Shown here piece after piece: positions 1-64,000 of a stretch of 64,000 nt of DNA. A program made the position numbers and the translations under genes. Where the stretch lies: NCBI GenBank assembly GCA_017405305.1, contig JAFRAT010000009.1, forward strand, positions 186,001-250,000, written 5' to 3'. Under the pieces are notes generated by a model. The model was not told the DNA's origin. It did not search any database and saw only the letters and a program-made list of their open reading frames with translations. Source of the stretch: Aeriscardovia sp. (lineage in GTDB: Bacteria; Actinomycetota; Actinomycetes; Actinomycetales; Bifidobacteriaceae). Numbering within the stretch: the stretch's first letter is position 1; every line of letters begins with the position of its first letter.

Positions 1-70
1 CGCTCATGAGAAGGACGCTTGTCGTCGCGATGGCGGCGAGCGCCGTGATTTTCTTCTGGAAACGACCCAT
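1..70 (-). CDS. N-terminus of an exported protein, partial (signal peptide only)
   Basis: An ATG at position 70 reads leftwards off the window edge. Directly upstream is a strong ribosome binding site (AGGAGG, about 5 bases before the ATG). The 23 visible residues are MGRFQKKITALAAIATTSVLL followed by Met-Ser: a basic start, then a hydrophobic run. That is a classic Sec signal peptide. The final LLMS could be the beginning of a lipobox, which would make this a lipoprotein such as a solute-binding protein, but the cysteine would lie outside the window. The mature part is not visible, so no function is assigned. Confidence 0.6.
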   Translation of the reverse strand, partial: MGRFQKKITALAAIATTSVLLMS

Positions 71-152
71 CGCACCTCCTGGCCTTGGCCCGTGCCGGGC
101 GTCGGCCGGAAACAGGCCGTCGCCCGCGGGCGGAAAACGGTATGGAAATATG

Positions 153-181
153 AAAAAAGGCTTCGAGAAATTCTCGAAGCC
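153..181 (-). terminator. Rho-independent terminator of tRNA-Ala
   Basis: A perfect 10-bp stem (159-168 with 172-181) and a 3-base loop are followed on the minus strand by six T residues (153-158). It lies 8 bases beyond the 3' end of the tRNA gene. Confidence 0.85.
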
Positions 182-188
182 CTGTCCG

Positions 189-261
189 TGGAGCTAGGGG
201 GATTCGAACCCCCGACCCCCTCCATGCCATGGAGATGCGCTACCAGCTGCGCCATAGCCCC
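189..261 (-). tRNA. tRNA-Ala (anticodon GGC)
   Basis: This 73-nt sequence folds as a full cloverleaf. It has a 7-bp acceptor stem (GGGGCTA with TAGCTCC, one G-U), a D stem GCGC/GCGC, an anticodon stem TCTCC/GGAGG with loop ATGGCAT, and a T stem-loop containing TTCGAAT. The anticodon is GGC, which reads Ala GCC and GCT codons. CCA is not encoded. Confidence 0.95.
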
Positions 262-363
262 GGGTAAAAGCTCTATGAGTGTAGCATGGGCTTCCCTGAG
301 GGGGCAACCATCGGCGTGTCGGCTGGCTCCGCGCGACGGCTATGCCCCCGCAAAACCGTTCCG

Positions 364-1731
364 TTACTGGGCTGAGCCGGGCGAACCGCTCGTCTGCACG
401 TTTCCCGTTGTCGAGCTGGTGCCGGCCTCCGACGCATTCTTCTTCCGGTTTGAATCGGAGGAGCTGGAATCCGAGGACCCTGTCGAGGAGCCGGACTCCT
501 GCGAACCCGTTGTCGAGTCGTCGTTCTGCTTCTGCGAGGGGGATCCGGTCGCCGGCGCGGATGAGGGGGATCCGGTCGTGTCTGTCTTGTTCGCCGGCTG
601 CTGCGAAGCTGAACCGGTTGAACCGGTGGCTGCGGAGGATCCGGTCGTGTCTGTCTGGTTCGTTGTCGAGCTGGTGCCGGCCTCCGACGCATTCTTCTTC
701 CGGTTTGAATCGGAGGAGCTGGAATCCGAGGACCCTGCCGAGGAGCCGGACTCCTGCGAACCCGTTGTCGAGTCGTCGTTCTGCTTCTGCGAGGGGGATC
801 CGGTCGCCGGCGCGGAACCGTCGGACGGACCGCCGCCGACCTGTTTCTTCACGGTTTTCGCGGTGGAGACGGCGTCGCGGACGATGGTGTCCGTGCCCTG
901 GCCGTGGGTGGCCAGCATGATGACGCCGCTGACGACGCCTAGCGCGAGCAGCGCGGAGACGATGGCGACGAGCACGACCTTACGGCCCGTTGGCATCCCG
1001 GCTTTCCGGCTTCGCTTCCCCACGTGCGAACCGCGCAACGCGCTGCCTCGGACGGCCTGGGACCGGGCGGACCGGGATCCGGCCGACGCGGCGGGCATGG
1101 CGGAAGCCCGGCCGTCGGCGGCGCGGCGGACGCCGCCCTGGCCGTTCCGCCCGCTGTCCGGCATGCCCGAGCCTGGAACCACGTTGCTGAAAATGTCCGT
1201 TGCCGGACGGACTGTGCCGGACATTCGGCCGTCAGACGTCTGCGTGCCGGGTATGGCGGTCGAGGAGCCGGACGCCGAACGGCCGACGCGGCGGGCCATG
1301 CCGGCGGACCTGGCCGAACGGCCTTGGCCGAAGGGCCCGTCGTCGGAGCCACGGTCGTCATAACCGGGTTCGGCAGCATCCGAATCGTTATCGCTGAACT
1401 TGTTTTTCACGTGCTTCGATGATTCGTCGAGCACGTTGCGGTACAGCTGCGACGTGACGGTGGAGATGATCGACGCGAGCGCTGCGCCGATGATGGATCC
1501 AGCGAGGCCGATCTTCGCCGACAGCAGGAACACGGTGATGGCCGATAGCCCTGACGCGATGATCTGCGCCCAGGAAATGTCCTTGAAGAACTTTTTCAGT
1601 CCCCGCTGTTCCCGCTGATCATTGTCCTGCTGTCCCTGCTGCGCTGGGCCTCTCCGCGGCTGGTACTGCGGCGATCCGGACGACGAGCGTCCGACGCCAC
1701 CGGCCGCGCTGCGACTCTGACGGCTGTTCAC
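364..1731 (-). CDS. Membrane protein with a repeated Ser/Thr-rich C-terminal tail
   Basis: The protein has 455 residues and starts at a GTG with a good ribosome binding site (GGAAGGG, 4 bases upstream). An N-terminal Gln/Arg-rich stretch is followed by two hydrophobic segments (about residues 54-72 and 75-95), a polar linker, and a third membrane segment (about 248-272). The last ~180 residues are almost entirely Ser, Thr, Gly, Asp and Asn, contain two near-identical copies of a ~50-residue unit, and probably face outward. The gene starts 34 bases after the histidine phosphatase stop and is probably the last gene of the glmU operon. I do not recognise the family; a cell-surface role is inference from composition only. 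Confidence 0.8.
   Translation of the reverse strand: MNSRQSRSAAGGVGRSSSGSPQYQPRRGPAQQGQQDNDQREQRGLKKFFKDISWAQIIASGLSAITVFLLSAKIGLAGSIIGAALASIISTVTSQLYRNVLDESSKHVKNKFSDNDSDAAEPGYDDRGSDDGPFGQGRSARSAGMARRVGRSASGSSTAIPGTQTSDGRMSGTVRPATDIFSNVVPGSGMPDSGRNGQGGVRRAADGRASAMPAASAGSRSARSQAVRGSALRGSHVGKRSRKAGMPTGRKVVLVAIVSALLALGVVSGVIMLATHGQGTDTIVRDAVSTAKTVKKQVGGGPSDGSAPATGSPSQKQNDDSTTGSQESGSSAGSSDSSSSDSNRKKNASEAGTSSTTNQTDTTGSSAATGSTGSASQQPANKTDTTGSPSSAPATGSPSQKQNDDSTTGSQESGSSTGSSDSSSSDSNRKKNASEAGTSSTTGNVQTSGSPGSAQ
407..561 (-). repeat. 155-bp in-frame direct repeat, copy 1
   Basis: It matches 662-816 almost base for base. The offset is 255 bp (85 codons), so both copies are read in the same frame of the Ser-rich tail. 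Such a repeat can expand or contract by recombination. Confidence 0.9.
662..816 (-). repeat. 155-bp in-frame direct repeat, copy 2
   Basis: Second copy of the repeat at 407-561. The only difference I noticed is a T/C change (ccctgtcgag versus ccctgccgag). Confidence 0.9.
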
Positions 1732-1765
1732 GATACCCTTCCGTTACGCTTGGCGACGGTCTTGC

Positions 1766-2638
1766 TCAGGCCTCTTCCTTGTTGTCTTTCCTGGTGTTTT
1801 CGTCCTTGTTCCAGTCCAGCTCGCGGGCGATGGCCGGACCTTCGTTATAGTCCTGCAGGCTCCAGGTCATGCGCCCGGAGCGGTGCGGCGTGGGGACCAT
1901 GACGGCCCAGAAGGCGTTGTCCATCGGCAGCAGCCCCTGGAATGTGTCGACGGGATCGGTCCCGCGATGGCCCAGCAGGTAGTTGATCATCTGGGAGATG
2001 GCGGAGCCGTGGGAGAACACGTACAGGTCGGTGTCGGGCATGCAGCGTCTGGCCCACTCCAGGACCGTTCGCGCGCCGCGCTCGCCCACGTGGGGCTTGG
2101 GTTCAACGCCGAACTGCAGCTCGGAGCCGTCGTTGTCGAGCCAGCCGCGGACGGCCTCGGGGTACATGCGCAGCAGGTCCTCGACACGGCGGCCTTCCCA
2201 GTCGCCGAAGCCGCGTTCGCGCAAGCGGGCGTCGCCGTGGACCTCCAGACCCAGCGGATCGGCGAAGGCGTGGGCTGTCTCCATCGCGCGCGACAGGTCC
2301 GAAGCGATGACCACCTGGCGCGTCGACCGGCATGACCCGCCGTACATGGACGACGCGAGGCGCTCGACGAACAGGGACCGCAGCGCGCTGGACGTTTGGG
2401 CGGCCTGCCACCGGCCGTGGTCGTTGAGCGGCACGTCCGTGGCGCCTTGGATGATCCCGGCGGAGTTGCCGCTCGTCTGTCCGTGGCGCACGAAAATCAC
2501 GCGGCGCGGCAGCCTGACCGATGCCATGTCGATGCCCAGCGCGCGGGACGCCGACTCCCTGCCGCGGCGGACGGCGTGCAGGCCGCGCTGCTCCTGGCCG
2601 CCGTGTCCGTCTTTCCGCTGTTCCTGCCTGCTGTCCAT
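1766..2638 (-). CDS. Histidine phosphatase family protein (phosphoglycerate mutase-like)
   Basis: The protein has 290 residues. The catalytic RHG motif lies in VIFVRHGQTSGN near residue 50. A second conserved His lies in VFSHGSAI late in the protein, and the conserved Glu region lies in RERGFGDWEG. This is the two-histidine phosphatase superfamily; whether it acts on phosphoglycerate or another phosphomonoester cannot be told. The gene starts 4 bases after the rsfS stop, so the two are translationally linked. The first ~40 residues are polar and may be dispensable; a second possible start lies at MASVRLPRR. Confidence 0.85.
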   Translation of the reverse strand: MDSRQEQRKDGHGGQEQRGLHAVRRGRESASRALGIDMASVRLPRRVIFVRHGQTSGNSAGIIQGATDVPLNDHGRWQAAQTSSALRSLFVERLASSMYGGSCRSTRQVVIASDLSRAMETAHAFADPLGLEVHGDARLRERGFGDWEGRRVEDLLRMYPEAVRGWLDNDGSELQFGVEPKPHVGERGARTVLEWARRCMPDTDLYVFSHGSAISQMINYLLGHRGTDPVDTFQGLLPMDNAFWAVMVPTPHRSGRMTWSLQDYNEGPAIARELDWNKDENTRKDNKEEA

Positions 2639-2642
2639 GGCC

Positions 2643-3020
2643 TCATGCCTCCGCCGGCTTGTCCAAAGCGATGTCGAGGCGCGGACAGTCGGCCCACAGT
2701 TTTTCGAGGGCGTAGAACTCGCGGGACTCGTCGGTCATGACGTGCACGACGAAATCGTCGAAGTCCAGCAGCACCCACGTGGCCTCCTCCAGGCCTTCGC
2801 GGGACTCGGGCTTGCGCCGGCACCGCAGGAACAGCCGTTTCTCTATCTCCTCGGCGATGGCCAGCACCTGGCGCGGGTTGCTGGCACCCGCGATGAGGAA
2901 CGCGTCCGCCACCACCAGGGTTTCGGAGACATCGATAGCGACGATGTCCTCGGCTTTCATGTCGTTCGCCGCGTTCGCCGCGATGCCCAGGCATTCGATG
3001 ACTTCCTTCGTCGCACTCAC
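2643..3020 (-). CDS. rsfS: Ribosomal silencing factor RsfS
   Basis: The 125-residue protein has the RsfS/Iojap family pattern: an AxxKAEDIVAIDVSE segment near residue 20, then SNPRQVLAIAEEIE, WVLLDFDDFVVHVM and REFYALEKLWAD. The family binds ribosomal protein uL14 and blocks subunit joining when nutrients are low. Its start codon overlaps the glmU stop by 4 bases (ATGA). It sits between glmU and a histidine phosphatase, an arrangement I recall from bifidobacteria. Confidence 0.93.
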   Translation of the reverse strand: MSATKEVIECLGIAANAANDMKAEDIVAIDVSETLVVADAFLIAGASNPRQVLAIAEEIEKRLFLRCRRKPESREGLEEATWVLLDFDDFVVHVMTDESREFYALEKLWADCPRLDIALDKPAEA

Positions 3021-4465
3021 CGTGCGCCTCCTTTGTTGTCTTTCTCATTGTTGTCCCGCGAGCTGGCCGGACGTTGGGATTTCGGAGTCCAGTACCTGAC
3101 CTCATGCTGCGTGTTTTCGGAATATGCCAGGGAACCCCGGTGCACGTAGTGGCGGATGACCGCGCCCGCGCCTGTCGTTACGCCGTCGGCCACTTCGACT
3201 GGGGCGACGAGCATGTTATCGACGCCGATGTGGACGTCCGAGCCGATCTTCGTCGGGTTCTTGTGTTTGCCGTCATAGTTCGCCGTGATGGTGCCACCGC
3301 CGATGTTGGTGTGGTCGCCGATCGTGGTGTCGCCGATGTAGCTCAGATGCGGCACCTTCGTGCCGTCGCCAATCGTCGACTTCTTCATCTCCACGCAGGT
3401 GCCCTGTTTGGCGCCGCCGCCCAGCACGCAACCCGGGCGCATGTAGGAGAACGGGCCGACCTCGGCGCGCGGGCCGACGACGCTATTCTGCATGAGCGCG
3501 CGGTGGATGCGCGCGTCCTGGCCGACCTTCATGTCCACCAGCTCCACGTCTGGTCCGATGACCGTGCCCTCGCCCACGACCGTGCGGCCGCGCAGGAACG
3601 TGTTCGGCAGCAGTTCGACGTCGCGCGCCAGGCGCACATCGTCATCGATCCATGTGGTGTCCGGGTCGAGGATGCTGACTCCTTCGCGCATCCAACGCTC
3701 GCACACGCGGCGGTTGTGGGCTTTGGCCAGGCGTGTCAGCTGCACACGGTCGTTGACGCCCTCGACGGCCAGGGGATCCGGCGCGGCGAACGCGCCCACA
3801 CGGCCGTAGTTGCCAGCGAACTCGATGGCGTCGGTCAGGTAGAACTCGTTCTGGTCGTTCTGAGAATCGAGATTGGCAATAGCCTGCGCCAGCACGGATG
3901 TCTGGAACACGTACACGGAGGTATTCACCTCGCGGATGGCGCGCTGCGCATCGGTGGCATCGCGCTCTTCCACGATCTTCTCGACGGAGCCATCGGCGCC
4001 GCGCACGACGCGCCCGTAGCCGAACGGGCTGTCCAGCACAGTCGTCAGCACAGTGGCCACGGCACCGGAACGCTCGTGGGCGTCCATGAGGCTGGAGAGC
4101 GTGGACGCATCCAGCAGCGGCATGTCCCCAGCGGCGATGAGCACGGAGCCATCGCCCCGCGGATCGATGGCGGCGATGTCGCCGGCTAGCCGGGACATAG
4201 CGCACTGCACGGCACGCCCGGTTCCCGGGATCTCGTCTTGTTCGACTATGACGGCTTTCGGGAACGCGCGCAGAGCCTCGGCCTCCACCTGGTCCTTGCC
4301 ATAACGGACCACGACCGACAGGATTTTCGGGTTCGCCGCGCCGACGGCCGATATCACGCGGTTGAGGAAGGTCCTGCCGCCCAGCGTGAACAGCGTTTTC
4401 GGCCTGCGGGACTTCATGCGCGTCCCCTCGCCAGCCGCCAGGATGATCGCCGAATCCAGAGACAT
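3017..4465 (-). CDS. glmU: Bifunctional GlmU (GlcN-1-P acetyltransferase / GlcNAc-1-P uridylyltransferase)
   Basis: GlmU makes UDP-GlcNAc for peptidoglycan. The N-terminus AIILAAGEGTRMKS is the nucleotidyltransferase signature, and the C-terminal half is a hexapeptide left-handed beta helix ending near GGGTITANYDGKHK and TTGAGAVI. I chose the ATG at 4465 because a GGAAGG box lies about 9 bases upstream and the signature begins at residue 6; the longer open frame to 4597 adds an unrelated Arg-rich tail. The resulting 482 residues are slightly longer than the usual ~455. It is the first gene of the operon continuing into rsfS. Confidence 0.95.
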   Translation of the reverse strand: MSLDSAIILAAGEGTRMKSRRPKTLFTLGGRTFLNRVISAVGAANPKILSVVVRYGKDQVEAEALRAFPKAVIVEQDEIPGTGRAVQCAMSRLAGDIAAIDPRGDGSVLIAAGDMPLLDASTLSSLMDAHERSGAVATVLTTVLDSPFGYGRVVRGADGSVEKIVEERDATDAQRAIREVNTSVYVFQTSVLAQAIANLDSQNDQNEFYLTDAIEFAGNYGRVGAFAAPDPLAVEGVNDRVQLTRLAKAHNRRVCERWMREGVSILDPDTTWIDDDVRLARDVELLPNTFLRGRTVVGEGTVIGPDVELVDMKVGQDARIHRALMQNSVVGPRAEVGPFSYMRPGCVLGGGAKQGTCVEMKKSTIGDGTKVPHLSYIGDTTIGDHTNIGGGTITANYDGKHKNPTKIGSDVHIGVDNMLVAPVEVADGVTTGAGAVIRHYVHRGSLAYSENTQHEVRYWTPKSQRPASSRDNNEKDNKGGAR

Positions 4466-4604
4466 TGCCACCGCTTCCTTCCACGACCGGCGCCGCGGCC
4501 AACGGCGCACGGAGCTACGACATTGGGTTGTTGCCTCCAGCCTAAACGGGCGCGGCCGGCCGACAAACTCTCCGCCGGCAATCTCAGCAATAAACACAAA
4601 TGCG

Positions 4605-7449
4605 CTATTCCGTCAGCCGTCGGTAGTTTCCGAAAAGCAAATCCAAACGGGCGTTGTCGGCGGCCTCGCCATCGCCCAAGTACTTCGGCGCTCCGAAAGC
4701 GGCGTCGACCAGCTTGTCAAGCTTTTTATGCGCCGCCATAAGATCTCGCTCAGGCGTCAACGAATCGTACATGTCTGCCAATGCCTCGTCGGCATGCCTG
4801 GACCGAACCTCGAGGATCGTTTTCGCCGCGGCGCAAATTTCAGAGCGTAGGTCTTCACCAACTTTTGGCAGCGGCAAATTGTTCCAGACTATCGTGTCCG
4901 AAAAACGATAGCCGTTTCCCAATCGTCCGCCGACAGCGGCCTGCCAGACGATGAACATCCTGGATTCGATGATGCCAAAACTGAAGCAATCCGGATCCGA
5001 ACACGTGAAAATCGCATTGCTGGCGATGGTGTCAGACCCGCACCAAGCGCAAGTCATGTATTTTCTTCCACTGGAAAAATGGCTGGGAATAGCCAGATAG
5101 TTGCCTTCCGGCTGTCGGATTTCCTGGAACAGCCACGCGCTTTCAGCGCCATCACGGGTGGCTTGCTTCGTGGAAGCGAGACGCATCTCTCTGGTCTTGC
5201 TGACTCGTTCCCGCAAAAACTTCGACATCCTCAGATCTTTGCTGTCCGCATCAACCAGCCACAGGCACCATTCGTCTTTGCCATTGATGAGTTCCTCGCT
5301 CCCGCAGTACTTCCGGACGTATTTACTGGCAATCGGATCAGCTTCCGCTTCGGACCTGTCGGCCTCTGTCTTCAGCAAAAGATTGCCGCCGTCCACCGGT
5401 TTTGAACCGTAATTGGCAATATCCAAGTCGACGGCCAAAGGACTGGTCCTCTTTGAAACGAAGCAATCATCCGCTGGCAGAAGGTACGCGTTGATGTATT
5501 CCGGAGTGGAAAGCCGCGGTTCGCTTGACGGCGTCTCGTAGCTGTACAACCGGCAACCGTGGCCCTTTGCGTTCGTCATGCCGATAACGACGACGAACAC
5601 ATGCGCGGTATCGGTGGACTGCGCCGTCCATTCGAATGTCTGATGGGCGAATTCAATGCTCCAGCCTTCGGAAAACAGCGGCCGGAAAAGCGCCGCCACG
5701 GGCTGGCCTTGCGTCAAAGAGTTCGTCGACACGAACGCGAAACGCTTGTCTTCGCCATCGGAGAGATAATCGGCCGCTTTGAAATACCAGCCCGCCGCAT
5801 AGTCCAGGTATCCGTTCCAGCGATCCCCGCAAGCCGCTCTCATGTCAGCCGTCTGATCATGAGACTTGGTGTACTGTCCGACGAACGGCGGGTTGCCCAT
5901 CACGTAGGAACACTCATTGGCGGGCAGGAGTTTGTTCCAGTCGTAGCGCAGGGCGTTGGCTTCGACGATGTGTCCTGTGTCTTCCAAAGGCAACCGCGGC
6001 AGGCGACCTTGCAGAATGGACTCAGTAATGTCGTAGGACTGCTGCTCGGCAATCCACAGAGCTGTTCTGGCGACAGCGCAAGCGAAACCGTTGATTTCGA
6101 TTCCGTAGAACTGGTCCAGCGAGACAAGGACAGGGTCGTCCAGTCCGCCACCGAGGCTCATTTCGCCCTGCCCTGCTTTTTCATGTCGCAGTGCCTCGTT
6201 CTCCAACCGTCGCAGAGAGATATACGTTTCCGTCAGGAAGTTGCCAGAACCGCAGGCGGGATCGAGGAAACGCAGATTTCCCAGATCTTCGCGGTATTTT
6301 CTGTAGGCCTTGATCCGTTTTGCTTGCAAATCGCGGCCAACAGAATCATGGAAATCCCTGTTCTCCAAATCGTGGAGCTTGGTCGTTAAATTGTCGAGGA
6401 ACAACGGATTGATGACTTTATGGATGTTCTCCACGCTGGTGTAGTGCATACCACCGGAACGCCGCTGTCGGTGTGACAAAGTCTCCTCCATGAGGCTACC
6501 GAACACGACCGGCGACACCGGACGCCAATCGAAATTGTTTCCGGAGTCCAGCAGAGCCAAGCGTGTTTCTTCCGTGATTTGGGGAATGCGGATCTCGTCT
6601 TTGAAAAGCCCCCCCCCCCATGTATGGGAACCCCTGCAGCCGTTGCGGAATATTGCGGCGGCGTTTGTCGGACGTATCGAGCAAACGCATCAAATCACGG
6701 AGACGGCCGAAATCGCCGCCCATCTCATCGGCCGGCGTATCCTCGATCCATCGGGTGAACCGTTTCGGCTCGCCGAGAAGATCAGCGTCTTCTGCGTAAA
6801 ACAGGAAAACGAGCCGGACCGTCAGCTTAGCGGAATCGGTATGGTCTTGCTCCAAATCCATGCTGTCCTGCTGATAGGAGTCCCACAGCGAGTTATGGAT
6901 TTTGGCAACCAGCCGCGCCGCTGTGAAATCGACTTCTTCCTCGTGGTGGATCTCATGGATGCCAGGCCGCAGCAGGCTCTGGAAGAAGTCGAGATGCTTC
7001 GGCAGCTCTGATAACGGAAACTCCTTCATCGGCTTCCCCGTGGCACGGGCGTCTTTGTTCAGATCGTAGAAACGAAAGCTATGGAAATTGCTGGTGCAGA
7101 CAATCGTTGGTTTCTCGTCGGCCAGCAGACCTGTGACGTAATCGATGGCTTGCTGGACCGGCGTCTTCAGAACGCCTTGCCGTTTCTCCGGCTTATCGAG
7201 ATCGACGGAACTCCCTTTTTGCTCGACCAGAAAATGACAGGGGACGCTGAGGACGTCGATACGACCGTTGTTCTTTCCCGTGGCTGTATCGGAGTCATGC
7301 TCGTAATCAAAGATCTCGTCGGAATCGGCACCTACCAACGAAGCCAAACCATCCCAGAACTGAGCGGTATGACCTTCCTCGCGGACTTCCCCGGACCATT
7401 TGCTGATGAATCGTTGAACAAGCCTCATATCATACATGCCATACGCCAT
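4605..7449 (-). pseudogene. MmeI-type restriction-modification gene, out of frame at a G11 tract (likely phase-variable, OFF)
   Basis: Two adjacent open frames together make one ~948-residue protein, close to MmeI (919). The first (7449 to ~6620) carries the nuclease motif D-x10-E-Q-K in DVLSVPCHFLVEQKG and a helical spacer domain. The second (from ~6608 to 4605) carries the N6-adenine methylase motifs DPACGSGNFL and NPPFVG, then a target-recognition region and an MmeI-like C-terminus. They are separated by a run of 11 G on the coding strand (6609-6619). With 10 G the reading is Met-Gly-Gly-Gly-Leu-Phe-Lys-Asp-Glu and the frame is restored; with 11 G translation runs into a stop at 6496. The gene is less G+C-rich than its neighbours, which suggests transfer. 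No other lesion was seen. Confidence 0.88.
6609..6619 (-). repeat. Homopolymer tract (C11 on +, G11 on coding strand)
   Basis: It lies exactly at the break between the nuclease/spacer and methylase halves of the MmeI-type gene. Loss of one base restores one continuous reading frame. Homopolymers of this length are typical slipped-strand switches, but are also error-prone in sequencing. Confidence 0.85.
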
Positions 7450-8155
7450 GCTTCAATTCTTGCATTCAGCTTGCTGTCAGTAAACAGCAGGACATGTCAT
7501 CAGGCTGGCTGACAAGGCAGTGCTGCGCCATACACAACGAACGCGAACGTCGCCGCTGATTTTCTGATTTTGTTTTATGCAGTCCTTCAGCAGCGATTTC
7601 CGGGAATAGGCGCACGATTCGCACAGCCTCGCTATTATGCCGTTTGCGCTGACCGCAGCAGCCGAGGATACGCTTGTATCGTGCGCACAGGGAAAGAACT
7701 CCGTCGGTTCCTGTCAGGAACTTTTTGCCGAACCGCGGGCATTTTCCTCCGCGCCTCAACGGACTTAGAAACCGGTATCCACTCCACGGCACACGAATCG
7801 ATGCCCTGTTCCGTCCGGGAACCGTAAAAACCATTTCGAGACTTTCCCCATGCCCCCCCTACGCGCTGGCCCCAAGGCTATCCGATGACCATTGCAGCCG
7901 CGTTCCCGCCCTGCATCAAAGGCCAACAAAGAAAGCATGCGCCCCCGCCTGCCAGCAAGGAACGCCTGCTTTCTGGACCCATCTGACGGTGCGGCAGACA
8001 GGGCCTGGCAAAGCAGCAAAGCGCCAACCACGCCCGTGTACGCGTCCGCGCAGCGCAGCGCGCAACCAGGCGCCTTGCGAGCTGTCGGATGACAGCCAGA
8101 CTCCATGCCGGAGTCCCACGCCGCGAACACAGAGCTTTTCTTACTGGTTCCCGGT
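7450..8155. other. Intergenic stretch, nothing recognised
   Basis: About 700 bases between the MmeI-type gene and the acidic membrane protein gene. Several overlapping open frames exist on both strands, the longest being 7466-7834 and 7765-8130 on the minus strand. None has a convincing start, family motif or partner. It may hold decayed coding sequence or the MmeI gene promoter. Confidence 0.4.
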
Positions 8156-8695
8156 TCACTTCTCCTTGACGCGGCCCAGGATCGCGACGCAGATGGCTCC
8201 GATGAGGCCGCACACGAGCACGAGGCAGCCGCCTGACAACAGCAGGATCTTCCAGACGTTGCGCGCGACGAGGCCGATCAGCAGCACAACGAGGCCGACA
8301 GCGGCGAGAATCAGCAGTCCTTTGACGAACGGACGGCGGCGGGATGTCGCGTCGTCGGCACCATCGGCATCGGATTCGCCGGCGGCGTCCAAAGCGCCGC
8401 TGAACTCGTCCATCGCGCTTGCGCTTTCCGAAACATCGACGCCGTCATCGGCAGCGTCCTCCTCGGTGGATTCGGCGGTCTCAGCGTCTTTAGCGGCGTC
8501 TGAACCGGCGTGTGTCATGCTTTCCAGGCCGCTTAGACCCACTCCGTCCAAATCCAAACCGGTCGTGTCGAGGCCGTTCGCGTCGCTGAAAAGCAGATCA
8601 GCGCCATCGAAACCAGCATCGGCAGCAACGTCCCCGGCGGCTGCCTTGTTCTCGTCGTTGTCGTTTACCGTTGCGTCATCCCATTCATCAGTCAT
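8156..8695 (-). CDS. Small membrane protein with a long acidic N-terminus
   Basis: The protein has 179 residues. The first ~115 are very rich in Asp, Ala, Glu and Gly with no basic cluster. A basic RRRPFVKG boundary follows, then two hydrophobic segments (about 125-145 and 150-172), ending in a short basic tail. The positive-inside pattern suggests that the acidic part and the C-terminus are cytoplasmic. I do not recognise a family. It stands alone between the accessory MmeI locus and decayed sequence. Confidence 0.7.
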   Translation of the reverse strand: MTDEWDDATVNDNDENKAAAGDVAADAGFDGADLLFSDANGLDTTGLDLDGVGLSGLESMTHAGSDAAKDAETAESTEEDAADDGVDVSESASAMDEFSGALDAAGESDADGADDATSRRRPFVKGLLILAAVGLVVLLIGLVARNVWKILLLSGGCLVLVCGLIGAICVAILGRVKEK

Positions 8696-8809
8696 CGCCG
8701 TAAGCCTACCGCATCGGCTTGAATCCTGTCGGAAAGAAAGCGGAACAGCGTCTCAAACACCACCGGCAAGCTTTGATCCGGCTTCGCAATCATTCCCGAG
8801 GAAGCGGGC

Positions 8810-9235
8810 CGGATCCTCCTGTTGTCATGTCTTTGCAAACGACGAACTCGATCAGCAAACACACCGCTTCGTCTTCGGCTTCGGTCAAGTCATGACCGTC
8901 GAGAACGAATGCTTCATCCCGAGAAGCGTCAAGGCGGGCACGATAGCGATCCTTTTGTTCCCGTCCGACAGGCGTGGGCCTTGGCGAGACGCATGGGAGG
9001 AACGCCGCGCATATAGTCTGTTCGACGCCCCTCCACTGTTGCGCGAGGACGCGGAACCGGACGCTGCGATCACGATTGCAGGGTTTGCCATGATGGCGTT
9101 CATGAAGTCCTGCGCTTCGTTCATGGACGTGGATTCCACCGGTGTTTTCATTCATGCCGCCTCCAGCGGCTTGAGCGCGTTCTTCCATTGTCCGCGCACC
9201 TGGCTGGCCGAAACGGCGAACGAGGCGCCAATCAA
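8810..9235 (-). pseudogene. Decayed Doc/Fic-like toxin gene with possible antitoxin remnant
   Basis: On the minus strand a short stretch reads FAVSASQVRGQWKNALKPLE (from ~9235 to a stop near 9153). This resembles a Phd-type antitoxin N-terminus. Just downstream, a second frame contains LSDGNKRIAIVPALTLLGM, which matches the Fic/Doc core (D/G-x-GNKR-T). The frame then shifts and continues as EAFVLDGHDLTEAEDEAVCL, like the C-terminal helix of Doc. The usual HPF before the loop is missing. I read this as remnants of a phd-doc type module. The antitoxin part is the weaker identification. Confidence 0.4.
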
Positions 9236-9390
9236 CATGGGAAAGGATTCTGATCGTCGGAGTCGGGCACGTTGTTCTCCGTCAGGATACGGCGAGCGCG
9301 TTCCCTTGCCGCGTTCCACGCGCTTCTGGAACGTTCCGCCTATCGGCCGATGCGCCGCGCCGCGCGCTCCCCGGATGGCATGTCCCGCTC

Positions 9391-9606
9391 CTACGCGCGA
9401 TGTGCGCGGAACGACGGCGCTTTATAAACATCGCCGTTTCCGGTGGTTTGTTCTACAATCTGGTTTCCCGTCTTACCCGGTTGCGGGCGGGTTCTTTCTC
9501 CTCCTGCCTCGGACCGTTTAGCGATGCGCCAGACGGGTTTGCTCGGATCCGTGACCTTGGCACGGTATCCCGCGATACGCCTAGATGATTTTCCGATGGC
9601 GGTCAT
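9391..9606 (-). CDS. Small unknown ORF (71 aa)
   Basis: The ORF starts MTAIGKSSRRIAGYRAKVTD and is very basic. It ends 9 bases before an AGGAG box and an ATG that opens a second frame broken by a stop after 13 codons. No family is recognised. Given the decayed surroundings it may be a fragment rather than a working gene. Confidence 0.25.
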   Translation of the reverse strand: MTAIGKSSRRIAGYRAKVTDPSKPVWRIAKRSEAGGERTRPQPGKTGNQIVEQTTGNGDVYKAPSFRAHRA

Positions 9607-9801
9607 GCCGTCTTTGCTGTGGTAGGAACCGCGGTTCTTTTGGGTCTGCGCGCCAGTGACCTCGCGCTTCCATAAGGTACCTGGTATTTATTCCGCTGGC
9701 GCGTGAATCAGTGTCCACGGAGAGCATGGATCCGCTTTCCTGTTTATTTCGGTTCATCTCGAGCGAAACCGGAAAAGCCGTAGAATCGCTGCAATCGCAA
9801 C

Positions 9802-9842
9802 AAAAATCCCCGCCGTTCCAAACGGATCGGAACAGCGGGGGA
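9802..9842 (-). terminator. Rho-independent terminator of tRNA-Gln
   Basis: On the minus strand a stem of about 12 bp with one mismatch (ccccgccgttcc with ggaacagcgggg) is followed by ATTTTTG. It lies about 10 bases beyond the tRNA 3' end. Confidence 0.85.
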
Positions 9843-9851
9843 TCATCCTCG

Positions 9852-9922
9852 CTCCCCCACCTGGACTCGAACCAAGACTAAAGGTTCCAAAGACCCGTGT
9901 GCTGCCATTACACCATGGGGGA
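9852..9922 (-). tRNA. tRNA-Gln (anticodon TTG)
   Basis: This 71-nt cloverleaf has acceptor stem TCCCCCA/TGGGGGA, D stem GTGT/GCAC, anticodon loop CTTTGGA (anticodon TTG, reads CAA), and T stem CTTGG/CCAGG with loop TTCGAGT. The outermost anticodon-stem pair is a mismatch. CCA is not encoded. Confidence 0.93.
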
Positions 9923-10018
9923 AGAGCCGGCCATAGAGCCGCCAGTCTCAATTATGCCAGCCGGAGCGCCAAACGGCAACCGAACGCCGCCAACGTCCTG
10001 GCTCGGTCCGCAACGGAC

Positions 10019-11092
10019 TCAGGCGAGGAGGAACTCCTCGCCGTGATGCTCCGGATAATTGGCAAAGAGGCCGGCGACGGACCCGTCGGTGAAGACGGCC
10101 TTCATAGCGGCGGCGATGAGGGGCGCGATGGACAGCACGACGAGGTTGTCGAAACGCTTCTCCTGCGGAACCGGCACGGTGTCGGTGACAATAACCTCGC
10201 GGGCGCCGCAGTTCTTGAGGTTCTCGACCGCGTCGCCGTTGAAGAGAGCGTGAGTGGCGACGATGGTCACGGATTTGGCACCCTGTTGCTTGAGACATTC
10301 GACGGCACCGATGATGGTGCCGCCGGTGTCGATCATGTCGTCAGTGATGATGCAGTCCTTGCCTCTGACGTCGCCGATGACGCGCTTGGAGACGGCGTGG
10401 TTAGCGCAGGTGATGTCGCGTGTCTTATGGATGTAGGACAGCTGGCAGTTGTTCAGGCGGGCGGCCCACTGCTCAGCCACGCGGATGCGGCCGGCGTCCG
10501 GGGAAACGATGGCTGCGTTACTGATGTCCATGCTGTCGCGCACGTAGCTGACGAGCAGCGGCATGGCCTGCAGGGCGTCGACGGGGCCGTTGAAGAAACC
10601 CTGGGACTGTGCGGCGTGCAAATCGACGGACATGATGCGGTCGGCGCCCGCCGTGGTGAACAGGTCGAAGATGAGACGGCTGGAGATGGGTTCGCGGCCC
10701 AGGTGCTTCTTGTCTTGGCGGGAGTAGCCGAGGAACGGGACAATCGCGGTGATGGACCGGGCGGACGCGCGCTTCATGGCGTCGATCATGATGAGCTGTT
10801 CCATGATCCACTTGTTGATCGGCTGCGTGTGGGACTGTAGGACGAACGCGTCGGTACCGCGCACCGACTCCGTGTACCGGCAGTAGATTTCCCCGTCCGC
10901 GAAATCGTACGACGTAGTCTTGAGCACATCGATCCCCAGCTGCTTGGCGACGTCGTCAGCCAGCTTCGGATACGCACGGCCGGTCACGAGAACGAGGTTT
11001 TTCTTCGGTGTGCCTTTGAGTAAAACACCCACTTTCGGCTCTCCCAACATAGGTAGCGGTTCCAGCGAACGATTTTCACTGTATCGGCTCAA
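10019..11092 (-). CDS. prs: Ribose-phosphate pyrophosphokinase (PRPP synthase)
   Basis: The enzyme makes PRPP from ribose 5-phosphate and ATP, for nucleotide, NAD and His/Trp synthesis. Visible motifs are VPFLGYSRQDKKH (ATP-binding flexible loop region), DLHAAQSQGFF, and the PRPP loop DDMIDTGGTI. I chose a TTG start at 11092, which overlaps the nadD stop by 4 bases and has GGAGG 8 bases upstream; this gives 357 residues. An ATG at 11050 is possible but has no clear ribosome binding site. Coupling of prs to nadD makes sense, since NAD synthesis uses PRPP. Confidence 0.93.
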   Translation of the reverse strand: MSRYSENRSLEPLPMLGEPKVGVLLKGTPKKNLVLVTGRAYPKLADDVAKQLGIDVLKTTSYDFADGEIYCRYTESVRGTDAFVLQSHTQPINKWIMEQLIMIDAMKRASARSITAIVPFLGYSRQDKKHLGREPISSRLIFDLFTTAGADRIMSVDLHAAQSQGFFNGPVDALQAMPLLVSYVRDSMDISNAAIVSPDAGRIRVAEQWAARLNNCQLSYIHKTRDITCANHAVSKRVIGDVRGKDCIITDDMIDTGGTIIGAVECLKQQGAKSVTIVATHALFNGDAVENLKNCGAREVIVTDTVPVPQEKRFDNLVVLSIAPLIAAAMKAVFTDGSVAGLFANYPEHHGEEFLLA

Positions 11093-11811
11093 CGCGACAC
11101 CTCCGGGGACGTTCCGCAGCCCCGGTACAGGCCATGGCCGGCGATGTAGCGCGCCACCGCGGCAGGCGTCAGATAGTCGATCGGCAAGCCGCGGCGCACG
11201 CGCTCGCGCAGCATTGTCGAGGAGACGCCGAACGCCGGGATCGGCACGGACGTCACGTCCGAACCAGGCACGCCGGAGGGCGTGGCTGGCAGAGCTGACG
11301 CGGCTGTCGCGGTGCCGGCGAGCACTTGCGGCCCCGTGGCAGCGGTGAAGTTGGCGGCGGCAACGGTATTGGAATCGGCGCTCATCGTCCTGCCGGGGCG
11401 CGTGACGGCGATGAAGCGCGCCAGTTTCGGCAGTTGTTCGGCGTCCTTCCAGCGGGATGCCTGAGCGATGGCGTCCGTGCCGGCGATGAAGAACAGCTTG
11501 TCGTCCGGACGTGCGGCCCGCAAGTCGCGCAGGGTGTCGACCGTGTACGTGACACCGCCACGGTCGATGTCCACGCGGGACAGGGAGAATCGCGGGTTGT
11601 CCGCGATGGCGAGCGCCACCATGGCATACCGGTCCTCCGCTGGCGCCACGTCGCGGTCCAGCTTGAAGACGGGTCGGCCCGCGGGTACGAACACCACTTC
11701 GTCCAGGCTGCAGCGCCATGCGGCTTCCGAGGCGGCCAGTAGATGCCCGTTGTGGATAGGGTCGAACGTGCCGCCCATCACGCCGACGCGGCGGGCTGTG
11801 CGGCGGGTCAT
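11089..11811 (-). CDS. nadD: Nicotinate-nucleotide adenylyltransferase
   Basis: NadD converts nicotinate mononucleotide to deamido-NAD. The signature GGTFDPIHNGHLLAA is at residues ~10-24, and DKLFFIAGTDAI and a C-terminal Ser-Ser/Thr-x-x-R (VSSTMLRERV) are present. I chose the ATG at 11811, 5 bases after the upstream stop, because the glycine-rich signature follows directly. The 240-residue product is slightly long, with a low-complexity insert between ~165 and 205. It is translationally coupled to prs. Confidence 0.92.
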   Translation of the reverse strand: MTRRTARRVGVMGGTFDPIHNGHLLAASEAAWRCSLDEVVFVPAGRPVFKLDRDVAPAEDRYAMVALAIADNPRFSLSRVDIDRGGVTYTVDTLRDLRAARPDDKLFFIAGTDAIAQASRWKDAEQLPKLARFIAVTRPGRTMSADSNTVAAANFTAATGPQVLAGTATAASALPATPSGVPGSDVTSVPIPAFGVSSTMLRERVRRGLPIDYLTPAAVARYIAGHGLYRGCGTSPEVSR

Positions 11812-11816
11812 TCCGG

Positions 11817-12443
11817 TCACGCTTCTCTTTTGGCGGGCTGGCCGGCGCCGGAGGCCTGCCTTGCCTTGGCCAGTGTGTCTTCCGGCGGTTCGGCCGTCCC
11901 GCCGAATCGTGGTTCGGCGGCCGCGGCGGCGAGTTCGCGGTCGTTCACGCGCGAATCGACGCTGTCCATGTCCTCGTCCCACTCCTTGCTCACCACGCGC
12001 TTGATCTCGGAGAAGGTCGGCAGTAGAAAGTCGGGCTGGTAGAACTTGCGGATCTGGGCGACGTTGTCGGAGATCTGGATGAGCTTGTCGCCCATGTCGT
12101 CGGTCTTGTCGTCTCGTTCGGCTAGGCGGAAGTCGTCGAGATGGCGTTCGATGGCCTGCTCACAGCTTTTGATGATGGCCTGTTCGTCAGCGGTTGGCGT
12201 TGACAGGCTCGTGTCGTCGGAGTCGGGCCAGCCCATGAGGACGGCGTCGGAGTATTCCAGTGCGGCGCGCTGGAACGCTGTGGGGATGCCGTCCTCGATT
12301 TGGACGGAGAACACGTACCGCACCTGGCTCAGGCGTTCTGAGGCCATCATCAGCATATCGGAACGGTCGAAGACGCGCGGTGGCGGGGCGATGGGCTGCT
12401 CCTTGCGCTGGGGATCGGGCCGGTTGCCGAGTTCATTTTTCAT
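11817..12443 (-). CDS. Conserved hypothetical protein between recN and nadD
   Basis: The 208-residue soluble protein has a proline-rich start and a helical middle (DRSDMLMMASERLSQVRYVF to about residue 150). The tail is rich in Ala and Pro with several acidic residues. No signal peptide, membrane segment or catalytic motif is visible. The gene starts 12 bases after recN and ends 5 bases before nadD, so it is surely co-transcribed. I do not recognise the family. Confidence 0.75.
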   Translation of the reverse strand: MKNELGNRPDPQRKEQPIAPPPRVFDRSDMLMMASERLSQVRYVFSVQIEDGIPTAFQRAALEYSDAVLMGWPDSDDTSLSTPTADEQAIIKSCEQAIERHLDDFRLAERDDKTDDMGDKLIQISDNVAQIRKFYQPDFLLPTFSEIKRVVSKEWDEDMDSVDSRVNDRELAAAAAEPRFGGTAEPPEDTLAKARQASGAGQPAKREA

Positions 12444-12455
12444 CGATGACCTCCT

Positions 12456-14474
12456 TCATGCTGTTTTCCTCGTGTTGGTCTTCTTCTTCGTGCCGGATTT
12501 CCTGGTAGCGGTTTTCTTCGCTCCGGTTTTTCTCGGCGACGGCGTCCGCATGGCGTTCGAACCGCTGCTTAGGGCAGCGGCGGCATCGTCCTGTGGGACG
12601 ATGCCGTGGGCGCTGTCACGTGGGACGTTGTTGTTTGGGGCGTCGTCGTGAAGCGTGCTGTCGCGCAGCAGCTGACGGGCATGCTCGAGCGACACGGCCG
12701 ACACCGTTCCTGACAGCATCCGCGCGATCTCCTCCTCGCGGGCTTCGCCGCTGACCGGCGTCACCGTCGTCGTGACGGCGGCCTCGTCCGAAGCGGCCGC
12801 ATTCGGACCGTCGTCGTTCGAGCGGTTGGCGCCGGCTGGTCCTTTCGACACGACGACCTGCGCGTCGGCCCAAGACGCGACCTGCGGCAGATGCGTCACC
12901 ACGATGACCTGCTCGCGCCGGGCCAATCGCGCCAGGCGTTTGCCTAGCTCCACGGCTGTCTGGCCGCCCACGCCCGCGTCGATCTCGTCGAATACGAACG
13001 TTCGGCGCCGGGCATTGGCGTCATCGGAACCACTGGAACCGCTGTCAGCTGGACCGGCGCTGCCCGCGCCATCGAGCCGGCGCGCCAGGCACACCTCCAG
13101 GGCCAGCATGAGACGGCTCAGCTCGCCGCCGGATGCGGATTTCGCCACCGGCTGGCAGGGGGCGCCGGGGAAAGCGGAGAAGAGGAACAGCACGTCGTCC
13201 ATACCGAAGGCGTCCAGCGGGTGATCTGCCTCGCGGCGCGCTTCGACGTCGATCTCCAGACGCGCGCCGGCCATCGCCAGCGACGCCAGCTCCCTGTTGA
13301 CCTGCGAGGCCAGATCGGAGGCGGCGGCCACGCGGCGCTGGTGCAGCTCGTGTGCCAGGCCTAACGCTTCCTCGTATGCCTGGGCGCGCTGGGTTCGCAA
13401 CGCGTCGAGCTTCTCAGGCGAAGCATCGACGCCGTTGAGTTCGGCAGCGGCCTTGTCGCGCCAAGCCAGAACGTCGTCGACGCTCGGACCCCACCGGCGC
13501 GTCAGCCCGGTGAGGTCATGGATACGCTCGTTGAGGCGATCGAGATCGGCGTCGCTGACGTCGTCGTCGCGCAGCTGCTCCTCCAACAGGCACACGGCGT
13601 CCGAAACGTCGGCGCTGACGTTCTCAAGGCGCGAAAGACATTGAGCTATCTGCGGAATCGACATCGCCGGCCGCAGCGCGTTCTGCGCGTCGGCCAACAA
13701 CGACGCAACGGACGGCACCCCGTCGACGGCACCATCGGAGAAATCCCCAGTGGAAGGGTCCAACGAGCGCAATGCCCCGGTCACGGCCCGGATGATGGCC
13801 GCCGCATTCTCGGCGCGGGTGCGGCGCTCGCGCAGATCCTCGTCCTCGTGCGGCTGCGGGTCGACACGGGCGATCTGCTCCAAGGAGTCGCGCAGGTAGT
13901 CGGCGCGTTGGCGCACGTCGGCCTGCTGGGATTCAAGGTCTCGCAGCGTCCGATCGGCGTCCACCAGGCGTTTCCAGGCCTTCGAGTAGCGTTTCAGGCT
14001 GTCCGCGGAGCACATGTACTCGTCGAGGAGCTTGCGCTGGCGGGCCGACGAGACAAGCCGCATCTGGTCGGCCTGGCCGTGGATGGTGACGAGGTCGTCG
14101 GCGATTTGCTTGAGCAAGCCGCTGGGAACGGTCCGCCCGTTGACGATGGCCTTGGAGCGGCCGCGGGTCGGCACTTGCCGGGCGAGGAACAGCCGGTCCT
14201 TCCCGTCTCCTTCCGACAGCACGCCGGCGTCGTCGGCGGCGCGCGCAGCTGAAGAATCGGGAGAGGTGTCGAAGATGGCCTGGACCCAAGTCTCCTCCGC
14301 GCCGGCGCTCACTTTGGCGGATTCCGCTTGCGCGCCGCGCACGAGCTTGAGTGCGTTGAGAAGCATGGATTTCCCGGTGCCTGTTTCGCCGGTGATGGTC
14401 GTCATGCCCGGAGCGAACGCGACGTTCGCTGCCCGGATCGGCCCTAGGTTGCGTATTTCGAGTTCATCGAGCAT
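12456..14474 (-). CDS. recN: DNA repair protein RecN
   Basis: RecN is an SMC-like ATPase in double-strand break repair. The N-terminus has LDELEIRNLGPI and a Walker A GETGTGKS (residues ~30-37). The middle is coiled coil. The C-terminal half has a GELSRLMLAL signature, Walker B FVFDEIDAGVGG and VVTHLPQVASWAD. The 672 residues exceed the usual ~560 because of a basic, low-complexity tail ending in Lys/Thr/Arg repeats. The start overlaps nadK by 11 bases. Confidence 0.94.
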   Translation of the reverse strand: MLDELEIRNLGPIRAANVAFAPGMTTITGETGTGKSMLLNALKLVRGAQAESAKVSAGAEETWVQAIFDTSPDSSAARAADDAGVLSEGDGKDRLFLARQVPTRGRSKAIVNGRTVPSGLLKQIADDLVTIHGQADQMRLVSSARQRKLLDEYMCSADSLKRYSKAWKRLVDADRTLRDLESQQADVRQRADYLRDSLEQIARVDPQPHEDEDLRERRTRAENAAAIIRAVTGALRSLDPSTGDFSDGAVDGVPSVASLLADAQNALRPAMSIPQIAQCLSRLENVSADVSDAVCLLEEQLRDDDVSDADLDRLNERIHDLTGLTRRWGPSVDDVLAWRDKAAAELNGVDASPEKLDALRTQRAQAYEEALGLAHELHQRRVAAASDLASQVNRELASLAMAGARLEIDVEARREADHPLDAFGMDDVLFLFSAFPGAPCQPVAKSASGGELSRLMLALEVCLARRLDGAGSAGPADSGSSGSDDANARRRTFVFDEIDAGVGGQTAVELGKRLARLARREQVIVVTHLPQVASWADAQVVVSKGPAGANRSNDDGPNAAASDEAAVTTTVTPVSGEAREEEIARMLSGTVSAVSLEHARQLLRDSTLHDDAPNNNVPRDSAHGIVPQDDAAAALSSGSNAMRTPSPRKTGAKKTATRKSGTKKKTNTRKTA

Positions 14475-15354
14475 GGACGCCGCCTCTGTTTGGCTCGTTC
14501 CGCCAGCCGCTGGCCGGCAGTCCGAATTTCGTCACCAGACGCTGGGTGAAGGACGCGCCCGACAGATGCGCTAGGCGCAGTGGCTGCGGCGACTGCGTGA
14601 CGCGCAGCACCGATCCGACGGGCAGTTCAATGGTCCGCCGGCCATCGCACGTCAGATGCCCCGTGGATTGGGAGCCCGGCAGCAGCTCGATCCGCACGTT
14701 TGACCCCTGACCGACGATCAGCGGACGAGTGAACAGCGCATGCGCGGCGATCGGCACGATTTCCAGGGCTTGCACGGAGGGCCAGACGACCGGTCCGCCC
14801 ACGGAGAACGCGTAGGCCGTCGAGCCGGTGGGCGTCGAGACGATGACACCGTCGGCCGCGAAGGACGTCACCGGCACATCGTCGATGGCGATGCCTGTTT
14901 CGATCATGGTGCTGCGGTCAGCCTTTTCCATGGTCATCTCGTTGAGGGCCCAGTCCGCCAACGGTCCCCTGCCGGGGACCCGCGCGCTGACAGCTGCGAT
15001 GGCGCGCTCGTCGATGCGGTAATCGCGGTCCGCGACACGGTCGACGGCCTCCTGCGCCTGGATGCGTTCGAACTCGGCCAGGAAACCGACGTGCCCGAGG
15101 TTGATGCCCAGAATCGGCACACGCGTTCCTCGAACGAGCTCCGCCGCGGCCAGGATTGTTCCATCCCCTCCTAGGACGACGACGATTTCCGTATCGTCCG
15201 GGACCGTGGCGCGGCGGGCGCCGAACGGCAGCGCGGGCAGGTCATTCACCACGGAGACGGAGAAGCCTCGCTGCCGCAGCCGATCGACGACGTTCCCGAC
15301 GATGCCGCGGTTCGGCGGAAGCTCCCGGTGCGTTACCACCACAGCCGATCGCAT
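14464..15354 (-). CDS. nadK: NAD kinase
   Basis: The enzyme phosphorylates NAD to NADP. The GGDGT motif (VVLGGDGTILAAAE, with the catalytic Asp), the NE pair (ALNEMTMEK) and the glycine-rich TPTGSTAYAFSVGGP are all present. I chose the ATG at 15354 because AAGGAGGG lies about 5 bases upstream; an in-frame ATG 24 bases earlier has no such site. It is downstream of tlyA and overlaps recN, the usual actinobacterial tlyA-nadK-recN order. Confidence 0.94.
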   Translation of the reverse strand: MRSAVVVTHRELPPNRGIVGNVVDRLRQRGFSVSVVNDLPALPFGARRATVPDDTEIVVVLGGDGTILAAAELVRGTRVPILGINLGHVGFLAEFERIQAQEAVDRVADRDYRIDERAIAAVSARVPGRGPLADWALNEMTMEKADRSTMIETGIAIDDVPVTSFAADGVIVSTPTGSTAYAFSVGGPVVWPSVQALEIVPIAAHALFTRPLIVGQGSNVRIELLPGSQSTGHLTCDGRRTIELPVGSVLRVTQSPQPLRLAHLSGASFTQRLVTKFGLPASGWRNEPNRGGVHAR

Positions 15355-15432
15355 TGACCCTCCTTCATTCGTTCCCATGGTAAGGCGTGCCGGTTCTGGA
15401 ACCGCGCTTGTGGACCGGTGCGCAACTGCGGT

Positions 15433-16302
15433 TCAGCGCGGAGCGTGGTCCTGCGCTTGGCCTGAATCCTGGTCCCTTGCGGATGCCGGCCGCAGCCACA
15501 GCAGGTACTCCTTGTTGCCGTGCGTGCCCAGGATCGGCGACGGGATGCAGCCTTTCGTCGAGAAGCCGTTGCTCCGCGCGCAGCAGACCACGGTGTCGAT
15601 CACCGTCTGACGCAGGACCGGGTCCGTGACGATGCCGTTCTTGCTCAGTTTTCCTCTGCCGACCTCGAACTGAGGCTTGATGAGCAGCACGATTTCGACT
15701 GGCGGGACGCCGGCGGACGACGGCGTCCCGACCGCAGCGCCAACAGCGGCTCCCGTTTCCCGTTCCTGTCGAAGAACGCGGGCGATGACGGGGATGACGT
15801 ATGTCAGCGAAATGAACGACACGTCGGACACGATGTAGTCCGGGCTGGACGGCAGGTCCGGTGCCTGCACGTCGCGCACGTTCCGAGGGCTGAGGTCGAC
15901 AACGCGCGGATCGGAGCGCAGTGCCGGACTCAACTGGCCGTGCCCGACATCGAGGGCCAGCACCCGGCTGGCGCCTTTCTCGAGCAGGACCTGGGTGAAG
16001 CCGCCCGTCGACGCGCCGATGTCCCAGCATACGCGGCCGGCCGGCAGTGCAAGACCCTGGCTGCTGAAGGCGTCGAACGCGCCCAGCAGCTTCACGGCCC
16101 CGCGGGACACATAGCGGAACGCGGACTCCGCCGGGATTGCGGCGATGTCGATGCAGTCGGTCTTGGCCACGGCGCGCGACGGCTTCGTCACAACGACGCC
16201 GTTGACGCGCACCAGGCCTGCACGGATCAGCCGCGCCGCTTTCGTCCGCGTTCCGGCAGCTGGATTCTTCGCTACATGGATGTCCAACCGCTCCGCGCTC
16301 AT
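15433..16302 (-). CDS. tlyA: TlyA family rRNA 2'-O-methyltransferase
   Basis: The 289-residue protein has an N-terminal S4 RNA-binding domain (RLDIHVAKNPAAGTRTKAAR to about residue 65). A FtsJ-like Rossmann methylase follows, with the SAM motif DIGASTGGFTQVLLEKGA, then ALDVGHGQL and SDVSFISL. TlyA proteins methylate 16S/23S rRNA ribose and affect capreomycin sensitivity. Its start overlaps the HAD phosphatase stop by 4 bases. Confidence 0.92.
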   Translation of the reverse strand: MSAERLDIHVAKNPAAGTRTKAARLIRAGLVRVNGVVVTKPSRAVAKTDCIDIAAIPAESAFRYVSRGAVKLLGAFDAFSSQGLALPAGRVCWDIGASTGGFTQVLLEKGASRVLALDVGHGQLSPALRSDPRVVDLSPRNVRDVQAPDLPSSPDYIVSDVSFISLTYVIPVIARVLRQERETGAAVGAAVGTPSSAGVPPVEIVLLIKPQFEVGRGKLSKNGIVTDPVLRQTVIDTVVCCARSNGFSTKGCIPSPILGTHGNKEYLLWLRPASARDQDSGQAQDHAPR

Positions 16303-17435
16303 CGCAGTTCCTCCTCCACAATGGGAAAATCGCGGAAATCAAGGGACGGCACAGCGATTCCAGCGTCGGCGAGTGCCCAGGACAGCTGGCACAGGCAGCG
16401 CAGCCGGTCCATCGCCGGTCCGGTGGACCGCACGCGGCCCTGCTCGTCGCAAAGGGCGGCAGCAGGGCCCGGCAGCGTTGCGCTGCAGACCGGAACATCG
16501 GACACGCCGGTACACGGAACACTGCCATCGGTGGCGAGCCGATGGCCGATACCGTCTTCGCCATGGCCGTCCTGACGCGGAATGCCCTGCAGTGCGGGCG
16601 CTGCATGGGTTTCGAGCAGGCCGCGCAGATCGGCGGCGATGTATGTCGGCCGCTGCTTCGGTGCCGCGAACAGCAGGGCCCGGGCGTCGGTCACGCCGGT
16701 GAGCACGCACAGCGAATCGCAGCCGCCGCGGCCGGCGGCCTCGATGTCCGTGTCGAGCCGGTCGCCCACGGCCAACGCGTTGGACGCGGCCACGCCGGCG
16801 CGGCGCAGCTCCATGTCGTACAGGATCGATTCCGGTTTGCCCGCGGACCGGCAAGGTGCCACGCCCGTCGCCGCGGTGACGGCGCCGATCATTGCTCCGT
16901 TTCCGGGAGCGACGCCGTCCTCCCGGGGAATGCTCCTGTCAAGATTCGTCGCGAAGTACCGTGCGCCATGTTCGATGGCGTAGGCGGCTTGGGCCAGCTG
17001 CGTCCAGCAGAGAGACGGATACCAGCCTTCAACAACGGCGGCCGGGTCCTCCCGCGCGCTGTCGACAACGCGGAACCCCGCCTGTCGGACGGCGTCTTTC
17101 AGCGCGTCCGCGCCAATGACCAGCACCACGGACCCGGCGGGCAGCTCCTGCGCCAGCACAAAGGCGGCGGCGTCCGCCGATGTCACGATCTGGTCCGGGC
17201 TTGCCTGGACGCCGAATCCGGCGATTTGGTCGGAGACTGCCTGCGGCGGGCGCGACGGATTGTTCGTCGTGTAGCACACACGCATTCCGAGCGATTCCGC
17301 TCGGCGAATGGCGTCGGCCGCATGGGCGACCGAATTGGCGCCACGGTAGACGACGCCATCCAGGTCCAGCAAAGCCAAACGGTATCGCTGCGCTAGCGGC
17401 ACGCCGCAGGACTTCAACGCGCCTCCGCCGGCCAT
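16299..17435 (-). CDS. HAD-superfamily IIA phosphatase (NagD-like)
   Basis: The 378-residue protein has HAD motif I LLDLDGVVYRG (two catalytic Asp) near residue 25. Motif II is YTTNNPSRPP, followed by the IIA cap region. Motif III Lys is in SAGKPE and motif IV is AVGDRLDTDIEAA. The last ~110 residues form an extra, Cys- and Pro-containing extension not typical of NagD. The substrate is unknown. It precedes tlyA in the operon. Confidence 0.88.
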   Translation of the reverse strand: MAGGGALKSCGVPLAQRYRLALLDLDGVVYRGANSVAHAADAIRRAESLGMRVCYTTNNPSRPPQAVSDQIAGFGVQASPDQIVTSADAAAFVLAQELPAGSVVLVIGADALKDAVRQAGFRVVDSAREDPAAVVEGWYPSLCWTQLAQAAYAIEHGARYFATNLDRSIPREDGVAPGNGAMIGAVTAATGVAPCRSAGKPESILYDMELRRAGVAASNALAVGDRLDTDIEAAGRGGCDSLCVLTGVTDARALLFAAPKQRPTYIAADLRGLLETHAAPALQGIPRQDGHGEDGIGHRLATDGSVPCTGVSDVPVCSATLPGPAAALCDEQGRVRSTGPAMDRLRCLCQLSWALADAGIAVPSLDFRDFPIVEEELR

Positions 17436-17438
17436 GGC

Positions 17439-18989
17439 TTACTCTTCGCTCGCAGCAGGCTGCTTGGAACCGGCATTGCCATCGGACTCGGCGGTCTTGG
17501 CCGCGCTATTGTCGGACTCCGCTTCCGCAGCGTCCTCGGCAGCCTCGCTCTCAGCGGTTCCACCCTCGCTGGCTTCGATTTCCTGGTTCTCGTCGCCCTT
17601 GTCCTCGGCGAACTGGGACAGGTCAATGCCCAAACCTTCGAGCATCCGGGCGTCAGCCTCCTCGAGATCGTTGTCGACCAAATCGTCGTCGACGTCCATT
17701 CCGTCCTCGTCCGGATCGGCGAACTCATCCTCGAGGTCCTCGATGGCGGCCTCCAGCTCCTGGGCCTCATCCCCGCGGCCGGCTTGATCCAGGAAATTCT
17801 GCTCCGCCTGCAGGGCACGCATGCGGTACGCGCCGTCTAAACCGCGCACGGACAGCAATGCCCGGACGATCTTCAACGCCTGGTCGAACTTGCCCATGTC
17901 GGCGTATGCGCCGGCGAAGACGAGCATCATCTCGGCCTTGGATTCGCCGGCAAGCTTCTTGGCTTCCGGCGATAGCGCGATGGATACCGCTTCCTGCGGA
18001 TGGCCCAGGCCGCGTTCGCAGTCGGCGATGAAGGGCAGGTAGTCCGGCTCGCCGTTCATACGGTAGGCCGTGCGGAACTCGCGGTTAGCGAGTTTGTAGT
18101 CGCCGCGGCGGTATGCGACGAGCGCCAGCGTCTCGCGGGCGATGTCGACTCTGGAGGCCTGGCGGGCCGCCCACCTGGCATGGGCGAGCGCCGCGTCCGG
18201 ATCAGACTCCTCCAGCGCGTAGGCAGCGAGGATATGCAGGCCGATGTTCTCCGCGTGCTCCTTGCTCAGGCCGCGCAGACGCAGCTTGTCGTCACTGGAG
18301 AGCATGCGCCACTCCATACCTTTCGGCATCTTCGGCTCACCCGGACGACGGTTGGTGTACGGGTTCTGCGACGGAAAGGAGATGGTGCCGTCGGAGTTGC
18401 GGCGCGGACCGGTCTCGAAGTGGCGGTTGCCTTCGACGTCGTTGAAACGTTCGCGACGGTCGAAATGACGGCTTCCACGGTTGCCGGGGCGGCCATCATG
18501 GCGGTCGTCGCGGAAGCCGCGGACGCCGGGACGTTCGCCGTGCCGGGAACCGTGCTGTTCGCGGCGGCTGTTCCGCTGCTCGTCGCGATGGGAATCGGAG
18601 TGGTTGCCGTTGTCACGCTGGTTGCTGAAGCCTCCGCGGCGCTGCCCGCCGCGGAGGCCGTCACGGAGGGAATCACGCTGGCCGCGATTATCGCGGCGGT
18701 CGTCGTCGCTATGCCAGTCGCCGCGCCGACCGTCGTGATGGAAGCTCGAGCCGCGGCCGCTGTCGCGGCGGCTGTTCCGCTCATCACGGTCGGAAGGACC
18801 GTAGCCGGAATGACCATGGTCAAAGTGGCGGCTGGTGTTGCGCGCCCCGCCCTTGCTGAATGGATTGTCGTCGCGGCGGCCGCGGTTTCCATGGCCGCCG
18901 CGGCCAAAGGAACGATGCGAATCATGGGAATCATGGCCGTTCCCGCGTTTTCCGAATCCAGACTGATGCGACCGAGCGTGCTCGCTCAT
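17439..18989 (-). CDS. Tetratricopeptide-repeat protein with Arg/Gly/His-rich N-terminus
   Basis: The ATG at 18989 has GGAGG about 9 bases upstream and gives 516 residues. The first ~215 are a low-complexity mix of Arg, Gly, Asp, His and Ser (RGG-like), possibly an RNA-binding disordered region. A TPR-like alpha-helical core follows (about 225-430: LRGLSKEHAENIGLHILAAY, then repeated A-R/N-E-A helices). The tail is strongly acidic with many Glu, Asp and Ala. The stop lies 3 bases before the HAD gene, so they are co-transcribed. The family is common in actinobacteria at this locus; its function is unknown to me. Confidence 0.8.
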   Translation of the reverse strand: MSEHARSHQSGFGKRGNGHDSHDSHRSFGRGGHGNRGRRDDNPFSKGGARNTSRHFDHGHSGYGPSDRDERNSRRDSGRGSSFHHDGRRGDWHSDDDRRDNRGQRDSLRDGLRGGQRRGGFSNQRDNGNHSDSHRDEQRNSRREQHGSRHGERPGVRGFRDDRHDGRPGNRGSRHFDRRERFNDVEGNRHFETGPRRNSDGTISFPSQNPYTNRRPGEPKMPKGMEWRMLSSDDKLRLRGLSKEHAENIGLHILAAYALEESDPDAALAHARWAARQASRVDIARETLALVAYRRGDYKLANREFRTAYRMNGEPDYLPFIADCERGLGHPQEAVSIALSPEAKKLAGESKAEMMLVFAGAYADMGKFDQALKIVRALLSVRGLDGAYRMRALQAEQNFLDQAGRGDEAQELEAAIEDLEDEFADPDEDGMDVDDDLVDNDLEEADARMLEGLGIDLSQFAEDKGDENQEIEASEGGTAESEAAEDAAEAESDNSAAKTAESDGNAGSKQPAASEE

Positions 18990-19136
18990 AATGGACCTCC
19001 AAAAGACCCCATGGAAACGCGGCCGGCAACCCAGGGCGGTCACGCTCCGTCTCTCTGATTTTTTTGTACGACAGATAGTGGTGACGCGATGTCACGGACA
19101 GGTTCTCATCCTCTCAGCTGCCGCCGACAGAACTAC

Positions 19137-19185
19137 TGGCTGGCCTATGTTTCCGGACGCGCTTCCCGGAAACATAGGCCAGCCA
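19137..19185. terminator. Long perfect hairpin (20-bp stem)
   Basis: Positions 19137-19156 pair perfectly with 19166-19185 around a 9-base loop. It lies 31 bases beyond the stop of the argininosuccinate-lyase-like gene (19217) and upstream of the TPR gene. There is no U tract on either side, so termination is inferred from stem strength and position. Confidence 0.6.
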
Positions 19186-19216
19186 AGCCGACTCGCGCGG
19201 CCGCTCCGCTTCCGGT

Positions 19217-20068
19217 TCAGTCTCCGACTGCGTCCTGCAGCCGCTGGATCTCGATCTGGACGTTGCGCAGCTGCTCGCGCACGCGCTTGGTGGACGTGCC
19301 GCCGATCTGCTTGCGCGACTCGACCGAGCCATGCGCGTCGAGGATGAGATGGATGCCGCGGATGCACGACAGCGGCCTACCGGGGTTCTGTTCCGCCAGC
19401 ACCGGTCCGATAATCGACTCGAAGGTCTCGCGCGGCAGCTTCGTCAACGGGACCTGGCGGGATCGCGCCTCGGCCCAGCAGCGGCGAGCGACGCTGCTGG
19501 CGGCATCGGGGTCGATGCCCTGACGCTCGCACCAGTCGATGATGTCCGGCACGAGCATCGCACCCTGCGCCGCCTCTCTCTCCAACCGCTCCGTGTCGAA
19601 CGCGCAGACGGCGAGCTTCTCGGCGAACCGCGGGAATTTCGCTTCGCACAGGCGCACTTGGCGGTAAGCGCCATCAAAGGCGTCACCGTAGTCGTCCTCC
19701 GGAACCGTTATCCGTTCGACGGAGAATTCCGTGGCGTGGAAGTCCGTGATGGTCATGGCTCCGGCGAACGCGGCTGCCCGTGCCACTGTGACGGCCATTT
19801 GGCGGGCGATGGAGTGCAGCTCGCTGTCCAGTGCTTGCAGGACCTGTGTGGCGAGGAACTCCTCGGGACTGGGGACGGGTGTGGCGGGGTCCGTTTCGAT
19901 GCGGCCGGTCTTCAGACCCAGGAGCACGGTTTTGAGGGCGGAGTCTAGGCGGTATGACTGGTTTTTGGTGATGAGGGAAAGACGGCAGGCGGCGTGGGAA
20001 TGGGCCAGCAGCACGCTGGCTTCGCTCTCCAAGTAATCCGCGTCAGCGAAACTGTTGCTGGCACTCAT
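19217..20068 (-). CDS. Argininosuccinate-lyase-like protein lacking the catalytic core
   Basis: The uninterrupted 283-residue protein shows both ends of argininosuccinate lyase. Residues ~8-90 resemble its N-terminal domain (SxAHxxxLxxxxLIT, then an ALKTVLLGL helix). Residues ~165-280 match its C-terminal domain, including LVPDIIDWCERQGID, a HGSVESRKQIGGTSTKRVR block and the final helix. About 200 residues in between are missing, including the lyase signature GSS-x-MP-x-K-x-N and the AxRSRNDQ region, so lyase activity is not expected. Codon use is that of a normal core gene. No other arg gene is nearby. It may be a relic of argH or a repurposed subunit. Confidence 0.7.
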   Translation of the reverse strand: MSASNSFADADYLESEASVLLAHSHAACRLSLITKNQSYRLDSALKTVLLGLKTGRIETDPATPVPSPEEFLATQVLQALDSELHSIARQMAVTVARAAAFAGAMTITDFHATEFSVERITVPEDDYGDAFDGAYRQVRLCEAKFPRFAEKLAVCAFDTERLEREAAQGAMLVPDIIDWCERQGIDPDAASSVARRCWAEARSRQVPLTKLPRETFESIIGPVLAEQNPGRPLSCIRGIHLILDAHGSVESRKQIGGTSTKRVREQLRNVQIEIQRLQDAVGD

Positions 20069-20200
20069 GAAAAATCCCCTATCCGGATGGATGCGCGTTG
20101 CGGAGCGGCCGCGCCATCGGGGACGCGGCGGTTGCCTTCAGCGTAGCACCAGATAGGGGAAAAGAGGCTCTCTTCCGCGGATGTGCCGGCGGCCTGGAGG

Positions 20201-21004
20201 CTATTGCTCGCTTTGCTTCAGCATCTGGATGAGGCTATTCGTCAGCTGCTGGGACTGGCCGGTCATAGTCAGTACGAACGAGGCGATCAGCAGCACGGCG
20301 ACGATGACGAGCGAGGCGATGGCCAGCCCTTTGCCGCGCATATGCATGTGCTTGACGCGGCTCAGGGAGAAGACGGCCAATGGCACGGAGATGAACCATA
20401 GGCCCAGGATCGAAGCCACGAAGGCGATGATGGCGAAGCCATCCCATCGCCCGTAGTACGGGTTTTGCTGCGGGTCGTCTGGGTTGAATGGCGTCTGCTG
20501 GAAGGGGCCGAAGCTCTGGCCTGTGCCGTTGTTCATGCCGTTGGCGTTGCCCATGCCCGGCATCGGCTGCCCTTGCGGCCAGCCGTAGGGCTGTCCGCCG
20601 TAGGGCTGGCCATAATAGGGATTCTGGTTCGGCTGACCGTAGGGGCCGTACTGTTGGCCCGCGTTCTGGCCGTACTGCTGGTTCTGACCGTAAGGCTGCT
20701 GGCCGTACGGGGCTTGTTGGCCATAAGGCTGTCCCTGCTGGTTCGGTTGGCCCGCGTTCTGCTGGTTCTGCGCCGAATCGGGAGCGCCGAATAGGTATGG
20801 GTTGTAGTTGGGGTAGTCGGACATCATGCCGCCGTACAGCGGCTTGTCGGTGCCGGTTTTGTCGGCCTGGGGGTCCAGGCCGGTGGCGTTGTAGTCCTGA
20901 CGGGCCGCCTGGTCTTCGGCTTTCCGCTGTTCGGCGTCCGGCTGCCGCCGGTTCGTCTGCTCCGGCGTGTTCTGATCCGGGTTCTCATTGTTGTCGTCCG
21001 TCAT
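20201..21004 (-). CDS. DUF4190 membrane protein with Gln/Asn/Pro/Tyr-rich N-terminus
   Basis: I chose the ATG at 21004 because a GAGGGG box lies 7 bases upstream; the ATG two codons earlier is too close to it. The 267-residue protein has a hydrophilic, repeat-rich N-terminal ~165 residues (many GQPYGQ and NPYYG units). Two membrane segments follow (about 183-203 and 222-245), separated by the short basic loop SRVKHMHMRGKG that is typical of DUF4190. The tail is short and hydrophilic. It lies directly downstream of pheT. Confidence 0.8.
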   Translation of the reverse strand: MTDDNNENPDQNTPEQTNRRQPDAEQRKAEDQAARQDYNATGLDPQADKTGTDKPLYGGMMSDYPNYNPYLFGAPDSAQNQQNAGQPNQQGQPYGQQAPYGQQPYGQNQQYGQNAGQQYGPYGQPNQNPYYGQPYGGQPYGWPQGQPMPGMGNANGMNNGTGQSFGPFQQTPFNPDDPQQNPYYGRWDGFAIIAFVASILGLWFISVPLAVFSLSRVKHMHMRGKGLAIASLVIVAVLLIASFVLTMTGQSQQLTNSLIQMLKQSEQ

Positions 21005-21147
21005 GCGCATACCCCTCGTCGCGACGCGAAGCGACCCCGTGCGGCTGGCCGCTCGGAGCGCGTCATCTCTCGTTCCGCGTCCGTTCGCGGCGCAACCAAG
21101 CAAGGTCGCTTCGCCAGTTTTTCGGGACCTCTGCGGTCCAGGTTCTT

Positions 21148-23763
21148 TCAAGACCGCAGCTGCGCGCCGATGCGGGACGCTTCCGCGACAATGTTAGCGC
21201 GAATCGCCGCGGCGTCCTTGGATTTCAGCGTTTTATTCGGTGCGCGGAAAACGACCGAATAGGCTAGGGACTTCTTGCCCTCGCCCAGGTCGTCGCCATG
21301 GTAGACGTCGAACAGCGCGATGGACTCGAGGTACTCGCCCGCGCCGGCGCGGATGGCATCGGACAACTGCGCGTTCGTCACCGATTCGTCCACGATGAAC
21401 GCGAGGTCCTGCTTGACGGGCGGGAACGAAGACAGGCGCCGCGATTGCAGCGGCTTGGTCGATAGGCGCTCGAAAACCGCCGTCAGGTCGAGTTCGAATG
21501 CCGCGGAATGCTCCGGGATGCCGAGGTTGGCGATGACACGCGGATGCAGTTCGCCCGCCAGGCCGACCGGCGTCCCGTCCCTCATCAACAGGACGGCGGT
21601 GCGGCCCGGATGCCAGCTCTCGGCAAACAGGCCTTGCGGCAGTCCGGAGTCCTCTTTCAGCGCCACGCGGCGGAACGAGGTGCCCAGGCGTGCGGCGACG
21701 CGTTCGGCGGACGCGATGCCATCGGTCCAGTCGACGGCGCGGCCGGAATGGTACCAGCCGTCGACGATGGCCTGGCCTGTCAGCAGGCCGGCTACGTGCA
21801 GCGGCTGCGCCGGCAGGCCGGCGTCCAGCGCGGCAAGGGACTCCTCGTCCGGCTTTAACGCTCCTGGCAGGGCCGGGATAGCCGGCGCGGCCGGATCAAG
21901 ATGGAACACGCGGCCGACCTCGTAGATCTGCACATTCTCTAGGCCGCGGCCGATATTGCGCCGCAGCGTGCCCGCCAGAGTCAAGAGCACGTTCGCGCGC
22001 AGCCAGGGACGGTCGCCCATCAGCGGGTTGACGATTTCCACGGAGCGGGCGGCCGCCTTGCTCTGGTCGACGCCGAAAGCCTTGAAATCTGCCGCGCCGA
22101 CGTACGGATAGCTGAGGGTCTCCACTAGACCGGATTCGGCGAGGGTCTGGGACACCCAGCGCTGGCGCTGCTGGTCGAGGGTCAGGCCGGTCCTCGTGGC
22201 CGGGACGGCCGGCATGCGCGTCGGGATCTCGTCGTAGCCTACCAGGCGCGCGACCTCTTCGACCAAATCGCAGGCTTGGGTGATGTCTGGTCTCCATGTC
22301 GGCGGCACGGCGGCGAAGACGCCGTCTTCCCCGCCGGAGACCTCGCAGCCTATGGCGCGCAGCAGGGCCGCGATGCGTTCCGGATCAACGTCGAGGCCGG
22401 CCAGGCGTTTGACTTCCGTGGTGCGCAAGGCGATGGCCTTCGGCGCGACCGTCGTGTCGAGGTTCGTCGGAGCGCCGCTGGCGTCGCCGCCGGCTTGCTT
22501 CGTGATCAGCTCGACGGCTAGCTGCGCGGCGCCTGCCTGCATCTGTGTGTCGGTGCCGCGTTCGAAACGGTGGGACGCCTCGGTCGGCAGCTTGTGTCGG
22601 CGGGCCGTGCGGGCTACGGTCACCGCGTCGTAGTGGGCTGATTCGAGCAACAGGTCCGTCGTCTCGGCGGTGGCGGCGGCGTTCTTGCCGATCATGACGC
22701 CGGCCAAGGCGATGGCGCGGGAACCGTCCTCGCCGCCGGGCGAATCGGCAACGACGAGGTCCTCCGGGTCGAGCTCGCGTTCGATGCCGTCGACGGTCGT
22801 CAGCTTCTCGCCGGCATGAGCGCGGCGCACCACCAGCGGGGCGGAGACCTTGTCCAGATCGTAGGCGTTCATCGGCTCGCCCAGGTCAAGCATGACGTAG
22901 TTGAGCACGTCGGCCGTCAGGTTCGAAACCGGGAAGCCGGAGCGCACCAGGCGGCGCAGGACGACGTCCGGCGTCACGGCCGAAGCGTCGATGCCGCGGA
23001 TAGTGCGCAGGTAGTAGTGGTCGCAGCCGGGCACGCCATGTATCGGGGCGGCGTCATCGATGCGGGCTTCGACTTCACCTTCGGCGTCTTTGGCTGTTTT
23101 CGGAGCGGCGGCATTCAAGGCGTCGAGCGGATCGGTGAAGGTCTCGCCGGACGCGTAGGAGTATTCGCGCGCGATGCCGCGGCAGGAGAGGGCGTAGCCG
23201 CGGTCCGGGGTGATGTTGATCTCTAGCTCCGGGACATCCAGGCCCAGCAGCGGGATGGCGTCATCGCCTGGTTTGATGGTGGCCATCTGCTCGGGTGTCA
23301 AGCGGTCCTTGAGCAGGATGATGCCGTCGTACTCGTTGCTGATGCCCAGTTCGCGGTCGGAGCAGCACATGCCGTTGGAAACGTGGCCGTACTTCTTCTG
23401 CGGTGTGATGGCGAAGTTGTTCGGCAGCACGGCGCCGTTGAGCGCGACGACGACGTACTCGCCCTGCGCGATGTTCGGCGCGCCGCAGACGATGCCCAGC
23501 GGCGCTTTGTTTCCGTTCTCGTCGACCGGATTGTGCCGATCGCCCACGTCGATCTGGTTCCAGTGGATGATCTTGCCGGACTTCTGTGGCTCCTCCAGAC
23601 ACTGCTTAACGTAGCCGACGACGAGCGGGCCCTGGATGGACGACGGATGGATGGCCTCTTCCTCGAAGCCGACGCGCACAAGCTGGCGGCTGAGCTTTTC
23701 GACGGTCAAATCGCTAGGAACGGTGGCGTGCTCACGGAGCCAGTCGATATCAACAATAGGCAT
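21148..23763 (-). CDS. pheT: Phenylalanine-tRNA ligase beta subunit
   Basis: The 871-residue protein starts MPIVDIDWLREHA and carries an N-terminal tRNA-binding (EMAP/OB) domain with GMCCSDRELGIS. B3/B4 and B5 editing domains follow (LSCRGIAREYS, then DLVEEVARLVGYDEIP). The catalytic-like core contains LSYPYVGAADF, and a C-terminal FDX-ACB anticodon-binding domain contains FPPVKQDLAFIVDES. I chose the ATG at 23763 because the family N-terminus begins there. It starts just after the pheS stop at 23771. Confidence 0.96.
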   Translation of the reverse strand: MPIVDIDWLREHATVPSDLTVEKLSRQLVRVGFEEEAIHPSSIQGPLVVGYVKQCLEEPQKSGKIIHWNQIDVGDRHNPVDENGNKAPLGIVCGAPNIAQGEYVVVALNGAVLPNNFAITPQKKYGHVSNGMCCSDRELGISNEYDGIILLKDRLTPEQMATIKPGDDAIPLLGLDVPELEINITPDRGYALSCRGIAREYSYASGETFTDPLDALNAAAPKTAKDAEGEVEARIDDAAPIHGVPGCDHYYLRTIRGIDASAVTPDVVLRRLVRSGFPVSNLTADVLNYVMLDLGEPMNAYDLDKVSAPLVVRRAHAGEKLTTVDGIERELDPEDLVVADSPGGEDGSRAIALAGVMIGKNAAATAETTDLLLESAHYDAVTVARTARRHKLPTEASHRFERGTDTQMQAGAAQLAVELITKQAGGDASGAPTNLDTTVAPKAIALRTTEVKRLAGLDVDPERIAALLRAIGCEVSGGEDGVFAAVPPTWRPDITQACDLVEEVARLVGYDEIPTRMPAVPATRTGLTLDQQRQRWVSQTLAESGLVETLSYPYVGAADFKAFGVDQSKAAARSVEIVNPLMGDRPWLRANVLLTLAGTLRRNIGRGLENVQIYEVGRVFHLDPAAPAIPALPGALKPDEESLAALDAGLPAQPLHVAGLLTGQAIVDGWYHSGRAVDWTDGIASAERVAARLGTSFRRVALKEDSGLPQGLFAESWHPGRTAVLLMRDGTPVGLAGELHPRVIANLGIPEHSAAFELDLTAVFERLSTKPLQSRRLSSFPPVKQDLAFIVDESVTNAQLSDAIRAGAGEYLESIALFDVYHGDDLGEGKKSLAYSVVFRAPNKTLKSKDAAAIRANIVAEASRIGAQLRS

Positions 23764-23770
23764 TTGCCAC

Positions 23771-24838
23771 TCACTCTCCCATCGCGAACTGTTTACTGAA
23801 ACGGATGTCGCCCTCGACCAGGTCATGCATGTCGTTGATGCCGTGGCGCAGCAGCAGGGCGCGCTCCACGCCTACGCCGAACGCGAAGCCTGTGTACGCG
23901 TCGGGGTCCAGGCCCGCCGAGCGGATGACGTTGGGGTGGACCATGCCGCAACCGCCCCACTCGATCCAGCCGGCGCCGCCTTTCTTTCCGGGGAACCACA
24001 GGTCCATCTCGGCGCTCGGCTCGGTGAACGGGAAGTAGCTCGGACGCAAGCGTGTCCTGGCGTCGGGGCCAAACATGACGACGGCAAGCGCGTTGAGCGT
24101 TCCCTTGAGGTCTGACATGGTCAAGTGCTTGTCGACGGCAAGCGCTTCGCACTGGTGGAAGACCGGCGTGTGGGTGGCGTCGAGCTCGTCGGTGCGGAAC
24201 ACACGGCCGGTGCAGGCCATGTAAAGCGGAACGCCTTTGTCGATGAGGCCGCGGACCTGGTCGGAGCTGGTCTGGGTGCGCATGACCATGTTGGAGCCGA
24301 CGAAACCGGCTGCGTCCTTGGCTTTGTCGCCTTTGACGTAGAAGGTGTCCTGCATCTGGCGGGCCGGGTGGTCGGGTCCGAAGTTGAGGGCATCGAAGTC
24401 ATACCATTCGCTCTCCACTTCCGGGCCGTCGGAGATCTGCCAGCCGCGGGAGACGAAGAAGTCCTGGATCTCCTCCATCAGTGCGCTGATGGGGTGGCGC
24501 GCGCCCAGGGGGCGGCGGTCCACCGGCAAGGTCACGTCGACGGCTTCGGACTCGAGCCGGCGCTGTTCTTCCAGTGCCGACAGCTCGGCTTCCTTCGCGC
24601 CGTACGCGCGGCCGAAATCGGCGCGGAGCTTGCCTACCAGCTGGCCGATGGCCTTCTTGCGGTCATTGGGCAGCGATCCTATCATCTTGGACACGCGGGT
24701 CAGCTCCGACTGCGCGCCGGCGTACCGGGTGCGCAGCTGATGGAGTTCGTCGGTGCTCCCCGCGGCGTCGACGGCCCGGATGCCTTCGACGATCGCTTGC
24801 CTCACCACTTCCTCGTTGAAAACCACGTCGTCAGACAC
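23771..24838 (-). CDS. pheS: Phenylalanine-tRNA ligase alpha subunit
   Basis: The 355-residue class II synthetase has an N-terminal coiled coil (to ~90), motif 1 near HPISALMEEIQDFF, motif 2 with FRTDELDATHTPVFHQCE, and motif 3 with FGVGVERALLLRHGI. It pairs with PheT as an alpha2-beta2 enzyme. The upstream region (24839-24968) contains two inverted repeats but no clear T-box or attenuator. Confidence 0.96.
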   Translation of the reverse strand: MSDDVVFNEEVVRQAIVEGIRAVDAAGSTDELHQLRTRYAGAQSELTRVSKMIGSLPNDRKKAIGQLVGKLRADFGRAYGAKEAELSALEEQRRLESEAVDVTLPVDRRPLGARHPISALMEEIQDFFVSRGWQISDGPEVESEWYDFDALNFGPDHPARQMQDTFYVKGDKAKDAAGFVGSNMVMRTQTSSDQVRGLIDKGVPLYMACTGRVFRTDELDATHTPVFHQCEALAVDKHLTMSDLKGTLNALAVVMFGPDARTRLRPSYFPFTEPSAEMDLWFPGKKGGAGWIEWGGCGMVHPNVIRSAGLDPDAYTGFAFGVGVERALLLRHGINDMHDLVEGDIRFSKQFAMGE

Positions 24839-24872
24839 TGAAACAGACCTTTCCGAATATTTTCTTTGTGGC

Positions 24873-24916
24873 TTCTTCTGCTGGCCGGCGTTGCAAAACG
24901 CCGGCCAGCAGAAGAA
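24873..24916. terminator. Strong 18-bp hairpin between pheS and the rRNA methylase gene
   Basis: Positions 24873-24890 pair perfectly with 24899-24916 around loop TTGCAAAA. It follows the methylase stop (24969) on the minus strand. A second small hairpin (ccctgtc/gacaggg) lies at about 24934-24953. No U tract is present. Confidence 0.55.
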
Positions 24917-24968
24917 AACGCCAGGGCCATTGTCCCTGTCAGTCCCGACAGGGAGGGCGGACCCGTCC

Positions 24969-25922
24969 TCAGTGTCGGTGCAGGAGCATCGACAGCGTGT
25001 AAAGCAGGATGGCGGCGCTTGACGCCAGATTCAGGGACTCCGCGCGCCCGTACAGCGGGATGATGACGCTGCCGTCGGCTCGTTCGACCATTCCGGTCGG
25101 CAGGCCACGGGCCTCGTTGCCGAAGAGGACGGCCAGGGAGGCGTTGGTTTCCCCGCAGACGAGTGGGGCCAGCAGGGCGCGCCCGCCGGCAGCCGCGCTG
25201 CCGGTCCCAGCGGAACCGGCGCCGAACGCCAGATCGGCGACGTCCACCGGCGAACTGCCCGGAATGCCGTGGATGTCGGCGGCCCACACGGCCGTCGAGC
25301 GTTGCGCGGCCCAGTCGAAGAACTCGTCCTCGGTCAAGTGCAGCACCGGGATATGGAACAGCGAGCCGGCCGTCGAGCGGATAACCTTCGGGTTGAGCGG
25401 GTCGACGCAGTCATCGACGAGTACGACCAGCGAGCAGCCGGCGGCGTCCGCGGTGCGGATGATGGTCCCTTCGTTGCCCGGGTCGCGCACCTGCCAGCAG
25501 GCCGCGATCAGCGGCACGCGGCCCGGCATGGAACCGGAGCCGGCGCGGGAGAACCCAGTAGCGGCACCGTCGAGGCGCCGCAACGCGGCCTGGCGCGCGG
25601 CGTCCAGCGCGTCGATCCGCGCCGACGCGACGATTCCCTGCGCGTTCTCGCTAACGCGCCGCATCACGGCTGGGGAGGCCTGATGCACATAGAGGCCGGC
25701 GTCCAACGCCGCCTGGGGGATGGCGGGGTCTGCGCACGCGTCCGGGTCGTAGTACACGTCCGTCACGATTGCCGGGTCCATCGCCACCGCCTCGCGCACC
25801 GACTGCGGCCCCTCGACGAGGAACTTGCCCGCCTTGCGCTGCCCATGTTTGGTCAGCAGATCGGCTAGCTTCCTAACGCGGTCGGCTTTCGGATTGTCCA
25901 TCACTTGTTCCGATAAAGGCAT
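24969..25922 (-). CDS. SpoU/TrmH family RNA 2'-O-methyltransferase
   Basis: The protein is about 317 residues. An N-terminal RNA-binding substrate domain (GKFLVEGPQSVREAV) is followed by a SPOUT knot. SpoU motif 1 is in RDPGNEGTIIRTADAAG, motif 2 in LFGNEARGLP and motif 3 in IPLYGRAESLNLASSAAI. Family members methylate 23S rRNA or tRNA ribose; the target here is unknown. The start is uncertain: ATG 25922 gives the N-terminus I recall for relatives, while ATG 25901 is an alternative. Confidence 0.88.
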   Translation of the reverse strand: MPLSEQVMDNPKADRVRKLADLLTKHGQRKAGKFLVEGPQSVREAVAMDPAIVTDVYYDPDACADPAIPQAALDAGLYVHQASPAVMRRVSENAQGIVASARIDALDAARQAALRRLDGAATGFSRAGSGSMPGRVPLIAACWQVRDPGNEGTIIRTADAAGCSLVVLVDDCVDPLNPKVIRSTAGSLFHIPVLHLTEDEFFDWAAQRSTAVWAADIHGIPGSSPVDVADLAFGAGSAGTGSAAAGGRALLAPLVCGETNASLAVLFGNEARGLPTGMVERADGSVIIPLYGRAESLNLASSAAILLYTLSMLLHRH

Positions 25923-25984
25923 AGTTCCCACTGTAGCGGCAGGACCCGTGCGCACCGGAGAGGCTGCTGTTTCCCAAAGAGGCT

Positions 25985-28230
25985 GCTTTTTGTTCCCTCA
26001 CAGAAATCGGACAGGCACGTGAAAACGGAATGCGCGTCGCGAATTTGACGGGCTTCTGCTGGCCTCCCTGCGTTTCGACTTGCCTTCCCTCGCCCTTCCC
26101 TTCTGGGTTTTCGACAGCCGCTCGCCCGACTTCCTGACGGATTCCACATGTTCCAACTTGTCGACAATGGCCTGCATGTCCTCGTCCAAAGACCGGAAGC
26201 CTTCGATGGGTTCGATGACGGCCAGCTTCTCCAGATCATCCAGGACGCACGAGAGAACAGCGCTGTCGACATTGACGAGAAGAGCCGACTGCCGCTTTGC
26301 GGGCCAGCATCGCCGTGGTTCCCGACATGACCCGTTGGAGGATTTCCTCGGCGTCCATGCGGTTCATGGGCGCTTCCGTCATAGGACAAGACGTAGGAAC
26401 CTCACGAACTTCCCGACCTTCTTTTCCGGACTGCTTTCGTCCACGTTCGGATTGCGGCTGTAGTCGGAGATTTCCTTGAGAACACGGTTCAACGCGAAAT
26501 CGAACACATGGCAGTCCTCCTTGGGAATCTCGGCCTTCCCCACCAGCGCCTTCAAAGGCCTATGGGCTTTGGACACGGAAAGCCGCCTGGAAATACGATT
26601 CCGGGCTTGACAGGCCATGCAGCATGAAGATTCCCGTCCAGGGACGAATCGTCACGCCGGTGGCGGGCTTGCCGCAGGGCGGAACGCAGTCCTGCAGGCC
26701 AGCGGATTCGGATTGGTCATCGCTTTCCGGACCAGTTCGACGGCGGCCAGCCCCATTCCGGCTTTCGCCCCAACGCACGCCAGCACTGTGTAGCCGTGAT
26801 GGAACGTGTTCTGCTGTTCAACCGAAGATTGCCCATTGCATAGCAAAACGCGACCTTCGGCAGGAACCACAGCGTGTGCGACAGATTCCGCAGAAACCGC
26901 ATGTCGGGAGCAAGGCACGACCGGTTCCCAGTTCCCGTCGGCCTTGTAGGCACCGGCAGCGGCCGGCATATGCTGTCCCCGCATCAGGTTCAGCCACTTT
27001 TGGACATAGTCTTGGACATAGTCCTTGCGAACGAACTCGCCGGCTTCGATGCCGCCACCCTGCTTTTCGGCACGGAAGAACCCGTTGGATCGAACTCGCC
27101 GCTGTCCGTGTTCATCACGATGCGTTGGATGTCACCCAGCATTCGATACGCGGCATGATCATGCGCAGCGGAGCAGCGTACGGATTCAGTTGACCGTCGT
27201 GCTCCTTCGTTTTCCAGTCGGCTTGGCCTACTGTTCGTCGGAGTATGTCCAGCTGAAAATCCGCATCTCGATGAACTTCGCCGTTGTTCAGGCTTCGGAA
27301 CAGTGTCCCCGACAGGTACAGGTAGGAGCAGGACATCATCGGAAGAAACGATCCGTCGAGCGCGTCCCCCTGCTTCGTTGGCCTAATAGGACTCCTCGTC
27401 ATACCGCAGCCATGGTCGTCCTCGTCTGTCCTCTCGAACAGCTTCTTCGCGTTGCTGAGCCGCGCGCCGAAAGTGGTATTCGAAGTGGTATTCGTTGGAA
27501 ACAAACACGTCCCGGTTCATTGTACGCCCCACTCGTTCCGAGGTTTGATGCCGTCGGCGCTCCTATCCGGACCAAGGAAATGCTGGAACGAACCGAAAAG
27601 CACACGATCGGTTTGCTCTGGTCTAAATCCTGCGGGACGGCGTTCCTGGCTTCCCCATATTCACGCGAATAGAACTGTCATCCTCCGGAATCGGCGTAGG
27701 ACAGCAGATCCTCTTGCCAGGCTGATTCCACGGCCGGATTGAATGTCAGCACCAGAATACGGCGGAGCCCGATCCGCTTCGCCAGCCCATAGGTTGCAAA
27801 CGCCTTCTGAAGCGCATCTTCGCGCTCCACAGGGACTTCGGCGTGCTATTCGCTGCCGACTGCATAGCAAAATACCGAGCCGTTTCCCAACGGCCCGCTC
27901 CTGCTCCAGCAGCATGGAGAAACTAGCGATGCGGTTCTCGCTGTTCTCCCACCCGTTTTTGACGGACAGAACCGCCGCCTCCACGTCTTTCACGGGACAT
28001 CGGGACCATTCCGTCTTCTTGCCGCGCCCGTTCTGCAAACGCCGGAAACCTTTGCGTTCCAGAACCCGATGCACGTCGTGGTCCCTGAATGATGACCCGT
28101 CCTCGCGTGTCGCGCTCCCGCGGAAGACGATCCTGTACGGCTTCGTCTGCCTGGGCGTAGAACCGGATACTGTTCGACGCCGCGCTTGCCGACAGTAAGA
28201 ATGTGAGCATGGACCTCATGGGCAAAATCA
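25985..28230 (-). pseudogene. Remnant of a helicase-type restriction subunit (DEAD/DEAH family with GIY-YIG-like start)
   Basis: Short blocks in different minus-strand frames match one protein in order. The first are KPYRIVFRGSATREDGSSF and DHDVHRVLERKGFRRL (~28160-28050), then a VKNGWENSENRIASFSM block, RVLFGSFQHFLG (~27560), KTKEHDGQLNPYAAPLRMI (~27190), ESYFQAAFRVQSP (~26600), HVFDFALNRVLKEISDYS (~26510), DEDMQAIVDKLEHVESVRK (~26190) and KFATRIPF (~26040). These blocks occur in the large helicase/restriction proteins that accompany Eco57I-like methylases. At least six frameshifts, a stop and internal deletions make it non-functional. The far end abuts the Abi_2 cassette. Confidence 0.7.
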
Positions 28231-28303
28231 TGTCGCGGGGCTCTCGTAGGCCGTAGAATACGACATCACCAGCCGCAGGACGACCAGATGGGCGGGTTTT
28301 GGA

Positions 28304-29259
28304 ATGGAGCAATAGAACAAAGGCAGAAAGCCGAAGCTCGAGCCCGAGGAGCAGATAGCCTTCCTCAGAGGCAAGAGGGTCGCATTCGAGCGCATGGGCG
28401 AGGCCGACGCCATGCGCTACCTCTCGCGGGAGTCCTACCTATTCGCCACGTACGCATATCGGACTCTCTTCCCCAGGCGCGTCGGAGGAGCACACGACGG
28501 CGAGTACGCGAACCTCGACTTCGGCGACCTGGTCGGCCTCGAGCGGCTCGACCGGGATCTCAGGGCGGCGCTCCTGCCGCTCGCGCTCGACGCGGAGCAC
28601 CTCGCGAAAATGCGGGTGCTCGACGAGGTGGCAAGGCGGCCGGACGAGGACGGGCACTCCATCGTGCGCGACTACATGGATTCGCTCCCCCCCCCTCGAG
28701 CGTTCCCGGAGGGCGAAGGAGATTTCGAGGCTCCAGCGCGACGAGTACTCCGGAGACCTCCAGAGGCACTACGCCGCCGAGATGCCCATATGGGTGCTGC
28801 TCGAGCTCTCCTCCTTCGGCACCGTCGCGGACGTCTACCGCTTCTGCGCGAAACGGTGGGGTGACCGCCCCATGCTGCAAGAGCACTACCTCCTCAAGTC
28901 TGCGAAGGGGGTGCGCAACGCCTGCGCCCACTCCTCCGCGATAATCAACGGGTTCGGCTCCGCGAGCCACGATGCACATCCGGCGTCGAACGCCCTCACC
29001 ATCGCCCTGCGCGACGCGGGCTTCTCGAAGAAGTCTAAGGCGGACAGGATGAAGAACCCGCGCCTCCAGCAGAGATAGCCTCGCTCCTGCTCCTCCACAG
29101 GCGCATGGCCGAAGGGACCGCGCTCGCAGGCGAGGCGTCTGCAGGGCTCCGCTCCCTTGCCAATGACATTAGGTCCGTGCTCTCTGTAACCCACCCCGAT
29201 GCCTCCGCGGAGGCATCCATGGAATTCCTCGCCGAGCTGGTTGACCGCTGGTTCTGATC
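28304..29259 (+). pseudogene. Broken Abi_2 (AbiD/AbiF-like) abortive-infection gene
   Basis: The pieces read in order as an Abi_2 protein. They are KLEPEEQIAFLRGKRVAF, YLSRESYLFATYAYR, FGDLVGLERLDRDLRAALLP, MPIWVLLELSSFGTVADVY and GVRNACAHSSAIINGF (the RNxxxH motif of this HEPN-like family), ending in a helical tail that stops near 29259. Three lesions are visible: an in-frame TAG at codon 4 after ATG 28304, a +1 shift at a C9 run (28687-28695), and another shift near 29075. Codon use differs from the core genes and looks like that of another high-GC actinobacterial lineage. Abi_2 proteins block phage growth by host suicide. Confidence 0.7.
28687..28695 (+). repeat. C9 homopolymer within the Abi_2 gene
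   Basis: Losing one C joins the upstream frame (ending RDYMDSL) to the downstream frame (RRAKEISRLQRDEYSGDLQ). It looks like the slippage tract of the MmeI-type gene, but further lesions in this gene argue against a simple switch. Confidence 0.7.
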
Positions 29260-29304
29260 GGGTTACTGTATGATTAGATGTCAAAACCCGGGAGGGTTTT
29301 ATGT

Positions 29305-29339
29305 GGCGGAGACGCTCGAGCGCCTCCGCCTAATTTTTT
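29305..29339 (+). terminator. Rho-independent terminator after the Abi_2 gene
   Basis: A stem GGCGGAG/CTCCGCC with an inner CGCT/AGCG stem is followed by TAATTTTTT. A smaller hairpin (aaaacc/ggtttt) lies just before it at 29283-29300. Confidence 0.85.
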
Positions 29340-29621
29340 GCCTTTCGGATCCGGCACGGCCGACGACCTCCGGAATCGTCACGTCCCAACCTTGGGGCAT
29401 GCGCGCGAAACTCCTGCCAGGGTGACCGATCCGACCACCATCCAAAGCAGGTCCGGACGAGGCGCCCGAGCGCCGAACGTCACGACTCGCGGGGTGCCGA
29501 CTCCGACGCCGCATTCCCGACATATGCGCGGAGAATCCCCGCAACGCATTGCCACCAATCGCTCCTGTCCGTCGTAGCATAGCTGCCACATCAAGCGGTC
29601 ACAAGGACTGGAGGAAATGCC
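29340..29621. other. Intergenic stretch, possible minus-strand zinc-ribbon fragment
   Basis: About 280 bases. A minus-strand frame across 29379-29590 reads RLVAMRCGDSPRICRECGVG and contains Cys residues spaced like a zinc ribbon, but it has no proper start. I see no other gene. Confidence 0.3.
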
Positions 29622-29861
29622 ATGAAGTGGATCTACGACGCTTGCGGCAACACGGACCTCGAAGAGGTCGCATTCGCGGGGATGGGCGTCCCGGCGATAC
29701 TGGAGCACGTCGACCTCTCCTCCGCGCCGAGGGACGCTGCGGACGCCGCCACGTGCCTCCTGGGGCGTTTGGTAAGGAAGCTCGCCGAGGCGAACTGTCG
29801 CATGCCCATGCGGAGGACGACGAGCCTGCGCGGTAAGCCCGCTCTCACTTCTCACCCATAA
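29622..29861 (+). CDS. Small unknown protein in the defence cassette
   Basis: The 79-residue ORF starts at an ATG preceded by GGAGGAA 6 bases upstream, a strong signal. It begins MKWIYDACGNTDLEEVAFAG and has a helical middle (AADAATCLLGRLVRKLAEAN). The C-terminus is basic. No family is recognised. It lies between the broken Abi_2 gene and the UPF0102-like genes, on the same strand, and may be a regulator or partner of either. Confidence 0.55.
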   Translation: MKWIYDACGNTDLEEVAFAGMGVPAILEHVDLSSAPRDAADAATCLLGRLVRKLAEANCRMPMRRTTSLRGKPALTSHP

Positions 29862-29873
29862 AAAGCAGTCTTT

Positions 29874-29915
29874 CGACCGTTGCCTCCGCTCCCGTGGGGG
29901 CGGAGGCAACGGTCG
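29874..29915. terminator. Inverted repeat with 16-bp stem
   Basis: Positions 29874-29889 pair with 29900-29915. It lies 13 bases after the small ORF. On the minus strand a T5 run occurs about 10 bases beyond the stem. It is possibly a bidirectional terminator. Confidence 0.55.
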
Positions 29916-30223
29916 ACGGCAGTGCCCTTCTGACATCCGCTGCACCGGGGACATCGTCGGCGTCCTCTTTCCTCGCGCCCGTCGAAAGCGCCCGGCCGGC
30001 GCGGCTGCGGAGGTCGCCCCGCGCCGGGTCGTCGTAGAGGCGAGGGCACATCTACGACGACACCCCGCGCCCTCCCTCGCCCAAGACGCTGGCACAGGGA
30101 GCAAGCACCTCTTCCCGCTCCCTGACGGCCCGCGCGACGGACCAATGCCCGCGCCACGCTGGCCTTGCCGCTCTTTGGTCGAGGGAGGGCAGAGGGCCTT
30201 CCTGCGTCCCAGGGAGGTCACCA
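29916..30223. other. Intergenic stretch before the UPF0102-like gene
   Basis: About 300 bases of high-GC sequence with no recognisable gene. It ends in GGGAGG, 5 bases before the ATG at 30224. It may hold that gene's promoter. Confidence 0.4.
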
Positions 30224-30625
30224 TGACCGAGAAGACTAAGAGCGCCGCGACCATGGCCGAGGAGAGGCTCGCCACCACATGCGAGGGCATTGTGAGGGAC
30301 TACCTCGCCCACAGGGGATATGAGGTCCGCACGGCAGGCGGCTGGTCCTGCGACAGCGAGGGCGATAGTGGCCACGGACGGCGACGAGATGGTGCTCGTG
30401 GCCGTCATCTCCGCCTACGAGGAGGGCTCGGCCAGGATGCCCGAGCTCAGCGTGGGCGCCGCCGAGTTCGCGATAATGAGGCGCGCGTACCTGCTCTACC
30501 TCGCGGACCACGGCGACATGGACGCGATACACCACGACGTGGTCTCCATCGTCGTGACGGGAGAGCGCCAGGCGAGGCTCCGCCACCTCATCGGTGCCTG
30601 GCAGTGGGCGGAGAGCAAGGAGTGA
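30224..30625 (+). pseudogene. UPF0102/YraN-like nuclease-fold gene, frameshifted (copy 1)
   Basis: The start ATG 30224 has a GGGAGG box. The first frame reads MTEKTKSAATMAEERLATTC, then EGIVRDYLAHRGYEVRTAGG and WSCDSEG. One base too many in a GGG run near 30362 shifts it; the other frame continues AIVATDGDEMVLVAVISAYE through FAIMRRAYLLYLADHGD to AWQWAESKE at 30625. The order helix, E/D strand, VAV strand and helix resembles UPF0102 (YraN), a restriction-endonuclease-like fold. The usual ExK is not intact (VAVIS instead of VEVK), so nuclease activity is doubtful. Its role is unknown. Confidence 0.5.
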
Positions 30626-30661
30626 CCTAGGACGTCAGACCACGAAGACCGCCCGCGGCCG

Positions 30662-30702
30662 CCCTTCCCGCTGTCAGGAACACCTAACGACGGCGGGAAG
30701 GG
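30662..30702. terminator. Inverted repeat after the UPF0102-like gene
   Basis: A 10-bp stem (cccttcccgc at 30662-30671 with gcgggaaggg at 30693-30702) lies 37 bases after the stop. There is no U tract. Confidence 0.45.
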
Positions 30703-30816
30703 AAAGACTCGCTCCCGCTGGCGCCATTCGTATGACGCTGGGAAACATGGTTATCGGACGCCAACTTAATGAAGAGCTAATAGAGAGGCGGCCTGCCTCG
30801 AAGAGCGCTACACGCA

Positions 30817-31115
30817 TGAACTAGCTCACCCACAGGTGCGACGGGGTTCTGGAGCGCAACGGCTGGTTCTTCTGACTGAGGGGCCAGCCCTGACTGTAAT
30901 GGATTCGTCAATCGGGGTGGCAGACAGCGGTAAAACTGTACTCACGGCAGTCATCTCTGCTTGCTGTGATTGGTTGGTCACAATACCCAAGTCAAGAGCC
31001 CAAACACCAAACTTCGCAATGATGCGGAGCAAATGCCTTTCTTACATGCATGAGCAAAGTGAAGCAGGAGAGACAGCAAAGCACTTAGAAGGACATCTAG
31101 AGCAGGAATATGAGA
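30817..31115 (+). pseudogene. Degenerate second UPF0102/YraN-like copy
   Basis: The region reads CDGVLERNGW, then after stops and a shift VMDSSIGVADSGKTVLTAVI, ending FAMMRSKCLSYMHEQSE. These blocks line up in order with copy 1 (CEGIVRDYLAHRGY, VATDGDEMVLVAVIS, FAIMRRAYLLYLADHG). In-frame TAG and TGA codons and a frameshift make it non-functional. Its tail meets the 3' end of gajB on the other strand. Confidence 0.45.
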
Positions 31116-32131
31116 TCGCCACTCGCGCGGGTTATTGCGACGTACAGCTTTGCACGAGCACCATTACTTAGATTGACTTGCTTGCCTGTAATCCATTTAC
31201 GCATGTCTGACGTAGGGATGATAGCGACATCGCCGAGCGTTAGCCCTTTGGAATCTCCCATGTTCATTACTTGATAACCGTCAGGAACATTGGTGCGTTT
31301 ATCATATCGAAGGATAGTGGGAGTAGAGTTGCGGGACCGGACCCACGTGTCGAATTCTGACCTCTTCACCTTGTAGACTCGCCCTCCGGGAATATCGCCG
31401 CTTTCCTTGGTCGCCACAACCTCCGGCAACTCGGGAAACAGCTTGTTGGCAAGACAGATGATGTCATTTGAGCATCTATATGATACAGACAATGAATCTA
31501 AATCTAGGGAGAATGAGGACTTCTGCTTGAAGAACTCGAAGACGTTCGGATAGCGTGAGTTGATCTGTCCGTTGTTGGTGCGATAGGTTTGTTGCCTTGG
31601 ATCGCCAACAATCGTCATGTTCTCGCAAGACTTCATCAGCGCCAGTAAAAGGTCGTAATCGTAGCCAGCGAAATCCTGCCCCTCGTCCACGAGGATAAGA
31701 TCGTATATTCCGCAAATTCGCTTAATTACTTCGCCTTCCCACTCCTGATCACAGAGGACGGCAAGATCTGAGAGCCTGCTCCTGCACACGACACCTGGCT
31801 CGGGACAATAATAGTTCTCGTTTTCTCTGGTGACGTTGGCTATCTGGCGTGGTCTCCGCTGGTCGAAAAGCATTCTTTCTATTCTGTGCGAGAATCCGCG
31901 AGCGGGGAAGGGGCGGACGCCATGTACAAGCAGAAAAGAAAACCAAGTCATGATTGTTATGCTGTGCGGTTGGTAACCAATCTGTTCTGTAACTGCTTTC
32001 TCAAATTCCCGGGCATTTTGGTCCGTGTATGTGAGGTAGAGTACGTTCCTTGACTCGCAGTGCTCTACTGCTTCCTTGAGTAGTAGGGTCGTTTTTCCCG
32101 TGCCGGCACCGGCGATGACGAGGTGTTTCAT
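31097..32131 (-). CDS. gajB: Gabija-type UvrD-like helicase (GajB)
   Basis: The 344-residue superfamily 1 helicase-like protein has Walker A GAGTGKTT (residues 8-15), motif Ia YLTYTDQNA, Walker B LILVDEGQDF (~145-154), motif III GDPRQQTY (176-183), motif IV SYRCSND (~217) and motif VI LYVAITRAS near the end. It is shorter than typical GajB (~490) and far shorter than UvrD, with the 1B/2B insertions minimal. The start overlaps the gajA stop by 4 bases (ATGA). In Gabija, GajB is activated by DNA ends produced by GajA during infection and depletes nucleotides. Its lower G+C than the core suggests transfer. Confidence 0.87.
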   Translation of the reverse strand: MKHLVIAGAGTGKTTLLLKEAVEHCESRNVLYLTYTDQNAREFEKAVTEQIGYQPHSITIMTWFSFLLVHGVRPFPARGFSHRIERMLFDQRRPRQIANVTRENENYYCPEPGVVCRSRLSDLAVLCDQEWEGEVIKRICGIYDLILVDEGQDFAGYDYDLLLALMKSCENMTIVGDPRQQTYRTNNGQINSRYPNVFEFFKQKSSFSLDLDSLSVSYRCSNDIICLANKLFPELPEVVATKESGDIPGGRVYKVKRSEFDTWVRSRNSTPTILRYDKRTNVPDGYQVMNMGDSKGLTLGDVAIIPTSDMRKWITGKQVNLSNGARAKLYVAITRASGDLIFLL

Positions 32132-33936
32132 AGTTGCTCATCACCTAGTTGCTTATCAAGCCACGTTAAACCGTTAGCAATATAGTCGGGAATGCCTATA
32201 TGCTTATCTGAGTCAAAGAACCGAAGCGCTGTATCCGTCTTGTTGCTCTCCATATGGCTGAGAAGCGTGTAGTTGTCGCCATAGGCCTTCTCTAGCACCG
32301 AATTGACGGTCTCCCTACCGTTTTTTCTTATCATCTCTGCTTCGAGAGTATTCCAATTGAGCTTCTTGCGCTTGGAATCGATATTGTTGGGGTCTTCAAT
32401 GGGGTCTTCAGGTAGATAGATTTGCTCGTCATAGCTGATCTTCACGTTAGGCTTTTCCCGGTAATCCTCGTACTTCTTCCTGAGCGATCCGGGGTCTCCG
32501 TCGTTGTCCGTCAGTACAAGAACGGGTTTGCCTATTGCGCACGCAAGCACGAGAAAGCGTAGAAAACCGCTGCCGACGGATATTACGTCGATGCCCTCTT
32601 CGATGGGAAGTTTGTTGTGCTTCTGCCGATATGCTAACTGGACAATCAGCTCGTCTGAGGGTCCTTCAACTAGGATGGCGGCACGCGCGAGGACAAGCCT
32701 GAGAGTATCATATCCGGGCAGTTTCTTGAAAAAGTCTAGCGTTTGGTCATCGAGGCGGTCCAAAGGCAAGCATTTGGGACCAGCTGCGTTACTTCCGATT
32801 AACTGGAGGTTCTGGAGCCCAAGCGTGTTTGCAACGAAGCTAGAGTGCGTCGAGACGACAACCTTGCGGCCCTCCGCCCTTTCCGCTATTAGACGAATCA
32901 ACCTGTTGAGGTTTGCGTGGGAGAGATGGTTTTCTGGCTCCTCAAACAGAAGCATGGTCGTCTTCTCGGGTCTCTGCTTCCTTAAGGCAAGCGAGGCCTG
33001 CATCACGCTCTGCCGACCAGAGCCAATATGTCCGTAAGGTATAGAGTCTAGACGCACGACGATGTTTCGCTTCCAGGAGTCAACGGTTCCGCTGTCAACC
33101 GCAAGGTCGATGATACCCCAGTCGTAGGCATCAAACGAAGGCAGGAAGTTACTGAACGCCTTGATGTTTCCCGTATTGTTCCATGAATCGAAGGCAGTGC
33201 GCGCATCTTTGGCAAGAGTCATTTGTTGTCGCTCGGTCAGCCCGTCTATCAGGATACGGACGGCTCTTTCGTCAGAGCGATTTCCAAGCCATTCCCCGGT
33301 TGGGTTCATCATGACAGAGTGGACGGGGAGCTTCCTCGGCGTGATGACTGATCCGGCAAAGGTCATCCACGTTGCGTCGTAGTACTCGATTGGTACGCTT
33401 GTGAGCCTCCCGTTATCCAGAATGCCATTCAGTTCTTCAATGAAGGCATTGTCGAAAGCAATAGTCAACGAAAATCCGCATTGCTTCGCATGAGTTAAGT
33501 TATTCGCTCCGGAGAACAGTTCGACGATGTGCCGTTCTCCTCCCGTCAGAAAGACCTCTATTTTGATGGAGGGGAGTTTCTCTTTAATGTTTTTGATGTT
33601 CAGGCCAGATGAGTTCAAAAGACTTTCAACGTCGTCCTTATTAAAAAGCGACTGTGAAAGCGCACGTCGTATTGACTCGCCTCGGTATTGGCCTGTGCAG
33701 GCGAGTTGAACAGCCTCAAGGATTGTCGTTTTGCCCGCACCGTTATCACCGACAAGGATGGTCAAAGGCTTGGCGAGATTTATCTCCAGAGGTACTCTGA
33801 TACTCTTGAAGCCCTTGATGATAATCTTCTGGATTTCGAGACTTTCTTTCTTTTCTTCTGAAGGCATTGGACCTATCCAATTCTCAGCCACCTGAGAGGA
33901 TGTGGCACTGGAATCGACGAGCTCGGAGTACTTCAT
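32128..33936 (-). CDS. gajA: Gabija-type OLD-family ATPase/TOPRIM nuclease (GajA)
   Basis: The 602-residue protein has an N-terminal ABC-type ATPase with Walker A GDNGAGKTT (63-71), a signature near IGSGRQS, Walker B LLFEEPENHL and a switch His in VVVSTHSS. A C-terminal TOPRIM nuclease follows, with ILVEGPSDELIV (catalytic Glu) and LTDNDGD (Asp-x-Asp). This is the class 2 OLD arrangement, always next to a UvrD-like gene. The ATG at 33936 has GAGGGGTGA upstream. The core begins after ~35 polar residues. All key residues are present and there is no frameshift, so the system looks intact. Confidence 0.9.
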   Translation of the reverse strand: MKYSELVDSSATSSQVAENWIGPMPSEEKKESLEIQKIIIKGFKSIRVPLEINLAKPLTILVGDNGAGKTTILEAVQLACTGQYRGESIRRALSQSLFNKDDVESLLNSSGLNIKNIKEKLPSIKIEVFLTGGERHIVELFSGANNLTHAKQCGFSLTIAFDNAFIEELNGILDNGRLTSVPIEYYDATWMTFAGSVITPRKLPVHSVMMNPTGEWLGNRSDERAVRILIDGLTERQQMTLAKDARTAFDSWNNTGNIKAFSNFLPSFDAYDWGIIDLAVDSGTVDSWKRNIVVRLDSIPYGHIGSGRQSVMQASLALRKQRPEKTTMLLFEEPENHLSHANLNRLIRLIAERAEGRKVVVSTHSSFVANTLGLQNLQLIGSNAAGPKCLPLDRLDDQTLDFFKKLPGYDTLRLVLARAAILVEGPSDELIVQLAYRQKHNKLPIEEGIDVISVGSGFLRFLVLACAIGKPVLVLTDNDGDPGSLRKKYEDYREKPNVKISYDEQIYLPEDPIEDPNNIDSKRKKLNWNTLEAEMIRKNGRETVNSVLEKAYGDNYTLLSHMESNKTDTALRFFDSDKHIGIPDYIANGLTWLDKQLGDEQL

Positions 33937-34220
33937 GGCTCACCCCTCGCAATTAGCGTACAAAATGCAATAAATGTAACTACATTCTAGCGGTTTGCTT
34001 ACAGCCGCAAACAAGCTTCTCTCGACTACATCAAGTAGCCCATCCTGCACACCCACGGTGGCCAGGATGGACGCTGCAGACGGAGCGGACAGGGTGGCCG
34101 CAGGATCCGTCTCGATGGCTCAGACTTTCGCCTGTGCCCCGGGGGACGCCTCCGCGACCGAACCTTCCGAACATCCTTTCGCTCTGCGGGGGATGCCCCG
34201 CGCCCTTGGGGGTGACCGAC

Positions 34221-34472
34221 TTGAGCCGTGACGCCATGCCGAGGCGCTTGAACGTCCGGATCTCCGATGGCAAGCTCGAGGCGCTGGACCGGGCCTCCGC
34301 CGAGATGGGCTGCTCCAGGAGCCAGGTGGTGAGGCTCCTGGTCCACTGCCTCGCGAACGGCGAGACGCGCATGACAGCCGGCACCGTCGCCTTCGACTAT
34401 GAGACCTCCCACGGCATCGTGCGCAACCTACGCTCCATAGGCACGCTCTACAAACCAGTCCGTGGCGACTAG
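34221..34472 (+). CDS. Ribbon-helix-helix DNA-binding protein (possible mobilisation accessory)
   Basis: The 83-residue protein starts at a TTG with GGGGGTGA upstream, or at ATG 34236. It contains RLNVRISDGKLEALDRASAE and GCSRSQVVRLLVHCL, the beta strand and two helices of a ribbon-helix-helix fold. The C-terminus VRNLRSIGTL resembles the start of the MobC-type motif (LRRIGNNLNQI) of plasmid mobilisation proteins, cut short. It sits at the outer edge of the defence cassette, next to the broken methylase. No relaxase was found. It may be an antitoxin or autoregulator instead. Confidence 0.55.
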   Translation: MSRDAMPRRLNVRISDGKLEALDRASAEMGCSRSQVVRLLVHCLANGETRMTAGTVAFDYETSHGIVRNLRSIGTLYKPVRGD

Positions 34473-34529
34473 CGAAGGTCGTTCGCGAGTCGCCGGCGAG
34501 GTGACGGCCGAGGACGCGCTCGAGGTCCC

Positions 34530-35005
34530 CAGTCTTCCTCTGCACGTTGCGAGTGAACTGATAGGCATCAGTCTCCAGATCTGTTCCCCGGTCTTACTTC
34601 TTCTTTCGAGACGTTACCGTACCGGCATTTGCCATTCTTCCAAGTGTGCTCGATGCGACGGAAACGGATATTTCCTTGCTGATCCTCAAAATCGGCGACG
34701 TTGTATTCGTTACCGGCGTCCTTCGTGCAGTACAAGCTACGGCGTGGCGCCAGCCCCGTCAGTCCAGTGATGGCGATTCCGTAAATCTTCTTGGCGAAAA
34801 TACGGCTGAGCCGTTCCTGCAAATCCGGAATTTGCTTTTCCGGACCCACAATCAGCCTTCAGTCCCTGCGGCAGCAGGTCCAACGTCTGGTTTACGACCT
34901 TCGGCGGCGTGAACACCCCGTCGTTCGATAGGTCCGCCAGGCATTCCAAAACATCCGGATTGTAGTTGTTCCCGAATGGCCTTATTTCTCCGTCTCCTGC
35001 ACTTT
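34530..35005 (-). pseudogene. Remnant of an Eco57I-like adenine methylase (second methylase)
   Basis: The minus-strand reading begins NPDVLECLADLSNDGVFTPP, the N-terminal block of these methylases, and runs to LDLLPQGL. An internal deletion removes the SAM motif. After a frame change it continues PEKQIPDLQERLSRIF, IYGIAITGLTGLAPRRSLYC, NIRFRRIEHTWKNGKC and, after another shift, TDLETDAYQFTRN (~34540), where homology ends abruptly. The rest of the gene is missing; the defence cassette begins there. Confidence 0.7.
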
Positions 35006-35620
35006 CCAATAGTCAACGGCTGGAAAACGCTGGGGATCAGTATCCCCGTTCCCGCGTCTTCCTCCCAGTCGAGCATATCCAGCATTATCCCGTGCTGGCC
35101 TTGCCCCTGCATGAGCCGGCCGAGCCGGTAGTCTTTGCGCTTGGGCTTCATGCCCTTGATGAAACCTCACTCATCGGCCCGCCGCCGGCCCGCAGCATCG
35201 TTAACGCGTCGTCGCAGAGGATGTTCTTCGCGAGAATGAAGCGCAGCGCAACGGACCTTTCTGCGCCAAACTCTTTCCTCAAATCCGCCTTATACATGCT
35301 CAGCCACACATCGAACAGACAATCATGTCATTCGCCCACATTGCCGTGCATCACGACGCCATAAATGCTGGAAACAGCGAGAACGGATATTACTCGTAAT
35401 CCAATCGCTGCCACCGTACCGACGTTTCTCCGCCGCAAGCTTGCGGCGGAGAAACGGGTTCAGAAAATTCCCGTTCCCGCACACCGTTCCCAGGAAACGG
35501 CGTGCGATGCGATCTGTTTCCTGTTGGACGAGGTAGCCAGGCATCGCGTTGACTATGCGCTCGTTGGCGCACACTTCGCCGTTCTCGGCAACGCACCCCT
35601 TCGATTTAATCTGTTCGGCT
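34990..35620 (-). pseudogene. Remnant of an N6-adenine DNA methylase (first methylase)
   Basis: The minus strand reads NGEVCANERIVNAMPGYLVQ, then QETDRIARRFLGTVCGNGNF (the CGNGNF SAM motif, usually preceded by EPA) and RRKLAAEKRRYGG. Frameshifted blocks follow, ending KGMKPKRKDYRLGRLMQGQG and DWEEDAGTG. The order matches the methylase that precedes Eco57I-like methylases in such operons. Several frameshifts and a deletion in the middle (no NPPY region seen) make it non-functional. Confidence 0.65.
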
Positions 35621-35786
35621 GCTACTGATGATCGCGCCTGTCTTCCATGGAAAACCGACAGCCATCACCCGCATAATGCGTCGCCACTTGCAAAACAGAC
35701 CATGCCTTGCCTACTTCCCGCCCACGCAACAGCAGACCGCCGTGCGCGACGATCCGTTTTGCCATCGGCCGGCCCTCGCCGGACCC

Positions 35787-38327
35787 TTACTTGCCTCCGC
35801 CGAGGGAGAAGGTACCCAGATGGATAGAGACGCCCAGCGCAACCGACGGGATGACAAGGCAGCCCACGAGAAACAGCCAGTCCTTGGCACGGACGCGCGA
35901 CTCGCGGGCCCGGCTGCGGGCACGTCCCGTTCCGAAGGCGCGCGCCTCCATGGCCGTCGACAAACTCGTCGCCCTGCGGATGGAGAGCACCAGCAGCGAG
36001 AAGGCGCAGGAAAAGAACTGTGCGACGCGGTTCTGGTCGCCCAGGCCACGCGAACGGCGGGCCTGGGCGATCTCCGTCCAGTCGTCCTTGAGCACAGTCA
36101 GCAGGCGCATGCCCGCCAGACCGCCATAGACGAAACGGTCCGGCAGATGGAACACCTGGGACATAGCGTCGGCCAGGTCAGTCGAGTCGATTCCCAACAT
36201 CAGCAGCACGGCCGGGATAGCAATGGCAAGCACGCGCAGAAAGGTAGCGCAAGCAAGCCACACCGACTTGGTTGTGATGTGGATCATGCCCCATTTGAAA
36301 TACGTATGACCGCCATGCTTGCCATAAAGCACGACCGCTAGGAACGTCCAGGGCGCCATGACGAGGACGGGCCACACGGATCTGACGACGCGCGGCAGAT
36401 GCAGGCCGATGGCGCCGAAGGCAAGCAGCTCCAGGACGAGCGCCGTCCCCGCGGACACCGGGTCGAGCGAGAAGAGCAGCGGGATGGAGACGAGGAACGC
36501 GCCCAGCAGGCGAAACGCCGGGTTGATACCAGCTAGGAACCGGGAGCGGCTCGCCGGTCGGGGCGCTTCGACGCGGTCGGCCTGCTTGGTGACGTGCACG
36601 GAGCTGGTCTCCTCGTCGCCGACGGTGATGGTCTTGTCCGCAAGCGCTTCGACTAGGTCAGCGTCGTGAGTAACGGCAATGACCGCCACGCCGCTGTCGG
36701 CCACGGAGCGCATGAGCATGACGATCTCCAGCCATGTGGACCGGTCCTGCCCGAAGGTCGGCTCGTCGAGGATGAGCACGCCCGGAGCGGCGGCCAGTGC
36801 GGCGGCTACGGTCAGACGACGTTTCTCCCCTCCGGAGAGGGTGTATGGGTTGGCGTCGGCGTAGTCGTCGAGGCCGAAGCGGTCCAACAGCGCGTGTCCT
36901 TTGCGAGCGGCTTCGGCGGGTTCGTTGCCCACGGCCAGCAGGCCGACCTTGACCTCTTCGAGGACGGTGTTGCGCACGAACTGGTGCTCCGGGTTCTGGA
37001 AAACGAAGGCGATGCGCTGCGAGAGCTCCGCGCTGGACCAGTCGTGCGGGTCGGACGCGGACAAGCCTCGGCGCAGCTCATCGGAGGCGACCACGTGCCC
37101 GGAGACCTGCGGGAGCAGTCCCGCAAGAGTCATCGACAGGGTCGACTTGCCGGCGCCGTTGCGGCCTTGCAGAACGGTAATCTCGCCGCTGCGGAACTCG
37201 CAGGCGATGTGCTCGGCGATGGCCGTGCCGTTGTGGCCGATAGCCAAGTCCTGCGTTGTCAGGAGCACGGTGCCTGGAGCGATGGCCTTCTGCCGTGCGA
37301 ATTTGACGTCAGGCACGATGAGGCGGCGCACAGCTTCGGCTTCTGACCTGAAGTCGGTGTCATCGGCGGAGCCGTTCGCGACGGCAGTGGTAGCGCTCAC
37401 AGCGGCCATGGCGGGCGTCTTGCCGATGTCGGCGGCCTTTTTCTCCGCGATTTCGCGGAGCATGCGTTGGTGCTGGGCAGTAGCGGCCGGATACCGCGAG
37501 GGCACCCAGACGCCCAAGCCGTCGAAGTCGATGGATGGGTCGGTGAAGACCTCGTCCGGGGTACCGTCGGCTACGACGCGGGCAGTGCCGTCCTCGCCGA
37601 CGCGGCCCAGGACGATCACGCGATCGAGGATATCGAGCCAGGGTTCCGCCCGATGCTCCACGATCATCACGGTGGAGCGGTGCGCGCGCAACATGCGGTG
37701 GACGGTTTCGACGACGTCGCGCGCGCCGGCCGGGTCGAGGTTCGCCGTCGGCTCGTCGAGCAACAGCACGCCCGGGCGCATGCACAACGCGCCTGCCAGA
37801 GCGATGCGCTGCATCTGTCCGCCGGACAGATGCGACGTTGGCTGGTCGAGTTCCATGCCCTCTAGGCCTACTTGCTCGAGGGCATAGCGGACGCGCGGCC
37901 AGATCTCGTCGGCTGGCACGCCGAGGTTCTCCAAACCGAAGGCGACGTTGTCTCCCACGCGCTGAAGGACCATTTGCGCGTCCGGGTCCTGCATCATCAG
38001 AGCGCAACGGCCGCGGGCTTCTCGCACGGATTGGCCGCCAACCAGCAGGCTGCCTTCCGTCACGCCGCCTTCCTGGTCCTCGCGCGCGGCCGCTTCCCCG
38101 CTGGCCGCGTCGGCGGCAGAAGTCTCGCCGACGTCTTCGTTACCCAGGATGCCGGCCACCGCTTCGAGAATGGTCGATTTACCAATGCCGGAAGCGCCCA
38201 GCAGCAGCACGTGCTGACCCGCTGTGATTCCCAGGTCGAGATGGCGCGCCACGAACCGCGAGCGCAGCGGACGGCGGTACCCCCAGTCGGCGAAGGTGAT
38301 CCCCACCGGTTCCTGTTCTTCCTGCAT
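35787..38327 (-). CDS. ECF transporter fusion: two ATPase domains plus EcfT membrane domain (YkoD-YkoC-like)
   Basis: The 846-residue protein drives uptake by an energy-coupling-factor transporter. ATPase domain 1 has Walker A GASGIGKST (44-52), signature LSGGQMQRIAL and Walker B VLLLDEPTANLDP. ATPase domain 2 has GRNGAGKST, LSGGEKRRL and LILDEPTFGQD. The last ~260 residues form an EcfT/CbiQ membrane domain with about 5 helices and the coupling motif AQARRSRGLG. The start ATG overlaps the S-component stop by one base (TGATG). The riboswitch and YkoE partners indicate thiamine or its pyrimidine precursor as substrate. Fusion of A, A and T in one chain is the notable feature. Confidence 0.9.
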   Translation of the reverse strand: MQEEQEPVGITFADWGYRRPLRSRFVARHLDLGITAGQHVLLLGASGIGKSTILEAVAGILGNEDVGETSAADAASGEAAAREDQEGGVTEGSLLVGGQSVREARGRCALMMQDPDAQMVLQRVGDNVAFGLENLGVPADEIWPRVRYALEQVGLEGMELDQPTSHLSGGQMQRIALAGALCMRPGVLLLDEPTANLDPAGARDVVETVHRMLRAHRSTVMIVEHRAEPWLDILDRVIVLGRVGEDGTARVVADGTPDEVFTDPSIDFDGLGVWVPSRYPAATAQHQRMLREIAEKKAADIGKTPAMAAVSATTAVANGSADDTDFRSEAEAVRRLIVPDVKFARQKAIAPGTVLLTTQDLAIGHNGTAIAEHIACEFRSGEITVLQGRNGAGKSTLSMTLAGLLPQVSGHVVASDELRRGLSASDPHDWSSAELSQRIAFVFQNPEHQFVRNTVLEEVKVGLLAVGNEPAEAARKGHALLDRFGLDDYADANPYTLSGGEKRRLTVAAALAAAPGVLILDEPTFGQDRSTWLEIVMLMRSVADSGVAVIAVTHDADLVEALADKTITVGDEETSSVHVTKQADRVEAPRPASRSRFLAGINPAFRLLGAFLVSIPLLFSLDPVSAGTALVLELLAFGAIGLHLPRVVRSVWPVLVMAPWTFLAVVLYGKHGGHTYFKWGMIHITTKSVWLACATFLRVLAIAIPAVLLMLGIDSTDLADAMSQVFHLPDRFVYGGLAGMRLLTVLKDDWTEIAQARRSRGLGDQNRVAQFFSCAFSLLVLSIRRATSLSTAMEARAFGTGRARSRARESRVRAKDWLFLVGCLVIPSVALGVSIHLGTFSLGGGK

Positions 38328-38998
38328 CAGTTCCTCGCTCTCACGACTCGTCCGGATTCGAACCGGTCCAGGACGCCTGTCCTGGCGATGGACAGATACA
38401 GCCGCCAGACGACCGCGCCGGCGAGCACGATGCCGGAAATCGTCGTGGCGATGTAATAGGACGCGGCGTACCATCCCAGTGCGCTGAACGCCTGCAGCGC
38501 CGTCAGGAAGCTCACCGTGCGGTAGAAAAGGCCGGACACGGCGCCGGCGAGCATTGTTGTCCACACGTTCCATGCGCGGTAGGCGAACAGGGCGAAGACG
38601 ATTTCCGCGCCCAGGCCTTGGATGAAGCCGCTGAGCACTGTCAGCGCGCCGCCGTAGATATTGCCCAGCAGCGATTCACACAACGAGGCTAGGACCTGCG
38701 CGTAAATGGCCGCGCCCGGCTTGCGGATGATGACGGCGGCCAGCGGTCCGGCGAACAGCCAGATGCCGTCCACCAGGCTGCCCAGGCCCGGGAACAGCGC
38801 CTGCAGGCCTGCATGGGGAATGAAGTCGCCCGCCCAGAACACCAGGGACGAGGCGACGCCGATGACGGAGGCCACGGCGATATCGACAGGCCTCCACTTG
38901 AGGCTCCTGTGTGCGCGTTTCGCCGGAGGTTCCGACGCCGACGGCAGGGAGGTCGCTGCGGACGACGATGTCTGAGATGCGTGATCAGAATCGGTCAT
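38327..38998 (-). CDS. YkoE-like ECF substrate-binding membrane protein, copy 2
   Basis: The 223-residue S component has about 6 membrane helices after a Ser/Ala-rich N-terminal ~45 residues. Characteristic blocks are VDIAVASVIGVASSLVFWAG, GPLAAVIIRKPGAAIYAQ and a C-terminal IARTGVLDRFESGR. YkoE binds thiamine or hydroxymethylpyrimidine. The start overlaps the previous copy by 4 bases (ATGA) and an AGGAAAG box precedes it. It shares a 56-bp identical stretch with copy 1. Confidence 0.87.
   Translation of the reverse strand: MTDSDHASQTSSSAATSLPSASEPPAKRAHRSLKWRPVDIAVASVIGVASSLVFWAGDFIPHAGLQALFPGLGSLVDGIWLFAGPLAAVIIRKPGAAIYAQVLASLCESLLGNIYGGALTVLSGFIQGLGAEIVFALFAYRAWNVWTTMLAGAVSGLFYRTVSFLTALQAFSALGWYAASYYIATTISGIVLAGAVVWRLYLSIARTGVLDRFESGRVVRARN
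38832..38887 (-). repeat. 56-bp identical segment shared by the two ykoE copies (copy 2)
   Basis: Identical to 39650-39705. It encodes the first membrane helix. It reflects recent tandem duplication or gene conversion. Confidence 0.85.
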
Positions 38999-39780
38999 GA
39001 CCGTCTTTCCTGGAAATGGGACATGAACGTCCCGCAAACGATGCGGTCCTTACGATGACCGCATTCCGTGTGATTCCCTCTGACGCGGATTCCATATTGC
39101 CTCGGCACACCCGCCTTCCGCCAGCGTAGCAAGGCGTGCTGACATATCCGGCGCCGGCGTGCGGCGCGTCCCGATTCAAACCGGTCCAGCACGCCTGTGC
39201 GCGCGATCGCCAGGCACAACCGCCACACCAGCGCGCCCGCGAACACGACCCCGGAGATGACCGTCGTCGCTAGATACGACAGCCCGTAGGCGCCCGTCAG
39301 CGAGATGGCCTGTAGGTCGCCGACAAAGCTGTAGAGCCAGCAGCCCACGCCAGCGAGCGCTCCGCTGAGCAAGGTCGTCCACAGGTTCCACACGCTGTAG
39401 CCGACCAACAGGAACGCCAGCTCCGCGAAGAGGCCTTGGACGAGCCCGGGCAGAATGGTCTTGAGCGCTCCCCAGAAGTCGCCCAGCAGCGATTCGCAGA
39501 AGGCGGCGAGTAGTTCGGCGTAGACGGCCGCGCCCGGCTTGCGGATGATGACGGCCGCCAGGGGGCCTGCGCACAGCCATAGCCCGTTGATGAGCCCGCC
39601 CAGGCCGGGGACGAGGGCCTGGAGCCCGTCGAAGGGCAGGAAATCCGCTGCCCAGAACACCAGGGACGAGGCGACGCCGATGACGGAGGCCACGGCGATA
39701 TCGACGACGCGCCAGCGCCAGTGACGGCGCTGGCGCGCGCCGATGGAACGCCGTCCGACGGCGTTAGTGTGATCTTTCAT
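38995..39780 (-). CDS. YkoE-like ECF substrate-binding membrane protein, copy 1
   Basis: The 261-residue first gene of the thiamine transporter operon starts at ATG 39780, 7 bases after GGAAAGG. That ribosome binding site lies within the 3' edge of the TPP riboswitch, so ligand can hide it. The six-helix body matches copy 2, including VDIAVASVIGVASSLVFWAA and RTGVLDRFESGR. After that point copy 1 carries ~55 extra basic residues where copy 2 stops. This tail may have arisen by loss of a stop or a frameshift. Confidence 0.85.
   Translation of the reverse strand: MKDHTNAVGRRSIGARQRRHWRWRVVDIAVASVIGVASSLVFWAADFLPFDGLQALVPGLGGLINGLWLCAGPLAAVIIRKPGAAVYAELLAAFCESLLGDFWGALKTILPGLVQGLFAELAFLLVGYSVWNLWTTLLSGALAGVGCWLYSFVGDLQAISLTGAYGLSYLATTVISGVVFAGALVWRLCLAIARTGVLDRFESGRAARRRRICQHALLRWRKAGVPRQYGIRVRGNHTECGHRKDRIVCGTFMSHFQERRS
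39650..39705 (-). repeat. 56-bp identical segment shared by the two ykoE copies (copy 1)
   Basis: Identical to 38832-38887. Confidence 0.85.
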
Positions 39781-39787
39781 GAGGGCC

Positions 39788-39893
39788 TTTCCGCACGCTG
39801 GCATTGTCCAGAACGCGTTCAACCGGTCGGAGCCATGCTCCCTCTCAGCCGTGGGAACCGCTTGCCGCGGGCTTCCCCCAGCTCCCGTATCCA
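39788..39893 (-). promoter_or_regulatory. TPP riboswitch (THI box)
   Basis: On the minus strand the leader contains the conserved TPP aptamer blocks in order: ACGGGAGCTGGGGG, then GGCTGAGAGGGAGC, CCGACCGGTTGAACG, and TCTGGACAATGCCAGCGTG. The helix pairing and the CUGAGA and GUUGAAC cores match the family. The aptamer ends at the ribosome binding site of the first ykoE gene, so control is probably at translation start: TPP bound means no transporter. Confidence 0.93.
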
Positions 39894-39919
39894 GTGAAGG
39901 ACCCTAGCACGGGAAGAGA

Positions 39920-39967
39920 CGGCCCGCCATGGTTTTCCCGTTCGGAAACGGGAGCCATGGCGGGCCG
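39920..39967. terminator. Strong hairpin downstream of the dipeptidase gene
   Basis: CGGCCCGCCATGG (39920-39932) pairs with 39955-39967, enclosing a further cccgtt/aacggg stem. It lies 22 bases after the dipeptidase stop, between it and the thiamine operon leader. There is no U tract. Confidence 0.65.
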
Positions 39968-39988
39968 CTGACTCGGTGCTCTCCTTGC

Positions 39989-41395
39989 TCAGGCCTTCAG
40001 TTCGGCCGCGCGCGCGGCGAATTTGGCGAGCATGAGCGCTTCGGCGACGATGTCGCCCTTGAGCTCTTCAAGGTCCTGGGACTCGTTCGGGCTGTGCGCG
40101 TTGGTCATCGGGTCTTCCGGACCGTCGACGAGCACCTTGGCCTTCGGATACGCGGACTGCAGAATCGGGATCATCGGAATGGAGCCGCCTTCGCCTTTGT
40201 TGACGACGGCATGGCCGAAAGCCTCCTGGAAGGACTCCTCCGCGATCTCGGTGACGACGGATTGAGCATCCATCGCCCAGCCGGTGCCGGTCTCGTTGAT
40301 CTTGACATCGACTTGGGCTCCGAACGGGGCCTGTGCTTTGAGGTAGTCCTCGACGGCCTGTGCGGCTTCCTCGCCGGACTGCGTCGGGCAGACGCGCATG
40401 GACAGGCGGAAGCGGCATTCCGGGGCCAGCTGGTTGAAGGACTCGTCGACGGACGGGACGTCCATGCCGATGAGGGCGATGGCCGGCTTGGTCCACAGGC
40501 GAGACGCCAGGGAACCCTCGCCTGCGAAAATGTAGCCGTCGAGGACGCCGGAGTCTTTGCGGAAATCGGCCTCGTCGAGGTCCTGCTGGAGGCCGCCGAC
40601 CGGCTCGATGGACTTGAGGCCCGGCACGACGATGTTGCCCTTCCTGTCGTACAGGGAGGCCACGAGCATGGACGCGGTGGTATTGGCGTCGAGGATCGGG
40701 CCGCCGAAAGAGCCGGAGTGAACCGGGTGGTTCAGGACCTTGACGGTGACGTCCATGGTCACGTTACCGCGTAGGGAGGCGGTGAGGCTCGGAATCTGCG
40801 GGGACCAGTTGGAGGAATCCGTGATGAACATGACGTCGGCGTCGAAGTAGTCCGGGTGAGCCTTGAGGAACGGGACAAAGCTCGGCGAACCCATCTCCTC
40901 TTCGCCTTCGATGAAGATCTTGATGTTGACGCCCAGGTCCTTGCCCAGAGCGGACAGGGAGCCGATGTGCGTCAGGCAGCCGGCGCCGTCATCGGAGGAG
41001 CCGCGACCGAACATGCGTCCGTCGACAACCGTGCCGACGAAGGGATCGGTGCGCCACACGCTCGCATCCGGAACGGGCTGGACATCGTGGTGGGCGTACA
41101 GCAGGACGGTCGGCGCGGACGAGTCGACGATCTTGGTGCCGACGACCTCAAAGGCGCCCGGAGTGCCGTCCTCCTGGGTGGCCTGCTCCACGTGAGCGTC
41201 GTCGATGCCGGCCTGCTTGAGCGCGTCGGCGACGAACTCGGCGTCCTTCTTCATGCGCGGTGCGGCGATGCCCTCGGCGGAAACGGCCTTGTTGGCGATC
41301 TTCTGCTTGAGCAGATCGAGAACGCCGCTCCACTCGGAATCGACGCGGGAACGGATCTCGTCCAGGGTTAGACCCTGATCATTCACGTTTGCCAT
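39989..41395 (-). CDS. M20 family zinc dipeptidase
   Basis: The 468-residue cytosolic metallopeptidase has metal-binding LLYAHHDVQPVP (first His and catalytic Asp), GRGSSDDGAG (bridging Asp) and IFIEGEEEMGSP (catalytic Glu pair). A later His lies in NHPVHSGSFGG and the C-terminal metal ligand region is at DPMTNAHSPNE. A GAAAGGAT box precedes the start. It cleaves short peptides taken up by the cell. It is divergent from the DUF3043 gene. Confidence 0.92.
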   Translation of the reverse strand: MANVNDQGLTLDEIRSRVDSEWSGVLDLLKQKIANKAVSAEGIAAPRMKKDAEFVADALKQAGIDDAHVEQATQEDGTPGAFEVVGTKIVDSSAPTVLLYAHHDVQPVPDASVWRTDPFVGTVVDGRMFGRGSSDDGAGCLTHIGSLSALGKDLGVNIKIFIEGEEEMGSPSFVPFLKAHPDYFDADVMFITDSSNWSPQIPSLTASLRGNVTMDVTVKVLNHPVHSGSFGGPILDANTTASMLVASLYDRKGNIVVPGLKSIEPVGGLQQDLDEADFRKDSGVLDGYIFAGEGSLASRLWTKPAIALIGMDVPSVDESFNQLAPECRFRLSMRVCPTQSGEEAAQAVEDYLKAQAPFGAQVDVKINETGTGWAMDAQSVVTEIAEESFQEAFGHAVVNKGEGGSIPMIPILQSAYPKAKVLVDGPEDPMTNAHSPNESQDLEELKGDIVAEALMLAKFAARAAELKA

Positions 41396-41458
41396 AACCC
41401 TTATCCTTTCGGTAATTTCAGCACTTTCCAGTCCCGTCTATAGAATAACCTTTCCGCT

Positions 41459-42100
41459 ATGACATGGAATCCTTTTGCGAACACCAAAAAAGCAAAAGCC
41501 GAAAAACAGCAACAGGAAGCCGAAGCGAAAGCCGCGGCCGCGCGCGAGGCCGGCAAGAAAGACCATGCGACGCCCAAGCGCAAGGACGCGCAGGCGATGT
41601 CCTACACCCCGCTGATCCCGGACCCGAAGGACCGCAAGGCCCGCCGTAAAATCGAACGCCGTCGCGCCCGCGCCCGCGAGGACCGCGAATACGCCGCCAT
41701 GGAAAGCGGCGACGTCTCCCAGATGCCGAAGGCCGAGCGTGACCCGATGCGCATCTACATCCGCGACTGGATTGACGCGCGTTGGAACCTGGGCGAATGG
41801 TTCATCCCGGCCGCCATCGTCCTGCTGATCGGTTCGATGTCGATCTCCTCCTACTCCACCGTCGTCGGCTTCGTTCTGGCCATGCTCATGTACGTCTACA
41901 TGTTCGCGGTCATCGCCGATCTGTTCGCCATGTGGTTCACGCTCAAGAAGAGCCTGCTGAAGCACAAGAAATGGGACGGCGACCGCTCCGAGCTCCGCCG
42001 GATGCATGTCCTGACCTACGCGCTCTCCCGATCCCTGCAGATCCGCCGCATGCGAGTACCCCGTCCACGCGAAAAAAAGCGCGGCGTGTGGCCGGACTGA
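41459..42100 (+). CDS. DUF3043 membrane protein
   Basis: The 213-residue protein has a Lys/Glu/Ala-rich coiled N-terminus (to ~45), then SYTPLIPDPKDRKARRK and a basic stretch. Two membrane helices lie at about 119-138 and 140-160, followed by a basic tail. This is the actinobacterial DUF3043 layout. No clear ribosome binding site is present; a TATAGAAT box ends about 15 bases before the ATG, so the transcript may have a very short leader. Its function is unknown. Confidence 0.88.
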   Translation: MTWNPFANTKKAKAEKQQQEAEAKAAAAREAGKKDHATPKRKDAQAMSYTPLIPDPKDRKARRKIERRRARAREDREYAAMESGDVSQMPKAERDPMRIYIRDWIDARWNLGEWFIPAAIVLLIGSMSISSYSTVVGFVLAMLMYVYMFAVIADLFAMWFTLKKSLLKHKKWDGDRSELRRMHVLTYALSRSLQIRRMRVPRPREKKRGVWPD

Positions 42101-42113
42101 TCATGCGACACTG

Positions 42114-43661
42114 ATGTCCATGAACATCAAAGAATACTACGACATAGCCGTCGTGGGCGCTGGCCCCGGCGGCTATTCCGTTGCTCTGAGGGCTTCCCAG
42201 CTCGGTAAATCGGTGCTGCTCGTCGACCGCAGGCCCACGCCCGGCGGCGTCTGCCTCCACGAGGGCTGCATCCCCAGCCGCGCGCTACTGCGCGTCGCCG
42301 ACACCGTCCGACGAACGAGACGGGCTGCGGATCTCGGTTTCTTCCGCAAAGACGCCGTCGCCGGCATCACCCGCAGCGACGCCATCGACATGGAGAAAAC
42401 CAACGCCTACAAACAGGGCATTGTCGACGCGATGATCTCCGGCTTGGGCGGCGTGTTAGCATCGCGCGGCGTGCGGTATGTCCAGGCGGAGGCGCGCGTC
42501 ATGAAACCCGGAACGGTGGAACTGCACCCGGCTGGCGGCGAGCAGGGGCCGGACGCGCTCGATGAGCCAGTGGAGATCCGGGCGGAGGACATCGTGCTGG
42601 CCACTGGCTCCCACGCCAACGAGCTGGAAAGCGTGCCCGTCTCCCATCGGCGTATCCTTGACTCCACCGACGCGCTGGACCTCGGTCTGGTGCCGGCCAG
42701 CGCCCTTATCCTCGGCTCGGGCGACGTGGCCTTGGAATTCGCCGGCATCTGGGCCCCGTTGGGAACGCGGGTCACCCTCGTCGAACGTGGCGAGCGGATC
42801 CTGCGATCGGCGACCAAACGCGTCAGCGCGACCGTTTCGCGCAACCTCCGGCAGGCCGGCGTCGCCCTCGTCACTCAGGCGCAGATCCTCAGCGCGTCGG
42901 AGGACGAGAACACCGCCACGCTGCGCTACCGCGATGCCGACGGGCAAGTACGAAGCCTCTCGGCGGACGTGCTCCTGCCCGCCGTCGGACGCATGCCGAA
43001 CACCGGCATGGACTGGCTCGCCGACCTGGGCGTGGCGCTGGGCGCGGAACCGGGCGAGCAGGGCCGCATCCTCACAGACGCCGTCGGACGCACCAACGTG
43101 CCGGGAATCTGGGCCGTCGGGGACGTCACGCCTGGCAAGCAGCTCGCTCATCGCGCCTACGCGCAGGGCCTCGTCATCGCCGAGACCATCGCCGGCGTGG
43201 AGACAACGCCATTGGACGACCGGACCGTGCCGGCCACGACATACGGTCTCGCCGAGAACTGCTCCGTGGGGTACACGGCTGACGAGGCGCGCGCCGACGC
43301 CCGTTTCGCCGACGTGGCAGAGGACTCCTACCCTATGGCGGGCAATGCCTGCGCGGCCATGACCGGCCAGGCCGGCATCGTCACGCTGGTGTCGGGACGG
43401 CTGGTCCCGGACCGAGGCGGCGACGACACGGGCCACGCGAACACCAATGCCTACGGTGCCCGCGCCGGCGAGCGCGTGCTGCTCGGCGCGCAAATGGCAG
43501 GCCCGCAGACGGCCGACTTGGCGGCGGAGGCCGAGGAACTCATCGGCAATCGCATATCGATCCACGACGCGGCCCGGCTCGTCCATCCGCATCCGACGAT
43601 CAGCGAGGCTTTGGGCGAGGCGCTGCTGCTGGCCGACGGACGCCCGCTGCACGCTCGCTGA
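42114..43661 (+). CDS. lpd: Dihydrolipoyl dehydrogenase
   Basis: The 515-residue flavoprotein disulfide reductase has FAD motif VVGAGPGGYSVALRA, the redox-active GGVCLHEGCIPSRALL (Cys-x4-Cys), NAD motif ILGSGDVALEFA, FAD motif IWAVGDVTPGKQLAHRA and a C-terminal dimerisation motif HPHPTISEAL (catalytic His-x-His, with Glu). It would reoxidise lipoyl groups, but no E1/E2 genes are in this window. It starts 13 bases after the DUF3043 stop, so it is probably co-transcribed. Confidence 0.9.
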   Translation: MSMNIKEYYDIAVVGAGPGGYSVALRASQLGKSVLLVDRRPTPGGVCLHEGCIPSRALLRVADTVRRTRRAADLGFFRKDAVAGITRSDAIDMEKTNAYKQGIVDAMISGLGGVLASRGVRYVQAEARVMKPGTVELHPAGGEQGPDALDEPVEIRAEDIVLATGSHANELESVPVSHRRILDSTDALDLGLVPASALILGSGDVALEFAGIWAPLGTRVTLVERGERILRSATKRVSATVSRNLRQAGVALVTQAQILSASEDENTATLRYRDADGQVRSLSADVLLPAVGRMPNTGMDWLADLGVALGAEPGEQGRILTDAVGRTNVPGIWAVGDVTPGKQLAHRAYAQGLVIAETIAGVETTPLDDRTVPATTYGLAENCSVGYTADEARADARFADVAEDSYPMAGNACAAMTGQAGIVTLVSGRLVPDRGGDDTGHANTNAYGARAGERVLLGAQMAGPQTADLAAEAEELIGNRISIHDAARLVHPHPTISEALGEALLLADGRPLHAR

Positions 43662-43749
43662 CCGAGCTGACGGCCATCCAGCGGGCTCTGGGCAAGCTCA
43701 GCGCTACACTTCCGGAGTGTACAGACGCACACCGTTGAAGGAACGAGAG

Positions 43750-44478
43750 ATGGCGGACAAGAGCACGAAAAAGAAGAAAAGCGATGGCACGTTCAAGCAG
43801 CTGCTGCAGGTGTACCGGTTCACGGCTCGGAACGACAAGGCGCTTCCTTGGTGGATGGCCCTCGTCTTCGTCGCCCCGATCATCGTTCTGATCGTCGTCT
43901 GCCTTGTCACGAAGGCGAACCTCCTCATCTGGATTCTGCTCATGCTGACCGCCGTGCTAGTGGGCGTCACCCTCGCCACGCTCGTTCTGACGCGCACGTC
44001 CGACCGCGTGGGGTACAAGCAGCTCGAAGGCCAGGCCGGCGCGTCCATGGCGGTGCTCGGCGGCTTGGGCAGGGCCGGTTTCACCTTCCCGCAGGAGCCG
44101 GTGTGGATGAACCGCAAGACCCGCGACACCATCTGGCGTGGCACCGGCCGTCCAGGCATCTTCCTGGTGGGCGAAGGCGACAAGCAGCGCCTCAGCATCG
44201 AGATGAACCGTGAGGAAACCGCTATCCGCCGCCTCGTCCCGGGGTCAGCCATTCAGATTTACCGCATCTTCGTGGGCGAAGGCGAAGGCTACACCCCGCT
44301 GCCTAAGCTGCGCGGCGCCATCGTCAAACGCCGTGCCCGTCTAACGAAGGTCGAGCTCAAGGATCTCGAGAGGCGCCTGTCCACCATCCAGACCAAGCGC
44401 GCCGGCGCGCCGCACGGCGTCGACCCGCGATCCATCAAGGTCAGCAGCCGCATGATGCGCCGCCACAACAACGGCTGA
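43750..44478 (+). CDS. DUF4191 membrane protein
   Basis: The ATG at 43750 is preceded by GAAGGA. The 242-residue protein has a Lys-rich start, two membrane helices (about 33-53 and 58-80), then a cytoplasmic domain (GYKQLEGQAGASMAVLGGLG, TRDTIWRGTGRPG) and a basic C-terminus. DUF4191 genes commonly sit next to lipoylation or lpd genes in actinobacteria. Function is unknown. Confidence 0.88.
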   Translation: MADKSTKKKKSDGTFKQLLQVYRFTARNDKALPWWMALVFVAPIIVLIVVCLVTKANLLIWILLMLTAVLVGVTLATLVLTRTSDRVGYKQLEGQAGASMAVLGGLGRAGFTFPQEPVWMNRKTRDTIWRGTGRPGIFLVGEGDKQRLSIEMNREETAIRRLVPGSAIQIYRIFVGEGEGYTPLPKLRGAIVKRRARLTKVELKDLERRLSTIQTKRAGAPHGVDPRSIKVSSRMMRRHNNG

Positions 44479-44655
44479 GCCACAGCGGCCAAAACCGAAC
44501 GACGAAGGGCGGAGCCTGTCCAGAAAAACGTCATCATGGTGGCGCATTCGGAGACGCCCGCGCTATGCGCCTGACCGGGCTATGCCCAGATGATCGCCAC
44601 GCGCGATCTCAGCCGTTGCGCTGCAAGCCAAACGGCCGTGGTGCCGCCGCAGCGT

Positions 44656-45774
44656 TCAGTCGAACTCGCGGAAGGCCTGCGACAGGCGCGCCAGACCCTC
44701 TTTCAGGACCTCCGGCTTCGTGCAATAACCGAGGCGGACATGGCCTGGGACATCGAACCTCGTGCCTGGAACAAGCAGGACGCCGCGCCGGCGCAGCAGG
44801 TCCAAGCAGAACTCCTCGATGTCCTGCGGGATGTCGAACTTCGGGAATGACGTCGAAATCGCCGGCGGCATGACTATGGACACTCTTGGTTCGTTGTCCA
44901 CCCACTCGCGGTAGATGTCCATGTCTTGGTAGACGAGCCGACGGTTGCGCTCCAGGATCTGCTGGCGATGACGCAGCACGTACACGGCCAGCTGGTCGTT
45001 GAAGACGCCGCCGCAGATGAGCAGATAGTCACGGTAGCGGCGGAACATGTCCGCCGTTTCCTTGTTCGACGCTGTCCAGCCGATGCGCACTCCAGGGACG
45101 GAGTACGTCTTCGACAGCGAGTTCACGGCGATGCCGCGGTCGTACAGGTCCACGATGGAGCAGTACGACGCGTTCTTCTCCATCGGCGCGTATACCTCGT
45201 CGACGAGAATGTAGGCACCGACTGAATCGGCGATCCGGACGATCTCGCGCAGGAAATCGGGGCTGAGGAACGTGCCCGTCGGATTGTTCGCGTTGTTGAG
45301 GCAGATCATCCGGGTGTCCGGCCGGATCAGTTCCTTCAGCTCCTCCAGGTCCGGATACCACCCGTCTTCCTCATGGATAGTCCAGTAATCGACATCGGCG
45401 CCCAAGCCGCGTGGCAGATCGTACAGCTGCTGGTAGGACGGGTATTCCGCAATGACATGGTCCTTTTCTCCGACCAGCGCGGTGATGGCCAGCAGGTTCG
45501 CGCCCGTCGCGCCGTTCGTCTGCAGGATGTTGTCGGGATCCATATGGTCGTAGAAGCCGGACACCAGCTGCTTGAACTCCGGCGATCCCTCGATCCAGCC
45601 GTAATTCATCACCGACCGGTCGAGCATGTCGTAGAACTCCTGGCCGTCATGCCCGTCAAGATTGAGGATCTCATGCATCGTCAGTGACGAGATCGTGCTT
45701 TGCGCCAGATCGTAGGTCGCTGATTTCTCCCAATGGTTAAGCCAATCCTCTACGCCGAACTGCGGTAGCTGCAT
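44656..45774 (-). CDS. PLP-dependent aminotransferase, class I/II
   Basis: The 372-residue fold-type I enzyme has the PLP-phosphate region NGATGANLLAI, NNANNPTG (cofactor Asn), VDEVYAPM (Asp on pyridine N), SLSKTYSVPGVRIGW (catalytic Lys) and RLGYC near the end (substrate carboxylate Arg). The N-terminus is of the VioD/aminotransferase-like type. Its substrate is unknown. It ends convergently with the DUF4191 gene. Confidence 0.9.
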   Translation of the reverse strand: MQLPQFGVEDWLNHWEKSATYDLAQSTISSLTMHEILNLDGHDGQEFYDMLDRSVMNYGWIEGSPEFKQLVSGFYDHMDPDNILQTNGATGANLLAITALVGEKDHVIAEYPSYQQLYDLPRGLGADVDYWTIHEEDGWYPDLEELKELIRPDTRMICLNNANNPTGTFLSPDFLREIVRIADSVGAYILVDEVYAPMEKNASYCSIVDLYDRGIAVNSLSKTYSVPGVRIGWTASNKETADMFRRYRDYLLICGGVFNDQLAVYVLRHRQQILERNRRLVYQDMDIYREWVDNEPRVSIVMPPAISTSFPKFDIPQDIEEFCLDLLRRRGVLLVPGTRFDVPGHVRLGYCTKPEVLKEGLARLSQAFREFD

Positions 45775-46547
45775 AGTGTTCTCCTTTGAACATCGGCATC
45801 ATGCTTTCGTCCCGATTCTATGCGGCTTTCCTTCGCCGGGAGACAAAACGCGCACTCTCCCAGCGCGGGATCTTCTCATAAGCAAAGCAGCCAGCAGTGC
45901 GTCTGCGTCATTCAGCGGCGCTCAAAGCCAGCATCCGAATGGTCCTGGACTTCGTGTCGACGCTCCTCGCGCACTCCGCGCGTCGGCGCCAGCCGTGACA
46001 AGCTTCGAACACGAACGCCGCCACGCTCCGGCCGCAAAAGGCTCGCGCTACAGCGAAGCAGGCGGACGACGACGTGCGGGCCCGCCGGTCAACCAGGATC
46101 CTCGGACGGCCGCGTAGAAGGGGATCTGGGCGGACAGGCTCAAGCATATGCGTGCCCAACCAGGCGCGGCACGAAACCAGGCCGCCCTATAGAATCCCTC
46201 AGCTCCGGCACCGTTCGCGCTAGCATCAACCGCGCCGCGCCGCTCAGAGCGGCGCCGCTTCCCTCTCCTGTGGAACCCGACGCGATACCCCCGCTCTACG
46301 TCGGCCGGAACATCGTCCCAACCCGGCCACTGCCAGAAAGCCCTGCTCGCGCTGGAAGCGCTGGCGCCGCTCGGAACGGCACAGCATTGGTCGACGTCAA
46401 CGCAGGTTTGGATCAGAACGAAACCGCTGGACGCGGCGGCAGGGGCGTCATCGATCACGTCTTCGAGATACGCGGGCGAGCATGGAAGGCGCCCGCCTTC
46501 CGAAGAAAGACGGACGCCGAACCGAATGGAACCGACCGTGATGGAAA
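45775..46547. other. Intergenic stretch (~770 bp), no gene recognised
   Basis: Between the aminotransferase start and the MFS stop. A minus-strand frame at 46048-46458 has moderately high G/C third positions but no family match or ribosome binding site. A small hairpin (ggaaggcg/cgccttcc, ~46484-46501) may end the MFS transcript. Confidence 0.4.
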
Positions 46548-48266
46548 TCAGGCCTTATCGACTGCGGCCTTGACAGCGGCGGCATCGTCGACGGCGATGG
46601 GCTCGTCGTCGAGGACCGGATCCCCCTCCTCCTTGTCCAACTCGCGGGTGCGGGCCATCTCCTCACGGAGCTTTTTCTTGCCTGGCAGCGCGAAGGACAT
46701 GAGGAAGGTGATGCCCAGCGCGCCTGCCGTCACGAAGGCGGTGTCTGCCAGGCCCTTGCTGAAGCCGGACTTGACGTTGGTGTCGAAGGACTTCTGCCAC
46801 TCCTTCGGCATCCGCTGGAACTCCTTGTCCTCCTCGATGATCGGAATAGAGTCGCCTTGGGTAACGACGATGGAGTTCTCGATGGAGCTGCGCATCTGCT
46901 GCGGCATCTGGATGTTGTTCATGGCCGCCGGCAGTTCGCCCCAGAGCAGGGCGCCGAAGACGGAGCCGATGATGCCGATACCCAGCGCAGCGCTGGTCTG
47001 GAAGGCGGTCGACTGGATGGAAGACGCCTGGCCGCCGAGCTTGTTCGGAACGCCGGACATGAGGATGGCGGACAGTTGGGCGGACGCGATACCCATGCCG
47101 AAGCCGAAGAGCGCCAGCCAGCCGCGGATGGCCCACGGGTTAGGGTCGATGGTCTCGCGCAGCAGGCAGGACAGGCCGATAGCGCCGCTCATCATGATGA
47201 GCATGCCCGCAGCGACGGCGAACTTGGTGGAAGTCGCGCGCACAATCGGCGTCGCAAGGAAGCCGGCGATCAGCGAGGCGATGCCCATGATGCAGGTGAT
47301 GGCACCCGCGTTGACGGCGCTCATGCCCAGCACGTTCTGCAGGAACTGCGGCACTAGGAAGAGCAAGCCGACCATGCCCATGCGGAAGATGATCTGCATG
47401 GAAATGGACAGGGAGAAAGTGCCCACCTTGAAGAGGTGGAAGTCCATGAGGTAAGGCCGGTCTTTGTTGACCGCGTGCAGGTCCCACAGGACGAAGACGA
47501 CGATGGCCACGACGGCCACGGCCAGGAGCCACGGCACCGGGGACAGCCCCGCCCAGGAGCTGACGCCGGACTCAGGCTTCCACCAGCCGTCGGTCTTGCC
47601 TTCGATGAGGCCGTAGATGAGGCAGCCGAAGCCGATGCAGGACAGGATGAAGCCAAGCACGTCGAAACCGCGCATCTTCTCGCCGTACGTCTCCGGAACG
47701 GCGAACACGTCGAAGAACGCGGACACCAGGGACAGCGGGATGTCGATCCAGAACACCCAGCGCCAGGTGGAGTACGTGACGAGCATGCCGCCGAGCCATG
47801 GGCCAATGGCGGACATGGCGGACATCAGCGAGCCGAAGAGAGCGAAAGCCAGGATGCGCATCTTGCCCGTATAGATGGCGTTCATCGTCGACATGATAGT
47901 CGGCAGGATGAGGGCGCCGCCGACGCCCTGGATGCCGCGGCCGACCATTAGCGCCGGGTAGTTGTTGGCCAGCGCGCCGACGACGGCGCCGGCGGAGAAG
48001 ACGATGAGACCAAGGATGAGGGTCTTCTTACGGCCGATGGAGTCGGCGATGCGGCCAAAGGTGACGAGCAGGGCGCAGAACACGAGCGAGTAGATGGTGA
48101 CGATCCACTCGCCCTTGGTGGCGGTCAGGCTCATCTGGCGCATCACCGACGGCAGCGCGACGTTCATGATGGTGCCGTCCATGACAATGGCGGACATGGC
48201 GACGACCAGGCCGATCAGCGCAAGCCATTTATGCTTCGCCGGCCCTTGCTCCTGTTTATGGGGCAT
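46548..48266 (-). CDS. DHA2-family MFS drug:H+ antiporter, first
   Basis: The 572-residue protein has about 14 membrane helices (EmrB/QacA type). Motifs are D-x-T in VMDGTIMNVALPSVM of helix 1, motif A GRIADSIGRKK, and motif C region in helix 5 (AIGPWLGGMLVTYSTWRWVFW). A ~60-residue polar loop near residues 430-490 lies before the last helix. I chose the ATG at 48266 because AGAAAGG precedes it. It is divergent from a TetR gene with a 20-bp palindrome between, and it is likely repressed by that regulator. Confidence 0.92.
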   Translation of the reverse strand: MPHKQEQGPAKHKWLALIGLVVAMSAIVMDGTIMNVALPSVMRQMSLTATKGEWIVTIYSLVFCALLVTFGRIADSIGRKKTLILGLIVFSAGAVVGALANNYPALMVGRGIQGVGGALILPTIMSTMNAIYTGKMRILAFALFGSLMSAMSAIGPWLGGMLVTYSTWRWVFWIDIPLSLVSAFFDVFAVPETYGEKMRGFDVLGFILSCIGFGCLIYGLIEGKTDGWWKPESGVSSWAGLSPVPWLLAVAVVAIVVFVLWDLHAVNKDRPYLMDFHLFKVGTFSLSISMQIIFRMGMVGLLFLVPQFLQNVLGMSAVNAGAITCIMGIASLIAGFLATPIVRATSTKFAVAAGMLIMMSGAIGLSCLLRETIDPNPWAIRGWLALFGFGMGIASAQLSAILMSGVPNKLGGQASSIQSTAFQTSAALGIGIIGSVFGALLWGELPAAMNNIQMPQQMRSSIENSIVVTQGDSIPIIEEDKEFQRMPKEWQKSFDTNVKSGFSKGLADTAFVTAGALGITFLMSFALPGKKKLREEMARTRELDKEEGDPVLDDEPIAVDDAAAVKAAVDKA

Positions 48267-48346
48267 TCGGAAACCTTTCTCGTGGGAAACGGGGTGCCTT
48301 TCGCAGCACATGAAAAAATAAAATTCTCGTCCAAAAAAATTGGACA

Positions 48347-48366
48347 TTGTGTATAATTATACACAA
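48347..48366. promoter_or_regulatory. 20-bp perfect palindrome, candidate TetR operator
   Basis: TTGTGTATAATTATACACAA lies between the divergent MFS (start 48266) and TetR (start 48425) genes. TATAAT-like boxes lie inside it on both strands, so a bound repressor would block both promoters. Confidence 0.75.
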
Positions 48367-48424
48367 CAACACGCCGACGGTTTTGTTATCGCGTTCTCCG
48401 TAAAATGAAGGGGTGAGACGGCAG

Positions 48425-49102
48425 ATGGCAACAGCAAAGCGCATCCCAGCCACGGACAAGCTCCGCCAGGCTTTCTGGGAGCTGCTGGAGCAACGCAGCT
48501 ACACCGACATCACCGTCAAGGACATCATCGCGCGAGCGCGGATTAACCGCAGCGCCTTCTACTACCACTACGCTGACCTCAAGGACCTGGCGATCGACGC
48601 CATCACCGCCGAGCACCGCGACGACGAGGACGGGGATCTGCTCATCTCGACCATCGCCAGCGGCAGCGCCGCCGCCATCGCCGACCATCTGGAGAAGACG
48701 ATCACCTCCGCCTTCCTGGAGCACGTCCACCGTCAAGCGCTCGTCGCCGGACCACATGGCACGGCCGAGCTGACGAAGATTCTGCGCGACCGCATCGCCC
48801 ACATCTGGCTTTCCAGCCTGGGTCTGTCGCCGAACCAGCTCGACGCCGGCCAGCGCATGGTGCTGCACTTTGCCATTGGCGGGATGGTCAATTCCCTGGA
48901 AGACATAGAGCAGCTCATCCGCGAAGGATACGCGGATGAGCTGCAGCGCGAGGTCATCAAGATGATCGCCTACACCCTCAAGAAGCTGCGCCGGAGACTG
49001 GCGAAACCAGCGGTGAAGAGGGAAACGACGGCAGACAGGGCGGCGGGCACGGCTACGACGAATGGAACGGGGGCCGCTGTTCCAGCCGATTCCGCCAGGT
49101 GA
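48425..49102 (+). CDS. TetR/AcrR family regulator, first
   Basis: The 225-residue protein has an N-terminal helix-turn-helix DITVKDIIARARINRSAFYY, HYADLKDL (the TetR signature). A mixed helical ligand domain follows and a Thr/Ala-rich tail ends the protein. ATG 48425 is preceded by GAAGGGG; a GTG four codons earlier is possible but too close to it. It is divergent from the MFS gene and probably controls it and itself. Confidence 0.9.
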   Translation: MATAKRIPATDKLRQAFWELLEQRSYTDITVKDIIARARINRSAFYYHYADLKDLAIDAITAEHRDDEDGDLLISTIASGSAAAIADHLEKTITSAFLEHVHRQALVAGPHGTAELTKILRDRIAHIWLSSLGLSPNQLDAGQRMVLHFAIGGMVNSLEDIEQLIREGYADELQREVIKMIAYTLKKLRRRLAKPAVKRETTADRAAGTATTNGTGAAVPADSAR

Positions 49103-49189
49103 CAGCGTCGCCGCGCCGCCAGCAGCAACATGAGCGGCTCAGACGAGAACAAGACGACGCAAACGGCGATGAAGCGCGGCCGGGCAGCA

Positions 49190-50902
49190 TCAGGCCTCGG
49201 ACTGCTCCCCGACCGCCGTGGATTCGATGGCTTGCTCCTCCGTCTCCTTCCGTTTCTTCTCGGCCGGCAGGAACAGCGCGCAGACCGCGCCGGCCAGCAG
49301 GATGCAGGACGCCACGCCGATAGTGTCGGTCACGCCGGCGGTGAAGCCCTCGTCGAGTTTTGCGCCGAAGGCGGCTCGGTAGCTGCGCGGCATGCGATTC
49401 AGCTCCGGCGACGCCTTCAGCTCGGGGATGGCGGAGCCGGCGCTGTCGATGACGGCCGTCGAGATGCCGTGGGCAGCCTGCTCCGGCAGGCCCAGGCCGT
49501 CGTCGAGCTTGGCCGGCAGCGCGGCCCACAGGAAGGACACGAGGCAGGTGCCGATGACGGCGATGGCCAAGGCGCTGCCCAACTGGCCGATGGTTGACAT
49601 CATGGAGGACGCCTGGCCAGCCTTGCTGTCTGGGATGTCGACCATGGCGACGGAAGTCAGCTGCGCGGACGCGAAGCCGAGACCCACGCCGTAGAGCGCC
49701 AGCCACAGGTAGATAAGGCCGGTGTGGCTGCTATCCGGGCGGATCGTGAAGAAGAAGCCGCCCATGGAGATGGCCTCGATCAGAAAGCCGGTGAAGACAA
49801 CGGTCTTGGCGTTGGTGGCCTTGACGAAGGGGGTCGCCGAACCGCCGGAGAAGAACGCGCCTCCGCCCATGACGCAGAGGATGACGCCGGTCTGCAGGGC
49901 CGAGAGGCCCAGCACGTTCTGCAGGTAGAGCGGCAACAGGAAGACGAGACCGTACTCGCCGATCATGCCGATGGCGTCTATGACGTCGCCCAGCCAAAAG
50001 CTGCGGTACTTGAAGAGCTCGAGGGACATGAGGCGGGACTTGCCGCTGCGGGCCAGTGCTAGCTCCAGCCAGATGAGGCCGACGAGCGCGATGACGCCGA
50101 CGAGCAGGATCCAGAAGATGCGTGACATGCCCCACCAGGATTTCGTGCCCGCGTCGGCATGCCACCAGCCGTAGTTCTTGCCGTCGATGAGCCCGTAGAC
50201 AATGCAGGAGAACGCGATGACGGAGAGGATGAAGCCCCAGAAGTCGAAACGGCCGTTGATTTTCTCGCCGAAGGTCTCCGGCAGGAACGGCGCGGCGAGC
50301 GCGACGACGAGGACGGTCCAGATGACGTCGAACCAGAAGATCCAACGCCAGGTGGAGTATGTGGTGAAAAGGCCGCCGATGACCGGTGCTGCCGCGGCCG
50401 CCACGGAGATGGCTGTGCCGTAGGTGGCGAAGGCGATGATGCGTTTCTTGCCCTTGAAGAGCGCGTTGATGGAGCTGACGGTGGTCGGCATGATCATCGC
50501 TCCGCCGGCGCCCTGGACGAAGCGTCCGGCCAGCATGGGCCACAGGCCGTTGGCGAGGGCTGATACGATGGCGCCGATGGCGAACACGGTCACGCCGGCG
50601 ATCATCATTTTCTTGCGGCCGATGTGGTCGGCGATGCGCCCGAAGGTGATGAGCAGGGACGCGAAGACGAGCGAATAGAGCGTGACGATCCATTCGGCGG
50701 ACGTGAAGCTCAGCTTGAGGTCCACCATGATCTTGGGCAGGGCGACGTCGACAATGGTGCCGTCCATGATGATGATGGAGATCGCCATGGCGATGACGAC
50801 CAGCGCCATCCAGACACTGCGCTTGGGGACGGGTTCGCCAATCGGCCTGTCCTGTGCTGGCGTGACGGAGGACATCGCTGGCGATGCCTGTTCTTGTGAC
50901 AT
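49190..50902 (-). CDS. DHA2-family MFS drug:H+ antiporter, second
   Basis: The 570-residue protein has 14 predicted helices, closely similar in layout to the first pump. Motifs are IIIMDGTIVDVALPKIMVDL, GRIADHIGRKK and PVIGGLFTTYSTWRWIFW. AAGGAG lies 6 bases before the start. A TTGACA promoter overlapping a palindrome is upstream (see 51005), and the TetR gene lies behind that. The two pumps may be paralogues from duplication of a whole module. Confidence 0.92.
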   Translation of the reverse strand: MSQEQASPAMSSVTPAQDRPIGEPVPKRSVWMALVVIAMAISIIIMDGTIVDVALPKIMVDLKLSFTSAEWIVTLYSLVFASLLITFGRIADHIGRKKMMIAGVTVFAIGAIVSALANGLWPMLAGRFVQGAGGAMIMPTTVSSINALFKGKKRIIAFATYGTAISVAAAAAPVIGGLFTTYSTWRWIFWFDVIWTVLVVALAAPFLPETFGEKINGRFDFWGFILSVIAFSCIVYGLIDGKNYGWWHADAGTKSWWGMSRIFWILLVGVIALVGLIWLELALARSGKSRLMSLELFKYRSFWLGDVIDAIGMIGEYGLVFLLPLYLQNVLGLSALQTGVILCVMGGGAFFSGGSATPFVKATNAKTVVFTGFLIEAISMGGFFFTIRPDSSHTGLIYLWLALYGVGLGFASAQLTSVAMVDIPDSKAGQASSMMSTIGQLGSALAIAVIGTCLVSFLWAALPAKLDDGLGLPEQAAHGISTAVIDSAGSAIPELKASPELNRMPRSYRAAFGAKLDEGFTAGVTDTIGVASCILLAGAVCALFLPAEKKRKETEEQAIESTAVGEQSEA

Positions 50903-50984
50903 GGAACTCCTTGGAATTTTCTATAGGGGGACTGCGAACACGGCGGCGGGAAACGCGGAAACACACTGTTTCGCCGCCAGTCGG

Positions 50985-51018
50985 CTGCTACTCTACAGAA
51001 AAAATGACACGGTGTCAA
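50985..51018 (-). promoter_or_regulatory. Promoter with overlapping palindromic operator for the second MFS gene
   Basis: On the minus strand, TTGACA (-35), a 17-base spacer and TAGAGT (-10) fit a sigma-A promoter about 90 bases before the MFS start. A 13-bp inverted repeat TGACACGGTGTCA (51005-51017) covers the -35 region and part of the spacer, ideal for a TetR repressor. Confidence 0.7.
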
Positions 51019-51073
51019 TTTGTGCTGCGCGCGGTCCGCGAACCTGTCCGACGCCCCTGTCCGAACGGTTCCG

Positions 51074-51706
51074 TCAGGCACCCCGGCCGTTCTCTCCCAA
51101 CAGCGCACGCAACGCCACGGACAGGCGGCCGGCTATCTCCCGCAGCGGCGCGTCCGGCGCCAGCGCCTCTTTGATGGCCTCGTGCGACAGCGTCATGACA
51201 GCCCACTGCACCGGGTTCAGATCCGGCGCGCCGGGCTTCGATCCGTCCAAGCCGCGAGCGCCCTGGGTCGCGTCGCCACGGCCAGCGGACCACGCTCCGA
51301 CGCGCATCAGGGGCGCCGTGTCCACGCAGCTCTCGTTGTTGACGATGTGGTTGGCCAGCAGCCGGTAGTATTTGCTGCTGCGGACGGAGAGGACGAACGC
51401 GACGATGGCGTCCACGCGCCGCTGGCACGTCGTGCCGGACGAAGAACGCGAGACGCCGCTGGAAGCGTCTTCCCCGACGATGGTCGGCGAGTGCACCTCT
51501 TCCAACGCCAGCGCGTACAGGTATGTGTAGGCGTCCTGCAGATCGTTGAAATACGTGTAGAACGCGCCGCGTGAGATGCCGGCCGCTTTGACGATGCGCG
51601 CGACCTGTGCCTGCGCCAATGGATGGGCGCTGAACTCGTCCAGCAGCGCCCGCGTCACCGTCTCCTTCTTCGCCGGCTGCAGATGGTCGAACGTTTCGCT
51701 TGGCAT
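51074..51706 (-). CDS. TetR/AcrR family regulator, second
   Basis: The 210-residue protein starts MPSETFDHLQPAKKETVTRA at an ATG with GGAGGAG about 7 bases upstream; the open frame extends further but without coding signs. The helix-turn-helix is AQVARIVKAAGISRGAFYTY, followed by FNDLQDAY. A ligand domain follows. It is in the same direction as the second MFS gene, 171 bases before it, and likely represses it at the palindrome in that gap. Confidence 0.88.
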   Translation of the reverse strand: MPSETFDHLQPAKKETVTRALLDEFSAHPLAQAQVARIVKAAGISRGAFYTYFNDLQDAYTYLYALALEEVHSPTIVGEDASSGVSRSSSGTTCQRRVDAIVAFVLSVRSSKYYRLLANHIVNNESCVDTAPLMRVGAWSAGRGDATQGARGLDGSKPGAPDLNPVQWAVMTLSHEAIKEALAPDAPLREIAGRLSVALRALLGENGRGA

Positions 51707-52649
51707 GGCCGGTCTCCTCCTGTCACGCCGCCGCCGCGGCGGCATTTCCTCGTTCCTCTCTTCACAACAGTACTTGCTCGCGTGGTCGTTTCCACGTGCG
51801 CCGCTGCTCGCGGCCGGGAACCGGAACCGCTCCGGTCCGCTGCTCTCGAGAGACGCCAGCAGACGCCAGGCGCATGCCGTTGCCGGCGTTCTGGTGCGGC
51901 GCCAGGCTGGCGGCGCGGATCGTAGAAGCAGCCGTGGCAGTGGCGTCTCCGCTTTGGCCGCGCCGGCGTTGGCGCAAGGTCGGGAACGGGACGACGCAGA
52001 CGTCGGCGTCGCGGAAGCGGCGGCCGTCATAGCCGGAGCCGGACGGATCCTTGGCGGGGATGCCGCCGAAGAGGTTCTCCGGTTCGAACGGCTCCCAGCG
52101 CACGGCCTGTTGTGCGCGGACGAGCCGGAACCGGAGACGACGACATCCCGTGCGCGGAAGAGCAGCCCGTCGGCGGACGCCCGGTCGCCGGACACCGGGG
52201 TTGTGGCGTGGACGGCGAAACGCACCGGCCCTGAACAGGGCGAGGCGCCGGGAATCGGCGGACAGCGCGCCTGCAAACGGAACAAGTCGGAGGGAAGCCC
52301 CCTACCGGTTCGAACGACATGGCTGGTGGCAGGCCGAGGCGCGCCAGCGGCGCGGGTTTCGTCATCCAGCACGGCGCGGGGCCTGTCAGACGAGAGAGGA
52401 TCTTACCGGAAAGCCGTTTCCAGGAGGCGGTGAAGAGCGGCCGGCGACCCGTCGAAATCGGAAAAGCGCCGCCGAGAAAACCACGGAGGCGCGCAGGACG
52501 TATCCTTGCGCCGTTGGCAACCCCGGGGCGCGGGCGCGAACCGTTCAGACTCGGCGCGAGCGTTTTCGGCAGCTGTTGTCGGATGCTCTTCCGCGCGGAC
52601 GAACGATGCTCGAACGGCGCGCGGATGCCGGTGGAGCCGCTCTATCCGG
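51707..52649. other. Probable decayed or unrecognised coding sequence (~940 bp)
   Basis: Between the TetR start and the mrp stop. A minus-strand frame at 51762-52140 has strongly G/C third positions and reads RWEPFEPENLFGGIPAKDPS and DGRRFRDADVCVVPFPTL. Upstream, coding-like composition moves to another frame (PVRFAVHATTPVSGDRASAD) around 52140-52240. This looks like one gene with a frameshift. I do not recognise the family. Confidence 0.35.
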
Positions 52650-53981
52650 CTAATCGAGCCTGAGCAGGCGGCCCGCGATAGCGTCGAAGCGCCGGGCGAC
52701 GCCCGTGTCCGCCAGAGACCCGTCGGCGGCCAGAACGGTCGGACGCCCCTGTTCCCCGTCGGTGCGCACGCGCGTCTCCAACGGGATCTGTCCCAGCAAC
52801 GGGACGGCGTAACCCAGCTCCCGCGTCAGACGGTCGGCCACCTGGCGCCCGCCGCCCTCGCCGAAGACGCGCAGCTTCTCGCCCCGATGCTCGTACCAGG
52901 ACATGTTCTCGACAACGCCCGCCACGTGGCCTGGCAGCTGCAGGACCATGAGACCGGCGCGCACGGCGATGCCCGACGCCGAAGGTTGCGGCGTGGTGAC
53001 GACGACGATCTGCGCCGCAGGCAGGAACTGGGCCACGGAGATGGCCATGTCGCCCGTCCCCGGCGGAAGGTCGAGAACGAGGACGTCGGGCTCGTCCCAC
53101 CACACATCCGAGAGGAACTGCTGCAACGAGCGCTGCAAGCGCGGTCCCCGCCACAGGATCGCGCGGTCCGTGCCGGCGAACATGCCGATGCTCATGAGAT
53201 CGACGCCCCAGGCGCGCACGGGCATGAGCATGCCGCCGACGTTGGTCGGCTGGGAGCGCACGCCGAACAGTCCCGGCAGCGAGAAGCCGTAGACGTCGGC
53301 GTCGATAGCGGCCGTTTTCAGGCCGCGGGCGGCGAACGCAGCGGCGAGGTTCGCGGCGACGGAGGATTTGCCGACGCCTCCTTTGCCGGAGGCGATGGCG
53401 AAGATCTTCGTGCGGCGATCCGGGTCGGCGAACGGGTTGCGGCGGCGGGACGCGCGCAGCTCGGCGACCAGGCCGGAAAGTTTGGCTGCGCTCATGGCGC
53501 TCACGGTGATCTGCGGTACGACCAGGATGCCAGGCCTCGAGCAGGATTGGGCGGCGGCCGTGACGGCGTCGAGCAGATGTCGCGTCAGCGGGCAGCCGGA
53601 CACGGTCAATTCCAGATCGACGCGCACGTCGTAGACGGCGTCGTCCGGACCGGCCTGGACGGGCCGTTCCATCCCGGAGCCGGCGGAGCGGCGGACAGCT
53701 TCGACGCGCGTGATCATGTGCAGGTCGACGACCGAACGGCCCAGCTCCGGGTCCGTGACATGGCCCAGCCGTTCGACAACGGCGCGCTCAAGGGCATCGG
53801 CCTGGGCATCCCCGCAGGCGCTCGGCATGCAGATTTCTGCAGGTGTCGGGAACCGCGGCGACACGCCGGCGCACGCGGCGGACGCAGCTTGGCCTAGCGC
53901 TGTGAACGAAGCGCGGCGGAACGCGGGACCGGCGTCGTCCGCCGCGCTGTTCCTGTCGGCGTTCTTCCCGGAGTCGCCCAT
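52650..53981 (-). CDS. mrp: Mrp/ApbC-type iron-sulfur cluster carrier ATPase
   Basis: The 443-residue protein has a disordered N-terminal ~50 residues, a MIP18/DUF59 domain (VTDPELGRSVVDLHMI), then a ParA-like P-loop domain. Deviant Walker A is GKGGVGKSS, Walker B LVLDLPPGTGD, and VVENMSW is present. The CxxC of other Mrp/Nbp35 proteins is not obvious in VVENMSWYEHRGE, so cluster binding needs care. GGGAGCTG precedes the ATG. The start is 2 bases after the ligA stop. Confidence 0.88.
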   Translation of the reverse strand: MGDSGKNADRNSAADDAGPAFRRASFTALGQAASAACAGVSPRFPTPAEICMPSACGDAQADALERAVVERLGHVTDPELGRSVVDLHMITRVEAVRRSAGSGMERPVQAGPDDAVYDVRVDLELTVSGCPLTRHLLDAVTAAAQSCSRPGILVVPQITVSAMSAAKLSGLVAELRASRRRNPFADPDRRTKIFAIASGKGGVGKSSVAANLAAAFAARGLKTAAIDADVYGFSLPGLFGVRSQPTNVGGMLMPVRAWGVDLMSIGMFAGTDRAILWRGPRLQRSLQQFLSDVWWDEPDVLVLDLPPGTGDMAISVAQFLPAAQIVVVTTPQPSASGIAVRAGLMVLQLPGHVAGVVENMSWYEHRGEKLRVFGEGGGRQVADRLTRELGYAVPLLGQIPLETRVRTDGEQGRPTVLAADGSLADTGVARRFDAIAGRLLRLD

Positions 53982-53983
53982 CG

Positions 53984-57791
<3,808 letters not shown>

Positions 57792-57920
57792 GTCTTCCCC
57801 TTTCTTCCCGCAGCCGTGGCTGCTGGTTCGCGGCGGTCCGCCGGCCGCCGTCCTGTCTGATGGCTGTTTTGCCGTGTGCCGTCTGCCCGATTGCATGACG
57901 CCGATGATGCCCGCGCCTCG

Positions 57921-59198
57921 TCACGGATCCGAGCGGAGCGCGCCCAGGACGCTCTTCGCCGTTTCCAGGTCCTTGCTGCGTGACTGTAGCGCGGCCGCGA
58001 CGGCCGCGATCTCTCCGCCGCGCGCGCCGGCGGAGATGGCGAGGTTCGACGCCTGCAGCGCCATGTGCCCTGCTTGGATGCCTGGCCCGGCCAACGCCCG
58101 CAGGGCCGCGAGGTTCTGCACGAGCCCCAGGGCCGCCAGCGTCTCCTGGTACGCCGCGACCGACGGCGTGGAGCCGTTGTCCGGCAGGTAGCGTGCGATG
58201 CGTTGCGCGGCCCTCGCCGCCGGCAGCGACGTGGTCGCCCCGCCGACGACGCCCACCTGCAGCGGCACGGCAATCCGGCCGACGAGCCGGCCTTCCTCCA
58301 TGCTCCAGACGGCCAGCGGCCGATAGCGGCCGGTCCGCGCGGCGAACGCGTGCGCGCCCGCTTCAACGGCCCGAGTGTCGTTGCCGGTCGCTAGGACGGC
58401 GGCCGAAATGCCGTTCATGATGCCCTTGTTATGCGTGACGGCGCGCTCGACGTCGGCTTCCGCCAGGCGGCTGAGGCGCGCGACGCCTTCGGCGACCTCG
58501 TCGCCAGCGATGCCACGGCACGCCACCGTGGCCGGATCAAGGACGATCTCGGCCGTGACGGCCTGCCCGCCGGGAACGGCGTTGGTGAGGATGGCTGTCA
58601 GCGCGCGGACGCCGATCCAGTCCCCCGCAGCCGCGGCGACCGCTTCGGCGATGGTGTCGGCGATATTCGCGCCCATTGCGGCCTGGACGTCGATGTCGAG
58701 CGCGATCTTGAGGAACTCGTCGCGCACGGGTTCCACGGACACGTCGCGCAGGCCGCCGCCGCGAGCCACGATGGACGGCTTGGCGCGGCGGGCCACATCG
58801 AACACGTCTCGGCGCCGGGACGATAGGATCGCCAACGCGGCGTCCCGGTCGAGCACGTCGGCGAAGACGACCTCGGCACGCACGCGATGCTCAGCCGGAG
58901 CATGGGCGGCCACTCCGCCGTTGAGAGCCGCGATGCGAGCGCCGTTGCTGGCGGCGGCCACCACGCTCGACTCCTCCGTGACCATCGGCACATCCCGCGG
59001 CTCGCCGTTGACGACCAATCCGCGCGCCACGCCCAACGGCAGCGCGAACTGTCCGATCTGGTTCTCGATGAGCCCGTCGGCGACGGCGGGATCCAGCCTG
59101 CCCGAACGCGCCAGCAGCTCCGCGTCCTGCGGCGACAGGCTCCCCTCGGCCTGCATCCGGGCGCGCCGCCGCTCCGGCGCCATCTCGTAGAATTTCAT
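57921..59198 (-). CDS. mvaA: Hydroxymethylglutaryl-CoA reductase, class II
   Basis: The enzyme reduces HMG-CoA to mevalonate. The 425-residue class II (bacterial/archaeal) form has ENQIGQFALPLG (catalytic Glu), DVQAAMGANIAD (Asp and dinucleotide motif), THNKGIMNG (catalytic Lys) and AGHMALQASN (His). AGGAAGC precedes the start. It lies between the thiolase and synthase genes, so the three enzymes from acetyl-CoA to mevalonate are together. The mevalonate kinases and decarboxylase are not in the window. Confidence 0.94.
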   Translation of the reverse strand: MKFYEMAPERRRARMQAEGSLSPQDAELLARSGRLDPAVADGLIENQIGQFALPLGVARGLVVNGEPRDVPMVTEESSVVAAASNGARIAALNGGVAAHAPAEHRVRAEVVFADVLDRDAALAILSSRRRDVFDVARRAKPSIVARGGGLRDVSVEPVRDEFLKIALDIDVQAAMGANIADTIAEAVAAAAGDWIGVRALTAILTNAVPGGQAVTAEIVLDPATVACRGIAGDEVAEGVARLSRLAEADVERAVTHNKGIMNGISAAVLATGNDTRAVEAGAHAFAARTGRYRPLAVWSMEEGRLVGRIAVPLQVGVVGGATTSLPAARAAQRIARYLPDNGSTPSVAAYQETLAALGLVQNLAALRALAGPGIQAGHMALQASNLAISAGARGGEIAAVAAALQSRSKDLETAKSVLGALRSDP

Positions 59199-59270
59199 AA
59201 CACAGCTTCCTGCCGGACCCGACGGCCCCTCCGGCCGCGCTCCGGCGCACGACTTCGCCAGCGCCAGGCT

Positions 59271-60464
59271 TCAACGCTCGACCTGCATGGCCACGGCCAT
59301 GCCACCGCCCACGCACAACGTCGCCACGCCGACGCGCAGATCGCGGCGCTCCAGCGCATGCACCAGGGTCGTCAGCACGCGCGCGCCGCTCGCGCCCAGC
59401 GGATGCCCCAGCGCGATGGCCCCGCCGTTGACGTTGATCTTGTTCATCGGCAAGCCTAAATCGCGCACGACGGCAACGGACTGCGCCGCGAACGCCTCGT
59501 TGATCTCGAACAGGTCGACGTCCTCCAGCGGCGTGCCCGTGCGGCGAGAGAGCTTCTCGACGGCCAGCTTCGGCGCGTAGCCCATGATCTCGGGATCGAT
59601 ACCCGCCTCGGCGTAGCCGGTGATGCGCGCCAGCGGCTCGACGCCACGCCTGCGGGCCGTTTCCGCCGACATGAGGACCAGCGCCGCCGCCGCGTCGCTG
59701 ATGCCGCTGGCGTTACCGGCCGTCACCGTGCCGGTGCCGTCAGTGAGGAACGCGGTGCGCAGCTTCGCCAGCTTCTCCAGGCTCGTGTCGTCGCGGATGG
59801 TCTCGTCCCTAGCCAGGCGCAGAACCCCGCGCCGGCTGGAAAGCACGACGGGAACCATCTCGTCCTCGAACGCGCCGGAATCGCGCGCGGCCATGGCCTT
59901 GCGATGGGACGCGAAAGCGAAAGCGTCCTGCTCCTCGCGCGTCACATGGAAGCGGCGGGCCACGTTCTCCGCGGTAATGCCCATGGCCTTGTGGGAGAAG
60001 GCGTCCGCCAAACCATCGCGATGCAAGCCGTCCACGCAGGGCATGTTGCCGTACTTGTGGCCGAAGCGGGACGCCGGCAGATAAAAGGGCACATTGCTCA
60101 TCGACTCGGCGCCACCGGCCAAGACAACATCAGCGTCACCCATGACGATAGCGGACTGAGCCAGGCGCACGGCCTTGAGACCCGAACCGCAGACCTGGTT
60201 GACGGTCATCGCGGTGCTGGACCGCGTCATGCCCGCGCCCAGCGCGATCTGGCGGGCGACGTTCTGCCCGGAATTGGCCTGAAGCACAATGCCGAAAATC
60301 GACTGGTCGACGTCCCCGGCGCCCACGCCAGCGCGGGTGATAGCCTCGCGGGCCACGACGATCCCCATTTCGGCAGCCGACAGCGAGGACAGCTGCCCGC
60401 CGAATTTCCCGCTGGGAGTCCGCACCGCGCTCGCGATGACAATACCGTCCTCCGTTTCCGCCAT
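59271..60464 (-). CDS. Acetyl-CoA acetyltransferase (thiolase)
   Basis: The 397-residue enzyme makes acetoacetyl-CoA. Catalytic residues are Cys in NQVCGSGLKAV, His in AIALGHPLGASG and the second Cys in ATLCVGGGMAVA. NEAFAAQSVAVV is also typical. I chose the ATG at 60464 after AAAGGGG. It is the first of the thiolase, reductase, synthase, ligA, mrp series on this strand. Confidence 0.93.
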   Translation of the reverse strand: MAETEDGIVIASAVRTPSGKFGGQLSSLSAAEMGIVVAREAITRAGVGAGDVDQSIFGIVLQANSGQNVARQIALGAGMTRSSTAMTVNQVCGSGLKAVRLAQSAIVMGDADVVLAGGAESMSNVPFYLPASRFGHKYGNMPCVDGLHRDGLADAFSHKAMGITAENVARRFHVTREEQDAFAFASHRKAMAARDSGAFEDEMVPVVLSSRRGVLRLARDETIRDDTSLEKLAKLRTAFLTDGTGTVTAGNASGISDAAAALVLMSAETARRRGVEPLARITGYAEAGIDPEIMGYAPKLAVEKLSRRTGTPLEDVDLFEINEAFAAQSVAVVRDLGLPMNKINVNGGAIALGHPLGASGARVLTTLVHALERRDLRVGVATLCVGGGMAVAMQVER

Positions 60465-60596
60465 ATCAGCCCCTTTCGTCGTTTCGATTGTGCGCGCGCC
60501 GACGCCGGCCGGCCCGTCCGCGGCGAAAAAAGCGTTATATCTCTTCAATTCCGGAGAAATCATGAAGACGGGAAGGAGCGCTGGCTGGCGCTCGCC

Positions 60597-63500
60597 TCAG
60601 GCGTTGAGCGAGCGCAGAAACTGCGCCTGGACGGCGTCGACACCATCATCACCGCCCGCTTCCATGCGCGCAGACGCCACGGCCAACGTGCGCGCCGGAA
60701 CGAAAAGACCTTCGTCCACGGCCACGCGCGCCGCCCGACGCACGATGCCCGCCACGTCGGTATGGGGCCACAGCGGCACGCCCGCCTCGCGCAAGCAGTC
60801 CTTCGCCTCCTCCACGTCCTGCGGCACCGCCACGCGCTGGGACTTGGCCCGGCGCTGCAGCTCGTCGCGCTCGCCGCGCAGCGCGCGGATGCCGTCCGGA
60901 TGGATCGCGTCGCTGACGAGGTACGCGGCGGCGGCCACATCGAAGCGGCCTCGCATCCATTCGGCGTAGGCGTAGCGGTAATAGGCGAACGCGGCGTCAT
61001 CGCGGTCCAGGGCTACGCGCAGCGCGTTGAGGCAGGCGGCGCGCGCCGACTCCCAGTCCTCCGCGCCCGCCAGCTGAATGGACTGCCGCAGATGCGCCAG
61101 CGGGTACGCCGGAGCGTAGGACACCGCCTTGTTCAGATGTTCGATGCCCCCTTGCGGATCGCCCAGCTGCGAGAGCAGCGTCCCCATCTCCATGTGCGCG
61201 TAAAAGAGGCCGTCAGGGATGAGCAGCGTCGTCTCGCCCGGCGAAAGGAACAGTTTGTTGTAGACGACGCGCTCCGCGTAGGAGTTGAAGTACCGGGGAA
61301 CGATCTGCGTCGAGCCGGCGAAGACGGCGTCCTGCCGCTCAATCTCTTTCTCGGCAACAGCCACCGCCTCCCGCGGGTTGCCGCTGAAGAGCAGCTCGCG
61401 GGCAGTCGAACGGGCTTTGTCCAGCTGGCGAGCGCAGGAGAAGGCGAACGCCGGCACTGGCGCGCCGTCTATGACGGCGCGCGCCGCCGTCATAGCGGCG
61501 TCCCTCACCTCCGGGTCGCCGATGCGATCGGCTTCCTCCGTCACCCGTTTGGCAGCTTCGACGGACGAGACCTCGCCGTTCATCCGGCGACGGCTCATGT
61601 CCTCGAACAGCTCGGACACGGACGTCAGAACGTCCTCACGCTGAATCGACAGGCCCAGCGAGTCAGCGGTGCCGAACGCTTCCGCCACAGCCGGACGGAA
61701 ACCGCGGTCGGCCATCTCCGGCTCCTCCTGGGAACCCACGGGCGCGAACACGGAATCGTGCAGGCCTGAATCGGCATCGACGGGCACGAAGCCGCGGCCA
61801 GACGGGATCGTCATGCGCGCGCCGAACGCGGCGTAAAAGCCACGCGGGTCGGCCAGACCACGCTCGCGCAGCAGGCGGACGAACTCCGTGCGCGTGAAGG
61901 CGACGGTGACGACGCGGCGCACGCTCGGGTTCGCCGCCGGCAGCGCATCGGACGGGACGAGCACCGTGCGAACCACCGAGGCGCCGGACTCGGACGAGTC
62001 GGCGTCGTCCGAGTCAACGGCGCCGGGAACGACGGCATCGGGATCCGCACCGGAGCCAGTGGCGCCCGCGGCGGTGCCGTTCGCGCCGTTAACGGGCGCG
62101 GTTCGATTGGCCTGGCCATCGGCGCCGCTGCTGTCGAGGCCGAGATCGAAGCCTTGCATGACGTCCTCAAAACGCCGCTCCAGCTCGTCAGGCGGGGTGG
62201 TGCGAGCCTCGTCGGAACTGGACGCGTTTCCCTGATCCTTGCCGTCCGCGCTTTCCTGGCTGGCACTGTCATCGCCTGAACCGCCATTGCTCCGGCCGCC
62301 ACTGGCTGCAGGCGGGATCGGCGCCGACGCCGTCGGATCGCCGTGGACGTCGCCGTCCTTCGGATCTCCCTTGGCCGGGCCGGGCGAGGGCTTAGCGCCG
62401 CGCAGGGCCGCGCCGAATGCCGCAAAAGCCTTCGACACGAGCCGGGAGATGGCGGAATTCTCCCGCTGCACCGCTTCTTCGAGACCGATGGCGTCGATCT
62501 GGACCTTCACCTCGCGCACGGCGTTGTTCGCTCCGAAGGCGAGCGCCGCCAGTATGATGCCGACGCGCAGCTGGTAGTCGGCGCAGGCAGCGTCCCGTTC
62601 ATCGTCCGACAGCGCCTCGAATTTCCCGTTTTGCCAGCGAGTCCGGGGCATCAATGCCTTCCCAGTCTCGAGGATGCCCAGCGCCACGGCGCCATTGGCG
62701 AGGCTGGAGCGGAACTCCATGTCGATGCGGAACGGCAGGCGCAGCCGGCGCATGAGGCGGGACAGCGTCTGGCGGTACACCCACTCCGAGCGTTCGGCGG
62801 GCACAACCCCCGCGGAGCCGCGGGCGACGGCGTTGGCCTCGCTCCGGGCGTAGTCCAGGTAGCCCGCCGTCTCGCGGCCGTCGGCGCTGTTCAGCGCGGC
62901 GAGCGGGAACGGGTCCAGCGGCAGAGCCGCGATAGCGGGATCTTTGAGCAGCGTCTCGTCGAGACGGGCCACGCTCCCTTCGGACAAAGTCTCCTCTCCC
63001 CAACCGGAACCGATCCGGTCGGCCCGGCGCATCACGGCCATCGCATTGCAAAACCGATTCAGCACCGCTTCCAGCGAGAGCGCCGAAAGCATCGGCCTGA
63101 GTCCCAGGTCGTTACGGGACCGGATGGCCAGCAGCCCCGAGTACGCGGACGGGTGCATGTCCAGCGGCTCCTGGCCGTGGCGCGCCTCCAGGCCCGGGGA
63201 CGTCTCAAGCGCGCCGGACTCGGCCATCAGATGCGAAAAGTACTGCTCGAGGCCGGAGACGCGCAGCCCGTCACGGCTCGCGGCCTGTTCGTCGGCGACG
63301 GCGTGGCGGACGGCGGCTAGCGGCGCCTCGGAGCGCAAGTGGTGGAACACGTTGCCCGCGCCGTAACCCTGCAGCCGCCTCTGGAGCTTGGGGAACAGGT
63401 ACAGCGCGAAGAAGGCCACGGCCACGGCGTCGCGGAAGTCGAGGTCCCGGGACAGGTCGTTGGTCAGGTTCTGGCGGAAGCCGTGCAGGTCGTACAGGCC

Positions 63501-64000
63501 GCCAGCGCGGGTCCAGGAAGCCAGGCGCAGCGTCTCGCCGAAGTCGTCGTCGCAAACCACGCTGCCGGCGCAAGCCGCGCCGGAACCGGCGTTTCCCCCG
63601 TCCGGGTCCTCCTGCGGACGGATGAAGCGCAGCACCGGTCCGCCGCGGCGCGCCGACTCCGCGGGGCCTGTCCCCAGGAACACACGCCCGCGCTGGTCAG
63701 CGACCGCCAGCTGCAGGAACCGCCGGCGCGAGCCGAACAGGCCCAGCCGTATGCCCGAACCGTCGGCGGCTGGCAGCTGCACCCAACCGCACCGGTTGAG
63801 GGCCGCCGAGTCCTTGTCGCCCCGACGGGCGTGCAACGCCGACTGCTGCGGCATCCACGGCAGCCCCCCGCGGCGCGCGAACAGGGGCAGCGTCTCCCAC
63901 GTCGCCGAAATCGCCGGCAGCAGCATCGACACCGCCTCGTCCAACCGGACCGCGTCTCCTTTCTCCGCGCCAAACCCGCCGCGGCGCGCCGCAGCGGACG
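60597..64000 (-). CDS. Large TPR protein, 5' end outside the window
   Basis: At least 1,134 residues; the frame is open to the window edge, so the true start is not seen (a TTG at 63944 is the first candidate inside). The N-terminal ~430 residues are globular with no motif I know. A Ser/Gly/Asp-rich linker covers about 530-680. A second domain (VRRVVTVAFTRTEFVRLLRE) is followed by a C-terminal TPR-like array (YAHMEMGTLLSQLGDPQGGI, then AVSYAPAYPLAHLRQSIQLA). No signal peptide or membrane segment is seen. It may act as a scaffold, but this is a guess. Confidence 0.75.
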   Translation of the reverse strand, partial: SAAARRGGFGAEKGDAVRLDEAVSMLLPAISATWETLPLFARRGGLPWMPQQSALHARRGDKDSAALNRCGWVQLPAADGSGIRLGLFGSRRRFLQLAVADQRGRVFLGTGPAESARRGGPVLRFIRPQEDPDGGNAGSGAACAGSVVCDDDFGETLRLASWTRAGGLYDLHGFRQNLTNDLSRDLDFRDAVAVAFFALYLFPKLQRRLQGYGAGNVFHHLRSEAPLAAVRHAVADEQAASRDGLRVSGLEQYFSHLMAESGALETSPGLEARHGQEPLDMHPSAYSGLLAIRSRNDLGLRPMLSALSLEAVLNRFCNAMAVMRRADRIGSGWGEETLSEGSVARLDETLLKDPAIAALPLDPFPLAALNSADGRETAGYLDYARSEANAVARGSAGVVPAERSEWVYRQTLSRLMRRLRLPFRIDMEFRSSLANGAVALGILETGKALMPRTRWQNGKFEALSDDERDAACADYQLRVGIILAALAFGANNAVREVKVQIDAIGLEEAVQRENSAISRLVSKAFAAFGAALRGAKPSPGPAKGDPKDGDVHGDPTASAPIPPAASGGRSNGGSGDDSASQESADGKDQGNASSSDEARTTPPDELERRFEDVMQGFDLGLDSSGADGQANRTAPVNGANGTAAGATGSGADPDAVVPGAVDSDDADSSESGASVVRTVLVPSDALPAANPSVRRVVTVAFTRTEFVRLLRERGLADPRGFYAAFGARMTIPSGRGFVPVDADSGLHDSVFAPVGSQEEPEMADRGFRPAVAEAFGTADSLGLSIQREDVLTSVSELFEDMSRRRMNGEVSSVEAAKRVTEEADRIGDPEVRDAAMTAARAVIDGAPVPAFAFSCARQLDKARSTARELLFSGNPREAVAVAEKEIERQDAVFAGSTQIVPRYFNSYAERVVYNKLFLSPGETTLLIPDGLFYAHMEMGTLLSQLGDPQGGIEHLNKAVSYAPAYPLAHLRQSIQLAGAEDWESARAACLNALRVALDRDDAAFAYYRYAYAEWMRGRFDVAAAAYLVSDAIHPDGIRALRGERDELQRRAKSQRVAVPQDVEEAKDCLREAGVPLWPHTDVAGIVRRAARVAVDEGLFVPARTLAVASARMEAGGDDGVDAVQAQFLRSLNA

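What the first reader, a model, noticed from the sequence alone, without database searches (positions are those of the whole stretch)
6600..6625. Likely phase-variable MmeI-type restriction-modification gene, caught OFF at a G11 tract
The nuclease/spacer half and the methylase/recognition half of one ~948-residue type IIL enzyme are broken only at a run of 11 G. With 10 G the two halves read as one protein. In the current state the nuclease half is made without its methylase. Slippage would switch restriction and an epigenetic methyl mark on and off together.
Basis: partly seen in the sequence, partly recalled or inferred. Interest (0 to 1): 0.75.

Follow-up and report, generated by a model that had tools for sequence, protein, structure and literature searches.

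The report
Slippery G-tract splits MmeI-type restriction gene
A bacterial gene for a combined DNA-cutting and DNA-marking defence enzyme is split in two only at a run of eleven identical bases, and comparison with relatives suggests this run is a slippery on/off switch, one of several on defence genes in this genome.

Summary
On the minus strand a G11 run (window 6609-6619) separates two ORFs that are the two parts of one MmeI-family (Type IIL) enzyme. There is no other lesion. One G fewer gives a single 947-residue reading (not 948).

All 43 relatives covering this point have FPYV(N/D)GGLF-like codons without a homopolymer, so the tract is lineage-specific. Six more MmeI-family genes in the order carry G/C tracts of 8-10 at other positions: four out of frame, two in frame.

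In the same genome a Type III mod gene, a Type ISP gene and an Abi_2 gene (window 28687-28695) are also split at G/C tracts. For mod and ISP, a same-genus genome has a different tract length at the same place. G/C runs of 9 or more are about 20 times commoner than short runs predict.

Best reading: a slipped-strand, phase-variable Type IIL system captured OFF. Close precedents exist (C. jejuni cj0031c, H. pylori JHP1272, S. coelicolor pglX, B. breve pili), so it is a new member of a known kind. The more interesting part is several unrelated defence genes apparently switched the same way in one small genome. Slippage at this tract itself was not observed.

The parts
6609..6619 (-). G11 tract (C11 on the + strand), site of the frame break
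   Evidence: Read directly; frames and product lengths for tract lengths 9-12; absent from all 43 aligned relatives
4605..7449 (-). Whole MmeI-family (Type IIL) restriction-modification gene, 947 codons when read through the tract
6496..7449 (-). 5' ORF: nuclease domain (MmeI_N) and part of the helical spacer (MmeI_hel), last 36 residues out of frame
   Evidence: Pfam MmeI_N E 4e-26, MmeI_hel E 6e-9; MmeI 5hr4 E 2.5e-10
7210..7263 (-). PD-(D/E)xK-like nuclease motif RIDVLSVPCHFLVEQKGS
   Evidence: Aligned with family members IDxL...LVEQK
4605..6560 (-). 3' ORF: methyltransferase, target-recognition and C-terminal domains
   Evidence: Pfam MmeI_Mtase E 8e-79, MmeI_TRD E 5e-62, MmeI_C E 1.7e-13; MmeI 5hr4 E 4e-129
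6228..6269 (-). Methyltransferase motif I, FLDPACGSGNFLTE
5871..5900 (-). Methyltransferase motif IV, MGNPPFVGQY (N6-adenine type)
28687..28695 (+). C9 tract splitting a second defence gene (Abi_2) in the same window; flanking halves 28325-28684 and 28695-28994 in different frames
   Evidence: PF07751 profile 2-78 before and 103-184 after the tract

Best explanation
This is a single-gene Type IIL (MmeI-family) restriction-modification system whose expression is switched by slipped-strand mispairing at a poly-G tract in the helical spacer, just before the methyltransferase domain. Shown: two intact ORFs of one enzyme meet only at G11, and one G fewer joins them. Inferred: gain or loss of one G during replication toggles the gene. 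With a non-fitting length only a nuclease-spacer fragment is made, which lacks the recognition and methyltransferase domains and should be inert. With the fitting length, restriction and one-strand N6-adenine methylation appear together. Inferred from MmeI: switching ON is survivable because efficient cleavage needs enzyme on more than one unmethylated site while methylation does not. The genome appears to use the same device on at least three other defence genes (Type III mod, Type ISP, Abi_2), so a population would hold cells with different combinations of active defences.
For: Sole lesion at the tract and clean reading on both sides. All MmeI domains present in order and catalytic motifs conserved. 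The tract is absent from relatives, so it is a derived feature. G/C runs of 9 or more are in large excess over short runs in this genome. Independent tracts sit in six other MmeI-family genes at different positions, four OFF and two ON. Homologous tracts of mod and ISP differ in length between two genomes of the genus, and the mod halves are preserved in both although both are out of frame. Slippage at intragenic G-tracts is proved in Bifidobacterium breve (PMC9187656), and variable homopolymers in Gardnerella (PMC11287997).
Against: No read-level or within-species length data for this tract. The in-frame product has Gly where every aligned relative has Asn or Asp, so its activity is uncertain. 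All four tract-split defence genes of this genome are OFF, which could also mean relaxed selection. The enrichment test was made after the fact.
Confidence: 0.78

Rival explanations
1. The assembled length is a sequencing or assembly error: the true consensus is the in-frame length and the gene is simply ON, or the sample is mixed and the consensus is arbitrary.
For: Long G runs are error-prone, the genome is a 20-contig draft, and no reads are available.
Against: An error in length would not remove the tract, which is what makes the gene switchable. The excess of G/C runs of 9-12 is genome-wide, and tracts in the genus differ between assemblies by more than one base and with a T indel.
Confidence: 0.2
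2. The gene is a pseudogene: a one-way frameshift fixed at a hypermutable run, with no return selected.
For: All four tract-split defence genes found in this genome are out of frame; the genome is small (1.10 Mb) and may be shedding genes; the G182 ISP copy has additional stops.
Against: No other lesion in 2.8 kb; catalytic motifs intact; both sides of the mod gene are preserved in two genomes though out of frame by different offsets; in-frame tract-bearing MmeI genes exist in G113 and G389; 9 OFF of 11 fits random phase (P 0.23).
Confidence: 0.15
3. The tract works without DNA change: RNA polymerase or ribosome slippage on G11 yields a small constant amount of full-length enzyme from an 'OFF' gene.
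For: Long homopolymers can provoke transcriptional slippage (general knowledge; PMC5009743 reviews it and was not read in detail).
Against: No unusual RNA structure at the site (fold z +0.58), and tract lengths are not conserved as programmed slippage would require. It can coexist with replication slippage.
Confidence: 0.1

Closest known systems
Campylobacter jejuni cj0031c, phase-variable Type IIG enzyme (PMC4889913)
   Same: One gene for nuclease and methylase, intragenic poly-G tract of 9-10, ON/OFF by one base, restriction and methylation switch together; tract absent from many homologues
   Different: A different Type IIG enzyme of 1243 aa with the tract between other domains; switching, motif and phage restriction were measured there, not here
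Helicobacter pylori JHP1272 / HP1353-HP1354, Type IIG and suggested Type IIL (PMC3936762)
   Same: Homopolymer ON/OFF of a probable lone-strand-modifying enzyme with similarity to MmeI
   Different: Poly-C tracts, two per gene, the second one switching specificity; a proteobacterial relative rather than a full MmeI-domain member in an actinobacterium
Streptomyces coelicolor pglX (PMC4365076)
   Same: Actinobacterial defence methyltransferase switched by a G-tract in its gene
   Different: Part of the multi-gene Pgl/BREX system, not a self-contained restriction enzyme
Bifidobacterium breve pilus G-tracts and Gardnerella homopolymers (PMC9187656, PMC11287997)
   Same: Intragenic G-tract replication slippage shown in B. 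breve, and a variable homopolymer tract in Gardnerella; both are Bifidobacteriaceae, the probable family here
   Different: The B. breve genes shown to switch are surface structures; in Gardnerella, methyltransferases are only listed among tract-associated genes
MmeI (5hr4; PMC4833311)
   Same: Same five-domain order, with both halves aligning to consecutive parts of the chain
   Different: MmeI itself is not reported as phase variable; its contact residues 751, 806 and 808 differ here, so the target sequence is unknown

Membership tests
Type IIL / MmeI family | Nuclease, helical spacer, gamma-class N6A methylase, TRD and C-terminal domains in one polypeptide in this order | tested here: met
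   Five MmeI Pfam domains above cut-off, split between two ORFs that join when read through the tract
Type IIL / MmeI family | Intact PD-(D/E)xK nuclease motif and methylase motifs I and IV | tested here: met
   IDV...LVEQK, DPACGSGNFL and NPPF aligned with family members
Type IIL / MmeI family | Protection of the host by methylating one strand only, with no partner methylase | not testable with these tools
   No second methylase gene is adjacent, but activity needs methylome data
Phase-variable (slipped-strand) gene | Hypermutable repeat whose length sets the reading frame, with an intact full-length reading at one length | tested here: met
Phase-variable (slipped-strand) gene | Repeat length varies between close relatives | tested here: inconclusive
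   Shown for the mod and ISP tracts in the same genus; no close allele of this MmeI gene was found
Phase-variable (slipped-strand) gene | Reversible high-frequency switching of phenotype | not testable with these tools
   Needs culture and deep sequencing
Phasevarion (methylation-controlled regulon) | Switching of the methylase changes expression of other genes | not testable with these tools
   No expression or methylation data; recognition sequence unknown

The most novel reading that the evidence does not exclude
Defence in this small-genome lineage is run as a lottery: Type IIL, Type III, Type ISP and Abi_2 genes each carry their own independent G/C-tract switch, so each cell expresses a random subset, while the Type I system has no G/C tract of 8 or more and is stable. 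If tracts also recur across MmeI genes of the family under selection, stochastic defence and methylation would be a general habit of these bacteria.
Probability: 0.4. Interest if true: 0.68.

Novelty: new member of a known kind. Interest (0 to 1): 0.5.

Why it matters
Switchable restriction-modification is best known from proteobacterial pathogens. Here a full-length MmeI-family enzyme and three other defence genes in one probable Bifidobacteriaceae genome appear to be switched by the same kind of tract. If so, phage resistance, DNA uptake and methylation marks would vary from cell to cell, and single reference genomes would misreport R-M content because tract-bearing genes are easily annotated as broken.

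Tried and rejected
Programmed frameshifting by RNA structure: rejected, the fold is no better than shuffles. Independent translation of the methylase half from internal starts: a TTG at 6560 has a weak purine-rich upstream stretch, nothing convincing. Prediction of the recognition site from MmeI contact residues: residues at 751, 806 and 808 match neither known code; only Ala774 and Arg810 agree with MmeI, hinting at a purine before the methylated adenine (PMC4833311). Invertible hsdS at the Type I locus: no convincing inverted repeats, only weak matches of 70-81%. Closer alleles on plasmids: Bifidobacterium megaplasmids carry intact 53-54% relatives; the five read have no tract. The named-genome scan gave only distant relatives. 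C5-methylase genes: none in the genome.

Full report
Observation. The + strand reads C11 at 6609-6619. On the - strand the 317-aa ORF 7449-6496 runs into the tract in one frame. A second frame, open from just before the tract to 4605, carries a 651-aa ORF. Both sides are clean (276 and 668 codons), and only a tract one base shorter gives the single 947-aa product; lengths 9, 11 and 12 give 353, 317 and 354 aa. A first-order model expects 0.002 G/C runs of 11 or more in a gene of this length. The real background is stricter still: runs of 6 or more number four in the window against 37 modelled.

Identity. The 5' ORF matches MmeI_N and MmeI_hel; the 3' ORF matches MmeI_Mtase, MmeI_TRD and MmeI_C. 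Both match the same solved chain, MmeI 5hr4, in consecutive parts, and the same PADLOC Type IIG profile. Nuclease and methylase motifs are intact. The tract falls in the spacer region that precedes the methylase, at the motif FPYV(N/D)GGLF. All 43 relatives aligned there encode the motif without a homopolymer, and the same-genus copy reads ATG GAC GGA GGA TTA TTT. The in-frame reading here is FPYMGGGLF, so the tract has replaced a conserved Asn/Asp by Gly. That marks the tract as a new feature of this lineage and is also a caution about activity.

Setting. The window lies in a 1.10-Mb, 20-contig draft that is 99.96% complete. The family is probably Bifidobacteriaceae; this is inferred from gene order, genome sizes and the nearest plasmid hits in Bifidobacterium, and no name was available. 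The gene is 55% GC between flanks of 65-66%, suggesting acquisition.

Relatives with tracts. I looked for G/C runs in MmeI-family genes of the family and of 396 genomes of the order. In the family, besides this gene: G183 (same genus) is broken at G9 near residue 12, and that is the only G9 match in its genome. G179 is broken at a G9 near its N-terminus. G087 is broken at C10 near the methylase-TRD boundary. G113 has G10 in frame close to the same boundary. Outside the family, G350 is broken at G8 near residue 137 and G389 has G9 in frame. Five tracts in family MmeI genes compare with 0.5-1.0 expected from each genome's density of such runs (P 2e-4 to 4e-3). Without the own genome it is four against 0.5-0.9 (P 0.002-0.014). 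This test was made after the fact, with tract numbers estimated from match counts. The varied positions imply several independent origins.

Other switches in the same genome. Twenty-one G/C runs of 9 or more occur, where 37 exact six-base runs would predict about one under the same decay (count and scaling mine). Three further defence genes are split exactly at tracts. A Type III mod gene at G10 has PADLOC MTase_III on both sides and a helicase-like ORF behind it. A Type ISP gene at G9 has its N-terminal codons in another frame from the nuclease-helicase-coupler body. An Abi_2 gene in this window at 28687-28695 has halves matching profile 2-78 and 103-184. Tracts also lie near the 5' ends of an LPxTG pilin and an InlB-repeat surface protein. 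The Type I system showed no G/C run of 8 or more and no convincing inverted hsdS repeat.

Direct length variation. The same-genus genome G182 has an allele of mod at 94.6% nucleotide identity: G10 followed by T here, G9 without T there. Both are out of frame by different offsets, with both sides preserved. The ISP tract is G9 here and G7 there (85% identity; the G182 copy has further stops). The 20 ISP relatives in other genera of the family lack such a tract.

Mechanism. Established: tract length sets the frame. Inferred: replication slippage toggles the enzyme. G-tract or homopolymer switching of this sort is reported for B. breve pili (PMC9187656), C. jejuni cj0031c (PMC4889913), H. pylori JHP1272 (PMC3936762) and S. 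coelicolor pglX (PMC4365076). In MmeI one TRD serves cutting and methylation, and efficient cutting needs two sites (PMC4833311), so a fragment without the TRD should be inert and re-activation tolerable. States seen across all R-M tracts are 9 OFF of 11, compatible with random phase (P 0.23).

Limits. No reads, no second strain of this species, no methylome. The present length could be a consensus error, but the existence and excess of tracts could not easily be one.

Verdict. A real, probably functional phase-variation locus of a known kind, in a family where switching had been proved for pili. The wider pattern of several switched defence genes is the part worth pursuing.

Noticed in passing
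window 28325-28994 (+), tract 28687-28695: An Abi_2 (abortive-infection-like) gene is split at a C9 tract; both G/C runs of 9 or more in the window split a defence gene.
   Followed up: partly
L087 3450-5682 (G000:C10), tract 3821-3830: Type III mod gene split at G10, followed by a helicase-like res ORF; the same-genus G182 allele has G9 and a different frame offset.
   Followed up: yes
L082 1-3130 (G000:C3), tract 2989-2997: Type ISP restriction gene whose first codons are in another frame across a G9; the G182 allele has G7.
   Followed up: yes
L098 7117-7127 (G000:C18) and L086 3009-3018 (G000:C10): G11 upstream of an LPxTG pilin-like gene and G10 at the start of an LPxTG protein with InlB-type repeats, both resembling known surface-protein switches.
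   Followed up: partly
L095 2999-3009 (G000:C14): C11 about 30 bases before an ORF beginning MSERDVAVDVSVISDAIDKIGNRL, which resembles a restriction-type N-terminus by eye.
   Followed up: no
L101 3005-3016 (G000:C20): G12, the longest G run found in the genome, lies in the intergenic stretch just upstream of a membrane transport protein gene (Mem_trans), possibly altering promoter spacing.
   Followed up: no
L205-L207 (G182:C91, C40, C129): The same-genus genome has several partial mod copies on separate contigs, 77-96% identical to the own mod protein, perhaps exchangeable recognition parts.
   Followed up: no
L175-type family g13 genomes (handles G175-G181): Genomes of only 0.6-0.9 Mb carry up to four MmeI-family genes each, a high load for their size.
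   Followed up: no
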